Source of the DNA: Bacteroidota bacterium
GTDB taxonomy: Bacteria > Bacteroidota > Bacteroidia > UBA7662
Assembly: GCA_005799025.1 (NCBI GenBank)
Contig: SYHX01000019.1
Coordinates: 1 to 56,320 of the forward strand
Length of the DNA: 56,320 nt
Reading direction: 5' to 3'
Position numbers and translations under genes: made by a program. The first letter of the stretch is position 1. Each line of letters starts with the position of its first letter. Under the pieces are notes generated by a model, which worked only from the letters and a program-made list of their open reading frames with translations, did no database searches and was not told the origin of the DNA. Shown here one piece after another: positions 1-56,320 of the stretch.

Positions 1-1758
1 GTTGACCACGGCAAAACCACCATGGTGGACAAAATCATGCAATTCACGCGCCTATTCAAGCCTCATCAAGAGGTTGGTGAGCTGATTTTGGATAATAACG
101 ACCTGGAGAGGGAGCGGGGGATCACTATTTTCTCCAAAAACGTCTCGGTGGAATATCAAGGCGTCAAAATCAATATCATTGATACCCCTGGTCACGCGGA
201 TTTTGGTGGGGAGGTGGAGCGCGTCCTCAAAATGGCGGACGGGGTTCTCTTGTTAGTGGATGCCTTCGAAGGACCTATGCCCCAGACTCGATTTGTACTG
301 ACCAAGGCCTTGGAACTGGGTTTGCACCCTATTGTGGTCATCAACAAGGTGGACAAAGAAAATTGCCGCCCCGACGAGGTGCATGATGCGGTATTTGAAT
401 TATTCTTTAACCTGGGGGCAAACGAGCAGCAGCTGGATTTCACCACCATTTACGGATCTTCCAAGCAGGGTTGGATGGGCAACGATTGGAAAACCGTAGG
501 CCAGGACTTCGCGCCGTTGATGGACGCCATTCTTGCCCATGTGCCTTCGCCCAAACTTAATCCCGGTACTTTGCAAATGCAAATCACCTCCTTGGATTAC
601 TCCTCCTTCGTTGGGCGGATTGCTATAGGTCGTGTGCATCGCGGTGTCATCCGCGAGGGTCAGCCTTTGGTCCTTCTGACTGGCGATGGCTCTGCCAAGC
701 GGGGCAAAGTCAAAGAGTTGTTCGTCTTCGAGGGATTGGGCAGGCGCAAAGTGGAATCCGTGCAAGCCGGTGATCTCTGTGCGGTGGTGGGTCTGGAGAA
801 CTTTCAAATTGGGGATACCCTCTGTGATGTCGATACACCTGAGCCGCTACCGTCGATCAAAGTGGACGAGCCTACGCTGAGCATGATGTTCACGATTAAC
901 AATTCCCCGTTCTTCGGGCAAGAAGGCAAAATGGTGACATCTAGGCACTTGCGAGATCGTTTGTACAAGGAGACTGAGAAGAATTTGGCCCTGCGGGTAG
1001 AGGACACTGATTCACCTGATTCGTATCTAGTGTACGGTCGTGGAATTCTTCACTTATCGATTTTGATCGAAACCATGCGCCGCGAAGGGTACGAATTACA
1101 AGTGGGCCAGCCTACTGTGGTGATTCGGCACATCGAAGGGGTGAAGCATGAGCCGTTCGAGCAATTGGTGGTGGATGTACCCGAAGAGTTTTCGGGCAAA
1201 ATTATTGAGCTGGTGACCATGCGCAGGGGGGATATGATGGTCATGGAACCCAAAGGCGATTGGATTCATTTGGAATTCGATTTGCCTGCAAGGGCGTTGA
1301 TGGGTCTCCGCTCACAGATGCTGACCCTGTCCCAGGGGGAGGCGATTTCGGCTCATCGTTTCATGGAATTTAGACCTTGGAAAGGGAATATTCCCGGTCG
1401 GATCAACGGTTCGTTGGTTTCGATGGAAACCGGACTGACTACGGCCTACAGTTTGGACAAATTGCAGGACCGCGGTGGGTTTTTTGTGGAATCAGGAGAG
1501 AATATTTACGAGGGCATGGTCATCGGCGAGCATATTCGTCCAAGTGATTTGGTGGTCAATGTGATCAAAGGCAAGCAGCTGACCAATATGCGGGCTGCAG
1601 GCAAAGATGACAGCGCGAGAATCGCTCCTCCCAGGCGATTTTCGCTCGAAGAAGCGATGGAATACATCCAAGAGGACGAGTGGATTGAAGTGACCCCCAA
1701 ATCAATGCGAATGCGCAAAATTTTCTTGAAAGAATCTGACAGAAAGCGTAAAGGGTAA
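1..1758 (+). CDS. typA: GTP-binding translational GTPase TypA/BipA (5' truncated by window edge)
   Basis: Frame is open from base 1 (VDHGKTTMVDK); G-domain motifs DNNDLERERGITI, DTPGHADFGGEVERV, NKVD; C-terminal region typical of TypA. Confidence 0.95.
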   Translation, partial: VDHGKTTMVDKIMQFTRLFKPHQEVGELILDNNDLERERGITIFSKNVSVEYQGVKINIIDTPGHADFGGEVERVLKMADGVLLLVDAFEGPMPQTRFVLTKALELGLHPIVVINKVDKENCRPDEVHDAVFELFFNLGANEQQLDFTTIYGSSKQGWMGNDWKTVGQDFAPLMDAILAHVPSPKLNPGTLQMQITSLDYSSFVGRIAIGRVHRGVIREGQPLVLLTGDGSAKRGKVKELFVFEGLGRRKVESVQAGDLCAVVGLENFQIGDTLCDVDTPEPLPSIKVDEPTLSMMFTINNSPFFGQEGKMVTSRHLRDRLYKETEKNLALRVEDTDSPDSYLVYGRGILHLSILIETMRREGYELQVGQPTVVIRHIEGVKHEPFEQLVVDVPEEFSGKIIELVTMRRGDMMVMEPKGDWIHLEFDLPARALMGLRSQMLTLSQGEAISAHRFMEFRPWKGNIPGRINGSLVSMETGLTTAYSLDKLQDRGGFFVESGENIYEGMVIGEHIRPSDLVVNVIKGKQLTNMRAAGKDDSARIAPPRRFSLEEAMEYIQEDEWIEVTPKSMRMRKIFLKESDRKRKG

Positions 1759-1772
1759 GCTATAGTAGCGGC

Positions 1773-2456
1773 TCAGGGGCGAACGGCCCCTTTGGCCAAG
1801 GCAAGATCCATGGCCCAGGCCAATTGCTCTTCCTGGCTCATGTTGCTATTGTCCAGGTCCACCGCATCGTGGGCTCGACGCAACGGTGCAAAGTCTCGGT
1901 TCGAGTCCATTTCATCCCTCTCCCGAAGGTTGGCAAGGACTTCTTCGGTCGTCCACTGCGTATCGCCGGCCTTGCGGAGCTCGGCCAACCGCCGAGCAGC
2001 ACGGATTTCGGGTCTGGATTGTACAAAAATCTTCAGTTCCGCTTCAGGGAATACATGCGTTCCAATATCCCGGCCGTCCATGGTCAGGCCTGCACGGTTT
2101 GCGAAGGCTCGTTGTCGTTCTACCATGGCGAGGCGGACCGAATGCAAGGCTGAAACGGGGCTGACCATGCGGTTGACTTCCATCGAGCGCAAGGCGAGTC
2201 CCGGCTCTTGGCCGTTGATAGTCAGAACGGTGGATCCATCCTTGGCCACGAAGTCCAAGACAATCGTATCCAAAGCCGCCCGCAGGGATGGGCCTTCTTC
2301 CGTCGCAAGCTGATGCTCCAGCAAATACCAGGTCACGGCACGGTACATGGCACCGGAATCAATGTACCGGTAGCCCAAAGCGGAGGCCAAATCCTTGGCT
2401 AGGGTACTCTTGCCGCACGAGGCATAACCGTCCACAGCAATGGTTAAGGCTTTCAC
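1773..2456 (-). CDS. cmk: Cytidylate kinase
   Basis: GTG start at 2456 gives (V/M)KALTIAVDGYASCGKSTLAKDLA...YIDSGAMYRAVT and DGRDIGTHVFPEAELKIF. The longer ORF in the track runs into the neighbouring gene. Confidence 0.93.
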   Translation of the reverse strand: MKALTIAVDGYASCGKSTLAKDLASALGYRYIDSGAMYRAVTWYLLEHQLATEEGPSLRAALDTIVLDFVAKDGSTVLTINGQEPGLALRSMEVNRMVSPVSALHSVRLAMVERQRAFANRAGLTMDGRDIGTHVFPEAELKIFVQSRPEIRAARRLAELRKAGDTQWTTEEVLANLRERDEMDSNRDFAPLRRAHDAVDLDNSNMSQEEQLAWAMDLALAKGAVRP

Positions 2457-2470
2457 CCTGCAAAATAACG

Positions 2471-2478
2471 TACCTTTG
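2471..2478 (+). promoter_or_regulatory. Bacteroidota-type -7 element TACCTTTG ahead of the DEAD-box helicase
   Basis: Exact TAnnTTTG match 7 nt before ATG 2486. No good -33 TTG at canonical spacing. Confidence 0.45.
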
Positions 2479-2485
2479 CGCCCAC

Positions 2486-4210
2486 ATGAATCCAACCGTA
2501 CCGGGCTTTGCCGACCTGGGTCTAGTTCCGGGGCTATTGCTCGGAATTCAGGACCTCGGCTTCGAAAGCCCCACGCCCATCCAGGCCCAGACCAGTCCCA
2601 TACTTCTTTCTGGCGATCACGATTTGTTCGGACTTGCCCAAACCGGATCCGGCAAAACAGCAGCGTTCGGCTTGCCACTTCTTCAACATTTGGACTCGGA
2701 GGCCAAAGGCATCCAAGCTTTGGTCCTCAGTCCTACCCGGGAACTTTGCATGCAGATCACTTTGGATTTGCAAAAGTTTTCGTCCCGCATGTCTGGGATT
2801 CAAATTCTTGCCGTGTATGGTGGTGCCGGTATCCATACCCAGATCAGCAAACTTCGTTCCGGTGTGCAAGTGGTGGTGGCGACCCCTGGGCGCTTGATGG
2901 ACTTGATGGAACGCAAGGCCCTGGATCTCGCTGCGGTCAAGACCCTGGTCTTGGATGAAGCGGATGAAATGCTGGATATGGGATTCCGTGATGACCTGGA
3001 TTATATCATGACCCATGCCGCAGGTCGTTGCCGTACCTGGTTATTCTCCGCCACTATGCCCGCCGAGATCAAGAAAATGGCAGACCGTTTCTTGCAGAAC
3101 GCTCAGACACTGCGCAGCGATGCCGGAACAGCTCCTCCTTCCCGGTTGGAACATTGGTTTTACCAGGTCCCCTTTTCGCGCAAATACGAGGCCCTCAAGC
3201 GCCTCATTGATGCCCATCCGGAGATGTACGGCATTGTCTTCACCCGTACCAAAGCAGAAGCTCAAGAATTGACAGAGAAACTGATTCGTGAGGGCTACGA
3301 CCTCGAGGCCTTGCACGGGGATTTGTCCCAGGTGCAGCGCGACAAGGTGATGGCCCGCTTCCGCGAGCGCTCCTTGCAATTGATGGTGGCCACCGATGTG
3401 GCGGCCCGTGGCATTGACGTAAGGGACATTACCCACGTGGTGCACTATTCCATTCCCGATGATGCCGAGGTATACACCCACCGTAGCGGCCGTACTGCCA
3501 GAGCCGGCAAGGCAGGGGTTTCCATGGTGATTCTCGGCCCCAAGGACATGATGCGACTTCGTCAAATGGAGAAGCAGCTCAAATTCAAATTCCAGCAAGG
3601 GACAGTGCCTTCGGGTTCTCAAATTGCCGAGACCAAGCTTCGGCATTTCTTTGACAAAATTGCCAAGGCGGATCCCAAGCTGGATCGAATCGGTTCTTTG
3701 TTGCAGGACTTGCAGCCCATGCTGGACGGCCTTGATCGCGATGTGCTGATCCAAAAGCTGGTTTGGTTGGAGTTTGAACGCCTCTTTCATTACTACTCTT
3801 TGCAGAACGATGCCGAAATGCAATCTGGCGTCTCATCCTCGACAGGCGCCAACACCAACAGCGATCGGCCCCGACGAGAATACGCCGAAGATTTGCCCGG
3901 GATACAAATCAACCTGGGGATCAAGGATGGCTTCTACAAAGCCAGTATGCTGCAATTCTTGCTCGATCATTCTGGTTTGCAGAAAGCAGACTTGGGAAAA
4001 ATCATTTTGGGAGACGCATGGACATCTATTGAGGGTGAACAAGCTTCGTTGGATCAGCTCAAGTCTTCCTTTGACGGCGCAAGGTTCCGCGGCAGGGGTT
4101 TGAAGGTAACGGCCAAACAAGCGGGTCGCGGTGGGGACAAACCATCCTATGCGGGCCCACGTCGTGGTTCCCAAGGCCGTCCCCCCTTTCAACGAAACCA
4201 TAATCGTTAA
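2486..4210 (+). CDS. DEAD-box ATP-dependent RNA helicase with DbpA/CsdA-type C-terminal RNA-binding domain
   Basis: AQTGSGKTAAFGLP, PTRELCMQI, TPGRLMDLM, DEADEMLDMGF, SATMP, HRSGRTARAGK; C-terminal GIQINLGIKDGFYKASMLQFL. ATG 2486 is preferred over the upstream track start, which overlaps cmk. Confidence 0.93.
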   Translation: MNPTVPGFADLGLVPGLLLGIQDLGFESPTPIQAQTSPILLSGDHDLFGLAQTGSGKTAAFGLPLLQHLDSEAKGIQALVLSPTRELCMQITLDLQKFSSRMSGIQILAVYGGAGIHTQISKLRSGVQVVVATPGRLMDLMERKALDLAAVKTLVLDEADEMLDMGFRDDLDYIMTHAAGRCRTWLFSATMPAEIKKMADRFLQNAQTLRSDAGTAPPSRLEHWFYQVPFSRKYEALKRLIDAHPEMYGIVFTRTKAEAQELTEKLIREGYDLEALHGDLSQVQRDKVMARFRERSLQLMVATDVAARGIDVRDITHVVHYSIPDDAEVYTHRSGRTARAGKAGVSMVILGPKDMMRLRQMEKQLKFKFQQGTVPSGSQIAETKLRHFFDKIAKADPKLDRIGSLLQDLQPMLDGLDRDVLIQKLVWLEFERLFHYYSLQNDAEMQSGVSSSTGANTNSDRPRREYAEDLPGIQINLGIKDGFYKASMLQFLLDHSGLQKADLGKIILGDAWTSIEGEQASLDQLKSSFDGARFRGRGLKVTAKQAGRGGDKPSYAGPRRGSQGRPPFQRNHNR

Positions 4211-4229
4211 CGTTAATTTAATTTGCTGA

Positions 4230-4250
4230 TATTCATTATCATAATGAATA
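4230..4250. repeat. 21-bp perfect palindrome TATTCATTAT-C-ATAATGAATA in the dnaA upstream region
   Basis: 10-bp arms with a 1-bp spacer, read directly from the sequence. Confidence 0.9.
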
Positions 4251-4425
4251 ATTGAAAAAAGCAAATTTTCGACCCTCAAAAAATTCACATCGACATCCCC
4301 AAATTTTGATTCAGGTATTCAGGGGTTTACAATTTTGACGCATTTTTTTTAGAGGATCTGCTTTGATTTGGCAACCTACATGATGAAATTCGTATGACAT
4401 TTACAATTACCAAGAAAGACCATAC

Positions 4426-5889
4426 GTGGAGTCCAACCAACAACCAATTTCTTCCTCAAATCATCCTGACAAAGACCAGGCTTGGTTGCAGTGCTTGAGT
4501 ATTATCAAGGACAATATCAGTCTTCAAAGCTATAAGACTTGGTTCGAACCTATCGTTCCCAGCAAAATGTCTGGAGAGGTTCTCACCATTCAAGTTCCCA
4601 GCCAGTTTTTCTACGAATGGTTGGAAGAGCATTATGTGAATCTTCTGCACAAGACCATCAAGCGGGTTCTGGGTCATAACGGTCGTTTGGAATACTCGGT
4701 GGTGATGGAACACCATCAGGGAGAAGCCCGGCCCTACACCATTCAAATGCCTGGGGGGACAGGGAAGCAAAGCGGGCCCGAAGTCCAAATGCCCGTCAAC
4801 ATCGGTCAGTCCATCAAGAATCCTTTTGTGATCCCCGGCCTCAAGAAGGTCCAGGTGGATTCTCAGCTGAATTCCCGTTACCGTTTCGATTCTTTTGTAG
4901 AGGGTGATTGCAACCGTCTTGCGCGGTCCGCAGGTCTCGCAGTGTCGGCCAAACCAGGAGCGACCTCGTTCAATCCTTTGATGTTGTACGGTGGAACAGG
5001 CCTTGGCAAAACCCATTTAGCCCAGGCCATCGGCAACCAGGTTCGTCAATTATTTCCCAACAAAACGGTGCTGTATGTCAGTTCCGAGAAATTTACCCAG
5101 CAATTTGTGGATGCCCTCAAAAGCCACTCGGCCAATGATTTCGTCCATTTTTACCAAATGATGGATGTTTTGATCTTGGATGATGTGCATAACCTCGCCA
5201 ATAAAGAGAAAACCCAGGATGTCTTCTTTCATATTTTCAACCATCTCCACCAGAACGGCAAGCAATTAATCCTCACCAGCGACAGGCCTCCCAAGGATCT
5301 TCGTGGTCTGGAGGATCGTTTGCTCTCCCGTTTCAAGTGGGGCCTCTCTGCCGACCTTCAAATGCCGGATTTCGAAACCCGGCTGGCCATCTTGCAGAGC
5401 AAAATGTACGCGGACGGTATTGAATTACCTGCCGAGGTGGTGGATTTCATTGCCCATAACATTCATTCCAATGTCCGGGAACTGGAAGGGGCATTGACCT
5501 CCCTGATAGCGTACACCACCTTGAGCAATCGCCAGGCGGATTTGGAGCTGGCCCGTACCGTCATCAAGAATTTCACTAGGCATACCCAGACCGAAGTTTC
5601 CATCGATTCGATACAGACCATGGTCTGCGAGTATTTTGATTTACCAGTGGATCTCCTTCGTGCAACAACGCGCAAGCGGGAAGTTGTTCAGGCTAGACAA
5701 ATCTCCATGTATTTTTCCAAGAAACTCACCAAACACAGTCTCAAGGCCATAGGAGATTATTTCGGGGGCAGAGACCACTCGACGGTCATCCATTCGTGCC
5801 AGACGGTCGAAGATTTGATGGAAACGGATCGCAGCTTCAAAGGTTGTGTGGACGATATCCTCAAGAAAATCAAAACCACCACCGTTTAA
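4426..5889 (+). CDS. dnaA: Chromosomal replication initiator protein DnaA
   Basis: GTG start; Walker A GGTGLGKTHLAQAIGN, LILDDVH, C-terminal GGRDHSTVIHSCQTV signature. Confidence 0.97.
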   Translation: MESNQQPISSSNHPDKDQAWLQCLSIIKDNISLQSYKTWFEPIVPSKMSGEVLTIQVPSQFFYEWLEEHYVNLLHKTIKRVLGHNGRLEYSVVMEHHQGEARPYTIQMPGGTGKQSGPEVQMPVNIGQSIKNPFVIPGLKKVQVDSQLNSRYRFDSFVEGDCNRLARSAGLAVSAKPGATSFNPLMLYGGTGLGKTHLAQAIGNQVRQLFPNKTVLYVSSEKFTQQFVDALKSHSANDFVHFYQMMDVLILDDVHNLANKEKTQDVFFHIFNHLHQNGKQLILTSDRPPKDLRGLEDRLLSRFKWGLSADLQMPDFETRLAILQSKMYADGIELPAEVVDFIAHNIHSNVRELEGALTSLIAYTTLSNRQADLELARTVIKNFTRHTQTEVSIDSIQTMVCEYFDLPVDLLRATTRKREVVQARQISMYFSKKLTKHSLKAIGDYFGGRDHSTVIHSCQTVEDLMETDRSFKGCVDDILKKIKTTTV

Positions 5890-5901
5890 CTTTACGGGGT
5901 T

Positions 5902-7347
5902 ATGGATCCCAAAGCAGCAGCACTGGCCAGGGGAACCCGAGATTTCGGACCCGCCCAGATGCGGCGTAGGCAATATGTTTTTGGAATCATCACCGAGGCC
6001 TTTCGTCGATACGGATACGGACCTCTGGAAACGCCAGCCATGGAGCAATTGGCAACCCTCACCGGAAAATATGGTGACGAAGGCGATAAGCTAATTTTTC
6101 ATATCCTGAACTCTGGCAATTTTGCCGAAGGAATCGAAGAAGGGGTTTGGATGGATCGAAGGTTCAATCCCAAAGGCCTGGTCCCCATAATTGCCGAAAA
6201 GGCCTTGCGTTACGATCTAACGGTGCCCTTGGCACGATTCGTGGCGATGAATCATGCCAAAATCGCATGGCCGTTCAAGCGTTATCAAATACAACCAGTT
6301 TGGCGTGCCGATCGTCCTCAGAAAGGCCGCTTCAGAGAATTTGTGCAATGCGATGCCGACATCGTGGGTCATGAGATTTCGACCTTTCATCGTGCCGAAT
6401 TGCTTCGAATTTACCAAGAGGTTTTGGAGGCTTTGGGCTTCCACTCTTTTGCGGTCAAAGTCAACGATCGGCGATTACTGGCCTTGTTGGCTGCTTGGGG
6501 AGGAATTCCGGGTCGCTGGGCAGAACTGGGGATTCAATTGGACAAGCTCGACAAACAAGGTTGGGACAAAGTGGGACCCGAGCTCGTCCAATTGGGCATG
6601 CGTTCAGATGCTGCAGATCATCTGCAGTTGGCGTTGCCTGCCGCGGGCATTGACGGAGCAGTGATGTCATGGGAAGCCTACAGTGAAGCGGTGTCTCAAT
6701 GGATGCAGGACCCGAATTGCATCGAAGATGCGGGCTTGCGCGAACAAACGGAGCTGGCCTTGCACGAAACGCAGCAAATGGTCGAGGCTTACGAACGTTT
6801 GGGGACTAGCCCATCGAAATTAACCTTTGATCCATGCCTCGCGCGGGGTATTGACTATTATACCGGACCTGTGGTGGAGGTGGTAAGTCCGGCGTTGGGT
6901 TTGGGTTCGCTGGGTGGTGGTGGTTATTACAGCGGATTGACTGCGATGTTCGGTTACCCGGATTGGAAGGGGATGGGCATCAGCTTCGGGGCTGAACGAA
7001 TTTTGGAAGGTATGGAACAATTGGGTTTGTTCAAAGAGCACGTGGGCAGGGGATTGGATGTATTGTGTTATGCAACAAGTCCTGTCTTGGAATCGGTGGC
7101 TCAACAATGGACCGCGCGTTGGCGTAGTCTGGGGATGGCTGCAGATTGGTACGCCGGGACCGGAAAATTCAAAAAGGCCTTCCAATATGCCCAACTCACG
7201 GAGACGGTGGCAATGGTGATTTTGGGTGAAAGGGAATGGGCACAAGGCGAGGTTACCGTGCAATGGATCCACGGGGATCATCAAAGGAAGGTTCAACCGG
7301 AGCAAATCGACGCCGCCTTCCTTCGTGCTGCCAACACCCAGGCCTAG
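5902..7347 (+). CDS. hisS: Histidyl-tRNA synthetase
   Basis: GTRDFGPAQMRRR, YDLTVPLARFVAMN, RYQIQPVWRADRPQKGRFREFVQCDADIVG, ARGIDYYTGPVVEVV. Confidence 0.97.
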   Translation: MDPKAAALARGTRDFGPAQMRRRQYVFGIITEAFRRYGYGPLETPAMEQLATLTGKYGDEGDKLIFHILNSGNFAEGIEEGVWMDRRFNPKGLVPIIAEKALRYDLTVPLARFVAMNHAKIAWPFKRYQIQPVWRADRPQKGRFREFVQCDADIVGHEISTFHRAELLRIYQEVLEALGFHSFAVKVNDRRLLALLAAWGGIPGRWAELGIQLDKLDKQGWDKVGPELVQLGMRSDAADHLQLALPAAGIDGAVMSWEAYSEAVSQWMQDPNCIEDAGLREQTELALHETQQMVEAYERLGTSPSKLTFDPCLARGIDYYTGPVVEVVSPALGLGSLGGGGYYSGLTAMFGYPDWKGMGISFGAERILEGMEQLGLFKEHVGRGLDVLCYATSPVLESVAQQWTARWRSLGMAADWYAGTGKFKKAFQYAQLTETVAMVILGEREWAQGEVTVQWIHGDHQRKVQPEQIDAAFLRAANTQA

Positions 7348-7385
7348 CCCTGGTCTTGAAAATCACCGCATTCAAACCAAAATCC

Positions 7386-8915
7386 ATGCAACCACGCCCT
7401 CAGGTTATTACTTTGACTAACAGCCTCACCGAAACAGATTGGTTTGCATTGGCTCGTGGTGAAGCCTCTTTGTATGTACCCGATGGACGAATGCAAGAAG
7501 TTAGGGCCAATCGGGCATACCTCGAAGAGGGGTTGCACCGTGAGGACGTGACATGGTACGGCATCCATACCGGTTTTGGGGCCTTGTGCAATACCCGGAT
7601 CGGCGCGGACCGCCTGGAAGAATTGCAGTATAATCTGGTGTTATCGCATGCATGCGGTTGCGGTCCTGATGCGGAGCCAGAGGCGGTTCGCTTGATGCTT
7701 GCGCTCAAAGTACATTCCTTAGCCATGGCCTATTCTGGGGTTCGTCCTGAAATTTTGGAAGCTTTGTTGGACTTCTACAACCACGATATGTTACCTGTGG
7801 TTCCCACCCAGGGTTCATTGGGTGCATCGGGGGATTTGGCACCGTTGGCTCATTTGGTTTTGCCTTTGTTGGGAATGGGTGAATGCGATCACCAAGGAAC
7901 CAGGATATCTGGCCTGAAAGCCCTGGAGCGCTTGGGACGTACGCCCCTCACCTTGGGGGCCAAGGAAGGGTTAGCCTTGCTCAATGGAACACAATACATG
8001 CTGGCCTCCGGATGGGTTGCCTTGATGAAGGCTAGGCGTTTGGACCATTGGGCGACCCTGGGGGCGGCTTTGTCTTGTGAGGCATTCCTGGTCTCTGACC
8101 AGCCCTTTGACGAAATGGTTCATCGGGTTAGACCTCATCCAGGACAGCGATACGCTGCAGAGCAGATGAGGTCGCTTCGGGAGGGATCTTTGTTACGGGA
8201 AATCCCTCGACCAGCCGTCCAGGATCCGTATGCCTTCCGCTGCATTCCCCAAGTCCACGGGACCTCCAAGCAAGTCTTGGACGCTTGGGCCACCACCTTG
8301 CTGGTGGAATCCAATTCCGTGACGGACAATCCGTTGGTGGATCATCGTTTGGGCAAAGTATTGAGTGGTGGGAATTTTCACGGACAGGTGCTGGCCATGG
8401 CCTTTGATCAAGCTGCGTTGGCCATCAGCGAATGGGCATCCATCGCGGAACGTCGCATTTTTCTTTTGTTAAGCGGGACCCGAGGGCTATCTCCTTTCTT
8501 GGCGACCGATTCAGGGGTAGAATCCGGGCTGATGATCGCCCAATATACCGCCGCTGCCTTGGTATCGCAGAATAAACAATTGGCCACCCCCACCGTGGTG
8601 GATACGGTGCCCTCTTCCAACGGGCAAGAGGATCATGTGAGTATGGGGGCCAATGGTGTGAACCGCCTCAAGCCCATTCTGGAAAATGCGATGACCGTGC
8701 AGGCTATCGAATGGCTTACAGCCACAAGGGCCATGAATTATCGGAAAGAGCCCATCGGGCCCCTTCTCCAAAAGTGGACTGTCATGTATGAGGATAGAGT
8801 GAATTTGCCGTCCGGTGATGCGCAATGGAGCATCTTCATTCAGGCTACCCTGGACTTTATGCGTTCGATGCCGCTGGATGAGCTTTGCGTATCCACAGCC
8901 ACAACCCAAGGGTAA
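7386..8915 (+). CDS. hutH: Histidine ammonia-lyase / aromatic amino acid lyase family
   Basis: YGIHTGFGALCNTRI, MIO motif GSLGASGDLAPLAHL, QDPYAFRCIPQVHG, SSNGQEDHVSMG. ATG 7386 follows hisS by 38 nt. Confidence 0.94.
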   Translation: MQPRPQVITLTNSLTETDWFALARGEASLYVPDGRMQEVRANRAYLEEGLHREDVTWYGIHTGFGALCNTRIGADRLEELQYNLVLSHACGCGPDAEPEAVRLMLALKVHSLAMAYSGVRPEILEALLDFYNHDMLPVVPTQGSLGASGDLAPLAHLVLPLLGMGECDHQGTRISGLKALERLGRTPLTLGAKEGLALLNGTQYMLASGWVALMKARRLDHWATLGAALSCEAFLVSDQPFDEMVHRVRPHPGQRYAAEQMRSLREGSLLREIPRPAVQDPYAFRCIPQVHGTSKQVLDAWATTLLVESNSVTDNPLVDHRLGKVLSGGNFHGQVLAMAFDQAALAISEWASIAERRIFLLLSGTRGLSPFLATDSGVESGLMIAQYTAAALVSQNKQLATPTVVDTVPSSNGQEDHVSMGANGVNRLKPILENAMTVQAIEWLTATRAMNYRKEPIGPLLQKWTVMYEDRVNLPSGDAQWSIFIQATLDFMRSMPLDELCVSTATTQG

Positions 8916-9657
8916 TGGCGGGCAGGGATAACCATTGACCCATGTTCAAGGTCATGCCAGACTCAAAGGCCACTTGATTGGCCTTGATAAACTCAATCAT
9001 AAAACGAAACCCAAAGACCAGTACCAAGAATGCCCCTAACATGGCGCCTGGTCTGCCAAGTAGGGATCCCCTACGGTGCAAGCCATATAATAGAATGAAT
9101 GTTAAGAAATAGAAGACCGCTTCGTAGAGCTGACTAGGATGCCTGGGAAAGCCCTCCTTCAGACGTTCAAATACAAAGCCCCATGGTAAATCCGTGGGGG
9201 CTCCTACAATTTCTGAATTCATCAAATTTCCCAGGCGAATCAATCCACCAGCCAATGCCACAACCACCACCAAGCGGTCGATGATCCACCAGAAGCTGTA
9301 GGTAGGATTTCGCCGTACATACCCAAGCAGGGCGATGGGGATCAGGATGGCCGCCCCATGCGAGGCCAACCCCCCTTGCCATACCTTGAGTATATCGAGA
9401 GGGTGGCCGAGGTAATAGGCGGGTTCGTAGAACAAACAATGCCCCAATCTGGCGCCTAAGATGGTTCCTAACCCTACATACAGGGCCAAATCATCCAAGT
9501 CCACAGGTCGGCGATTTTCCTTGATCCAAAATCGCTTAAGGATTTGATACCCCAACACAAAACCTGACATGAAAAGCAAACCGTACCATCGGACAGGCAG
9601 AACGCCTGGCCAAATTTCGGGATGGGGGTTCCAATGAATAATTAAAGGCAAATGCAT
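8857..9657 (-). CDS. lgt: Prolipoprotein diacylglyceryl transferase
   Basis: PVRWYGLLFMSGFVLGY, GARLGHCLFYEP, GGLASHGAAI, RLGNLMNSEIVG, RHPSQLYEA. Confidence 0.96.
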   Translation of the reverse strand: MHLPLIIHWNPHPEIWPGVLPVRWYGLLFMSGFVLGYQILKRFWIKENRRPVDLDDLALYVGLGTILGARLGHCLFYEPAYYLGHPLDILKVWQGGLASHGAAILIPIALLGYVRRNPTYSFWWIIDRLVVVVALAGGLIRLGNLMNSEIVGAPTDLPWGFVFERLKEGFPRHPSQLYEAVFYFLTFILLYGLHRRGSLLGRPGAMLGAFLVLVFGFRFMIEFIKANQVAFESGMTLNMGQWLSLPAITLGLWLWIRKAHPAASNA

Positions 9658-9748
9658 TACCTGTTAAAGGTACAAATCGAAATTTAAGGATTTCCAAAGC
9701 CTATCTGCCTAATTCTTCCAAAAATCAGGATATATTACTCTGATGCTT

Positions 9749-9756
9749 TACTTTTG
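9749..9756 (+). promoter_or_regulatory. -7 element TACTTTTG ahead of the secreted protein at 9775
   Basis: Exact TAnnTTTG, 18 nt before ATG 9775. Confidence 0.45.
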
Positions 9757-9774
9757 CCAATCTAACCCAAGACC

Positions 9775-11433
9775 ATGAAAATGTACCTGTTTGCCGCCTT
9801 TTGTTTCTTGAATGCATGGACATCCACTCATGCCTTGCCCACTGAACCAACAGACCCCCGCGATGCGGTTCGCCTGGTCAGAAGCCTTCCCTCCACCTGG
9901 CGACAAAAGAGTCACGAGGAGACTTCCTTCGCAAAGCAGAGGGCAATATTTCGAAATCGGGTGGCCTTTGCACCCAATTCCAAGGCGGTCCAATCCACGG
10001 GGCGTGTTGCAGCGGCTGTAGCGCCTGATTCGGTTTTGATGGAAGATGCAAGCTCAGGGACCCTGGAGCCCATGTACAGCTACCGTTTTGTTCGCAACAC
10101 GTCAGGTAAGCTTATTCAAATGCGATTGTGGATTCCTCCTTCCTTTCCATTACCCGCTTTTCAATTTGGATCGGCAGTGGCAACCTATTCGACTCAAGGG
10201 GCTTTGACACGCTTGAGTTTCTTCGTCACCTTCCCCACCGCGACCGAGGCCTTCCGCTTGCTTCAGCCTGTGGACAGCCGGGGTAATTGCACTTCTTCCA
10301 AAATGTACGAGGAGGATACCGCCTCTGGCACCTTGGTTTTGACTACTGGGGACTCGATTCAATATACCTACGTTGGCAATACCATTTCTTCATTTATTTG
10401 GAAAGTATACGATGCCAATTACGGAGTTTGGGTCAATTTAATTAGGGCAACGGCCATTTCCTACAATGCAGCTGCACAACCTACGGATTGTGATTTTGAG
10501 TTTTGGGACGAGTCAACGAACGCCTGGAATCCTGCAAAAAATCGCTACAGTGGATTGACCTGGAATGCGGGTTTTGATTCGTGGTTTGCCTCCTTGGGCA
10601 GTGAAAGCTATATGCCCACAGCGGAGGATTTTTTGAGCCAAGGCTTCAAAGATCTTCCAAGGGTAAGCAATGATCCTTTGGTGGGTCAGCCGGATCAGTA
10701 CTTGATGCGTGAATTTAACGGGACGACCTTTGTGAATTCGGAGCGAGCCTATTCTGTGGTTAGCGGCGGCCTCATTCAGCGTGTGACCAATCAATCCTGG
10801 AACGGGACAGGCTGGGAATCGAATAATCGTGATGTGTATACTTGGGCCGGAACGAAGCTAACCATGGCCGTTGAGGAAGACAGCAGCAGCGGATCATGGC
10901 AAATTTCACCCTGGGCATCTAAATACCTTTGGTCCTACAACGGAAATGGGGATCTTACGCTGGAAGCCACCGAAATACGGGATTCGGTGGGGGCTCCCTG
11001 GTTGTTAAATGACGGAAATCAGTATGCTATTGCTTACCAACCAACCAACGCTTCTAGGATTCAAGCATGGGTAGAGCGAAATTACAATCGCTTCGGAGGC
11101 CCTTCAGGTTTAGGTGCTTGGGATACGGTGGCGCGTTACACCCTTTACTACAGCACGCCTTCCTCAGCTTGTCCAGGTTGCGTAAGCGACCAAGCGTTCG
11201 GTATTTACCCCAATCCCTTCACCGATCAAATTCAAATCAAAGGGCTGAATCAAGAAACGCAATGGCGAATAACGGACCTTAACGGTCGCTTGTTCGTGCA
11301 GGGCGAATACCAGCCTGAGGGATCAGGAGGTACCCTGAGTTTAGCGAGCCAAGCATGGCCCTCCGGAATCTATTTGTTACAGTTGATGGATCCAGAAGGT
11401 CAGCGTTCTTGGCATCGATTGTTGAAGCGTTAG
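9775..11433 (+). CDS. Secreted protein with type IX secretion system type A sorting domain
   Basis: N-terminal signal peptide MKMYLFAAFCFLNAWTSTHA; C-terminal FGIYPNPFTDQIQIKG...WRITDLNGRL...WPSGIYLLQLMD, typical of a T9SS CTD. Confidence 0.8.
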   Translation: MKMYLFAAFCFLNAWTSTHALPTEPTDPRDAVRLVRSLPSTWRQKSHEETSFAKQRAIFRNRVAFAPNSKAVQSTGRVAAAVAPDSVLMEDASSGTLEPMYSYRFVRNTSGKLIQMRLWIPPSFPLPAFQFGSAVATYSTQGALTRLSFFVTFPTATEAFRLLQPVDSRGNCTSSKMYEEDTASGTLVLTTGDSIQYTYVGNTISSFIWKVYDANYGVWVNLIRATAISYNAAAQPTDCDFEFWDESTNAWNPAKNRYSGLTWNAGFDSWFASLGSESYMPTAEDFLSQGFKDLPRVSNDPLVGQPDQYLMREFNGTTFVNSERAYSVVSGGLIQRVTNQSWNGTGWESNNRDVYTWAGTKLTMAVEEDSSSGSWQISPWASKYLWSYNGNGDLTLEATEIRDSVGAPWLLNDGNQYAIAYQPTNASRIQAWVERNYNRFGGPSGLGAWDTVARYTLYYSTPSSACPGCVSDQAFGIYPNPFTDQIQIKGLNQETQWRITDLNGRLFVQGEYQPEGSGGTLSLASQAWPSGIYLLQLMDPEGQRSWHRLLKR

Positions 11434-11436
11434 ACG

Positions 11437-12831
11437 TCAGGGTTTGAACGCCTTGAACAGGCGAATGCCGTAAGGCTCCAATTCGAATTCATCCTTGAGG
11501 TTGGCCGTGCTTTGGTCAAGTAGGTTCATGAATGAACGCGAGCGATAACTTGAGGGCACCTTCGTTTTGAGGGTTTTGTTACGAATATTCACCACAACAA
11601 GGATGGCCTCGTTTCCGGTACCACGCAGGGACCACCAACAATCCGGATCTGCGGACTGAAGGCGCTCGAAACGATCTCCGAAATAAGCAGGCTCTTGATT
11701 GAAAATTCTACCGCAGGTGCTATAGAAGGCAGTTACCTTGGGGTTCGCCGTAAAATCAATGGGGGTATATTCAAAAATATTCTGCTTGATTGGCTGTCCG
11801 ACTTCTTGTCCGTTGTAAATCAAGGGTATACTAATGGGTTGTTGGGCGATAACGTAGGCCGCTAGGCTGGCCTCGGTGGACCCAAAAACCTTGACCGGAA
11901 CATCGTCCCAAGAAGTTTCATCATGGTTGGTCACAAAGCGCATCACCCTGCCGCCATGGCCCGGTGCAGATCCTTGGCATTGAGCATTCTCCGAAGTCCA
12001 GGCCGAATCCAGTGCGGATAGGCTTTGGCCTTGGAAAGCGCCTTTGAGCTTATGGTAAAAATCCCAACCGTAGGTGGAGTTGAATCCCATGGTGTAGAAT
12101 TCAGGACCGCTGGCTTCGGCAAGCATGAACAAAGGCTTGTGGCGACGAAGCCGGATCATGCAGTCTTTCCACCATTCCGCGGGCACCATCATGGCCACAT
12201 CGCAGCGGAATCCATCGATATCAAAGGTCTTGACCCAGTACTCCATCTCCTGGATCATGGCTTCGCGCAAAGCAGATTCATCAAAATTCAAGTCCGCCAC
12301 ATCGGTCCAATCGTCGTTGGGGGGAAGGATTCGGCCTTGCGGATCACGGGTGTACCATTGAGGATTTTGTTGAATCCATGGGTGATCAAAGGCGGTATGG
12401 TTAGCCACCCAATCCAGGATGACGCGCATTCCACGACGATGGCATTCTTGCAATAATTGCCTGAAGTCTTGGTCAGTGCCGAACTCGGGATTGATGAGTC
12501 GATAGTTTTGGACAGAATAAGGGGAGCCAAAGGTGCCTTTGCGGTTCACCACTCCTACAGGATGTATGGGCATTAACCACAGAGTGTTACAACCAAGGCC
12601 TTGAATGCGATCCAACCCGGAAATCAGTCCTTGCAGGTTCCCCTGAGGGCTGAAGTTCCGAACATAAATTTGGTAGATTCGTACGGAGTCCACCGAAACG
12701 GAGGGATGGCTTTGGTTCGATGGATCTGCTGTTGACGAAGATGCCACCGAGTCAAAAGTTGAGCTTAAACCAAGCAGAAGCAAGGCAGGGAGTAGGCGAA
12801 TAGATTTGTTCAATGTTGCGTTGATGTTCAT
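11437..12831 (-). CDS. Secreted GH13 alpha-amylase family protein
   Basis: IYQIYVRNFSPQGNLQGL, MRVILDWVANHTAFDHPW, FDIDGFRCDVA, MLAEASGPEF, FVTNHDETSW. Internal ATG 12831 gives a signal peptide; the track start (12867) overlaps the upstream gene. Confidence 0.9.
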   Translation of the reverse strand: MNINATLNKSIRLLPALLLLGLSSTFDSVASSSTADPSNQSHPSVSVDSVRIYQIYVRNFSPQGNLQGLISGLDRIQGLGCNTLWLMPIHPVGVVNRKGTFGSPYSVQNYRLINPEFGTDQDFRQLLQECHRRGMRVILDWVANHTAFDHPWIQQNPQWYTRDPQGRILPPNDDWTDVADLNFDESALREAMIQEMEYWVKTFDIDGFRCDVAMMVPAEWWKDCMIRLRRHKPLFMLAEASGPEFYTMGFNSTYGWDFYHKLKGAFQGQSLSALDSAWTSENAQCQGSAPGHGGRVMRFVTNHDETSWDDVPVKVFGSTEASLAAYVIAQQPISIPLIYNGQEVGQPIKQNIFEYTPIDFTANPKVTAFYSTCGRIFNQEPAYFGDRFERLQSADPDCWWSLRGTGNEAILVVVNIRNKTLKTKVPSSYRSRSFMNLLDQSTANLKDEFELEPYGIRLFKAFKP

Positions 12832-12851
12832 AGTTTTTGAATAAAATCGTG

Positions 12852-13937
12852 TTAATGAAAGTTCCAAGAAAAAGCTACCGAACTTTGTCTCCCGGCCAGG
12901 GTTTGTGTTCCGGTACCAAAGTCCACCCTGAATCGGCGACCGATTAGACCGGCACCGAAGCTAAAACCGCTACTGCCGCTGCGTTCCGGGAATGCCCATT
13001 CGGCTCTTTGGAGGGCATTATATCCACCGCGAAGGCGAATGGCCTTGCCCAAACGGAGTTCGGCATTGAACACCAAATGCAAGAAGGCTTCTTGGCCCAA
13101 GTCTCTCCAAGGATTTGAATTCGTGACCGAATCTTGTCCCAAGAGTAAATTATCGACCTTGTAAGGATCGTTTGGATCGTTGTAGCGCAGCGTCCAGTTT
13201 TGCAGATGTTGCATGCCCAAGGACCAACGCAAGGGGAGATGTTTCAACTCATTGGTGAGTATGAGGTTCATTCGAATCGGAGGAAATCGAGAGGAAGCCG
13301 AGGTATACACGTAATCTTTCAAAACCACGGAGGCATCCTGAAGGAGCAGACAAAGACCCACCTTTTGGGCCGTATCGGTATAGCGCAAGGCCATGGTCAA
13401 ACCTGCACCCCAGGCGGAATAAGAGCCTAAATAGGAGGAGACGATGCGGGTCTGCAGCCCCCAATTCAGCTTAGGGCTGAATCGTTGCCCAAGGCTTGCC
13501 TCTAATACCGCTTCGCCTGCTTGGGTTTGCCCTGTTTCCATGCCAAAAGGATCGGTGGCCGGCATGGAGCCGGTTCCCGTAAATTGTGTTCCAAGCGCGG
13601 CATGCCATTCGGGTAATCTCCTTATTGGAAGTATCATGGCAAATCCTCCATGTTGCAGACCGGCAGGTCTTCTGGACCAACCCGCAAACCATGAATGGTT
13701 GCCACAGTCTTCCAACAAGGCCGGATTGGTCATGGCAGATCCAAGGCCAGAAAGTCCCCATACCGGGGCAAATCCGCCCATGCTCCAGGTGACCGGGTCA
13801 AGTTCGCCTTGCATTTGACCAAACATGGAACGTCCCCCGCTTTGGGCATTTGTCCGCTGCACCAAGACCAAGGCGATCCATAAACCCAGACATCCTATAA
13901 CACGGGTTTTCTTTATGCTCCTGGTTATCCCCACCAT
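12852..13937 (-). CDS. PorQ-like / PorV-type outer membrane protein
   Basis: Signal peptide, then GLSGLGSAMTNPALLEDCGNHSWFAG..., beta-strand-rich, ending in aromatic residues (VAFSWNFH). Family recognised by overall pattern only. Confidence 0.6.
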   Translation of the reverse strand: MVGITRSIKKTRVIGCLGLWIALVLVQRTNAQSGGRSMFGQMQGELDPVTWSMGGFAPVWGLSGLGSAMTNPALLEDCGNHSWFAGWSRRPAGLQHGGFAMILPIRRLPEWHAALGTQFTGTGSMPATDPFGMETGQTQAGEAVLEASLGQRFSPKLNWGLQTRIVSSYLGSYSAWGAGLTMALRYTDTAQKVGLCLLLQDASVVLKDYVYTSASSRFPPIRMNLILTNELKHLPLRWSLGMQHLQNWTLRYNDPNDPYKVDNLLLGQDSVTNSNPWRDLGQEAFLHLVFNAELRLGKAIRLRGGYNALQRAEWAFPERSGSSGFSFGAGLIGRRFRVDFGTGTQTLAGRQSSVAFSWNFH

Positions 13938-13947
13938 TCACGAATTT

Positions 13948-14445
13948 TCAAGGGCGAAGGTAAATCATGGGCAATGCAATGACTGGGCAGAAATTCCCGG
14001 CCCTGTCGCGCAGGACCACATATAATTGAGAAGAATCCACAGCTAGCCCAGAACGCATCGTCAAGGGTTCTACTCGTACTCTCAATGAGGCGTCCAATCT
14101 TTTATCTGCTCCTTTGGGGGTGAGGTTAGGGATGACGTATTCGGTGTCAATAGAATCAAAGGCGGGACTTCCATAGCGGACTTCCAGCATCCAAAGGTCC
14201 TTGGTTTGGTCCATGCTGTCTCGGCCCAAGTCACCGTCCTCATCACGAATTCGAAATACCAAATCAAGGGTATCCCGTCCTGACTTGAGCCACAAAGTAT
14301 CGGTTGGGGCAATCAGTTCCATTTGGGGAGGAAAAATCTGGGGGATAAAAAGCAAATCGCAACTGGTCAACAAAACCATCGCCGTCAATATTCCTATGGA
14401 CTTCAACAGGCCTGCGGGGGTGAGCCCTATGATTTGCTGCATCAT
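13948..14445 (-). CDS. Predicted lipoprotein of unknown function
   Basis: Lipobox-like MVLLTSCD; good frame between co-directional neighbours. Confidence 0.6.
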   Translation of the reverse strand: MMQQIIGLTPAGLLKSIGILTAMVLLTSCDLLFIPQIFPPQMELIAPTDTLWLKSGRDTLDLVFRIRDEDGDLGRDSMDQTKDLWMLEVRYGSPAFDSIDTEYVIPNLTPKGADKRLDASLRVRVEPLTMRSGLAVDSSQLYVVLRDRAGNFCPVIALPMIYLRP

Positions 14446-14536
14446 GTAGCAAATTTATTCCAAATGCGCAGCCCTTGTGGGGTATTGATCGCATTCATGG
14501 AATAAAATTGTCTTACCCTGTAGGGAAAACGTATTT

Positions 14537-15742
14537 TTGGACAAATTCAACAAAAAAACCAACCAAGTGTCCATAGATTCCTTGAGAGCAGAGATGCTTC
14601 AATTTTGGAGCCTTTGGGATGAAACCCAACGGCAAGCGGCTTCTGGAAAAGTTGAGGGCGGAGGTTTTTCCTGCCATGCGGTTTTGGGAGGCGCAGCGGG
14701 GAAGCATGGGCTGCAATGGAACGACGAGCAAACCGCAGGGGTCATGGATTTGTTTCACCGTCAGCGTGAGGCCATGCCTTCCTTTGGTCGTTGGGTAAAT
14801 GCGGTTCGTCCCAATGCGGATGCTATACGGTATCCGGATCAACTGGTGTTCATGCCGGTGGAGGCTTTCAAGCACGAGGAACTTTATTGGGGTGTACCTA
14901 GGCCAGGCACTTTGTTCCGAAGCAGCGGCACCACGGCTCAATCAAGAAATCTTAAGCGGGAATCTGTTAAGGAAACTCAGCGTTCGCGGCATTGGATGGC
15001 CTACGAGGTGGATGTGATGGCCAGGGCTCTGCGGCATGCGGTTCACTGCCTTGGGGATATCAAGAATCGCTCGTTGTTGGCAATTTTACCTTCCTATATG
15101 GATCGAGGGGAGTCTTCGCTTTTGGCGATGTTACAGTATTTCATGGATCATGGGGATTTTCAATATGGCGCTTTTTACCGCAAGGATTATAAGGCCTTGA
15201 TGGAGCAGTGGGAGGTGGCAGTCCAAGAGGGTAGATCGACCTTGGTTTGGGGAATACCGCATGCTTTGCAGGATTGGTTTGGCGATGACCTGTGGAAGAA
15301 CAGGTCTTGGCAAACTCGTCCAGGGGACATCTTGATCGAAACAGGTGGGACCAAAGGCATGGTGCAGGTTTGGACACCGGAGGGTTTCAGGGATTGGCTT
15401 AGGGATCAAATTAACACTTCGCAAGGTCTTCGTCTCGGCAGTGAATACGGCATGACTGAATTAGGTTCTCAGGCTTACCGAATCGACGGCTCGGCCTTGG
15501 AGGGTTTTGTTTTTCCAGCTTCTGTGGGTGTGGGAATTTATCGATCCGATAATCCTCTCGAATGGGAAAGCTCCGGGGCTCGCGGGGGAATCAACATTGT
15601 GGATACCTCGAACTATTACAGCTTGGCCTTTATTCAGACCTCCGATAAGGGGCGCATTTTGTCGGATGGGACTTTGGAATTGTTGGGAAGGCTGGAAGGC
15701 GCAGAAGCAAGGGGATGCAATATGCTTTATACAGGAGATTAA
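14537..15742 (+). CDS. LuxE/acyl-protein synthetase-like adenylate-forming enzyme
   Basis: GTLFRSSGTTAQSRN, DILIETGGTKGMVQVWTPEGF, SEYGMTELGSQAY. TTG start uncertain. Confidence 0.75.
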   Translation: MDKFNKKTNQVSIDSLRAEMLQFWSLWDETQRQAASGKVEGGGFSCHAVLGGAAGKHGLQWNDEQTAGVMDLFHRQREAMPSFGRWVNAVRPNADAIRYPDQLVFMPVEAFKHEELYWGVPRPGTLFRSSGTTAQSRNLKRESVKETQRSRHWMAYEVDVMARALRHAVHCLGDIKNRSLLAILPSYMDRGESSLLAMLQYFMDHGDFQYGAFYRKDYKALMEQWEVAVQEGRSTLVWGIPHALQDWFGDDLWKNRSWQTRPGDILIETGGTKGMVQVWTPEGFRDWLRDQINTSQGLRLGSEYGMTELGSQAYRIDGSALEGFVFPASVGVGIYRSDNPLEWESSGARGGINIVDTSNYYSLAFIQTSDKGRILSDGTLELLGRLEGAEARGCNMLYTGD

Positions 15743-15753
15743 GAATCTCACTC

Positions 15754-15761
15754 TACCTTTG
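15754..15761 (+). promoter_or_regulatory. -7 element TACCTTTG ahead of the esterase gene
   Basis: Exact TAnnTTTG, 4 nt before ATG 15766. Confidence 0.45.
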
Positions 15762-15765
15762 TGCA

Positions 15766-17253
15766 ATGTTCGTTCGGTGTTTTCTGCTTTATTCGGCCTT
15801 CATCGTGTCCTTGCCTTGGGCTTCATTGTGGGGGCAGGTCACCGTCATCGTGGATTCAGTTCCATCCTACACTCCCCCCGGAGCCGCGGTCTTCATTGCA
15901 GGGACCTTCAACAATTGGAATCCAGGTTCATCCGCTCACCAGCTCAGCCTCTTGCCGGATTCAACACGAAGAATAACGATGCCGGCAGGTTCCGGCACAA
16001 TTTCTTTCAAATTTACCCGCGGTTCATGGGCTTCCGTGGAGGGTAATGCGGCAGGAACATTCCGCCCTAACCGTACCTACACTTATGGGAATGGGGATAC
16101 TTTACGGCTCAAAATCCTAAGTTGGGAAGATTTGCACAGCGGCGGAGGTGGGGGAGGTGGAGGCGGAACAGCCAATGCTCAGGTCCAATTGCTGACCGAT
16201 ACCTTTTGGATGCCGACCTTGAACCGGTATCGCCGCATTTGGCTTTATTTACCGGTGAATTACGCCACGTCCGCGCCACAACGATATCCCGTTATTTATA
16301 TGCACGATGGTCAGAACCTCTTCAATGCCGTAACATCCTTTGCGGGGGAATGGGAAGTGGACGAATGCCTCACACGCTTGCACGGTTTAGGAGATCAAGG
16401 GGCCATTGTGGTGGGGATCGAGAACGGGGGGTCTCAACGGATAAATGAATACAGCCCATGGGTTCATCCACAATATGGTGGTGGTCAGGGGGATGCTTAT
16501 TTGCAATTCATTGTTCAAACATTGAAACCGTATATCGATGTCAGGTACCGAACCGACAGCACCCGCAACGGCACGTGGATATGGGGTTCCAGTATGGGCG
16601 GACTCATTTCGCAATACGGCGCGGTGAAATATCAGGAGGTTTTCTCAAGGGTCGGGGTATTCAGCCCCAGCCTTTGGTTTGATGCCCGCATTATGCAGCA
16701 GCCCCTACAAGAAGGGTATCGAATGCCTGTACGTTTCTACTTGATGGCGGGGGCTATGGAAAGCAGCAGCATGGTACCTCAACTGAACCAACTCAAGGAT
16801 CAACTCCTCCTGGCTGGGTTTCCCGCTTCTCAGGTGCAGACTGTGGTTCGATCGGACGGCCAACACGCCGAATGGTTTTGGCGTAGGGAATTTCAAGACG
16901 CGTATCAATGGCTCAGGGGGTCCACGCCGTCAAGCGCAGATGGTCAAAGTGCCCCAACGACAAGCCCAAGGTTGATGGTATATCCGCAGCCTTGCGGCAG
17001 AGCTTGTATAATTCGCATCGTTTTCTCTAGCGAAAAGAGTGGATTTACAGGTGATGCCGCTGATATAAATTTTGTCCCTTCTTCTTATCAAATTTTGGAT
17101 TTTTCGGGAAGAGTTGTTTCCAAAGGAAGTTTGGAATCTTCGGAAACTATTCTTGATAGCGACCTACCATCGGGCATTTATCAAGTTCAAGTTGTGTTGG
17201 ACGGTAAAGTCCTCTTTTCAAATTTTATCAAATCAGCTACGAGGGATTTTTAG
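15766..17253 (+). CDS. Secreted alpha/beta-hydrolase (esterase D/Fes-like) with N-terminal CBM48/AMPK-type domain, Gly9 linker and T9SS-like CTD
   Basis: VFIAGTFNNWNPGSSAHQL (CBM48-like); YPVIYMHDGQNLF, TWIWGSSMGGLISQYGA (GxSxGG nucleophile elbow); RLMVYPQPCG...YQILDFSGRVVS...LPSGIYQVQV CTD. Start set to 15766 from signal peptide and promoter position. Confidence 0.85.
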   Translation: MFVRCFLLYSAFIVSLPWASLWGQVTVIVDSVPSYTPPGAAVFIAGTFNNWNPGSSAHQLSLLPDSTRRITMPAGSGTISFKFTRGSWASVEGNAAGTFRPNRTYTYGNGDTLRLKILSWEDLHSGGGGGGGGGTANAQVQLLTDTFWMPTLNRYRRIWLYLPVNYATSAPQRYPVIYMHDGQNLFNAVTSFAGEWEVDECLTRLHGLGDQGAIVVGIENGGSQRINEYSPWVHPQYGGGQGDAYLQFIVQTLKPYIDVRYRTDSTRNGTWIWGSSMGGLISQYGAVKYQEVFSRVGVFSPSLWFDARIMQQPLQEGYRMPVRFYLMAGAMESSSMVPQLNQLKDQLLLAGFPASQVQTVVRSDGQHAEWFWRREFQDAYQWLRGSTPSSADGQSAPTTSPRLMVYPQPCGRACIIRIVFSSEKSGFTGDAADINFVPSSYQILDFSGRVVSKGSLESSETILDSDLPSGIYQVQVVLDGKVLFSNFIKSATRDF

Positions 17254-18118
17254 GATTTTTCATTGCGCTGAATGCTTGTTTGATCATCGGTCTTGGCATC
17301 CATTGGACAAAGCGATTAAATTGACCAGCCATGAGGCGTTCTCCACCGTCGATCGTGATACATCCGCCTTGAATATAGGCCGCCATGGGACTCATCAGGA
17401 AGGCCGCAAGATTGGCGAGCTCTTCGCTTTGTCCGTAACGCCCCAATGGAATGCCTCTTTTGTAAGCTTCTTCGATCGAGGGGTCGGGCATTAGGCGAGA
17501 CCATGCCCCTTCCGTAGGAAATGGGCCCGGTGCAATCGCATTAACCCGAATACCGTAGGTGGACCATTCCACCGCAAGGCTATTGGTCATTGCCAAAACG
17601 CCTGCCTTAGCGCAGGCAGAAGGCAAAACAAAAGCGGATCCTGTTTCGGTATAGGTCGTGACAATATTCACAATATTTCCACATTGCGCGGAGACATCTT
17701 GCGGGGTAGAGGCATTGCCTTGGGCCTGGATCAAACGTTTTCCAAATTCTAATGTGCAATGAAAAGTCCCTTTGAGGACAATGTCAACGACCGAAGCGAA
17801 AGCATTGGCGCTTAAGTCCTCAGAAGGGGCAAGAAAATTTCCTGCCGCATTGTTGACCAGCCCATTAATTTGGCCCCATTGCTCGGTGAGGTAGTCGAAC
17901 ATGGAGGTCACCGCGGAAGGATCCCGAACATCGCAGATGTAGTACAGGCTTCCTTCTCCAATTTGAGCGGTGGCCGCTTGGAGTTTGGACTCTGTTCTTC
18001 CGCAAATGGCAACTTTCGCCCCCAGGGCATAAAATTGCTGAGCCATCGCAAGCCCAAGACCGGAGCCTCCGCCAGTAATCAAAATGTGTTTGCCTAATAA
18101 AGTGTCTCTTTCAAACAT
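17237..18118 (-). CDS. SDR family oxidoreductase, 2,4-dienoyl-CoA reductase-like
   Basis: ILITGGGSGLGLAMAQQF, NNAAGNFLAPSEDL, NAIAPGPFPTEGAWSRL. Confidence 0.9.
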   Translation of the reverse strand: MFERDTLLGKHILITGGGSGLGLAMAQQFYALGAKVAICGRTESKLQAATAQIGEGSLYYICDVRDPSAVTSMFDYLTEQWGQINGLVNNAAGNFLAPSEDLSANAFASVVDIVLKGTFHCTLEFGKRLIQAQGNASTPQDVSAQCGNIVNIVTTYTETGSAFVLPSACAKAGVLAMTNSLAVEWSTYGIRVNAIAPGPFPTEGAWSRLMPDPSIEEAYKRGIPLGRYGQSEELANLAAFLMSPMAAYIQGGCITIDGGERLMAGQFNRFVQWMPRPMIKQAFSAMKNPKNPS

Positions 18119-18160
18119 GGTACAAAATTTTATATAGAACGCGCAGAGTTCCCCCTCCCA

Positions 18161-19012
18161 TTAGTGACCCATGAAATACGCCAAATAGGCACCCAACAAG
18201 GCACCCAGCATTTGAATCCAATTGAACTTGTGGTTGTTGCTGCTCTCGAATAGGATGGTTGAGGCTATCTGAAGGAAGGACCCGGTCGCAAGGGCCATCA
18301 AGGCGTGTAAAATTTCTTGGTTGTCCTTGCCGGTATGGCCAAGGCTATGCCCAATCCACAAACCCAAAGGGGTACAACATGCCACCCATATGATTGCAGC
18401 CCATAACATAAGTGGAGTTGCCTTTTGACGCAGAAGCAATGCAGCCAGCGCAAAAGTGGTTGGGGCCTTGTGCAGCACAATTCCCAGAAGGAGGGGCATC
18501 AACGGTAGTGCATGGCTATGGGCACTACCAAGCCCCGATAGGGGAATTCCTTCGATGAGGCCGTGGATGCTTAAGCTAAGCATCAGGCCCCAAGAACGGG
18601 CATGTTTCAACCATTCCGAAGAAGCTTGGCCCTCATGCCGGTGTATTGATTCTTCAGATGCGTGCTGTCTTTGAGGATGGTTTGCCGGGAGATTTTCATC
18701 ATGAACTGGGTGGTCACATTGATGATGAACTTCATGATGAAGATGGCCATGTTCTATACCTGCCGAAAATTTCTCAAGGATGAATTGCAAAAAGAAACCA
18801 CTCAGCAACCACAAATTCTCGGTGGGATGCCCGTAGGCAAGTACTTCAGGAACTAAGTGCAGAATGGCGGTACTGAAGAGTAAGCCTCCACAAAAGGTAA
18901 GCAACCATTGAAATCGTACAAGGTTCATAGACCCTTGGTATCTCCATGCGATGATACCGCCCAGTAGGCCTGATAATAAGAGAGCAAAACCAGTCAATAA
19001 CATGATTAGCAA
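18161..19012 (-). CDS. ZIP family metal transporter
   Basis: Membrane protein with His-rich loop HGHLHHEVHHQCDHPVHDE; HGLIEGIPLSGLGS and HKAPTTFALAALLL motifs. Confidence 0.9.
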   Translation of the reverse strand: MLIMLLTGFALLLSGLLGGIIAWRYQGSMNLVRFQWLLTFCGGLLFSTAILHLVPEVLAYGHPTENLWLLSGFFLQFILEKFSAGIEHGHLHHEVHHQCDHPVHDENLPANHPQRQHASEESIHRHEGQASSEWLKHARSWGLMLSLSIHGLIEGIPLSGLGSAHSHALPLMPLLLGIVLHKAPTTFALAALLLRQKATPLMLWAAIIWVACCTPLGLWIGHSLGHTGKDNQEILHALMALATGSFLQIASTILFESSNNHKFNWIQMLGALLGAYLAYFMGH

Positions 19013-19015
19013 CGG

Positions 19016-19720
19016 TTAAGGATTCGGCTTAAGGGGAGATTCTTCTATGGAAGATACAGCTTCTTGCGCCCAGAACGAGCCGAATGTCAACCACAAAGTT
19101 GCAGCGATGAGAATTCCGAGCATTGCTCCGAAGGCTATATCAGTTGGAAAATGAACGCCGACTCTAATTTGCGACCAGCAGATGAGACTTGACCAAATGG
19201 TTCCGAGGATCAATCCGGAACCTCTCCATCGTTGGTAGAAGAACAGCCCAAGTGTCCATGCCAAAGCAAAGTGATTACTGGCATGGGAGGAAACAAAGCT
19301 GTAACCACTGCCGCAAGGAACAAGCAAGCGGGCGTTTGTTGCTGTATCCGGAAAGCGGCATGGGCGAAGGCGCATGGCCCAAGGCTTAATCAATGTAGCC
19401 GAAATTTGATCGCTAAGAATAACTGCCAAAACGAGAATTAAGACGATTTTCCAAGACTTGGAAAGGGGACGGTATAAGATCCAGGCCAAGATTGCCAAAT
19501 ACAAAGGAATCCAGGTCCATGGATTCCGGGAATGTATGGCGACGCTATCCAACCAAGTGGGTAAGTAGGATTGGTTAATGATGCCAAAAAGAGCCTGGTC
19601 CCATGCAACGGGCTCAATTAACCAACCGTAGCGTTGACCATACCATAGTATTGAGGCAAATATCATCCAAGCAAGCACAATTGCGAACCCCAACAGCCTG
19701 GATTGGGTAAAGGATTTCAC
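19016..19720 (-). CDS. PAP2 family phosphatase
   Basis: KPWAMRLRPCRFP, YSFVSSHASNHFA, SQIRVGVHFPTDIAFGA match the three phosphatase motifs. Confidence 0.9.
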   Translation of the reverse strand: MKSFTQSRLLGFAIVLAWMIFASILWYGQRYGWLIEPVAWDQALFGIINQSYLPTWLDSVAIHSRNPWTWIPLYLAILAWILYRPLSKSWKIVLILVLAVILSDQISATLIKPWAMRLRPCRFPDTATNARLLVPCGSGYSFVSSHASNHFALAWTLGLFFYQRWRGSGLILGTIWSSLICWSQIRVGVHFPTDIAFGAMLGILIAATLWLTFGSFWAQEAVSSIEESPLKPNP

Positions 19721-20538
19721 AGCAATCTAGGGGTTGAGGAGGTGGATTTACGAGCCGCAAAAATACAACGGGGACTGCTCTGCACCGCAGGGTCTAAGTG
19801 GTAATTGCCCCAATGGTGAATGACATCAAAACCGCTTAGGTTCAGCATGGCATGAAGTTCATCCGTTCCATAACAACGTACCTTTTCCACATAGATCTCA
19901 TTGAGTTGATTCAAATTTTTGTGAATGATTTCAATGGTTTTGATTATATACCCATCTTCAAGGGTTCGACGAATTTTGGTATCAAATTTTGGTCCGCAAC
20001 GAAATTCGGATTCATTGAGTTTAGCCAGAACGGCATCAGTATTGAAATAGTCCAGCACAAGAAAACCATCTTCTTTCAAATGGCAATGGGCATTGCGAAG
20101 AACTTTTAAATCTTGGTCCGAATCTTCGAAATAGCCAAACGAGGTAAAGAGATTAACTACAACATCAAAATCTCTATTCAATTGAAAATCACGCATATCT
20201 CCTATACAGAAATTCATGCGCTGAGAGATTGAGTCGTTGGGTCTGATAAAATTCTCTTGTGCCTTGGCTATTAATCTTGGTGACAAATCAAGACCGGTTG
20301 TGGTATAGCCTAACTCAGCAAAGGATCGGGTATGGCGACCCCATCCACAACCTAAATCAAGAATTTGAGTGGTGGTTGGTAATGCTAGCGTAGTGGTTAA
20401 ACGCAGGATGAATTCTTTTGCCTCAGATAGGTCGCGATGATCATAGATCTCTTCGTAGTATGGACTGTCAAACCAAGATTCAAACCATGCCTTGTCACGG
20501 TCTAAGCGGTTACCTGAATGTGTTCGTGAGGTTATCAT
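19717..20538 (-). CDS. Class I SAM-dependent methyltransferase
   Basis: ILDLGCGWGRHTRSFAELGYTTTGLDLSPRLIAKA; overlaps PAP2 gene by 4 nt. Confidence 0.9.
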   Translation of the reverse strand: MITSRTHSGNRLDRDKAWFESWFDSPYYEEIYDHRDLSEAKEFILRLTTTLALPTTTQILDLGCGWGRHTRSFAELGYTTTGLDLSPRLIAKAQENFIRPNDSISQRMNFCIGDMRDFQLNRDFDVVVNLFTSFGYFEDSDQDLKVLRNAHCHLKEDGFLVLDYFNTDAVLAKLNESEFRCGPKFDTKIRRTLEDGYIIKTIEIIHKNLNQLNEIYVEKVRCYGTDELHAMLNLSGFDVIHHWGNYHLDPAVQSSPRCIFAARKSTSSTPRLL

Positions 20539-20553
20539 GGATAGACAGCAGGA

Positions 20554-21603
20554 CTATTTGCAGCGAGGACAACGTAGCTGAATGAGAACGGGCAGATGAT
20601 CGCTAGTGCCGCCAAGATAACGATTGCCTGCATAGGTCCTGTAGGGATATCCTTTGAATTTGCCTTCTTGTTGAACAAGGCTATTATCGTCCGCAGCCTT
20701 AGCGCTTTCGGTGACATAATGATTTTGAGTTGTATTGGTGGTCATTAGGCAGCGGCTCAAAATGATTTGGTCAAGCCATTCCCAGCGATCTTGGTAGCAA
20801 TACGATCCTCCATTCAGGGAGCTAAATGGGTGGAACAATCCCTTGGAACCGCTGGAATCTGCCCCCAGTACCGAAAGAATGCTAGCATCCTGTGGGGTAT
20901 CGTTGAAATCCCCGGTGATAATGATTGGACAAAGATCGGCCCCCCCGTATTGGGTAAACAAGCTATCCACCGCCTTGCGAAGGCAACGGGCGGCAGCGTA
21001 TCGGTTGGGGGCTGATTTCTCCTGACCTCCTCTGCGGGATGGCCAATGGTTGACCAGGATATGGATTGTGTCTCCGCTAGATATTTTTCCAGAGACCAAG
21101 AGAATTTTACGGGTAGGTAAGGCGGTATCCCCTGGTAAATTAATTATAAGGTCTTTACGGGCGATGGGCTTGAAACGCGATTTGTGGTAAAGTAGGGCAA
21201 CATCAATACCACGGGGATCGTTCGAGGGGCAATGCAAATACGCCAAAGGACTGCGACGTAATTCGGGTTGTCGCAACAGATCTTTGAGAACTCCTTCGTT
21301 TTCCATTTCGCAAAGTCCCACCAAATCAGGCACATTGCCTTGGTTAAGTCCTGCAATGACCTTGGCCAATTTCCCCAATTTGGAGTAATAGCGCAAGGAA
21401 TTCCATGCTAATTCGGATTGGGGCAGGAAATCTTCATCGTTGACCTTGATATCGTTGAGAGTATCAAAGAGGTTTTCCAAATTGTAATGAGCAATACACA
21501 AATCTACCCCTACAGGTTTTGCGCGATTTTGTGCTTCAACCTTGAAAGGGACAATTTGGGATATCAAGGTTGCCCAAACCAGGAAGCAAGCGACATAGGG
21601 CAT
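20554..21603 (-). CDS. Secreted endonuclease/exonuclease/phosphatase family protein
   Basis: Signal peptide; YNLENLFDT, DLVGLCEMENEGVL, NHWPSRRGGQEKS, ITGDFNDTPQD, TSDHLPVLIQL. Confidence 0.88.
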   Translation of the reverse strand: MPYVACFLVWATLISQIVPFKVEAQNRAKPVGVDLCIAHYNLENLFDTLNDIKVNDEDFLPQSELAWNSLRYYSKLGKLAKVIAGLNQGNVPDLVGLCEMENEGVLKDLLRQPELRRSPLAYLHCPSNDPRGIDVALLYHKSRFKPIARKDLIINLPGDTALPTRKILLVSGKISSGDTIHILVNHWPSRRGGQEKSAPNRYAAARCLRKAVDSLFTQYGGADLCPIIITGDFNDTPQDASILSVLGADSSGSKGLFHPFSSLNGGSYCYQDRWEWLDQIILSRCLMTTNTTQNHYVTESAKAADDNSLVQQEGKFKGYPYRTYAGNRYLGGTSDHLPVLIQLRCPRCK

Positions 21604-21853
21604 GAGTGAGGGGGCTTGTTATTTTTATGTAAATTAACGTCAGAAAGTGTAAAGGAAACCAGCAGGGAAGAATCATCGAGGCTTCGAAGGAACTTTCTTT
21701 GCTTTAGAAAATTCAATCCCTTGCTTGACCGCAATACCCCACCAAATGCCTGAGATAGTTGAACATTCCACAAGCCCCAATGGGCCTAAGTCATTGCGTT
21801 TGGTAAATGACAAGGCAATTATGGTGATTCGTAAGTTCTACCTGGGTCATAGG

Positions 21854-23923
21854 ATGGAGCTTTACAACCGGGAAATGTCATGGTTGGATTTCAACGAAAG
21901 GGTCCTTCAAGAAGCTGAACATTCCGAAACCCCCTTAGGAGAACGCTTGAATTTCATGTCCATTTTTTCGTCGAACATGGACGAGTTCTTCAGGGTGCGG
22001 GTGGCAAACCAATACCGCCTATTACAACTTGGAGCGTCTTATGTTCGGAAATTGGATTTTCACCCCAAGCAAGTGTTGATTCAAATTCACCTTAGGGCCC
22101 AAGAACTGCAGGATCGTTTTGAGGCATTGTTTCTGCATCAAATTCGTCCAAAATTGGAGGAAAGTGGGTTCATGCTATGTGATGAAAATAACATCCCGGA
22201 TGTTTTATTACCTAAAGTTGATGAAATTTTTCAATTCAAGGTTCAACCTTACCTAAACCCCATTCTTCTAAATTCTAAAACACGTAAGCTTAGGCTTCGG
22301 GATGCTTACCTGTATTTCGTAGTGCGTTTAGAATTTGATCGAAAATCAAGGCCCATCCAACATGCGATTTTGGAAATTCCGGTTCGGTACACCCAGCGTT
22401 TTTTTACATTGGGTGAATTCAATGGAAGGCAGTATGTTATATTCTTGGATGATATTGTTAGACTTCATTGGAAAGATATTTTTCGGGCGCTTGCCCCGTC
22501 AAAGGTCAATGGATATACAATCAAAATAACCCGTGATCAAGAACTGGATCTGGAGCATGATTTAGGACACAACCTTTTGGAAAAAATGCGAGCCGGATTG
22601 CGCAAAAGAGGCAAGGGTGATCCCGTTCGCTTTCTTTATGATCAGGCCATGCCGGAGGACCTTCTCAAAGTCTTGGTTCGTAAATTCTCTGTCAAATCCT
22701 CTGATTTATTTGCGGGTGGGCGATATCATAATTTCAGGGATTTGAGGCAATTTCCAATACAAGGAAGGCCTGATATGCGGTACTCCGTATGGCCATCTTG
22801 CTCCCCTGGTCTTTGGTCGGAGCAGCAGAGCTTGTTCAAGGAAATACGTGATGCCGATCGTTTGGTGCATCACCCTTACCATTCTTACGATATTGTACTG
22901 CAATTTCTGCGAGAGGCGGCCTTAGACCCACAGGTACGCTCCATAGAGATCACCTTGTATCGTTTGGCCCCAGTGTCGTCTGTGGCGCGTTCCTTGATAA
23001 CTGCAGCGCTTAACGGCAAGAAAGTGCGTGTGGTGGTTGAAATCCAGGCACGTTTCGACGAAGAAAACAACATTTTCTGGGCCGAAAAATTGAAAGAAGC
23101 AGGGGCGGAGGTTTTGTACGGTTTTGAGGGCATGAAAGTGCATTGCAAATTATGCCTTGTGACCAGGCGCGAAAAAAACGAAGATGTACGTTATGCCCAT
23201 CTAAGTACCGGGAACTACAATGCACAGACGGCCAAAGTGTATGCGGATGACGGTTTATTCACCTCTTCTCCATCGCTCACTGCAGAGGCTGCAAGGCTTT
23301 TTAAGTCATTGTACAAAGGACATTTTCATTACACCTACAGGCATTTGTTGGTAGCTCCATATTTTCTGCGCCAACCATTGTTATCATTGATTGAATATGA
23401 GATTCAGGAGGCCAAACAAGGTCAGCCCGCTTGGATTTTTCTGAAGATCAACTCCTTGGTTGATGAAGCGTTGATTGCTGCTTTGTACCGGGCTTCCCAA
23501 GCAGGTGTTAAGATTCGTTGCATTGTTCGTGGTATTTGCAGTCTAATTCCGGGCATTCCACATTTGAGCGATAATATCCAAACTATTTCCATCATTGATC
23601 GTTATTTGGAACATTCACGGGTTTATGCCTTCGCTCATGGGGGGGATACGAAGGTGTATTTGTCCTCCGCTGATTGGATGGCTCGTAACATGGATCATCG
23701 CGTTGAATTGGCTTTTCCGTTGGAAAGCTCCTTGCTCCAACAAGAAATGCTGACCTTAATGGAGATTCAATGGTCCGATCATACGCAATCCCGTTACTTG
23801 AACGGTCCTCAGGCAAACCGTCGAAGAGTCCCCGAGGAGGATTCCCCTCAAGGTTTAAACAACTCTGTGAGGGCCCAGTCTGCTTTTCATGATTACCTTC
23901 GTACACTTAATTTGGAACGTTGA
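21854..23923 (+). CDS. ppk1: Polyphosphate kinase 1 (start uncertain; frame open from 21725)
   Basis: MELYNREMSWLDFNERVLQEA, SSNMDEFFRVRVANQ, LHHPYHSYD-type VHHPYHSYDIVLQFL, LYRLAPVSSVARSLITAALNGKKV, HCKLCLVTRRE. Confidence 0.92.
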   Translation: MELYNREMSWLDFNERVLQEAEHSETPLGERLNFMSIFSSNMDEFFRVRVANQYRLLQLGASYVRKLDFHPKQVLIQIHLRAQELQDRFEALFLHQIRPKLEESGFMLCDENNIPDVLLPKVDEIFQFKVQPYLNPILLNSKTRKLRLRDAYLYFVVRLEFDRKSRPIQHAILEIPVRYTQRFFTLGEFNGRQYVIFLDDIVRLHWKDIFRALAPSKVNGYTIKITRDQELDLEHDLGHNLLEKMRAGLRKRGKGDPVRFLYDQAMPEDLLKVLVRKFSVKSSDLFAGGRYHNFRDLRQFPIQGRPDMRYSVWPSCSPGLWSEQQSLFKEIRDADRLVHHPYHSYDIVLQFLREAALDPQVRSIEITLYRLAPVSSVARSLITAALNGKKVRVVVEIQARFDEENNIFWAEKLKEAGAEVLYGFEGMKVHCKLCLVTRREKNEDVRYAHLSTGNYNAQTAKVYADDGLFTSSPSLTAEAARLFKSLYKGHFHYTYRHLLVAPYFLRQPLLSLIEYEIQEAKQGQPAWIFLKINSLVDEALIAALYRASQAGVKIRCIVRGICSLIPGIPHLSDNIQTISIIDRYLEHSRVYAFAHGGDTKVYLSSADWMARNMDHRVELAFPLESSLLQQEMLTLMEIQWSDHTQSRYLNGPQANRRRVPEEDSPQGLNNSVRAQSAFHDYLRTLNLER

Positions 23924-24870
23924 GATTAGCCGCCATTGATTTGGGATCCAATGCCGCCAGATTGTTGGTGGTGAAGGTTTTGGAGCATGAAAGTGGTAAT
24001 CCAGACTGGAAGGCAGTAGAATACATCCGGGTACCGGTTCGTTTGGGAGACGACGTTTTCTTAACAGGAAAAGTGGGCGCATCTCGCCGTCAGCAATTGT
24101 TGGAAACTATGAAAGGCTTTGCTTACCTGCTCAAAGCTTACGAAGTAGACCATTGTCTGGCTTGCGCTACTTCCGCATTGCGGGAGGCAACCAATGGTTC
24201 CGAAATTATCGAGGCAATACACCGTGATGTTGGGATTGCGATGGAACTTATTAGCGGATCAAGAGAGGCAGAGTTAATTTACAAAGCCCATCGCTCTTTG
24301 GCGGGGGCTCAAGACCAATTGGTTTTGATGGACGTGGGCGGTGGTTCAACCGAGATTTCTTTGATCCAAGGACAACGTTCCATCCTAAGCAAATCCTTCG
24401 CCCTGGGTGCCGTTCGCCTTTTGGACAAAACAGATCGCGAACATGACTGGAAAGCCTTCAAAGACTTTGTGAAAGGTCAAATACTCCCTTTCAAGCCTTC
24501 GGCTTTTTGGGGAAGTGGGGGAAATATTAACAAGGTATTTGATCTGCTTCGTCCGGGCAAAGGCGAGCCTTGTTCCTATAAGCAATTGGATAAACTGTAC
24601 GAACAATTGCTTCCGATGAGTCCAGCGCAAAGGGTTGAACATTATGGTTTAAATGAAGACCGGGCTGATGTAATTGTTCCTGGCCTGCGATTGTTTCTTT
24701 GGGTCATGAAGCAAGGCGATTTTGGTAAATTACATAACAGCAAACTAGGCCTCAAAGAAGGCATGATTGTGCAACTGCTCGAAAATCTTTGGGAAGGTGA
24801 ATTTTCTCCCAGTGCCGGATGGGGACCAGGGCCGTTGAGCGATACCACCCATTTATCTACTGCTGAATAA
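23920..24870 (+). CDS. Ppx/GppA family exopolyphosphatase
   Basis: LAAIDLGSNAARLLV, CATSALREATNG, LVLMDVGGGSTEISLI. TTG start overlaps the ppk1 stop codon (TTGA). Confidence 0.9.
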   Translation: MRLAAIDLGSNAARLLVVKVLEHESGNPDWKAVEYIRVPVRLGDDVFLTGKVGASRRQQLLETMKGFAYLLKAYEVDHCLACATSALREATNGSEIIEAIHRDVGIAMELISGSREAELIYKAHRSLAGAQDQLVLMDVGGGSTEISLIQGQRSILSKSFALGAVRLLDKTDREHDWKAFKDFVKGQILPFKPSAFWGSGGNINKVFDLLRPGKGEPCSYKQLDKLYEQLLPMSPAQRVEHYGLNEDRADVIVPGLRLFLWVMKQGDFGKLHNSKLGLKEGMIVQLLENLWEGEFSPSAGWGPGPLSDTTHLSTAE

Positions 24871-24871
24871 T

Positions 24872-26953
24872 TTAGTTTTCATTCCAACGCTGGGAGAATG
24901 TCAAGCCGCATTCCCAACGAATGTGTCCATCATCTTTTGTACGCCGCACCCACAGTCGCCAGCCATTCCCTCCAGAACGGCCTTGCAAAGACGCTGTAAA
25001 TCGGTATTGCCCAGAGGAGCCGGTCCACCAGCCTGTCCCGAAACTTTGATCTTCGCGAACCGTAACATGCTCTCCTTCCGGTCCAGCGATGACCCATGTT
25101 TGGCCAATTTTCAAGTCGGATTGCGTCCGAAATATCCTTTTCCACAATAAGTTGTATGCGATAACCCAGGTTTGTTGGTTAGGGTTGGAATACCCATGTG
25201 CAACTTGTACAAATCCGCTCATTCCCTGTTCCAAGCCTTTGCGTTGGGATAATGGCCATGGCATTCGCAGGTATTGAAAAAGGTAATTTCCTTGACGCCC
25301 CCTCACCGCTTGCTTGTAGATCATCGTGTATCGGCTATCCTTGAAGGGTCCTTTAAGCATTCTTCCCTCCAGTCCTCTGTTCCAAGCTGTGAAATGATTC
25401 CCGTAACCTTGGATAGGCCCTTCCTCCAACCAATGTGATCGAAACGTAATGGACCAATTGTGAACAGGAGACCATAGGGTATTGATATCAAGAGATTGAC
25501 GAGTACCCTCAATGGGCAAGGCTATACTGAAGCTTCGCAAAGCCTCGCTACCATGGGATAATTTTGACCATCGCAGGCCCAGGGTCCAGTGAGGATGGGG
25601 AGTCATGACCAAGGTGTGAAGATGACTGAAATTCCATGAAAGCAAAAAATCAATAAAGGATTGTTTGGGCTTTTGGGCCTTGTTCAAAGACAGGAGCGGG
25701 TTAGAAGGCCTTATGGTAAAATTGCTTTGAAAAAAGTAATTTTTTCTTTGAATTTTGTAATTAATGCCCAAGGCCTTGAGGTTGTTGATGATTTGGTCAA
25801 CCGAGGCTAAGGTATTTTTCGTTTGAATAATTTGTGCGGACAAGATGGAAGAATTCACAGTTGCGGGAACCCTAATGGAGGAAGGTAACGCCAATTGAAC
25901 TCCTAGAATTCCCCAAGTTCTCTCTTTTTCCCATGCAAATGAATGCATCCACAAGGCGGTTTTGGGTTGATTTGTCAACAATAAGGTGGATGAGTCTGCT
26001 ATTGATTCGTGTAATGAGCTACTCAATATTCCCAATGCATAGGAGTTCATGACGATCAGATGAGTTCCCCACGTACTTTGTAGCGAGAACCCTCTTGTTT
26101 GGTTACCACCGGACATTCTGGAGGAAGCGAAGGGAATTTCCGATCCTGGGATATGCGCCCAAGGATTGGCAAAGGCCGGAATACGCCGCGTATTGCAAAA
26201 CAGTCTGTTTCCGGATTGAGGGTGAAAATCCCCCAATAGCCATAATATTTTACCTCCAATTCCTTGAATAAAAAAACCTGGAATTCCAACAAATCTCCGT
26301 TCTGAAGGTTTTTCGAGGGTTATTGAATATCCTATGTTACGAATCTGTTGGCGTATGCGGTACTGCCACTCTTCGTCAAAGGTTGGCTGTTGATTAACTG
26401 AATGTGAACGTTGGTAACACGTTCTGTAGAGGACTTCCATTCCTGATTTCAAAGTTCTTATTTCAAGGTTCTGATTGGGAAATTCTCGGTCCAAGGCTTG
26501 TTGAAAGACCAAAGCTGCCATACTCTCCATCCATGGAAGCATCATCCAGAAAGTGGCGTGCTCCGGTCTTCCATGCGCTTTTACAAGGCTGTCCATGGCC
26601 TTGCATTGTTCGACCGTTAGGTTCAGGGTATCTTTGCACAATGATCTCAGGGATTCATTCCATGGCAGGCGATTTTTGATTATCCACGGAAGGTCTAAAG
26701 CGGAAGCTTCCCAACGATCGGGCATATCTTCCAACATGGGATGCTGAGTTGCCTGAATTTGCTCTTGTATTTGTGCGTTGTCTTGGTCAAGGTCACTTTG
26801 CGCCCAAAGGGGTTGCCTTTCTCCAAACAACGTCAAAATACAGTGTATGCCCATGTTTCGAAGAACTGGCCTTGGCATCATCAGCCCACTTGGGTTCTGG
26901 CGCAAATAATCAAGATGAAATCGGAATATTTCCTTGAGGTTCCAATCGCTCAT
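24872..26953 (-). CDS. Large outer-membrane beta-barrel-like protein with degenerate N-terminal helix-hairpin-helix region
   Basis: LNLTVEQCKAMDSLVKAHGRPEHATFWMMLPWMESMAALVF resembles ComEA-type HhH spacing; remainder is alternating beta-rich sequence. ATG 26953 forms an ATGA overlap with the upstream gene. Confidence 0.5.
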   Translation of the reverse strand: MSDWNLKEIFRFHLDYLRQNPSGLMMPRPVLRNMGIHCILTLFGERQPLWAQSDLDQDNAQIQEQIQATQHPMLEDMPDRWEASALDLPWIIKNRLPWNESLRSLCKDTLNLTVEQCKAMDSLVKAHGRPEHATFWMMLPWMESMAALVFQQALDREFPNQNLEIRTLKSGMEVLYRTCYQRSHSVNQQPTFDEEWQYRIRQQIRNIGYSITLEKPSERRFVGIPGFFIQGIGGKILWLLGDFHPQSGNRLFCNTRRIPAFANPWAHIPGSEIPFASSRMSGGNQTRGFSLQSTWGTHLIVMNSYALGILSSSLHESIADSSTLLLTNQPKTALWMHSFAWEKERTWGILGVQLALPSSIRVPATVNSSILSAQIIQTKNTLASVDQIINNLKALGINYKIQRKNYFFQSNFTIRPSNPLLSLNKAQKPKQSFIDFLLSWNFSHLHTLVMTPHPHWTLGLRWSKLSHGSEALRSFSIALPIEGTRQSLDINTLWSPVHNWSITFRSHWLEEGPIQGYGNHFTAWNRGLEGRMLKGPFKDSRYTMIYKQAVRGRQGNYLFQYLRMPWPLSQRKGLEQGMSGFVQVAHGYSNPNQQTWVIAYNLLWKRIFRTQSDLKIGQTWVIAGPEGEHVTVREDQSFGTGWWTGSSGQYRFTASLQGRSGGNGWRLWVRRTKDDGHIRWECGLTFSQRWNEN

Positions 26954-27849
26954 TTTTTGTGTATTCCTCCTTCCCATGCGGCTTGGTAGCTAAGGCCGGG
27001 TAATGGACTGTACATGGTAGAGGCCCATAACGATGAACTTGTTTTTATATAACATATACCAAATTTAAATAAAGTATTCACTGGATCGGTGCTGAACACT
27101 ATGCCAAGACCTGTGTTTCGCTTGTAAATGAAGCTAATTTCACTTCTCAAGCCCTCGATTCGACTGAAATGCGCCGCCCCATGGATGAGCCAGGGATCTT
27201 TTTGCATCATCGTGAACAGCCCTAAATGAAGTCCATGTATAGGTTCTTCCCGATGGTCGATGTAAGGTCTTCTTTTATAGAGTTGATGCAGGATCATGGG
27301 ATGTCTTAGAGCAAATCCAATTCGCCAATGGTTGCCTAGGGCTTGTTCGGATCCTAAGCTGGCCGATAAGTGTTGGTAAGGAATGGATGAATTGCTCAAT
27401 ATGTTCCATTCTAGTGATACACCGGCGCGGTTTCGGTTCATGGATTTGTTGTACCCAAGGCAAAACTCATACCTTTTGGTTGGCGGGCTGCCGTATTGTG
27501 TTATACCTAATGTTAGCCAATCTTTAGATGATGAATAACCCAATGCAAACGTAAATTCGCTTAGTGCAGGTACCGCAGGATGGTAACGACCGCCAATAGA
27601 CGACGTCCATTGTAAACTAGAGCGCGATGGAGTTGATGGCCAGGACCATTGTCCAGGAATCCAGCCATTTATTGCGGCCTCACGATGAATACTAAGAGGC
27701 AATACGGAGGGTCGAAACTGTCCTTGAGCTGGTGATTCAAACCATAATACCGTTAAGGACCAACCCAATATGGCTTTTCCAAAATAGGGGCGCCGTAAAT
27801 GGGATTTTCCAAATTTGGCACATAGGTTAGGAATTTGCAACGAATCCAT
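26950..27849 (-). CDS. Hypothetical outer-membrane beta-barrel-like protein, partner of the downstream gene
   Basis: Hydrophobic N-terminal segment, then repeated amphipathic beta-strand pattern; translationally coupled to 24872..26953. Confidence 0.5.
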   Translation of the reverse strand: MDSLQIPNLCAKFGKSHLRRPYFGKAILGWSLTVLWFESPAQGQFRPSVLPLSIHREAAINGWIPGQWSWPSTPSRSSLQWTSSIGGRYHPAVPALSEFTFALGYSSSKDWLTLGITQYGSPPTKRYEFCLGYNKSMNRNRAGVSLEWNILSNSSIPYQHLSASLGSEQALGNHWRIGFALRHPMILHQLYKRRPYIDHREEPIHGLHLGLFTMMQKDPWLIHGAAHFSRIEGLRSEISFIYKRNTGLGIVFSTDPVNTLFKFGICYIKTSSSLWASTMYSPLPGLSYQAAWEGGIHKK

Positions 27850-27922
27850 GACCCCGCAAATTGGGCAAGGGTCGTTGGAGGAGCCGTAAGAAAGCGTTTA
27901 TCCCCGTATATCTTGTTCGAAT

Positions 27923-28960
27923 CTACCAGCGCATCAACGCGGAGGCCCAGGTAAATCCACTGCCAAATGCCGCAAAAAGCAACAAATCTCCCTGTTCTAT
28001 GCGACCTTGGGCGTAGGCCTCGCTTAAGGCAATCGGAATGCTGGCTGCAGTGGTGTTTCCGTAGCGCATGATGTTATTGAAAACCTGATCATCGCGTAGC
28101 CCCATTTTGTTTTGGATATATTGACTGATTCTAAGATTGGCTTGATGAGGAATCATGATTTTTATATCAGAGGCTTGGTATCCATTGGACTGCAACGCTT
28201 CTTCAATGACCTCTGCAAATCGTACAACTGCATGCTTGAATACAAAGTTGCCATTCATGTGAGGGAAATAGGAGACATCATCTGGGTCATTGCGTTCCAT
28301 GATTTGGGGTATCCATTCCCTGGTGCTAGGTCCCAAAAGGGCAAGCTCCGTGGCATGTTCTCCTTGGCTATGTAAATGGGTGGACATAATCCCTCTTCCA
28401 GACTCCTGCGTGGGTCCTAGAACCACGGCACCTGCACCATCTCCAAAAATTACAGAAACATTACGGCCGCGTGTGCTCATATCCAATCCAGCCGAATGCA
28501 ATTCAGCCCCTACCACGAGAACATGTTTGGCAGCTCCGTTGCGTATATACTGGTCCGCAATAGACAATGCATAAACGAATCCAGAGCATTGATTTCGAAT
28601 ATCGATGGCTCCAATCGTTCTGCATCCTAAGTTATGTTGAAGCTGTACCCCAGGTCCTGGAAAGTAAAAATCTGGACTAAGTGTCGCAAAAAGGATGAGG
28701 TCTACGTCTTCGGCTTCAATCCCCGCGGCTTCCAACGCCCGTTTGGCTGCTTCGGTCCCCATGGAAGAAGTGGAGTCTACTCCTGGAACCGCAAAACGCC
28801 GTTCTTCGATACCTGTCCGTTCGATGATCCATTCGTTGGTAGTTTCCATCCTCTGACTTAGGTCGTTGTTGGTCACGACTTGGGAAGGAACATAGTGGCC
28901 TGTTCCGAGGATAATGCTGTGAGTAGGAGTCATAGGCATAAAAAAGGAAATGTCATTCAC
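27923..28960 (-). CDS. Beta-ketoacyl-ACP synthase III family (FabH-like; start may be 28939 or 28933)
   Basis: GTGHYVPSQVVTNNDL, TNEWIIERTGIEERRF, DIRNQCSGFVYAL (catalytic Cys), IPHQANLRIS, NNIMRYGNTTAASIPIAL. Confidence 0.94.
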   Translation of the reverse strand: MNDISFFMPMTPTHSIILGTGHYVPSQVVTNNDLSQRMETTNEWIIERTGIEERRFAVPGVDSTSSMGTEAAKRALEAAGIEAEDVDLILFATLSPDFYFPGPGVQLQHNLGCRTIGAIDIRNQCSGFVYALSIADQYIRNGAAKHVLVVGAELHSAGLDMSTRGRNVSVIFGDGAGAVVLGPTQESGRGIMSTHLHSQGEHATELALLGPSTREWIPQIMERNDPDDVSYFPHMNGNFVFKHAVVRFAEVIEEALQSNGYQASDIKIMIPHQANLRISQYIQNKMGLRDDQVFNNIMRYGNTTAASIPIALSEAYAQGRIEQGDLLLFAAFGSGFTWASALMRW

Positions 28961-29055
28961 AATTTACGAAAGACAACCTGATTCAGGCTTAACAGCCGTC
29001 ACAAATAGGAAGTCGCCTTCAAAATTCTTGAAGGACGAGAAAGTCTAAGGAATTT

Positions 29056-29316
29056 TTATGAAACTACCGGCTCTACCGATACAAAAGAGCGGTCTTTGTC
29101 TCCTTTGGTAAAAACAACGCGACCATCCACCAACGCAAAGAGGGTGTGGTCTTTGCCTATACCCACATTTCGACCAGGATGATGACGGGTACCGCGCTGA
29201 CGAATGATGATGTTACCGCTATCGGCCAACTGTCCACCAAAAATTTTGACGCCCAAGCGCTTACTTTCCGAATCGCGGCCGTTTTTGGAGGATCCTACAC
29301 CTTTCTTATGTGCCAT
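29056..29316 (-). CDS. rpmA: 50S ribosomal protein L27
   Basis: [29 protein letters not shown]...[27 protein letters not shown]. Confidence 0.98.
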
Positions 29317-29356
29317 GGTTGGGGTGATTTATAAGCTATGTAAAGAAAATGATGGA

Positions 29357-29665
29357 TTAAGCTATGGATTCGATAGCAATCTTAGAAAAAGACTGACGGT
29401 GGCCGTTCATTTTCTGGTAACCTTTTCGCCTTTTCTTCTTGAATACCAATACTTTATCGCCTTTGAGGTGGCTGATGACTCGTATTTTAACTTTAGCGTC
29501 AGTTAGGTAGGGTTGACCGATGCGAACTTGTCCCCCATCTTCGATGAGCATAACGCTATCAAGTTCCATGGTGTCACCTTCCTTGGCATCTAACCTGTGA
29601 ACATAAACGCTTTGCGAAGGGCTTACCTTGAACTGCTGACCCTGAATATTGACAATGGCAATCAT
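29357..29665 (-). CDS. rplU: 50S ribosomal protein L21
   Basis: MIAIVNIQGQQFKVSPSQSVYVHRL...VFKKKRRKGYQKMNGHRQSFSKIAI. ATG 29665; the longer track ORF is N-terminally extended. Confidence 0.97.
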   Translation of the reverse strand: MIAIVNIQGQQFKVSPSQSVYVHRLDAKEGDTMELDSVMLIEDGGQVRIGQPYLTDAKVKIRVISHLKGDKVLVFKKKRRKGYQKMNGHRQSFSKIAIESIA

Positions 29666-29777
29666 GGAATGATAGTCTGAATTGGGTTGCGAATATACGT
29701 CCTTAACCTTAAAAATTCCCCCTTTCCTCAAAATAACCTGGCAGAGGTCGAAACGCGCAACTTTCGGCTCAAAGGGC

Positions 29778-32198
29778 TCAAAAGGGGTAATTGATCCCAA
29801 AAACAGTAGAAAATAAGGGATAAGAGGGGGTAATGCCGTTCTGGCCCAAAGATGGCTTTACTCCATGAACATCGTTCCTCCATCCGTCGTTTCTCCAGGT
29901 TTGATCGAACCAATTTGCAATGACCCATCGTTTCCCATGAACGAGGCCCGGATCCCGTACTTTGAGAGCAAAATCTACACGCAATACAAAGAAGCCAAAA
30001 TCATACCGCAAACCAAGGCCATTGTTCAAGGCAATTTCGTTGATAAATCGCCTGGAATTAAAATTTCCTAGACCATTGTAGGCGGTGTCATTGAGCGTCC
30101 AAATATTTCCGGCATCCAAGAATAAGGCGGCCTTGAGTGGACCCGCAACTCGAAATCTCCATTCCAAATTGGTCTCCAAACGAATTTCGCCAAATTGAAT
30201 AAGCCGTCCATTGGCGTAATTGTTCAATGAGCCGGGTCCCAGTCCTCGGATTGGCCATGCCCTGAGCGAATTGGTTCCTCCGCCAAAGGTCCTTTTCTCA
30301 AGGGGTATGGTTTTTTGGTCGCCGAATGGAAGGCCAAACGAGCCTAGAGCCCTGTAGGCAACAAGGGATTCTCCTTTACCCACAAAGTGCTTACGCCATT
30401 CGACATCCAATTTGAGGAATCGAAAATAAGGTAACCCCCAAATAGTATCATTTAAATTTTCATTTCTTGTGCTGGCCTTTAGCAACGAATAAAAGCTCCC
30501 TGAACTTTCAAGATTAAGGCCAAGATAATCTCTCCCGTTTTCCCGTATTCGATCCTGTATCCATGATCCACGAATTCCAGTACTGAAGTAGGAAACGAAA
30601 TTGGCCCGTAACAAAGGATCGTTTAAATCATCCAATAATTTTTGGAGAGATTCGCTTATCGATCCTGTGTTTGCATAAGTGAGTTCCAAAGGCCAAATTT
30701 GGTATTGGGTTCTATCGTGAACTAAGCCACTGATTCCTAAACCTGTTTTGAGAACGTTACGACCAAAATCCTGTCTCTTCTGACTTTGGTAGGTGAATGA
30801 CAGCAGGGTGCGCTCTTCTCCATTTAGCTTCCATTGTTGGAAATACCCTGGCAACAAAATACTAGGAATATTAAGCTGAGCGCGCAGGCCTATATCGAGG
30901 GTGTTGAGGCCCGAACTTGAGGTCGAGGATCCTGTAAGCTGTTGTGATTCAGCTCCCAAAGTAGCTCGAAATTCCAATTGGTCACCTATCCGTAATGCGT
31001 TTCTTCTTGTAAATGAAATATTGCCGTTAATTCCAAACAAAGCAATTGTATTGGTAGAAAATTCGTATTCGGTTCTAAATTGCCATTTGGGTAGCGGCTT
31101 AAGGGCTAACAATATATCTAGTTCATGTGTGTTATCATTGGCTAATATGCTATACGATCCAGGTACATACAAATTAAGGCGCGCAAAATTTATCAAGGTC
31201 CGGCGAAGGTTGTTTTCGTTAAATGTTGGATTCTCAAGATTTTCTATTTGATTCAATAGTAGGTTTTGATAAATAGGCTCATCCGAATTCAGGTAACCTA
31301 ACCATGGTATTGAATCGTTGACGCGAGGTAACGTTAAATCAGTGGTGGGAGGTGGCGAATGGCCTACGTAGAGATTCCACCGGCGGTATTTGTACCTCTT
31401 ATGATAATTTTCAAGGCTTGGCTTGAGGACCTTAAGATTTACGTCGATGGTATAGGGTAAGCGACCACTGTCGGCTTCAAATTCGAGGAAATCAGTGCTG
31501 AAGCGGTAGAAACCTTGTTCTCGAAGGTTTTGGGAAATTTTACTGCGTATCTCGGCTAAATCAGAGGCTTTGAAAATTTGACCAGTATATTTTGACACGA
31601 ACATATTTTGGTCAACAATGCCTTGGAATGTGGTTTGAATTTCAGGGGAAAGATTGGTAAATGTTATATGCCCAATTTGATAGGGTTTCCCTTTATCAAT
31701 TGAATAAATTTGCTCCATACCCAAAAACGTTCTTTTGGCGGATGTGGATACAACGGCATCTAAATACCCTTCTGCGTGCATGAATCGAAGTAGATTATCT
31801 GCATTGTTGATTAAATTGGAAGAGTCATACAAAGTGGGGGATTCTCCGTACCGGATATTTATTTTTTGTAGTAAATTATTTTCTGGTCTTTGCTGCGCAA
31901 TAAGATATAATTGCGATCTAATTGGCCAAAATCCCCAAAATTTTCGGTTGAGATTGGGTTTAAGATATTTTCGGATTTCCTTTAATTTTGAGGAGGATAT
32001 TTTTACGGATTTTGCCGCATTCTCTTTGCTTGTATTACGATTTAAAGTGCCTGTATCAATTTCTTCGATTATGTATTTTTTCAAGTAAATTTGATCATCT
32101 TTTAGGTATGACTGCACAGAGCAGGATTGAAATGCCCAAGTGGAAATCAAGGCAACAATTAGAATGCACCTTATATTTGAACGTTGGAACCTGCTCAT
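29778..32198 (-). CDS. TamL-like Omp85/BamA-family outer membrane lipoprotein
   Basis: Lipobox FQSCSVQSYL, POTRA-like N-terminus, C-terminal surface-antigen region with RTFGGGTNSLRAWPIRGLGPGS. Confidence 0.82.
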   Translation of the reverse strand: MSRFQRSNIRCILIVALISTWAFQSCSVQSYLKDDQIYLKKYIIEEIDTGTLNRNTSKENAAKSVKISSSKLKEIRKYLKPNLNRKFWGFWPIRSQLYLIAQQRPENNLLQKINIRYGESPTLYDSSNLINNADNLLRFMHAEGYLDAVVSTSAKRTFLGMEQIYSIDKGKPYQIGHITFTNLSPEIQTTFQGIVDQNMFVSKYTGQIFKASDLAEIRSKISQNLREQGFYRFSTDFLEFEADSGRLPYTIDVNLKVLKPSLENYHKRYKYRRWNLYVGHSPPPTTDLTLPRVNDSIPWLGYLNSDEPIYQNLLLNQIENLENPTFNENNLRRTLINFARLNLYVPGSYSILANDNTHELDILLALKPLPKWQFRTEYEFSTNTIALFGINGNISFTRRNALRIGDQLEFRATLGAESQQLTGSSTSSSGLNTLDIGLRAQLNIPSILLPGYFQQWKLNGEERTLLSFTYQSQKRQDFGRNVLKTGLGISGLVHDRTQYQIWPLELTYANTGSISESLQKLLDDLNDPLLRANFVSYFSTGIRGSWIQDRIRENGRDYLGLNLESSGSFYSLLKASTRNENLNDTIWGLPYFRFLKLDVEWRKHFVGKGESLVAYRALGSFGLPFGDQKTIPLEKRTFGGGTNSLRAWPIRGLGPGSLNNYANGRLIQFGEIRLETNLEWRFRVAGPLKAALFLDAGNIWTLNDTAYNGLGNFNSRRFINEIALNNGLGLRYDFGFFVLRVDFALKVRDPGLVHGKRWVIANWFDQTWRNDGWRNDVHGVKPSLGQNGITPSYPLFSTVFGINYPF

Positions 32199-33074
32199 AT
32201 TACCAAACTCGAAGTTAAAGCCTTATTGGCGATTGCACAAAGGCTAGGTGGAAAGGCACAGAGGGAACTTTTGCTGGAAGGTAACAAAATTGTCGTAGAG
32301 GCAATCCGGAGTGGTTGGAAACCTTCAAAAATACTCCTTGGACCTTCGTGGGTAAAGGATTCTGAAGGCATTTTGATGAATTTGGGCATAGAAGTTGCAG
32401 TGAGAAGGGCATCAGGTCAAGAAATGGAGCGAATATCTCGCATGAAAACAGCACCCTCCGTCATCGGCTGCTTCGAGATTCCTGAGCCTCGCCAAAGATT
32501 TCAAGAATCAAGAACATCATCTATGCAGTCTGCCAAGGTTTTAGCCCCTTGGTGGTTGGTTGCGGATAGAATTCAAGACCCAGGAAATCTGGGTACGATG
32601 ATTCGAATAGCAGATTGGTTTGGGTTTGAAGGGTTAATTTGTAGTCCCGATACCGTAGATTGTTATAATTCCAAAGTAATTCAGGCTTCAATGGGTTCTT
32701 TGTTTCGTGTTCCGGTTCATTACACAGAACTTAACCCAACTGAATTAAGCCGTTTGACGGGGATGCGTCTTTTTGATTTTATGATTTCAGGTCAAGCAAT
32801 AGGAGCGCAGTCGGCCTTTCAAGAAGTTCCGTGGTTAGTGGCTTCAATTCCGGGCGGTTTAGATCTAAATAGAATTCAATTTCCCAAACAGGGTGGATTA
32901 TTATTGATAGGAAATGAATCACAGGGCTTAAATCAAAATTTATTGCAACATGCTACTCATTGTATTGGGATTCCTTCTTTTGGCAGCGCAGAATCGCTGA
33001 ATGCGGCAGTTGCGGCGGGTATCTTTGCCAATGCAATCAGGCGGAGTGATTCAGAGTCTTCAGAAAGATCGTGA
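32184..33074 (+). CDS. TrmH/SpoU family RNA methyltransferase
   Basis: ADRIQDPGNLGTMIRIADWFG, LLLIGNESQGL, IPSFGSAESLNAAVAAGIFANAI. Confidence 0.92.
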   Translation: MEPAHITKLEVKALLAIAQRLGGKAQRELLLEGNKIVVEAIRSGWKPSKILLGPSWVKDSEGILMNLGIEVAVRRASGQEMERISRMKTAPSVIGCFEIPEPRQRFQESRTSSMQSAKVLAPWWLVADRIQDPGNLGTMIRIADWFGFEGLICSPDTVDCYNSKVIQASMGSLFRVPVHYTELNPTELSRLTGMRLFDFMISGQAIGAQSAFQEVPWLVASIPGGLDLNRIQFPKQGGLLLIGNESQGLNQNLLQHATHCIGIPSFGSAESLNAAVAAGIFANAIRRSDSESSERS

Positions 33075-35066
33075 CGCATTTACATCTCCGGTACACAAGG
33101 CGTTTAAGTTAATAGTGTTAGGCCCACTGGTCAAGATTACCAAGCCCAGATTATAGACCCAATTACCCGCAGTGAAGTTGTTAATCAAACCTGCGAATCG
33201 ACGACTCACTTGGAGAGCATCGGAGGAATTGATCGTTTGAGAAAGGTTGACGTCTGCGGCTTTAATTTTGGTCCCGATTAAGACGGCCAATGATGAAAAA
33301 CTACGACTAATAAGCAAAGCATCATTGGCACCTACTCCACTCCAAGGCAATGGGTTCAGCCAATCCACGGTATAGGTCCCAGGGACAATATTTGAGATAT
33401 GATAATTGCCCTGAGCATCGGTCACCGTTTGTCCAACGGTATTGCCCTGACTATCTATTAGGCGAAGGGTCACACCAGCCAATGGTGTAAGGGCAAGATT
33501 ATCGTATTTCAAGGTACCGCTAATGCTGCATTGGTTGGCGGAATTAGCCGCAGTAACCTGAACAGGGACGGTATAAATGGCAGCGGCTTGGCCGGTATAT
33601 CCTAGACTCAATGAACAAATTGCATTGTAGGTGTTGCCGGGGGTTAGGGTCGAAGTGTTACGAAGGGTAATGTTGACACTTTCGCCCGGTGCCACGGAGA
33701 AATTAGCCATTGAGTTGCCTCCGTTCGGCCCGAATTCAATACCGGTTCCGGTAATAGATAATCCATTCACCTGTAGCGGCTGATTTCCCCCGTTAAAAAC
33801 CCAAATTTCATGGCTTCGGACTATTCCTAGTCCTACGACCCCAAACTGTATCGAATTTTCACTAATTCGGGCGTTCCGAATACTTGGTGAGGCAGAGGGA
33901 GGTAGGACGGTACTAAGCCGATCCAGAAATTGCGGATAATCCACCAAGGCATTCCGATTCCCTTGTGCGGCTTGAATATCATTGTTGCGACGTTTGGCTA
34001 CCGAATCGGAAGGGAAAAGTTTAACCCATTCTCGTAGCATACGTTGTTGCGATGTGTCCAAAAAGTTCTGAACAACGGCCGCGTTGGCAGCATGCCTCAG
34101 GGCAAAGTACAGCACAGCCCTCGACACCGGGCCCTTGTGTGCGTCGCGGGGTTCAAACCAAATGGAATTTGCTTTGGACCCCCCCGAGTAGGTGAGGGTA
34201 GGGTTAGGAACCCATCCGAACGGCTTATTGCCTCGTGCAGAATTGAGCCCACCATCGCTGATAAACAAATGATGCATATCGCTTTGCATAGGCTCTACTG
34301 AGCCCATGAAGCTCTGCGGCCAAGTATGTTCGGTGTTCATGCTGTAGGGGGCATTGTTCAAGGTGCCGGTATTGAAATCTGCGGCGGTATATGAAATTGT
34401 TCGACCAGAATAAACGCATTCGTTTTTGTAGGGATTGGCATGGGCGGGCTCTCGGCCGTTAACCTTCCAATTATCGGCGGTTCCGAACATCCTCAGCCTG
34501 GCATTGCTCGTGCCTGAGTATCCCAAGGAGGTGTAGGGGGAACTCAGTCGGGTTGCCAAAGCCTGTCGCAAGGGCTCACCCTCCAGGTTTTGGGTGCTGT
34601 TGTAATAGGTGTTGCTGTAAACCCCTTGGCCCGTGAGGTCAACCCGAATTTGCCCCCCCAAGCCAGAATGGGATACCCATAGTTCACTGTTGTTAAATGT
34701 ATTGTGAATTGGATTGAAGGAAATTATAATCCGTTTGTTTTGACCAGCGGCCAATGTAAAAAGGGAGTCCGAGGTTCGAAATGGGTAATCGCCGTAATAA
34801 GGCAGACAAGTGGCTCGGCAATTCAAGGGGACGGTATCGATATTGGTTACCCATATCCCGAGAGTATCGTTGCTTAATTCGGTTTTGTTACCAAAAGCCA
34901 GTTGGTTTATAGAAACTTGCAATGGGGATTGTCCCATACCTTCTTTCCCACTGAGGATGTTCAAAACCAAGAACAATGACAAGAAGGTCCGTTTAACTTT
35001 CACTAGTCTTTTGGGAAGAGTAAAACGAGTGTTTTGCAAATTCTTAGTTATTAACGTAAAAAACAT
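33060..35066 (-). CDS. Secreted endonuclease I (NucM/EndA-like) with flanking Ig-like domains and C-terminal dockerin-like module
   Basis: YSMNTEHTWPQSFMG...MQSDMHHLFISDGGLNSARGNKPFG; choice-of-anchor-D-like domains; C-terminus ADVNLSQTINSSDALQVSRRFAGL...CTGDVNASRSF. Alternative GTG start at 35003 gives a cleaner signal peptide. Confidence 0.9.
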   Translation of the reverse strand: MFFTLITKNLQNTRFTLPKRLVKVKRTFLSLFLVLNILSGKEGMGQSPLQVSINQLAFGNKTELSNDTLGIWVTNIDTVPLNCRATCLPYYGDYPFRTSDSLFTLAAGQNKRIIISFNPIHNTFNNSELWVSHSGLGGQIRVDLTGQGVYSNTYYNSTQNLEGEPLRQALATRLSSPYTSLGYSGTSNARLRMFGTADNWKVNGREPAHANPYKNECVYSGRTISYTAADFNTGTLNNAPYSMNTEHTWPQSFMGSVEPMQSDMHHLFISDGGLNSARGNKPFGWVPNPTLTYSGGSKANSIWFEPRDAHKGPVSRAVLYFALRHAANAAVVQNFLDTSQQRMLREWVKLFPSDSVAKRRNNDIQAAQGNRNALVDYPQFLDRLSTVLPPSASPSIRNARISENSIQFGVVGLGIVRSHEIWVFNGGNQPLQVNGLSITGTGIEFGPNGGNSMANFSVAPGESVNITLRNTSTLTPGNTYNAICSLSLGYTGQAAAIYTVPVQVTAANSANQCSISGTLKYDNLALTPLAGVTLRLIDSQGNTVGQTVTDAQGNYHISNIVPGTYTVDWLNPLPWSGVGANDALLISRSFSSLAVLIGTKIKAADVNLSQTINSSDALQVSRRFAGLINNFTAGNWVYNLGLVILTSGPNTINLNALCTGDVNASRSF
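33063..33524 (-). other. Dockerin-like module, copy A
   Basis: ISGTLKYDN...GANDALLISRSF...ADVNLSQTINSSDALQVSRRF...CTGDVNAS. Confidence 0.75.
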
Positions 35067-35100
35067 TATCTTGGGAAATTGGTTAAACTCAATGTAAACT

Positions 35101-35108
35101 CAAAAGTA
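35101..35108 (-). promoter_or_regulatory. -7 element TACTTTTG for the minus-strand nuclease gene
   Basis: CAAAAGTA on the plus strand; lies 34 nt upstream of ATG 35066. Confidence 0.35.
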
Positions 35109-36799
35109 TGCATCATCAACTCAAAATAGCCGTTTTGGCTTCCTTCCTGGTTTTAACTGGAATTTACAGCGCCCTGACCAGTTCCGGAGGGGCTCCATTA
35201 GGGTTTAGCAGTGCCCCCGGAGATTCGGATTGCACCTCCTGCCACGGAGGTATTACCGTGAATTCGGGTCCGGCAACCCGCTCGCTTACATTCAACGGAG
35301 CGGCAGCCTCGTCCTATGTCCCGGGACAGACCTATAATTTAAGCCTTACAGTATCAAGAGCCACTCGCAACAAATACGGTTTTCAACTCAAGGTGGAGGA
35401 CGCTCAAGGAGGGAATGCAGGTACCCTCATTTCAACTACAAATCGAACTTGGGCTCAACAAGGCTATCTTAACCAATCCGGTTCTGGGAATACCTCCACC
35501 ATATCCGGAACGATTACGTGGAATTTCCAATGGACTGCTCCTGCCTTAGGTACAGGTCCAGTGACCTTTTATTTCTCATCCAACGCAGCCAACAACAACG
35601 GGGGTACCAGCGGTGATGAAATTTATACCGACGCAATATCCCTTTTGGAATCCAGCCCCTCTTACACGATTTCAGGTCTGCTTCAATACGACAATACTGC
35701 TAGAACCGCCGTGGTCAACAGCACCGTACGCCTTTTGGGAACAGGGGGCAATGTTCTTCAGACCACCACCACCAACGCATCGGGGCAGTACACCTTCAGC
35801 AATGTGGCTAGCGGCTCTTATTCTGTTACGGCACTGAGCAACAGGCCATGGGGTGGGGTTAGTTCGGCAGATGCTTTGCTCATTACCCGTCAATTCAATA
35901 ACACAGTGAATTTAAGCGGACTGCGTATCACATCTGCCGATGTGAACGGTTCGAATTCTGTCAGTTCCGCCGATGCTCTTCTGGTTTCACGCAGGGTGGC
36001 GGGACTCATTGGTTCTTTCGCGGCAGGGGATTGGAAATTTGAAACTATTTCCGTCAATATCACCAACGCAAACATTACGCAAAATATTCGCGGTATCTGT
36101 GTGGGCGATGTAAATGCATCCTATCAGCCTCCCACCGCTCGCTTTGCCTCCTTGGACTTGGAACAGGGTTCGATTGAAGTCATTCCCCCGGAGGGCTTAT
36201 GGGTCCCGCTAAGCCTCTTAGACCTCAGTTCCAAGCGGAATCTTGAAATAGGTTCGGTTACTTTGGACCTGCATGCCCCACAAGGATGGCAAATTGAAGG
36301 TATACGTTCGACATTGAACGGAATGAATCCTGAATACAGTATCGAGGGAAATCGTTTGCGACTTTCGTGGTTTAACGTTGCAGGAATGGTTATTGGTCGT
36401 GATGAGCCCATTTTGTATTTGAAAGTGGTTCAGGAGCAAGGTCAAGATTTACATAATACCTGGACTTTATCCGGGGTTTCTGAGTTTACCGACACGGAAG
36501 GTGGCACGCTAGGTGCCTTAACTGTTTCATTGCCAAGACTGAAATCGGGTCAAGGAGATCCTCTTTGGAAAATTCAACCCGTTTATGGCAGTGGTCAGGG
36601 TGTTCAGGTGAAGGTGAGCGGTCTAGGAACCTTGCAGTTAACGGCCATAGACCTTCTTGGGAAGGTATTGGATCGCAGAACCCTGCATCACAGCAACGAT
36701 TACAGCGAAGTGGTCATACTCCCCGTAGGTACAACAATGGTTAGTGGGGTTCCTAATGGGCCAAATCAAAGCCCTACCCTTGTCCGTTTGGCCTTTTGA
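35108..36799 (+). CDS. Secreted protein with choice-of-anchor-V/CxxCH domain, dockerin-like module, cohesin-like domain and degenerate T9SS CTD
   Basis: GDSDCTSCHGGITV..., SGLLQYDNTARTAVVNSTVRLLG..., ADVNGSNSVSSADALLVSRRVAGL, SVTLDLHAPQGWQIEGI...RLRLSWFNVAG, LQLTAIDLLGKVLDRR. Confidence 0.8.
   Translation: MHHQLKIAVLASFLVLTGIYSALTSSGGAPLGFSSAPGDSDCTSCHGGITVNSGPATRSLTFNGAAASSYVPGQTYNLSLTVSRATRNKYGFQLKVEDAQGGNAGTLISTTNRTWAQQGYLNQSGSGNTSTISGTITWNFQWTAPALGTGPVTFYFSSNAANNNGGTSGDEIYTDAISLLESSPSYTISGLLQYDNTARTAVVNSTVRLLGTGGNVLQTTTTNASGQYTFSNVASGSYSVTALSNRPWGGVSSADALLITRQFNNTVNLSGLRITSADVNGSNSVSSADALLVSRRVAGLIGSFAAGDWKFETISVNITNANITQNIRGICVGDVNASYQPPTARFASLDLEQGSIEVIPPEGLWVPLSLLDLSSKRNLEIGSVTLDLHAPQGWQIEGIRSTLNGMNPEYSIEGNRLRLSWFNVAGMVIGRDEPILYLKVVQEQGQDLHNTWTLSGVSEFTDTEGGTLGALTVSLPRLKSGQGDPLWKIQPVYGSGQGVQVKVSGLGTLQLTAIDLLGKVLDRRTLHHSNDYSEVVILPVGTTMVSGVPNGPNQSPTLVRLAF
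35669..36126 (+). other. Dockerin-like module, copy B
   Basis: ISGLLQYDN...SSADALLITRQF...ADVNGSNSVSSADALLVSRRV...CVGDVNASY. Confidence 0.75.
36142..36540 (+). other. Cohesin-like domain following dockerin-like copy B
   Basis: LWVPLSLLDLSSKRNLEIGSVTLDLHAPQGWQIEGI...YSIEGNRLRLSWFNVAGMVIGRDEPILYLKVV. Pattern recognition only. Confidence 0.5.
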
Positions 36800-36904
36800 G
36801 ACTACCGGGCACACTTAGTTGACTCGGTTAGGAACGATAGTAACCCCCTTATCACGGTATATCTTGATCTAAACGCAGCGATAGGTATAATTTCAAAAGT
36901 TTAT

Positions 36905-36912
36905 TAAATTTG
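36905..36912 (+). promoter_or_regulatory. -7 element TAAATTTG ahead of the M43 protease gene
   Basis: Exact TAnnTTTG, 16 nt before ATG 36929. Confidence 0.4.
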
Positions 36913-36928
36913 AGAAAATCTAAAGTCT

Positions 36929-39900
36929 ATGCCTTTCACTCCAATTTTTGCTTGTCTTCGGGGAACCCTGGTGATTCATTTCAAGGTCCAAGGCCTATTT
37001 AGTCGATTATTAACGGTATCCCTAACAGGGTTTATCGCTTCGATCTTTGCATTAGGTGATTCAGAAGCTCAGACATCACCAATTCGTTGTTATACCCATG
37101 AGCATCACCAGGCAAGAATGCAGCAGGGACAGCATTGGGAATTGGAACAAATTTTTGAACAATGGATGTCCAATAGGATCGCTGAAAATTCTTCGAATAT
37201 TCGGCCGGAAGTTGTTTACAATATCCCGGTTGTTTTCCACGTAATTTATGAGAATGCCTCCGACCCATGGAATATTTCTACTGCGCAAATTCAATCGCAG
37301 GTGGACGTCCTGAACGAAGATTTCAAACGCCTTAATGCGGACACCATGAATGCTCCAGCGAATTTCAGAGCCGTTGCAGCGAGTTCCGATATTAATTTTT
37401 GTTTGGCTCAGCGGGATCCACAAGGTAACCCCACTACAGGGATAGTGCGTTGGCAATATCCCCAATCAGCTTCATGGTCCACTTCCTCCATTGATGGCAC
37501 CATTAAACCTGCTACGATTTGGGATCCAACACGTTATTTCAATATTTGGGTGGTTAATATTTCCGGAGGTATACTGGGTTACGCTCAGTTCCCCCTTTCC
37601 TCGGGCCTCGCAGGAATGCCAAGTTCAGGACCGGCCAATACCGACGGCGTTGTCCTGGCGTACAATTCAGTAGGTAGGCCACCTGCCAATCCGTTTACGG
37701 GCGCCTATAACAAAGGACGTACGGCCACCCATGAGGTAGGTCACTGGTTGGGTCTCCGTCATATTTGGGGGGATGGTACTTCTTGTAGTGCTACAGATTA
37801 TTGTGCGGATACCCCCCCATCGGACGCAGCTAATTATGGCTGTCCTACGACACATTCCTCTTGCACTGGTCCGGATATGGTTCAGAACTATATGGATTAT
37901 TCTGATGATAATTGCTTGAATTTGTTTACCTACAATCAGGTTCAAAGGATGTGGACTGTATTGGCCAACAGCCCTCGTAGAGTTTCTTTGCTCACGGCCA
38001 ATTCATGCCAATCCGTGGTTGTGACCCCTGGGCCTTTGACCGCAGCCTTTGTAGCAAGCGATACACTTGCTAATTTTGGAGGCGTATTAGATACCATTCA
38101 ACTTACCGATCAGTCTGTTGGAGTTCCAAGCACTAGATTATGGACAATTACACCCTCCTCAGGGTGGGCTTTTGTGTCAGGATCATCCGCTACGAGTGCC
38201 AATCCCCGTCTTTATTTCAATACTGTAGGTCAATACAGCGTGAAGCTTAAGGTCACTAATGCCTTTGGATCCGACTCTTTGACAAGAAATAATTATATAC
38301 GCGCCAGGGCTTCGGCATGTGTATCGGGTGCAACGGATTCTGCGGATACACGCATTGCTTCTTTTGCATTTGCTGGAATCACAAATACTTATCCTACAGG
38401 CACAGGGAATTGCGCAACCTACACCGATCGGACTGGTTCGCCTCCTTTTCAGGTTACGCTGGGTCAAACCTATTCCGCCACTATTACCAAAGGAACTTGC
38501 GGGGCTAATTATGCGGCTTATGCCAAAGTCTTTATAGACTTTAATCGAAATTATACCTTTGAGTCCAATGAATTGGTGATGGGGGGAAGTCTTGCCAACA
38601 CGGCCAACGCCACATTGACGTTGAATAGTATTCCTATTGGAACACCGGCAGCGACTGCCGGCTCATCCTTAATGAGAGTAGTCCTTCAAGAAGGTGGTTC
38701 AGCGACATTAACCCAGGCATGCGGTACCTACCAATGGGGTGAAACTCAGGATTATATGGTTCAAATCAATGGAGTTGTCACGGTACAACCAGTGAGCGGT
38801 GTTGTAACTTACAGTAATTCGGCAAATACTCCAATTGCCTCGATTAATGTTCGTCTTTTGACCGTGCCCGGAGGGATTCAGGACGCGCAGACGACCACCG
38901 CAGCGAATGGTTCTTATTCCATGAATGCCTACACCAACGGTGTAAGGTCCTTCTCTCTCAACACATCGCGCACAATTGGTGGCATCAACGCCACCGATGC
39001 ATTGCAGGCGAATTTACATTTTTCGAATACACAGCCTTTATCGGGATTACGTCTAAGAGCTGCAGATGTCAACGCCTCGAATTCGGTAAATGCCTCCGAC
39101 GCTTTGGTCATTACAAGATATTATTCCAATTTAATAAGCACGTTTCCGGCGGGCAATTGGGTCTTCGATACGGCTACCATCACCACTACTGGTGCGGCCA
39201 TCACACGCAATCTCAAGGCTATCTGCTTCGGTGACGTTAATGGGTCTTTCATCCCGGCCGCAGCGAGACAGGGTTTTGGTTCCTTTAATCTGTTGGAGAA
39301 CTCCATAAATCCAAGTGATTTCTCTGAGTATGACCATACAGGTTATTTTGAGGACCAAAACGCAGTTACTGTTCTCAGGGCGTCAGGTCCTGCCAGGGTG
39401 GGGGCACTCTCCCTTGATTTAGCTTGGCCTGATTTCTTGGGTCAACCTACTGTGGTGTCGCATTTGGGCGATCAAGAGGTGGTCTATGCCCGCACCGGTG
39501 GTCGTCTTCGTTTGGCGTGGAACGATGTGAAAGGCGCTGAGATTCATGATGGACAAGTGGTTTTGGAAATACATCATTCTTGCGGACAGCTCCCCACATC
39601 TTGGTCCTGGGATGTTGGTGCTGGTTCGGAATGGGCAAATCCTTTAGCTCAAATTTTGCCGGAGTTAGGTCTGCGAATACCAGTTCCGCACAAAACCTTC
39701 AATAGTTCTGAAATTTACTTTTATCCTAACCCTACCGAAGGCAAAGTTCAGGTTGCTCTCCCTGCAAACTTAGTTTCGCAAGTGAGTTCTATTTTGAAGG
39801 TCTGCAATTCACTTCATTGGGTCGTTCGGGATTTATCCGGTAAGGTTCAAGGCACGTACCCCTTTGATGCAGCATGGAATATAGGAGATTCTCCAAGGAA

Positions 39901-40027
39901 ATCAGTAGCATCTCAGACAACGACGGTTTTGGATTTAGGACAAATCAAGGCTGGCATTTACATGGTCGAATTGAATGGCCCTACAGGTGAATCGTTTACT
40001 AAGCCTTGTCGCCTGGTTCGTCGTTGA
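36929..40027 (+). CDS. Secreted M43 (pappalysin-like) metalloprotease with PKD-like, GEVED-like, dockerin-like and cohesin-like domains and T9SS CTD
   Basis: THEVGHWLGLRHIWGDG zinc motif and NYMDYSDDNC Met-turn; VFIDFNRNYTFESNELV...QWGETQDYMVQI; ADVNASNSVNASDALVITRYY; IYFYPNPTEGKVQV...LDLGQIKAGIYMVEL CTD. Confidence 0.93.
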   Translation: MPFTPIFACLRGTLVIHFKVQGLFSRLLTVSLTGFIASIFALGDSEAQTSPIRCYTHEHHQARMQQGQHWELEQIFEQWMSNRIAENSSNIRPEVVYNIPVVFHVIYENASDPWNISTAQIQSQVDVLNEDFKRLNADTMNAPANFRAVAASSDINFCLAQRDPQGNPTTGIVRWQYPQSASWSTSSIDGTIKPATIWDPTRYFNIWVVNISGGILGYAQFPLSSGLAGMPSSGPANTDGVVLAYNSVGRPPANPFTGAYNKGRTATHEVGHWLGLRHIWGDGTSCSATDYCADTPPSDAANYGCPTTHSSCTGPDMVQNYMDYSDDNCLNLFTYNQVQRMWTVLANSPRRVSLLTANSCQSVVVTPGPLTAAFVASDTLANFGGVLDTIQLTDQSVGVPSTRLWTITPSSGWAFVSGSSATSANPRLYFNTVGQYSVKLKVTNAFGSDSLTRNNYIRARASACVSGATDSADTRIASFAFAGITNTYPTGTGNCATYTDRTGSPPFQVTLGQTYSATITKGTCGANYAAYAKVFIDFNRNYTFESNELVMGGSLANTANATLTLNSIPIGTPAATAGSSLMRVVLQEGGSATLTQACGTYQWGETQDYMVQINGVVTVQPVSGVVTYSNSANTPIASINVRLLTVPGGIQDAQTTTAANGSYSMNAYTNGVRSFSLNTSRTIGGINATDALQANLHFSNTQPLSGLRLRAADVNASNSVNASDALVITRYYSNLISTFPAGNWVFDTATITTTGAAITRNLKAICFGDVNGSFIPAAARQGFGSFNLLENSINPSDFSEYDHTGYFEDQNAVTVLRASGPARVGALSLDLAWPDFLGQPTVVSHLGDQEVVYARTGGRLRLAWNDVKGAEIHDGQVVLEIHHSCGQLPTSWSWDVGAGSEWANPLAQILPELGLRIPVPHKTFNSSEIYFYPNPTEGKVQVALPANLVSQVSSILKVCNSLHWVVRDLSGKVQGTYPFDAAWNIGDSPRKSVASQTTTVLDLGQIKAGIYMVELNGPTGESFTKPCRLVRR
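38792..39256 (+). other. Dockerin-like module, copy C
   Basis: VSGVVTYSNS...NATDALQANLHF...ADVNASNSVNASDALVITRYY...CFGDVNGSF. Confidence 0.75.
39272..39690 (+). other. Cohesin-like domain following dockerin-like copy C
   Basis: VGALSLDLAWPDFLGQPTVVSHLG...TGGRLRLAWNDVKGAEIHDGQVVLEIH; same layout as copy B. Pattern recognition only. Confidence 0.45.
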
Positions 40028-40791
40028 TGGATCTTAGTCTAGATTGGTGGGAATGGATTCCCAAAGCAGTTTGGAGAATAGGGGGGCGTTATACCCTTTT
40101 TGCGGGTGTGGCTTTCTTGATTTTTTATGTTTGGAAAAAGAATGCTTTTCAATCTCGTAAAATCCAATCTCGTTTTCCAAAGTTGGCGGATTACCAAAGG
40201 GAGATAGGGTATTCTGCCCTTACCATTTTGATTTTTGGTGTTGTGGCTACTTTTTTGTTACAAAGCACAGCGATACGCCCTTACACGCTGTTGTTACAGT
40301 CCCCTGATTTTTATGGCTGGTGGTATTATGTTCTGGTTTTTCCGGTGATGCTATTGGTGCATGACGCCTATTTCTATTGGGCGCATCGGTGGATGCATTT
40401 GCCTTTTTGGTACCGCAAAGTGCATACAGTTCATCATCGTTCTACCAATCCTTCGCCATGGGCAGCATACGCTTTTCATCCGTGGGAGGCGCTCCTTGAG
40501 ATTGGTATACTACCTTTTTTTATGTTTGGCCTACCGGTGCACCGAACCCATATTCTGTTGTTTTTCCTCTTCATGATTGCTTACAATGTATACGGTCATC
40601 TTGGCTTTGAATTGTACCCTCAAGGCTTTGAAAAAACCAAAATAGGACGTTGGGTCAATACTTCCCGTCACCACAATCTGCATCATTCCCGTTTCACGGG
40701 AAATTACGGATTGTATTTTTTGTTCTGGGATCGATGGATGGGAACCCTGCGCACGGATGAGGCTGCCAAGGAAAGGCATACGAAAACATAG
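40027..40791 (+). CDS. Sterol desaturase / fatty acid hydroxylase family membrane protein
   Basis: HDAYFYWAHRWMH, HTVHHRSTNPSPWAAYAFHPWEA, RHHNLHHSRF His boxes. ATG 40027 overlaps the upstream TGA. Confidence 0.92.
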   Translation: MDLSLDWWEWIPKAVWRIGGRYTLFAGVAFLIFYVWKKNAFQSRKIQSRFPKLADYQREIGYSALTILIFGVVATFLLQSTAIRPYTLLLQSPDFYGWWYYVLVFPVMLLVHDAYFYWAHRWMHLPFWYRKVHTVHHRSTNPSPWAAYAFHPWEALLEIGILPFFMFGLPVHRTHILLFFLFMIAYNVYGHLGFELYPQGFEKTKIGRWVNTSRHHNLHHSRFTGNYGLYFLFWDRWMGTLRTDEAAKERHTKT

Positions 40792-40821
40792 ACAATTAAT
40801 ATCTTTATCAAAAAATAAAAA

Positions 40822-41613
40822 ATGTCCCGAACAAATCACGAAATTGATTACCGGATTTACGGTGAAGAAATGCAATGTGTGGAGATTGAACTGGATCCCC
40901 AAGAGACCGTGATCGCCGAGAGCGGGGCATTTATGTTCATGGATCCGGGGATTGAAATGCAAACCATTTTCGGGGATGGATCTTCGCAGCAACGGGGCTT
41001 TTTGGGCAAGCTCATGGGGGCAGGGAAGCGCCTGCTTACGGGGGAGTCCTTGTTCATGACGGCTTTCACTCATCTGGGTCAAGGAAAATCCCGTGTGACC
41101 TTTGCAGGACCCTATGCAGGTAAGATCATTTGTTTGGATCTGCAGGTTTTGGGCCAAAAGATCATCTGCCAGAAGGATTCCTTCCTTTGTGCGGCCAAAG
41201 GGGTGGCGGTTGGTATCGAATTTCAACGCCGTTTGGGTACAGGGCTTTTTGGGGGCGAGGGTTTCATTATGCAGAAGTTGGAGGGTGATGGCCTGGCCTT
41301 TGTGCATGCCGGGGGTTATATATTGGAAAGGGATTTGCAACCCGGTGAGGTACTGAGGGTGGATACCGGTTGCATCGTAGCCTTTACGTCCGATGTGGAT
41401 TATGATATCCAAATGGTTCGTGGCGTTAAGAATATGATGTTTGGGGGTGAAGGCTTGTTTTTTGCATCCTTGCGTGGTCCTGGCCGGGTTTGGTTGCAAA
41501 GTCTTCCCGTTTCGCGCCTCGCCGCTAGGATTCTTAGTTACGGTTCACCGGGTGGTCGTCGCGAGGAGGGTTCTATTTTGGGCGGTTTGGGTAATTTGCT
41601 TGATGGGGATTGA
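40822..41613 (+). CDS. TIGR00266/AIM24 family protein
   Basis: [57 protein letters not shown]. Confidence 0.9.
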
Positions 41614-42563
41614 TACCTATGGTTTTTAGACATTTGCTCCTTGGCTTCGTAGGCTTTTTGTACTTAGGTCTTGGTATAGAAGGGGGGTATGCTCAATCCA
41701 AGAAGGAGAAGGCCATCACTCTTGGGAATCTACATCCAAGGATCATAGATTCGGATCCCAAAATTATAATGTTAAATTACCACGCCTATGATGCAGGGTA
41801 TAGCGTGGAGGATGTACAGCCCGCATGGGTGGGTTATCGTTTGAATCGAAATCGTGTGGGCGGCTTTGTTGAACGCACCAACAAATTTCAGCGTGAGCCC
41901 CGATTGGCGGGTTCGGACGCCAGCGACCGTGATTTTGCGGGTTCCGGCTTCGACAAAGGTCATTTGGTACCGGCTGCCGACATGGCCTGGTCGGTGCAAT
42001 CCATGATGGAGAGTTTTTCCTACGCCAACGTAAGTCCTCAGAGTATTGGTTTCAATCGCGGGATATGGAAAAGGCTCGAATCCCAAGTAAGGGACTGGGC
42101 CGCCGACCTACAAGTGAACGATACAATGGGGTTGCTCGTATGGTCAGGACCGGTGCTCAGGGGAAATTCACGTCTTTCGACTTTTGGTCGTTTGCGCATA
42201 CCGGAGGCTTTCTACAAAGTGGTTTATCATCCAGGTGAAGAACGTGTCGCAGCATTGCTACTTCCGCATTTAAGTTCCATATCATCCTTAGAAGGGTATC
42301 TGCTTAGTGTTGACAGCTTGGAAAAAGTGACTGGAATGGATTTCTTGAGGGGATTACCTGATCAAATAGAGGAACGTCTTGAAAGGAATGTATGCGAGTC
42401 GTGTTGGACTTGGTCCACCAAGGCGGGCACTTCGAGCCGCAAATCAAGTGGAAATCAATCCCCGACGTCTGACGCTATGTCTTGTTCTGGAACCACTAAG
42501 GCAGGTAAACCCTGTAGAAACAAGACCCGAGATTCCTCAGGGTATTGCCACCATCATCGTTGA
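41610..42563 (+). CDS. Secreted DNA/RNA non-specific endonuclease (NUC family) with C-terminal Cys/His motif
   Basis: [21 protein letters not shown]...[21 protein letters not shown]-terminal [25 protein letters not shown]. Start TTG 41610 or ATG 41619. Confidence 0.9.
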
Positions 42564-44722
42564 GCAGTCGCGAGGTCCAATAAAAAGGCAAATTCCAGCG
42601 CATCGTCTTTGAGGGCATTATAGCGTCCGGATTTACCGCCATGCCCTGCTTCCATATCCGTAACCAAGTAAATACACCGGTCAGCGGCCGACAGACCTTG
42701 CGCCACCGATTGATCCTGCGCGTCCCGCAGTTTAGCAACCCATTTGGCAGGCTCCCAGTAGTGTACCTGTGAATCGTGTAGGCCGGTTGTTACCAGCAGG
42801 TGTGGATAGACCACAGGCCGAACATTATCGTAAGGGGAATACGATAACATATAACGATAGTAGGTTTCGTCGTTGGGGTTGCCCCACTCATCGTATTCCG
42901 AAGTGGTCAAAGGAATGCTTGCGTCCAGCATGGTGTTGATTACGTCTACAAAAGGAACGCCTGCAATCACCCCTTTCCACAGGTCGGGCCTAATGTTCAT
43001 CACGGCGCCCATCAGCAAACCGCCTGCACTTCCGCCCATTGCGTACAACTGCCCTGTCTCGCAATAGCCTAATGAAAGCATGGCTTCACCACAGGCAATG
43101 AAGTCGGTGAAAGAATTTTTCTTGTTGAGAAGTTTGCCGTCCTCGTACCATGCACGGCCCATCTCCTCGCCGCCTCGGATATGAGCGATAGCAAATACCC
43201 AGCCCCGGTCCAGCAAACTCAAACGATTCATGCTGAAATAGGCTTCCATGGTTATACCGTAACTTCCGTATCCATAGAGCAAGGTTGGGTTGCCTTCTTT
43301 GCGACGCAGGTCTTTCTTGTACACCAAGGATACCGGAATTTCAGTACCGTCCGAGGCCTTGACCCAAATGCGTTCCGACTGGTAATCCGAAGGCTGATGA
43401 CCACCAACCACCTCTTGGGTCTTGAGGATACGTTCACTGCGCTTGGCCATATCATAGGCCACTATCCGAGTTGGGGTGGTGAGAGAGGAATACGAATAAC
43501 GGAGTTCTGCGCTGTTGTAATCTCTATTGATCTCGGTGCCCACGGTGTAGACGGGATCCGGGAAGGCCAGGTAATGATCATCGGATCCGTCCCAGCGTTG
43601 CACCCTTAATTTTTTGAGTCCCGCTTCCCGCTCTTCGATGACCAAGTAATCGCTAAAAATCTCAATTCCTTCCAAGCGTACCTTGGGGCGATGGGGAATT
43701 ACTTCTTGCCATTGATCAGGTTTCACAGAACCAACAGCCGATTTCATTAACCTGAAGTTTAAAGCTTTGTAGTTGGTAAGAAAATAAAATTCTTTGTTAT
43801 AGTCTTCTACTGAATATAGTAGGTCTTTCTGGCGTGGGCTGATAATCCTGAAAGCGTCATCAGGCTTATCGGCTGGGAGATAGCGTTGCTCCGCGCTCAA
43901 GGTGCTTGAGCTTAGGATATAAAGGAAGTCTTCGGATTTCCCGGCAAAGACATAGGTGCTGAAGGTTTCGTCCGTCTCCTTGAAGATTAATTCTTTGCGG
44001 GTTGCATCCTGCCCAAGCCGGTGTTTCCAAATGCAATCAGCACGCAGCGTCTGGGCATCCGATGTTCCAAAGAAAATTGTCCGGTTATCCGCAGCCCATG
44101 CGGCGGAGCCGTTTGCCGGAAATACACGATCCGGCAGGTCCATCCCGGAGCGAAGGTCTTTCACACATAAGGTGTATTGGCGCCTGCCCACGGTATCCAT
44201 GAAGAACAGGAGGTATCGATTGTCGGGGCTAACTTTAAGTCCCGTAACATTGAAATACCCATGACCCTCGGCATAGCGATTGGCATCGAGCATGATTTCC
44301 TCCGGGGCCTCCATGCTGCCTAGCCGTCGGCAATAGACTGCATAATCCTGACCCTTCTGCACCCTGGAATAATACCAATACCCTTTCGAGAAATAGGGGA
44401 CATTGCGATCGTCCTCCTTAATCCTCCCTTTCATTTCCTCAAAGAGCTTGGCTTGCAGGTCCTTGGTATGGGCAAGTTTGGCTTCTGCATAGGTATTCTC
44501 GGCGCGCAGGTAATCCAGGACCTCCGGATTTTCGCGTTGATTAAGCCAGAAATAAGGATCAACCAGGGTATCCCCGTGCACAACGGTGGTGTGCGGTATG
44601 GGTCGAACATCGGGAGGGGTTATGTTTTGCGCTTGGCTGGTATTCATGTTGGTGACAATAAAGGAAGAAACTGCAAGTGCAGTCAACATGGGAAGAACTC
44701 GAAAGTTTAATAGGGATTGCAT
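42554..44722 (-). CDS. S9 family prolyl oligopeptidase / oligopeptidase B-like, secreted
   Basis: DPYFWLNQRENPEVLDYLRAEN, YGSYGITMEAYFS, IAHIRGGEEMGRAWYEDGK, GGSAGGLLMGAVMN (Ser nucleophile), MEAGHGGKSGRY (His). Confidence 0.94.
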   Translation of the reverse strand: MQSLLNFRVLPMLTALAVSSFIVTNMNTSQAQNITPPDVRPIPHTTVVHGDTLVDPYFWLNQRENPEVLDYLRAENTYAEAKLAHTKDLQAKLFEEMKGRIKEDDRNVPYFSKGYWYYSRVQKGQDYAVYCRRLGSMEAPEEIMLDANRYAEGHGYFNVTGLKVSPDNRYLLFFMDTVGRRQYTLCVKDLRSGMDLPDRVFPANGSAAWAADNRTIFFGTSDAQTLRADCIWKHRLGQDATRKELIFKETDETFSTYVFAGKSEDFLYILSSSTLSAEQRYLPADKPDDAFRIISPRQKDLLYSVEDYNKEFYFLTNYKALNFRLMKSAVGSVKPDQWQEVIPHRPKVRLEGIEIFSDYLVIEEREAGLKKLRVQRWDGSDDHYLAFPDPVYTVGTEINRDYNSAELRYSYSSLTTPTRIVAYDMAKRSERILKTQEVVGGHQPSDYQSERIWVKASDGTEIPVSLVYKKDLRRKEGNPTLLYGYGSYGITMEAYFSMNRLSLLDRGWVFAIAHIRGGEEMGRAWYEDGKLLNKKNSFTDFIACGEAMLSLGYCETGQLYAMGGSAGGLLMGAVMNIRPDLWKGVIAGVPFVDVINTMLDASIPLTTSEYDEWGNPNDETYYRYMLSYSPYDNVRPVVYPHLLVTTGLHDSQVHYWEPAKWVAKLRDAQDQSVAQGLSAADRCIYLVTDMEAGHGGKSGRYNALKDDALEFAFLLDLATAQR

Positions 44723-44772
44723 AAGGGGTCAATTTAGAAATTTCTATAGGCTTATGGTGAGGGATAGGTTCG

Positions 44773-45198
44773 TCAAAGATCCTCACGGAAGACCTCGATG
44801 GATTTGGTCACTTTCACGAGGTCCGTAAAGCGACCTTCGTAGCGGGTGGCTTTGACCATATGGTTATCTATCCAATGGTAATTACCGCCTCGGGGTTTGT
44901 TCATGAGCAGTCCGTGGTACTTGAAGCCTCTGCTTTGGAGCCAGGTCTCGGTGATTTCCCGCAAATTCTCGGTACGGCTCGTAAAGAAGGTGATGATATG
45001 CCCTTCATCGTACCAGCGGTTGCAGGTTTCCAGGGCATCGGGGTAATGAGCGCAATCTTTCATGCGTTCCGGTTCCTCATTAGGTACGTCATCGCAGATG
45101 GTGCCGTCAATGTCAATCAGGTAATTTTTGACTCCTTCGGGGAGTACAGGACTGGCCAATCGTCCGTCGATGGCCCTTTTTGCATTTAACTTTTCCAT
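44773..45198 (-). CDS. HAD-superfamily hydrolase-like protein
   Basis: NYLIDIDGTICDD, ITFFTSRTENLREIT, LLMNKPRGGNYHWIDNHMVKAT. Confidence 0.75.
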   Translation of the reverse strand: MEKLNAKRAIDGRLASPVLPEGVKNYLIDIDGTICDDVPNEEPERMKDCAHYPDALETCNRWYDEGHIITFFTSRTENLREITETWLQSRGFKYHGLLMNKPRGGNYHWIDNHMVKATRYEGRFTDLVKVTKSIEVFREDL

Positions 45199-45215
45199 TT
45201 CGTATTGGCGAAGCT

Positions 45216-45223
45216 CAAAAGTA
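45216..45223 (-). promoter_or_regulatory. -7 element TACTTTTG for the HAD hydrolase gene
   Basis: CAAAAGTA on the plus strand, 17 nt upstream of ATG 45198. Confidence 0.4.
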
Positions 45224-45310
45224 GGTTAAAGGAATTATTTATTTCAAAATAGGTTAATGGGGAGTATTCATCTCTAACTTTCAAACAATTATATCATTTT
45301 TTATTTAGTT

Positions 45311-48300
45311 ATGAAAATAGTGCCCAACCGATTGGGAGTTAAACTCGTCATTTTTTGGGCTTTTTGGACCTTTATAAGCCAACATTCAGCGTTTTCCCAG
45401 ACATTATTACCGATGCAGAATCGGATGTTTTCTTCTTCCGTTTGCCAAAGGGATACCGTGGTTGTGGCGATTAGGTCCAATAATTCGCCCAGTTTGGATT
45501 CATTGTCGATGGCCCTGCTGATAGACACCAATTTGTTTGTTTGGATTGGATTCAATCAAGTTCATTCCTTTATTAATCCTGCAAGTATTCAGGTTTCATT
45601 GGGTAATCCTCTCCGTTTTTCCTTTCAATCCAATCCCGGGGATACGGTAGCAACGGGGACTCATACCTGGATTCATTTACTCTTGTTGCCCAAACAAGCA
45701 GGGCTCTTGTCTATCCCATGGGATACCGCTGGATCTGTAACCTTGGATAGCTTAGGTCAACCTTATGAAGCCGTACAGTGGTTCAATGGCGCATTAGTAG
45801 TAAATCCCGTTCTACGAACGGTATTGCCTCGGATTATTTGCGAGGGAGATAGTTCAGTGTTCGGGGGAATTTCTTATTTCGTATCGGGCGCTTATTACGA
45901 TACCTTGCAATCAACCTTGGGCTGTGACTCCATCACCGAACTTCGCCTAACGGTTTTATCCGACAGTGTCGTTCGTGCTACAAGGGGAATATGCTCCAAC
46001 GGCACAATATTTTGGGGTGGCATTACCATAATCCAGCCGGGGCTTTATATCGATACCTTGGTAAATGCAGCGGGTTGTGACTCGATCATTCATTTGACGG
46101 TCAACCTTTTGCCCAATTCATCGTATGACCTCTTTGACACGCTGTGCGCAAACCAATTTTATATTTTCCTTGGAGATACCATTACGAATACAGGCATTTA
46201 TCCTCGCATCGTTACTGCATTCAACGGTTGCGATTCAACTGTGGTTTTGCATCTTCATGTAATCCCCGTACCGAGTATTAGTTTGACTGCTTCGGTTTGC
46301 CAAGGTTCGCCCTTCAATTTTGGTGGAAGCCTAGTTTCCACTTCATTGCCGGGGCTTTTTTCGATCTCCGATACCTTGTTGTCAGGATTAGGTTGTGATT
46401 CTATCGTGAACATGAGTTTAAGAATTTGGCCAACAAATTCCGATACCACCAGGGCAGAAATTTGCGATGGGGACACGTATACTTTTAATAATGTTAATCT
46501 TATTACCTCCGGCGTCTACTGTGATACCCTGGTTAATCAATTCGGTTGTGATTCATTTAGAATTTTAATTCTTTCGGTTCGTCCTCAAGTCAGGCGGATT
46601 CTATTGGATACGCTTTGCCCCGGTCAAACCATTTCATTTGGCAATGCAACAATCAGTTTACCAGGCCTATACAACGATACCTTGACCAATCAATTTGGCT
46701 GTGATTCTATTGTTCAATTGACGTTGATTGGAGGAAACCGTGACACGGCCAGTTTAGCTGCTTCTATCTGTCAAGGGTCATCTTATTTATTCAACGGACT
46801 ATCGTTGACCTCTGCCGGAGTCTATAATTCAGTTTTTGTGAATCGTTGGGGATGCGATTCATTGGTTAATCTTACCCTGACCGTTTCCCCAACCTATCTT
46901 CTAGTATTTAATGACACCCTTTGTGCAGGAGATACCTTGTATTTGGGCAATTTGCCCGTAACCCAATCAGGCCTTTATACGGATTCACTTCGGAGTTCTT
47001 TAGGTTGCGATTCCATAATTAGGAGAAACGTGTTTTTTAGGCCGCTTCCGAGTTCGGTTCAGAATTTTTCCTTGTGTGCTGGAGATACACTTTGGATTAA
47101 TGGGATTCCTTATTTTTCTGCGACTTCTTTCTTGGATACTATTCCGGGTAGCCTATGTGATTCTTTGGTTGGTTTTCACATTACAGTAGACACTTTTCCG
47201 ACAAGATTTATTCATCTTACCCTATGCCCCGGGCAGTCATACACCTGGAACGGTTTAGTCTTAAATCATGCAGGGCTTTATTATGACACGTTAAACGTCG
47301 CCAACGGCTGTGACTCTTTATTGGTTTTGCAGTTAAACTATGTGACCCCCAGGTCGATTCAGACAAGTCAACGGATATGCCAAGGTGATTCTGTTTGGTG
47401 GGGTTCTGTTTATTTGTTTTCTAGCGGAATTTATCAAGATACCGTTCGATCCTACAGGGGTTGCGATTCATTATGGTTATCTCTTCAATTGAATGTCCAC
47501 ATTCCTTTCCGAGATACTTTATCCGATACAGTTTGTTTCTATGAATCCTATATTTTCGGTTCCGATACCCTCAGGCAAAGCGGGATCTATTCGGATACTG
47601 TCGCCGGTGTAACAGGATGCGATTCAATTCATGTTTTATTTCTTCATGTTAGGCCTTCGGTGGATACCACCATTCATGTTACCTACCCGTTTGGGACCTA
47701 TTATCAAGTGGCTAATTATACCTTTAATACCACAGGTCGGTTTGTGGTAAGGTTTCCGTTATCCAACGGATGTGATTCTACGGTGACTTTAAATTTACTC
47801 ATTGAGCCCCCCATTTTCGGTGGTAGTGGTGGAGTTGGTCCGGGGTTTGGCGGCGGTGGAGGAAATTGCGGACCAGGGTTTGGCTATCGACCCTATACCA
47901 CGGTCATTGAAGATGTTTACGGATGTATTGGGGATACCGTAGAAGTACCAATTTGGATCTATAACTCAACGGGAGTTGCTGCGATCACCCACACCATTAA
48001 TCTGGATTCCAATAAGGTTAGATTTGTTGGAGTAAGTTCGATTCTTCCAAATATTAACAATGGTTCAATTGCTTTTAATGCAGCTTCTTTTAGTACCCCC
48101 AACGGGTCACTTTATCAATTTCGATTTGCTTGGTTCGATACGACCGCACTTAGTTTTGGTGCAGCTGTTTTGTACAAGGTTCGACTTTTAATTATTGATT
48201 CTGCTCGATCGGATTTAGCATGGGATATATTGAATACAGGACAATGCGAATACGGTAACCTTGCAGGTTCTCCAATTGCCAGTGCAATTTGGTATAATGG

Positions 48301-49867
48301 CTTATCGCATGGAGGTGTGCGATTGTTCAAAAGGGAAGCGAGTCTATGTCGAGGTCAGTCCTACCAGTTTTATGGACGTTCATTGTCTGCATCTGGGGTT
48401 TATGTTCAAAATGTTCGAAGTTCTGTAGTTGGATGCGATTCGCTAATTTATTTAAATTTGTGGGTTAATGATAGTATTGGTAGACAGTTGAGCTGGGTAA
48501 TTTGTAGTGGTGATCAAGTTTCTTTCAATGGAAATAATCATATACAAACACCCGGTATTTATCATTACCGTGGCACAAGCTATCTCGGATGTGATTCTTT
48601 GGTATCCATGACTTTGTCCGTCCTCCAAAATTCATCGCATACGATACACGATACAGTGCCTTTTGGGACACTGTACAGGGTTGGGCCTTTCTTTTTTGAT
48701 AGACCAGGTACGTACACTACGATTCTTCGTTCAGCCAACGGCTGTGATTCTGTCCTCACCTTGCATATTGTTTTTTCATCTAACGGAAGGATAATTACTT
48801 CTGTTGGCGGTAATTATGGTTTAGTTGGGGATACTGTTTTGGTTCCTGTAACAATTACCAACCGAACTGTGTTTAATGGATTTTCATATCTTATTGATTA
48901 TGATTCTTCTCTCCTCCATTTTGTTGGATTAGATTCTATAGCCTCTGTTTTTGCTGGAGCATTACGATGCGCGGATACCATTCGATTAACTCCTGCCGGT
49001 CTTCGTAAGAATGTTTTTATTGATGGAAATTTAGCTAACTTGGTTGCAACGAGGACCTTAAATGCAGGGTATTTGAAGTTTAGAATAATGCGTCCTGGGC
49101 CGGCTTTGCTTAGTTGGGTGATTGACTCAAACTTGGGTAGTAAATACCGTGATCTATCTGGTAATTATTTGGATTCTTGCATTTGGGTTAATGGCTGGGT
49201 TTACGGAGGGGCTACTCACCGCTTGGTCAGTGATACCATATGCAGGGGTTCCAATTATCAATTTGGAATTCAATCCTTGGACAGTTCTGGGATATACATG
49301 AGCAGTCAGTTTTCTGCTACAATGGGGGACTCTTTAACGACTTTGAAGTTAATTGTACTGGATAACTCCGATTCACTCGAAATATCTTTAAACTCTACTC
49401 GAGATTCCTTAAAATTAAACGGTGTTTATAGTTCGGTCTCATGGTATCGGGACTCTATACTTCAGCCGTTCTATGGGAATACCATGCCTATTTTAAGAAG
49501 TGGATCGTACGCTTATTATGCGATTGGGCATTCTACACTTTGTGGGAATGACACTTCCAATGTAATGGTTTGGCCTTCTGCTTCCGTCCGAGAGCAGCTT
49601 TCCTCAGGAGCAGGGGCATGGATTTTGTATCCTAACCCAAATTCAGGCCGTATGTACTTACGCAAAAAGGATGATCGTTGTCATGGAGCTTGGAGGTTGT
49701 CTATTCAAGACCATACCGGTAAAAAAGTTTTAGAAAGATTAATCCACGCTTTTGAAAACCAATGTGAAATTGCACTTGATGCAGAAAATCTCAAGCCTTC
49801 TGTATACATCTTGACCATAATGGACGATCAATATTCGGTTTGGCATGCGAAAGTGATCATCCAATAA
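45311..49867 (+). CDS. Giant secreted repeat protein (1518 aa): three cohesin-like domains, about 17 Cys-containing ~50-aa repeats, T9SS CTD
   Basis: Signal peptide MKIVPNRLGVKLVIFWAFWTFISQHSAFSQ; recurrent (I/L)C.G....F......SG.Y.DTL....GCDS...L.L.V units; C-terminal WILYPNPNSGRMYL...LKPSVYILTIMD. Confidence 0.88.
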   Translation: MKIVPNRLGVKLVIFWAFWTFISQHSAFSQTLLPMQNRMFSSSVCQRDTVVVAIRSNNSPSLDSLSMALLIDTNLFVWIGFNQVHSFINPASIQVSLGNPLRFSFQSNPGDTVATGTHTWIHLLLLPKQAGLLSIPWDTAGSVTLDSLGQPYEAVQWFNGALVVNPVLRTVLPRIICEGDSSVFGGISYFVSGAYYDTLQSTLGCDSITELRLTVLSDSVVRATRGICSNGTIFWGGITIIQPGLYIDTLVNAAGCDSIIHLTVNLLPNSSYDLFDTLCANQFYIFLGDTITNTGIYPRIVTAFNGCDSTVVLHLHVIPVPSISLTASVCQGSPFNFGGSLVSTSLPGLFSISDTLLSGLGCDSIVNMSLRIWPTNSDTTRAEICDGDTYTFNNVNLITSGVYCDTLVNQFGCDSFRILILSVRPQVRRILLDTLCPGQTISFGNATISLPGLYNDTLTNQFGCDSIVQLTLIGGNRDTASLAASICQGSSYLFNGLSLTSAGVYNSVFVNRWGCDSLVNLTLTVSPTYLLVFNDTLCAGDTLYLGNLPVTQSGLYTDSLRSSLGCDSIIRRNVFFRPLPSSVQNFSLCAGDTLWINGIPYFSATSFLDTIPGSLCDSLVGFHITVDTFPTRFIHLTLCPGQSYTWNGLVLNHAGLYYDTLNVANGCDSLLVLQLNYVTPRSIQTSQRICQGDSVWWGSVYLFSSGIYQDTVRSYRGCDSLWLSLQLNVHIPFRDTLSDTVCFYESYIFGSDTLRQSGIYSDTVAGVTGCDSIHVLFLHVRPSVDTTIHVTYPFGTYYQVANYTFNTTGRFVVRFPLSNGCDSTVTLNLLIEPPIFGGSGGVGPGFGGGGGNCGPGFGYRPYTTVIEDVYGCIGDTVEVPIWIYNSTGVAAITHTINLDSNKVRFVGVSSILPNINNGSIAFNAASFSTPNGSLYQFRFAWFDTTALSFGAAVLYKVRLLIIDSARSDLAWDILNTGQCEYGNLAGSPIASAIWYNGLSHGGVRLFKREASLCRGQSYQFYGRSLSASGVYVQNVRSSVVGCDSLIYLNLWVNDSIGRQLSWVICSGDQVSFNGNNHIQTPGIYHYRGTSYLGCDSLVSMTLSVLQNSSHTIHDTVPFGTLYRVGPFFFDRPGTYTTILRSANGCDSVLTLHIVFSSNGRIITSVGGNYGLVGDTVLVPVTITNRTVFNGFSYLIDYDSSLLHFVGLDSIASVFAGALRCADTIRLTPAGLRKNVFIDGNLANLVATRTLNAGYLKFRIMRPGPALLSWVIDSNLGSKYRDLSGNYLDSCIWVNGWVYGGATHRLVSDTICRGSNYQFGIQSLDSSGIYMSSQFSATMGDSLTTLKLIVLDNSDSLEISLNSTRDSLKLNGVYSSVSWYRDSILQPFYGNTMPILRSGSYAYYAIGHSTLCGNDTSNVMVWPSASVREQLSSGAGAWILYPNPNSGRMYLRKKDDRCHGAWRLSIQDHTGKKVLERLIHAFENQCEIALDAENLKPSVYILTIMDDQYSVWHAKVIIQ
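45404..45803 (+). other. Cohesin-like domain 1 of the giant protein
   Basis: VCQRDTVVVAIRSNNSPSLDSLSMALLIDTNLFVWIG...WIHLLLLPKQAGLLSIPWD...AVQWFNGALVV. Confidence 0.45.
45812..47806 (+). repeat. Tandem block of 13 degenerate ~150-bp coding repeats (GCDS repeats)
   Basis: GCDS (or LCDS in repeat 9) recurs every ~50 aa; three further units at 48328-48780 and one at 49222-49365. Confidence 0.88.
47887..48327 (+). other. Cohesin-like domain 2 of the giant protein
   Basis: GCIGDTVEVPIWIYNSTGVAAITHTINLDSNKVRFVGVSS...YKVRLLIIDSARSDLAWD. Confidence 0.6.
48793..49215 (+). other. Cohesin-like domain 3 of the giant protein
   Basis: GLVGDTVLVPVTITNRTVFNGFSYLIDYDSSLLHFVGLDS...GYLKFRIMRPGPALLSWV. Confidence 0.65.
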
Positions 49868-49884
49868 CCAGGGAATCCCCTGGT
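49867..49884. terminator. Perfect 7-bp hairpin ACCAGGG-AATC-CCCTGGT between the giant gene and tRNA-Pro (no U tract)
   Basis: Inverted repeat starting at the last base of the TAA stop codon; could serve both convergent units. Confidence 0.4.
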
Positions 49885-49893
49885 CATTGAATG

Positions 49894-49968
49894 TCGGGGT
49901 GAGAGGATTCGAACCTCCGACCACACGCCCCCCAGACGTGTACGCTAACCGGACTGCGCTACACCCCG
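49894..49968 (-). tRNA. tRNA-Pro (GGG)
   Basis: Minus strand CGGGGTG-TA-GCGC...CACGT-CTGGGGG-GCGTG...GGAGG-TTCGAAT-CCTCT-CACCCCG-A; no encoded CCA. Confidence 0.95.
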
Positions 49969-50004
49969 ATGACCGTCAAACGGTCCCCGGCTTGAGCCGG
50001 GTCG

Positions 50005-50034
50005 CAAATATACACCGATGCAGTGACGTAGCAA
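50005..50034 (-). promoter_or_regulatory. Bacteroidota promoter for tRNA-Pro: TTG-N19-TATATTTG
   Basis: Minus-strand TTG (50032-50034), 19 nt, TATATTTG (50005-50012); exact -33/-7 consensus and spacing. Confidence 0.75.
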
Positions 50035-50125
50035 GGCCAAAGGTTCTGCTAGCCGATCTACACGTTTATGAGCGGATAATGCCCTGCTTATGGCTATTTT
50101 GCGCTTGCAATTGGGATATAAAGCG

Positions 50126-51061
50126 ATGAAAGTACTGGTTACAGGGGCCAACGGCTTGTTGGGGCAGAAGTTGCTCAATCGTTTGGTTAAAGAGCTTGGT
50201 TTTCAAATTATGGCAACCGGCCGTGGGGAGCATCGTCTTTTCGGAAAGCATAGGTCGAGCTACACGTACAGGTCCTTGGATGTCACTAGCCGTGACGCGG
50301 TCAGGGATTTTATGGCAGAGTATAGACCCGATTGTGTGATACATACAGCGGCCATGACGCAGGTGGACGATTGTGAGAAAGACCATAGCGCTTGCCGTTT
50401 GAACAACGTGGATGCGGTTCGTTTTGTGGCCGAGGCTTGTGAACCCTGGGGAACGCATTTGATTCACTTGTCCACCGACTTTGTTTTTGATGGTAGGACT
50501 GGCCCTTACCTGGAAGAGGATGAACCCAATCCCCTCAGTATTTATGGGCATTCTAAGGCCGATGCCGAGCAGATTGTGTTGCAATATTCGGGTCCATGGT
50601 CTATAATTCGTACTGTATTGGTTTATGGTTTGGCGGCTGATATGAGCCGGTCCAATATTGTATTGTGGATCAAAAAGTCGTTGGAAGAAGGCCGTGAAAT
50701 TCGTATAGTTTCAGATCAATTTCGTACTCCCACTTTGGCGGAAGATTTGGCAGAGGGCTGTTGTAGGGTGGCTCTGCGAAAAGCCACTGGCATCTACAAC
50801 ATTAGCGGGGGGGAGTACATGTCGGTGCTCGAGATGGCGAGGCGTATTGCAAGGTATTTTCAATTAAACGAGAAATTAATCGAGCCCACAACTTCCTTGG
50901 AATTGGGACAGGCTGCCTCAAGGCCACTCTTGAGTGGCTTCATCATTGACAAGGCCCGGCGTGATTTAGATTACGTGCCTCATACCTTGGAAGAAGGTAT
51001 TTCCTTGATTTTGGAGCAATTTGCTGCTCAATCACCAAACATAGAACGTATAGCCCCTTAA
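50126..51061 (+). CDS. RfbD/dTDP-4-dehydrorhamnose reductase-like SDR family protein
   Basis: MKVLVTGANGLLGQKLLNRL, IHTAAMTQVDDCEKD, HLSTDFVFDGRTGPYLEEDEPNPLSIYGHSKADAE. The upstream track start overlaps the tRNA leader/promoter region. Confidence 0.9.
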   Translation: MKVLVTGANGLLGQKLLNRLVKELGFQIMATGRGEHRLFGKHRSSYTYRSLDVTSRDAVRDFMAEYRPDCVIHTAAMTQVDDCEKDHSACRLNNVDAVRFVAEACEPWGTHLIHLSTDFVFDGRTGPYLEEDEPNPLSIYGHSKADAEQIVLQYSGPWSIIRTVLVYGLAADMSRSNIVLWIKKSLEEGREIRIVSDQFRTPTLAEDLAEGCCRVALRKATGIYNISGGEYMSVLEMARRIARYFQLNEKLIEPTTSLELGQAASRPLLSGFIIDKARRDLDYVPHTLEEGISLILEQFAAQSPNIERIAP

Positions 51062-51070
51062 AAATTATTT

Positions 51071-52585
51071 ATGAGTAGCAACCAAGAATCCTGGGGATCC
51101 CGATTGGGTCTAATTCTCGCCATGGCGGGCAACGCTGTGGGTTTGGGTAATTTTCTGAGATTCCCAGTACAAGCTATCCAAAACGGGGGAGGGGCTTTTA
51201 TCATCCCCTATTTGGTGTGTTTTTTGTTAATGGGTATTCCTTTGTTATGGGTTGAGTGGGCGACTGGTCGATTTGGGGGGAAGAAAGGCAACCATTCAAC
51301 TCCCTTCATCTTGCATGAGCTGGATCCTAAGCGTGCCCTTTGGAAATACGTGGGCGTTTTTGGGATATTCACGAACATTGCGGTCGCCGCTTACTATTGT
51401 TACCTTGAAAGTTGGACCCTGAATTATGTGTGGATGTTTATTCAAAGTGGCTTTAATGGCATGGGGCAGGATGGGGTTGCGAGTTATTTTGATGGCTACA
51501 TAAGCATGGATCAAAATCATACCGCCATTTACTTTTGGTTACTATGCCTATTTCTTAATACCTACATTCTCTCCAAAGGCTTGTCGGGTGGTGTGGAAAA
51601 AGCGGCCAAGGTTGGCATGCCTCTACTTCTCTTGTTTGGTTTGTTTTTGGCTTACAAAGGCATCACCCTCAAAGCCGGAGAATTCGGGGCCTTATTGGAT
51701 GGCACGATTGGTCTAAATTATCTGTGGACCCCTAATTTTGATTCTATTTGGAGCACCAAGGTTTGGTTGGCTGCCGCTGGTCAAATCTTCTTTACGCTGA
51801 GTGTGGGCATGGGTTCAATACAATGTTATGCTGCCTATGTTCGAAGTAAACAAGACATTGCTTTGAATGCCATGTCCGCAGGCTGGATGAATGAGTTTGT
51901 GGAGGTTGTCTTGGGCAGCTCAATTCTCATCCCGATTGCAATCGGTTACCTGGGTGTAGATCAGGTGGTTGAATTGACCAAAAGTGGTGGACTGGGATTG
52001 GGATTCAAAACTTTGCCCTATTTGTTTACCCAATGGGGTCCATTGATGGGCGCTGTAGCTGGTATTTGTTGGTTTGGTCTTTTGTTCTTTGCGGGTATAA
52101 CTTCTTCTTTGGCTATGGGTACACCGGTTATGGCATTTTTGAGGGATGAATTTGGATGGGGCAGGGGAGCCTCGGCCTGGGCTTTTGGGCTAATCGTTAT
52201 GGTGTTGGGTGCACCGACGGTTTTCTTTTACAACGAAGGCGTTTTTGATGAATATGATTATTGGGCAGGGACGGTTAGCCTGGTGCTTTTTGCTTTGCTT
52301 GAGGTGATTTTGTTTGCTTGGGTTTTTGGTATGGACAAAGGCTGGAAGGAAATCAATGAAGGGGCAGACATGAAAATTCCTATAGTTTACCGTTTCATTA
52401 TTCAATATGTTACCCCTCTCATCTTATTGGCTGTGTTTATAGGATCGTTGCCTGATATCATATCCAAAATACAGAACCCGGGGAATGGGTATGTGCAAGG
52501 GGCAAGGCTGCTTTTGCTTGCCCTCTATGCAGGGATAGCTTATGCCGTATATCTGGCCTACCGTCGCCGTAAAGCACGGACTTAG
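51071..52585 (+). CDS. Sodium-dependent neurotransmitter:sodium symporter (NSS/SNF family), MetP-like
   Basis: SWGSRLGLILAMAGNAVGLGNFLRFPVQAIQNGGGAFIIPYL is the NSS TM1 signature. Confidence 0.93.
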   Translation: MSSNQESWGSRLGLILAMAGNAVGLGNFLRFPVQAIQNGGGAFIIPYLVCFLLMGIPLLWVEWATGRFGGKKGNHSTPFILHELDPKRALWKYVGVFGIFTNIAVAAYYCYLESWTLNYVWMFIQSGFNGMGQDGVASYFDGYISMDQNHTAIYFWLLCLFLNTYILSKGLSGGVEKAAKVGMPLLLLFGLFLAYKGITLKAGEFGALLDGTIGLNYLWTPNFDSIWSTKVWLAAAGQIFFTLSVGMGSIQCYAAYVRSKQDIALNAMSAGWMNEFVEVVLGSSILIPIAIGYLGVDQVVELTKSGGLGLGFKTLPYLFTQWGPLMGAVAGICWFGLLFFAGITSSLAMGTPVMAFLRDEFGWGRGASAWAFGLIVMVLGAPTVFFYNEGVFDEYDYWAGTVSLVLFALLEVILFAWVFGMDKGWKEINEGADMKIPIVYRFIIQYVTPLILLAVFIGSLPDIISKIQNPGNGYVQGARLLLLALYAGIAYAVYLAYRRRKART

Positions 52586-52623
52586 TGATTTTTTTTTGGA
52601 ACTTACCATTTTATATCAGATTT

Positions 52624-52767
52624 ATGACGACTATTGCTTTGATCACCCTTTTGCTATCTCAAGGAATTGTTACAGCCTTCACGATATATTTCCTGTGGAA
52701 GGTGTTAAAGAGTCCTCCTGAATCTTTGGAGAATTCAACCAACGAAAATGAAGTAGATGCCGTCTAA
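52624..52767 (+). CDS. MetS-like small subunit of NSS transporter (47 aa)
   Basis: MTTIALITLLLSQGIVTAFTIYFLWKVLKSPPES..., single TM, immediately downstream of the NSS gene. Internal ATG of track ORF 52585. Confidence 0.65.
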   Translation: MTTIALITLLLSQGIVTAFTIYFLWKVLKSPPESLENSTNENEVDAV

Positions 52768-52772
52768 GGCTT

Positions 52773-53414
52773 ATGCTAAGAGGTTGGGTTCGTTCCATGT
52801 TCCGAATTGGAACGAAGGAGGCATTGGGTTTGGGGTTCTTGTCCCTGATGACTTGGGGCGTGCCTGCCCTCAGGGAATGGGCCTTGCAAAACGAAGGATC
52901 GGTAGAAGTTAAGGACCCTTATCTGCTGGGATTGGTTCAAGAAGTACGTGATGAGGAGAGGCTGAACCGAAAACTTATTCAAGAAGGGAAATTATTTCAT
53001 GCCAAGCTTAGACCTGGGGAACATATTGAATTGAACAGGGCAGACACGAACGATCTGATGCGATTACGAGGGGTTGGGCCTTCATTAGCGCGAAGGATTT
53101 GGATTTATCGTAATAGGCTAGGCGGGTTTATTCATTCACATCAATTGTTGGAAGTTTACGGAATGGACAGTATCACCTTCGAGGTTATTCAGCGGTATAT
53201 AACATTGGAAAGCTCTTTGATTCAGCAAATGAGCATCAACAAAGCGGATGTGGAGGTTTTGTCCGATCACCCTTATGTAGGTTGGTCGCTTGCAAAGCGT
53301 ATGGTGGCCTACCGTCGCCAACATGGACCGTATCATACAAAGGACGAACTTTTCCAAATTTTAGGTACGGATTCTTTGCAATGGATAAAGGCATTTCCTT
53401 ACCTAAAGCCTTAA
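52773..53414 (+). CDS. ComEA-like helix-hairpin-helix protein
   Basis: Two HhH units: IELNRADTNDLMRLRGVGPSLARRIWIYRNRLGGF and MSINKADVEVLSDHPYVGWSLAKRMVAYRRQHGPY. Confidence 0.85.
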   Translation: MLRGWVRSMFRIGTKEALGLGFLSLMTWGVPALREWALQNEGSVEVKDPYLLGLVQEVRDEERLNRKLIQEGKLFHAKLRPGEHIELNRADTNDLMRLRGVGPSLARRIWIYRNRLGGFIHSHQLLEVYGMDSITFEVIQRYITLESSLIQQMSINKADVEVLSDHPYVGWSLAKRMVAYRRQHGPYHTKDELFQILGTDSLQWIKAFPYLKP

Positions 53415-53469
53415 TTAAAGAGGCCTACAGCTGTACGCGATGGATTCCGTTTGGGCGTAATTTTACATC

Positions 53470-54615
53470 ATGGATTTTAAGACCTCAGAAAGCACAACCA
53501 TGATAGGCTCTTCCGTAAAGGAATTTGCGGCCCGTCGAATCAAGCCATTTTCCATGGAATGGGATGAAAGCCAAGAATTCCCTCGCGATTTGTTCAAAGA
53601 AATGGGTCAATTAGGCCTTATGGGCGTCCTGGTTCCTGACGCTTACGGTGGCACAGGCTTGGGTTACGAAGAATATGTTGAAGCGATTGTGGAATTGTCC
53701 AAAGCGGATCCCTCTATAGGGCTTTCCATGGCGGCTCATAATTCGCTTTGCACCGGCCATATCATGGCGTTTGGGGACGAGGAACAGAAGCGTCGCTGGT
53801 TGCCCCGATTGGCTTCGGGGGAATGGATTGGTGCATGGGGTTTGACAGAGCCCAATACTGGTTCGGATGCGATGCGGATGCTAACGACTGCCGTGGACAA
53901 GGGCGATCATTGGCTATTGAACGGTGCCAAATGTTGGATAACCCACGGTAATTCAGCAGAGGTCGCCGTGGTGATGGTAAGGACCGGAGAACTTTTGGAT
54001 TCTCATGGGATTTCTGCTTTGGTTGTGGAGCGTGGTACCGAAGGTTGGCTACAAGGCCGCAAAGAGAATAAATTAGGCATGCGCTGTTCGGAGACCACAG
54101 AAATGATCTTCAAAGATTGCAAGGTCCCCAAGGAGAATCTATTGGGTAAAGTAGGGGACGGTTTTGTGCAGGCCATGAAAATTCTGGATGGTGGAAGAAT
54201 CAGTATCGCCGCTTTGTCTCTGGGAATCGCCAAGGGGGCCTTGGAGGCGGCTGTTCGATACGCGGGAGAGCGTCAACAATTTGGGAAGCCTATTGCTGAA
54301 TTTCAAGGAATTGCCTTCAAATTAGCAGATATGGCCACCGAAATAGAGGCGGCACATTTACTGACTATGGAGGCAGCGGCACTCAAGAATGAGGGAAAAC
54401 CGGTGACCAAAGTCTCAGCAATGGCCAAATATTATGCATCCGAGGTTGCAGTTCGGGCATCCACAGAGGCTGTTCAAATCTTTGGTGGATACGGGTACAC
54501 CAAAGATTTCCCTGTCGAAAAGTATTACCGTGATTCCAAGCTGTGTACGATTGGGGAAGGGACAAGTGAAATCCAAAAAATGGTCATCGCAAGGCAATTG
54601 TTCAAGGAATCTTGA
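53470..54615 (+). CDS. Acyl-CoA dehydrogenase
   Basis: [82 protein letters not shown]. Confidence 0.97.
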
Positions 54616-54616
54616 T

Positions 54617-54624
54617 TACATTTG
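54617..54624 (+). promoter_or_regulatory. -7 element TACATTTG ahead of rpsU
   Basis: Exact TAnnTTTG 2 nt after the acyl-CoA dehydrogenase stop and 19 nt before ATG 54644. Confidence 0.45.
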
Positions 54625-54643
54625 CCCTCCTTATTCTTTAAGC

Positions 54644-54838
54644 ATGCTCAAAATTGACCTCAAAGACAACGAAGCCGTAGACAAGGCCCTCAAGCGTTTC
54701 AAGAAGAAATTCGAGAAAACAGGGGTTCTTAAGGAATTGCGTGCTCGTCAGGCTTTCGAAAAGCCATCGATCAGGTCGCGTCAACAGCGATTGCGCGCGG
54801 TTTACCGCCAGCAACTCCTGCAGACCGACGTCGTCTAA
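54644..54838 (+). CDS. rpsU: 30S ribosomal protein S21
   Basis: MLKIDLKDNEAVDKALKRFKKKFEKTGVLKELRARQAFEKPSIRSRQQRLRAVYRQQ. The track ORF is N-terminally over-extended. Confidence 0.96.
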   Translation: MLKIDLKDNEAVDKALKRFKKKFEKTGVLKELRARQAFEKPSIRSRQQRLRAVYRQQLLQTDVV

Positions 54839-54856
54839 GGACTGACATTAATTCTC

Positions 54857-54864
54857 TAAATTTG
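54857..54864 (+). promoter_or_regulatory. -7 element TAAATTTG ahead of the xerC-like gene
   Basis: Exact TAnnTTTG, 8 nt before ATG 54873. Confidence 0.4.
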
Positions 54865-54872
54865 TGGTATCC

Positions 54873-55757
54873 ATGGATTACCGCAACTTTCAGCGTTATT
54901 TAAGCTACGAGAAGAGGGTTTCCCCCCTCACCCTAGAAGCCTATGTTTTGGACTTAGACCAGGTTACTAGTTATTTGAAAGCAGATTGGAATTTGGAGGA
55001 CGGTGAGTTTCCAACCACTCTGCATCTTCGTTCCTGGCTTATTGCTCTCATGGAAAAGGGGCTGCAACCAAGATCTATCAATCGCAAGATTTCTACTCTC
55101 AAATCCTATTTTAAATTTATGATCCGAGAAGGCTTGCACCCTGGCCCGGATCCCTGCAGAGCTCTCCAAAGGCCTAAAACTCCCCGAAATCTCCCTCGAT
55201 CGGTGAGCATATCCTCGATGGAGTTGCTTCTGGAACAAGAATTGCCAGGAAATTTAATGGATTTAAGAGACCGCTGCGTTGTGGAATTGTTGTACGGCTG
55301 TGGGCTCAGAAGAGCCGAAATTATTCAGCTGAAATGGCAGGATTGGGATCGTTCCAATGCGCAGATTAAAATCACCGGCAAAAGATCCAAGGTTAGGATT
55401 TTACCCTTGACCAGGGAATTAATGGATATTTTGAGCCATTATCATCAAGCTTGTGAGCAAATGGGCATGGTGAACATTAGTCAAAGCTTTTTTGGCACTC
55501 CTAAGGGCGAGCCTATGTACCCAAAATTGGTAGGTGACATCGTGCGAAGGGCTTTGAGTAGGGTTAGCACCCAGGAACAGCGTAGTCCACACGTCCTAAG
55601 GCATAGCTTTGCTACGCATCTATTGGACAATGGGGCGGATCTTAACGCAGTCAAAACCTTATTGGGTCACGCAAATTTGGCGGCAACTCAAATCTACACC
55701 CACCAATCTATTGAAAAGTTAAAAGAAATTCACCGTAAAACACACCCCAAAGGATAA
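54873..55757 (+). CDS. XerC/XerD-like tyrosine recombinase
   Basis: LLYGCGLRRAEIIQLKWQDW, SPHVLRHSFATHLLDNGADLNAVKTLLGHANLAATQIYTH: R-HxxR-H-Y catalytic residues present. Confidence 0.95.
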   Translation: MDYRNFQRYLSYEKRVSPLTLEAYVLDLDQVTSYLKADWNLEDGEFPTTLHLRSWLIALMEKGLQPRSINRKISTLKSYFKFMIREGLHPGPDPCRALQRPKTPRNLPRSVSISSMELLLEQELPGNLMDLRDRCVVELLYGCGLRRAEIIQLKWQDWDRSNAQIKITGKRSKVRILPLTRELMDILSHYHQACEQMGMVNISQSFFGTPKGEPMYPKLVGDIVRRALSRVSTQEQRSPHVLRHSFATHLLDNGADLNAVKTLLGHANLAATQIYTHQSIEKLKEIHRKTHPKG

Positions 55758-55770
55758 AGGCAATGCCTTT
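55756..55770 (+). terminator. Hairpin AAAGGC-AAT-GCCTTT after the xerC-like gene
   Basis: Perfect 6-bp inverted repeat overlapping the stop codon; no long T tract. Confidence 0.4.
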
Positions 55771-55829
55771 GTACGGCTCAGATTTACGCTTATTTTTTTG
55801 AATCTAGTGCTTTTTGATAAGTTTTTCAG

Positions 55830-55837
55830 TATCTTTG
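55830..55837 (+). promoter_or_regulatory. -7 element TATCTTTG upstream of the tRNA cluster
   Basis: Exact TAnnTTTG 81 nt before tRNA-Thr. The nearest upstream TTG is not at canonical spacing. Confidence 0.4.
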
Positions 55838-55918
55838 CATTCCTTTTGTCAAACCTATCGTTAGATCGGGTTTTATCGGGTCATACCGGGGCAAGGGGTC
55901 GTTCTTATAGCTTGCTGC

Positions 55919-55991
55919 GCCTCCTTAGCTCAGCTGGTAGAGCAACTGATTTGTAATCAGTAGGTCGCTGGTTCGAATCCGGCAGGAGGCT
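55919..55991 (+). tRNA. tRNA-Thr (TGT)
   Basis: GCCTCCT...ACTGA-TTTGTAA-TCAGT...TTCGAAT...AGGAGGC-T cloverleaf; no encoded CCA. Confidence 0.96.
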
Positions 55992-55998
55992 CGGATTC

Positions 55999-56082
55999 GG
56001 GGAGATACCAGAGTGGCCAAATGGGACCGACTGTAACTCGGTTGGGAAACCTTCGGAGGTTCGAATCCTCCTCTCCCCACCA
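55999..56082 (+). tRNA. tRNA-Tyr (GTA), long variable arm, CCA encoded
   Basis: GGGGAGA...ACCGA-CTGTAAC-TCGGT...TTCGAAT...TCTCCCC-A-CCA. Confidence 0.96.
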
Positions 56083-56108
56083 GTGCAGGCAACATCATGC
56101 TTCACCAT

Positions 56109-56184
56109 GCGGGAGTAGCTCAGTTGGTAGAGCGACAGCCTTCCAAGCTGTAGGTCGCGGGTTCGAACCTCGTCTCCCGCTCCA
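56109..56184 (+). tRNA. tRNA-Gly (TCC), CCA encoded
   Basis: GCGGGAG...ACAGC-CTTCCAA-GCTGT...TTCGAAC...CTCCCGC-T-CCA. Confidence 0.96.
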
Positions 56185-56284
56185 GAATCAGGAATCCAAG
56201 GATTTCTTGCTCAGGGGTGCTCTGTTCGGATTCATGCTTCCCTCGGAATCCGCTCCATCCACGCCAGCAGCGAGACATTTACCC

Positions 56285-56320
56285 GCCGTTGTAGCTCAGG
56301 GGTAGAGCACTTCCTTGGTA
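56285..56320 (+). tRNA. tRNA-Thr (GGT), truncated by window edge
   Basis: GCCGTTGTAGCTCAGGGGTAGAGCACTTCCTTGGTA; anticodon loop begins TTGGTA. Identity supported by the Thr-Tyr-Gly-Thr order. Confidence 0.85.

Follow-up and report, generated by a model that had tools for sequence, protein, structure and literature searches.

The gene at 45311–49867 on the forward strand of a 56,320-nucleotide stretch of Bacteroidota DNA (the window) encodes a protein, P0001, that we consider, with moderate probability, to be a non-catalytic scaffoldin exported to the cell surface by the T9SS, in which stalks of repeats space out three cohesins that are proposed to bind the dockerins of hydrolases. Export and surface attachment would proceed via the C-terminal sorting domain (CTD), and stalks of small all-beta GCDS repeats would keep the cohesins apart from each other and off the surface. 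The cohesins would bind dockerins of secreted hydrolases, which would thereby be retained on the cell, and P0001 would be one optional, fast-diverging member of a set that comprises five or more cohesin proteins and some 19 proteins with dockerins. The domain order, the cohesin fold, the CTD, the repeats, the linked presence of cohesins and dockerins, and the absence of the gene from sister species are directly backed by sequence or model.

Domain organization of P0001

An open reading frame check found the coding region to be intact. From its amino terminus the protein consists of a signal peptide, a cohesin, 13 repeats, a Gly-rich linker, a cohesin, three repeats, a cohesin, one repeat, and a T9SS type-A CTD. 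This is the order given in the original prediction, and the ORF, repeat counts, linker and CTD were all found as it described them.

45311–49867, + strand: P0001, scaffoldin-like protein, 1518 aa
45311–45400, + strand: putative Sec signal peptide, residues 1–30, judged by eye from the sequence
45410–45805, + strand: cohesin 1, diverged and without the conserved CE.AD motif (leave-out HMM 41.9 bits; hhalign probability 95.7, E 1e-8)
45836–47818, + strand: 13 GCDS repeats, residues 176–836 (motif positions, repeat HMM)
47816–47884, + strand: Gly-rich linker, residues 836–858, after repeat 13 (sequence)
47891–48316, + strand: cohesin 2, the best conserved (Pfam; leave-out HMM 83.7 bits; AlphaFold and Foldseek match to 2xdh, TM 0.81)
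48341–48796, + strand: three GCDS repeats, predicted all-beta (motif positions, repeat HMM, AlphaFold model)
48788–49210, + strand: cohesin 3, diverged (Pfam, leave-out HMM)
49235–49375, + strand: one degenerate repeat, MGDS (motif position, repeat HMM)
49625–49861, + strand: T9SS type-A C-terminal sorting domain (Pfam Por_Secre_tail)

The C-terminus matches Por_Secre_tail (PF18962) at 33.5 bits in Pfam and TIGR04183 at 20.3 bits, the latter under its cut-off of 23, and a full-length SprA (2470 bits) is encoded in the same genome. P0001 thus has the attributes of a T9SS type-A substrate, a sorting domain together with a T9SS in the genome, and its earlier description as a T9SS-type protein stands. 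It also has those of a scaffoldin, with several cohesins, a surface attachment signal and no catalytic domain, and dockerin-bearing enzymes are present in the genome. Pfam found no CBM on the protein. A whole-protein search of GTDB contigs returned no orthologues, no relatives were found in plasmids, and comparison with phage sequences gave a single distant match of the repeat type. In that phage record (LR745206.1:579393-581132; uncultured, 634,780 bases) four places are similar to P0001, the best with 24.9% identity over residues 306–1227, which hints at GCDS-like repeats in a large phage.

Cohesin domains

The Pfam Cohesin model (PF00963) matches two stretches of P0001 (42.1 bits, cut-off 24.1); cohesins 2 and 3 lie above or at the Pfam level, and cohesin 1 lies under the threshold. 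A leave-out profile, made from 126 cohesins found in this genome and its relatives and with none from P0001, scores cohesins 1, 2 and 3 at 41.9, 83.7 and 37.2 bits, and 200 shuffled copies at no more than 2.9 bits. An AlphaFold model of cohesin 2 and the three repeats has a mean pLDDT of 87.5, mostly above 90 within cohesin 2, and a pTM of 0.59, too low to fix how the modules are arranged relative to each other. Cohesin 2, the only cohesin modelled, has the nine-stranded jelly-roll of PF00963, and the top 50 PDB matches to it by Foldseek are all cohesin entries. The closest solved fold is the non-cellulosomal cohesin 2xdh of Archaeoglobus fulgidus (TM 0.81, 15% identity), which is archaeal and not a T9SS scaffold. 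The original prediction depended on the three non-repeat domains being cohesins, and this assignment holds by profile for all three and by fold for cohesin 2.

The P0001 cohesins are nonetheless strongly diverged. In a tree of 129 cohesins their branches (0.99, 1.26 and 1.81) are among the longest, compared to a median end branch of 0.16, and cohesins 1 and 3 lack conserved residues of the cohesin family. Given these long branches and missing residues, the dockerin specificity of the P0001 cohesins may have changed or been lost.

GCDS repeats and their interleaving with cohesins

The xCDS motifs of P0001 fall at residues 204–820 (13 motifs), at 1041, 1093 and 1144, and at 1338 (the degenerate MGDS). 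A repeat HMM recovers the same 17 copies from which it was built, at 45–67 bits each, and the repeats are all-beta in the AlphaFold model. Their mean pairwise identity of 30% argues that they are old and are not recent tandem copies. GCDS repeats gave no match to Pfam, NCBIfam or PHROGs models or to PDB sequences, and we found nothing under that name in the literature.

It was the interleaving of these repeats with cohesins that had first drawn attention to P0001, and this arrangement is real and recurs in the genus and the family. One chain in G008, another genome of the family, has seven GCDS repeats, a cohesin, four repeats and a dockerin, and chains in both G005 and G008 have four repeats, a cohesin, four repeats, a dockerin and a cohesin. 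Two ORFs of 5272 and 5737 aa in G014 (L150 and L151, on its contigs C15 and C10) span whole contigs, are 78% identical, and contain 18 and 19 cohesins, respectively, along with 8 GCDS repeats apiece; a CTD follows in one of them and a GDVN dockerin end in the other. The occurrence of such chains in other family members indicates that the cohesin-GCDS combination is a lineage theme and not a one-off.

The same repeat also occurs in long cohesin-free T9SS proteins of this genome and of the class, with 15–25 repeats in those mapped; one is a T9SS-type protein of 1849 aa with 25 repeats (L164:4308-9854, contig C17 of G000). Such proteins favor an alternative in which P0001 is an adhesin, its cohesin-fold domains and GCDS repeats being mere structural beta-modules of a stalk that binds no dockerin, and both the strong divergence of its cohesins and the optional nature of the gene (see below) point the same way. 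We regard this as somewhat unlikely, however, as all three domains have kept the cohesin profile, and cohesins of this kind, unlike GCDS repeats, are found only in genomes that have X-dockerins.

Cohesins and dockerins in the genome and the family

The host genome is a 1.77-Mb MAG that is 92.6% complete and encodes at least 11 cohesins in five proteins: three in P0001, three in a 1438-aa protein on contig C47 that also has a dockerin and a CTD, two each in proteins on C10 and C30, and one on C31, the C30 and C31 genes being cut by contig ends. It has 19–20 dockerins (19 X-dockerin modules by profile), and the putative dockerin-bearing partners include EndoI, M43, S8 and M1 peptidases, GH18 and GH16, with M1 read from sequence. 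A search of GTDB contigs using a genus-level cohesin alignment showed that the closest named records with the host's cohesin type are Bacteroidota MAGs, several of them named for lakes or a pond.

Among 60 relatives, strong cohesins are limited to the taxonomic family, save for two weaker matches in outgroup G027. Of the 17 family genomes, 15 have strong cohesins, and the same 15 have strong X-dockerins (profile E below 1e-25); the other two, G010 and G013, which are 99% and 96% complete, lack both and keep SprA. Because G013 shares its genus with two genomes that have both, joint loss would be the simplest reading of this absence, albeit one drawn from one clade and few independent events. 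The co-occurrence and joint absence of cohesins and dockerins support a cellulosome-like system in the family, with binding predicted.

Among the matches listed, 55 cohesin genes encode no dockerin in the same ORF, and for 16 of these a dockerin gene lies no more than 5 kb away (P 3e-4 by a rough chance model that ignores shared ancestry). Most of these cases are a conserved pair, in which a protein with an X-dockerin, a cohesin-like domain and a CTD lies beside a cohesin protein; in six sister species the pair consists of a 466–484-aa dockerin protein and a ∼700-aa cohesin protein. Pfam found no CTD on the latter in two examples.

An apparently split calcium loop and two classes of X-dockerin

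Pfam matches to the dockerins begin at profile position 8–11 in nearly all cases. Alignment of 75 modules shows one intact calcium loop, with D, N and D at positions 1, 3 and 12 (74/74, 73/74 and 74/74), while only the second half of the other loop is present at the module front (D at position 12 in 74/74). The missing half is found at the module end as G-D-V-N-G-S (D 75/75, N 74/75, S 70/75), corresponding by sequence to ligand positions 1, 3 and 5. X-dockerins thus do not have the two complete consecutive F-hand calcium loops of type I dockerins (PF00404), although they still match the dockerin profile and PDB dockerins, and in a model of the M43 protein the terminal dockerin segment (block 161–170) has a mean pLDDT of 94. 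They look circularly permuted, with the two halves of one calcium loop at opposite ends of the domain. In the literature, dockerin permutation terms are mentioned in engineering papers.

There are 98 unique X-dockerins, 61 of which are followed by a 200–270-residue tail with an intact end (67 in a wider class of 151–420 residues), and 20 of which end within 30 residues of GDVN and have no CTD. The tail consists of a remote cohesin by profile comparison (probability 97), with a fold at a TM of about 0.6 to solved cohesins, and then a CTD. This raises the alternative that the dockerin of a CTD protein pairs with the adjacent cohesin-like domain or with like chains, capping or joining them, and that P0001 is not a main partner. 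The prevalence of the tail and the profile and fold of its first domain speak for such pairing. We consider it quite improbable, since the 20 terminal X-dockerins have no cohesin of their own, the two classes form one dockerin family with about five switches on the tree, and few of the cohesin family's conserved residues remain in the cis domain.

In this genome the CTD-less class is mostly hydrolases (EndoI, GH18, GH16, S8), and also includes an M1-type peptidase, again read from sequence. One possibility is that CTD-less dockerin proteins are exported by riding on a cohesin-CTD carrier. A fuller scheme, which we put forward as an unlikely one, makes the permuted dockerin an export and retention tag in a T9SS-linked cohesin-dockerin network: after folding in the periplasm, CTD-less hydrolases would attach to cohesin-CTD carriers and be taken across the T9SS pore, or scaffolds like P0001 would capture them later at the surface.

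We note that the 1849-aa, 25-repeat protein on contig C17 of G000 adjoins a 1398-aa X-dockerin protein. On contig C69 of G000 (L037:353-6319), three neighbouring dockerin proteins have an unusual dockerin context by eye, two with a C-terminal domain like the Fibrobacter paralogous domain and one with a lipase-like region.

An optional gene downstream of a conserved dockerin cluster

The gene for P0001 ends 25 bases from the 3' end of a tRNA gene.

49893–49968, − strand: tRNA-Pro(ggg), the insertion site, its 3' end facing P0001

Genomes G001, G002, G003 and G005 have tRNA-Pro(ggg) between the same two neighbours, with a gap of 341–401 bases and no P0001, such that P0001 sits in a gap that four sister species have without it; in G002 the neighbours are kept gene by gene. 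P0001 has a G+C content of ∼40–44%, compared to ∼49–50% on both flanks, and no integrase or flanking repeat was seen around P0001 and the tRNA-Pro. By this genome comparison P0001 is optional, an insertion of one gene beside tRNA-Pro that would have been gained or lost on its own, the data fitting either direction. As four sister species have the same site without P0001, the tRNA-Pro site (45199–50090) may be a hotspot for gene gain. In G005 two other secreted-type genes (∼613 and ∼708 aa) lie between the orthologues of oligopeptidase B and 44773(−) (L224:3553-7586), which suggests that the region beside the P0001 site is variable. That sister species live without P0001 counts against a scaffold role.

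The original prediction also held that P0001 could be the scaffold for three dockerin-bearing proteins 5–12 kb upstream. Pfam confirms dockerins in all three, and two of the three have their own cohesin-like and CTD region downstream of the dockerin.

33060–33560, − strand: X-dockerin at the extreme C-terminus of the Endonuclease I protein (33060–35066), no CTD (Pfam, X-dockerin profile)
35630–36151, + strand: X-dockerin of a 563-aa choice-anchor V protein; a cohesin-like domain and then a degenerate CTD-like tail come after it (profile)
38756–39271, + strand: X-dockerin of the M43 peptidase protein (Pfam, profile, AlphaFold model)
39266–39688, + strand: domain of cohesin fold in the M43 protein, lying between its dockerin and its CTD, limits approximate (profile, fold)
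39722–39997, + strand: T9SS CTD of the M43 protein (profile, model)

The shared neighbourhood and the three dockerins are what recommend this specific pairing. However, the cluster is syntenic in G001 and G002 (79–82% identity for EndoI and M43), where the tRNA-Pro site is without P0001, and is thus independent of P0001. The genome encodes at least four further cohesin proteins, others are available in G001 and G002, and the P0001 cohesins have long branches. The proposal is therefore not supported in this form, and we rate it as highly improbable. A second predicted secreted-type nuclease, Endonuclease_NS (41610–42563), adjoins the cluster and has no dockerin match.

Relationship to known systems

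The best-known cohesin-dockerin scaffolds are those of Gram-positive cellulolytic anaerobes, in whose cellulosomes plant cell wall enzymes are joined by cohesin-dockerin binding, usually with a CBM. The reading of P0001 as a surface scaffoldin describes a predicted system that would work like a cellulosome but that we do not file as one: P0001 has no CBM, and the predicted clients are a nuclease, peptidases, GH18 and GH16. It resembles the clostridial type I cellulosome in its multi-cohesin non-catalytic scaffold, dockerin-tagged hydrolases, cohesin fold, and dockerins with duplicated Ca-binding loops. It differs in its Gram-negative Bacteroidota host, T9SS CTD anchoring, GCDS stalk, and a permuted dockerin that follows an Ig-like X module. 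XDoc modules of clostridial and ruminococcal scaffoldins likewise have an Ig-like module directly before the dockerin, and the X part of our X-dockerin profile touches 4wi0/4u3s; here, though, the first loop is split, and a cohesin-fold domain and CTD often follow the dockerin.

A closer parallel is the complex predicted for Candidatus Stygibacter (Cloacimonadota), in which a CTD-anchored multi-cohesin protein is accompanied by enzymes, GH18 and S8 among them, whose dockerins are C-terminal (PMC8542988); like ours, it is a prediction. The idea of anchoring a scaffold by a CTD thus has a precedent. The Stygibacter scaffoldin bears CBM2/CBM3, and the accessible part of that article contains no dockerin-cohesin-CTD module, split loop or GCDS interleaving (PMC8542988).

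One study of a T9SS-using rumen Bacteroidetes reported neither cohesins nor dockerins and regarded this as in keeping with what is seen in the rest of the phylum's genomes (PMC5831590). In the planktonic lake Bacteroidota lineage described here, genomes of 1.2–3.1 Mb contain a whole cohesin-dockerin set that is T9SS-attached and has non-cellulosic clients. As far as the accessible literature shows, what is new is the lineage-wide occurrence of such a set in lake Bacteroidota, along with spacing by GCDS repeats, a permuted X-dockerin and the dockerin-cohesin-CTD tail. With its split loop, the dockerin gives a module widely used in biotechnology a new shape that can be tested, and the two dockerin classes, with and without a CTD, raise the question of how proteins free of a T9SS signal reach the surface. 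For these bacteria, P0001 is an optional part of a hitherto undescribed docking system, similar to a cellulosome, whose role may be to keep digestive enzymes on the cell.
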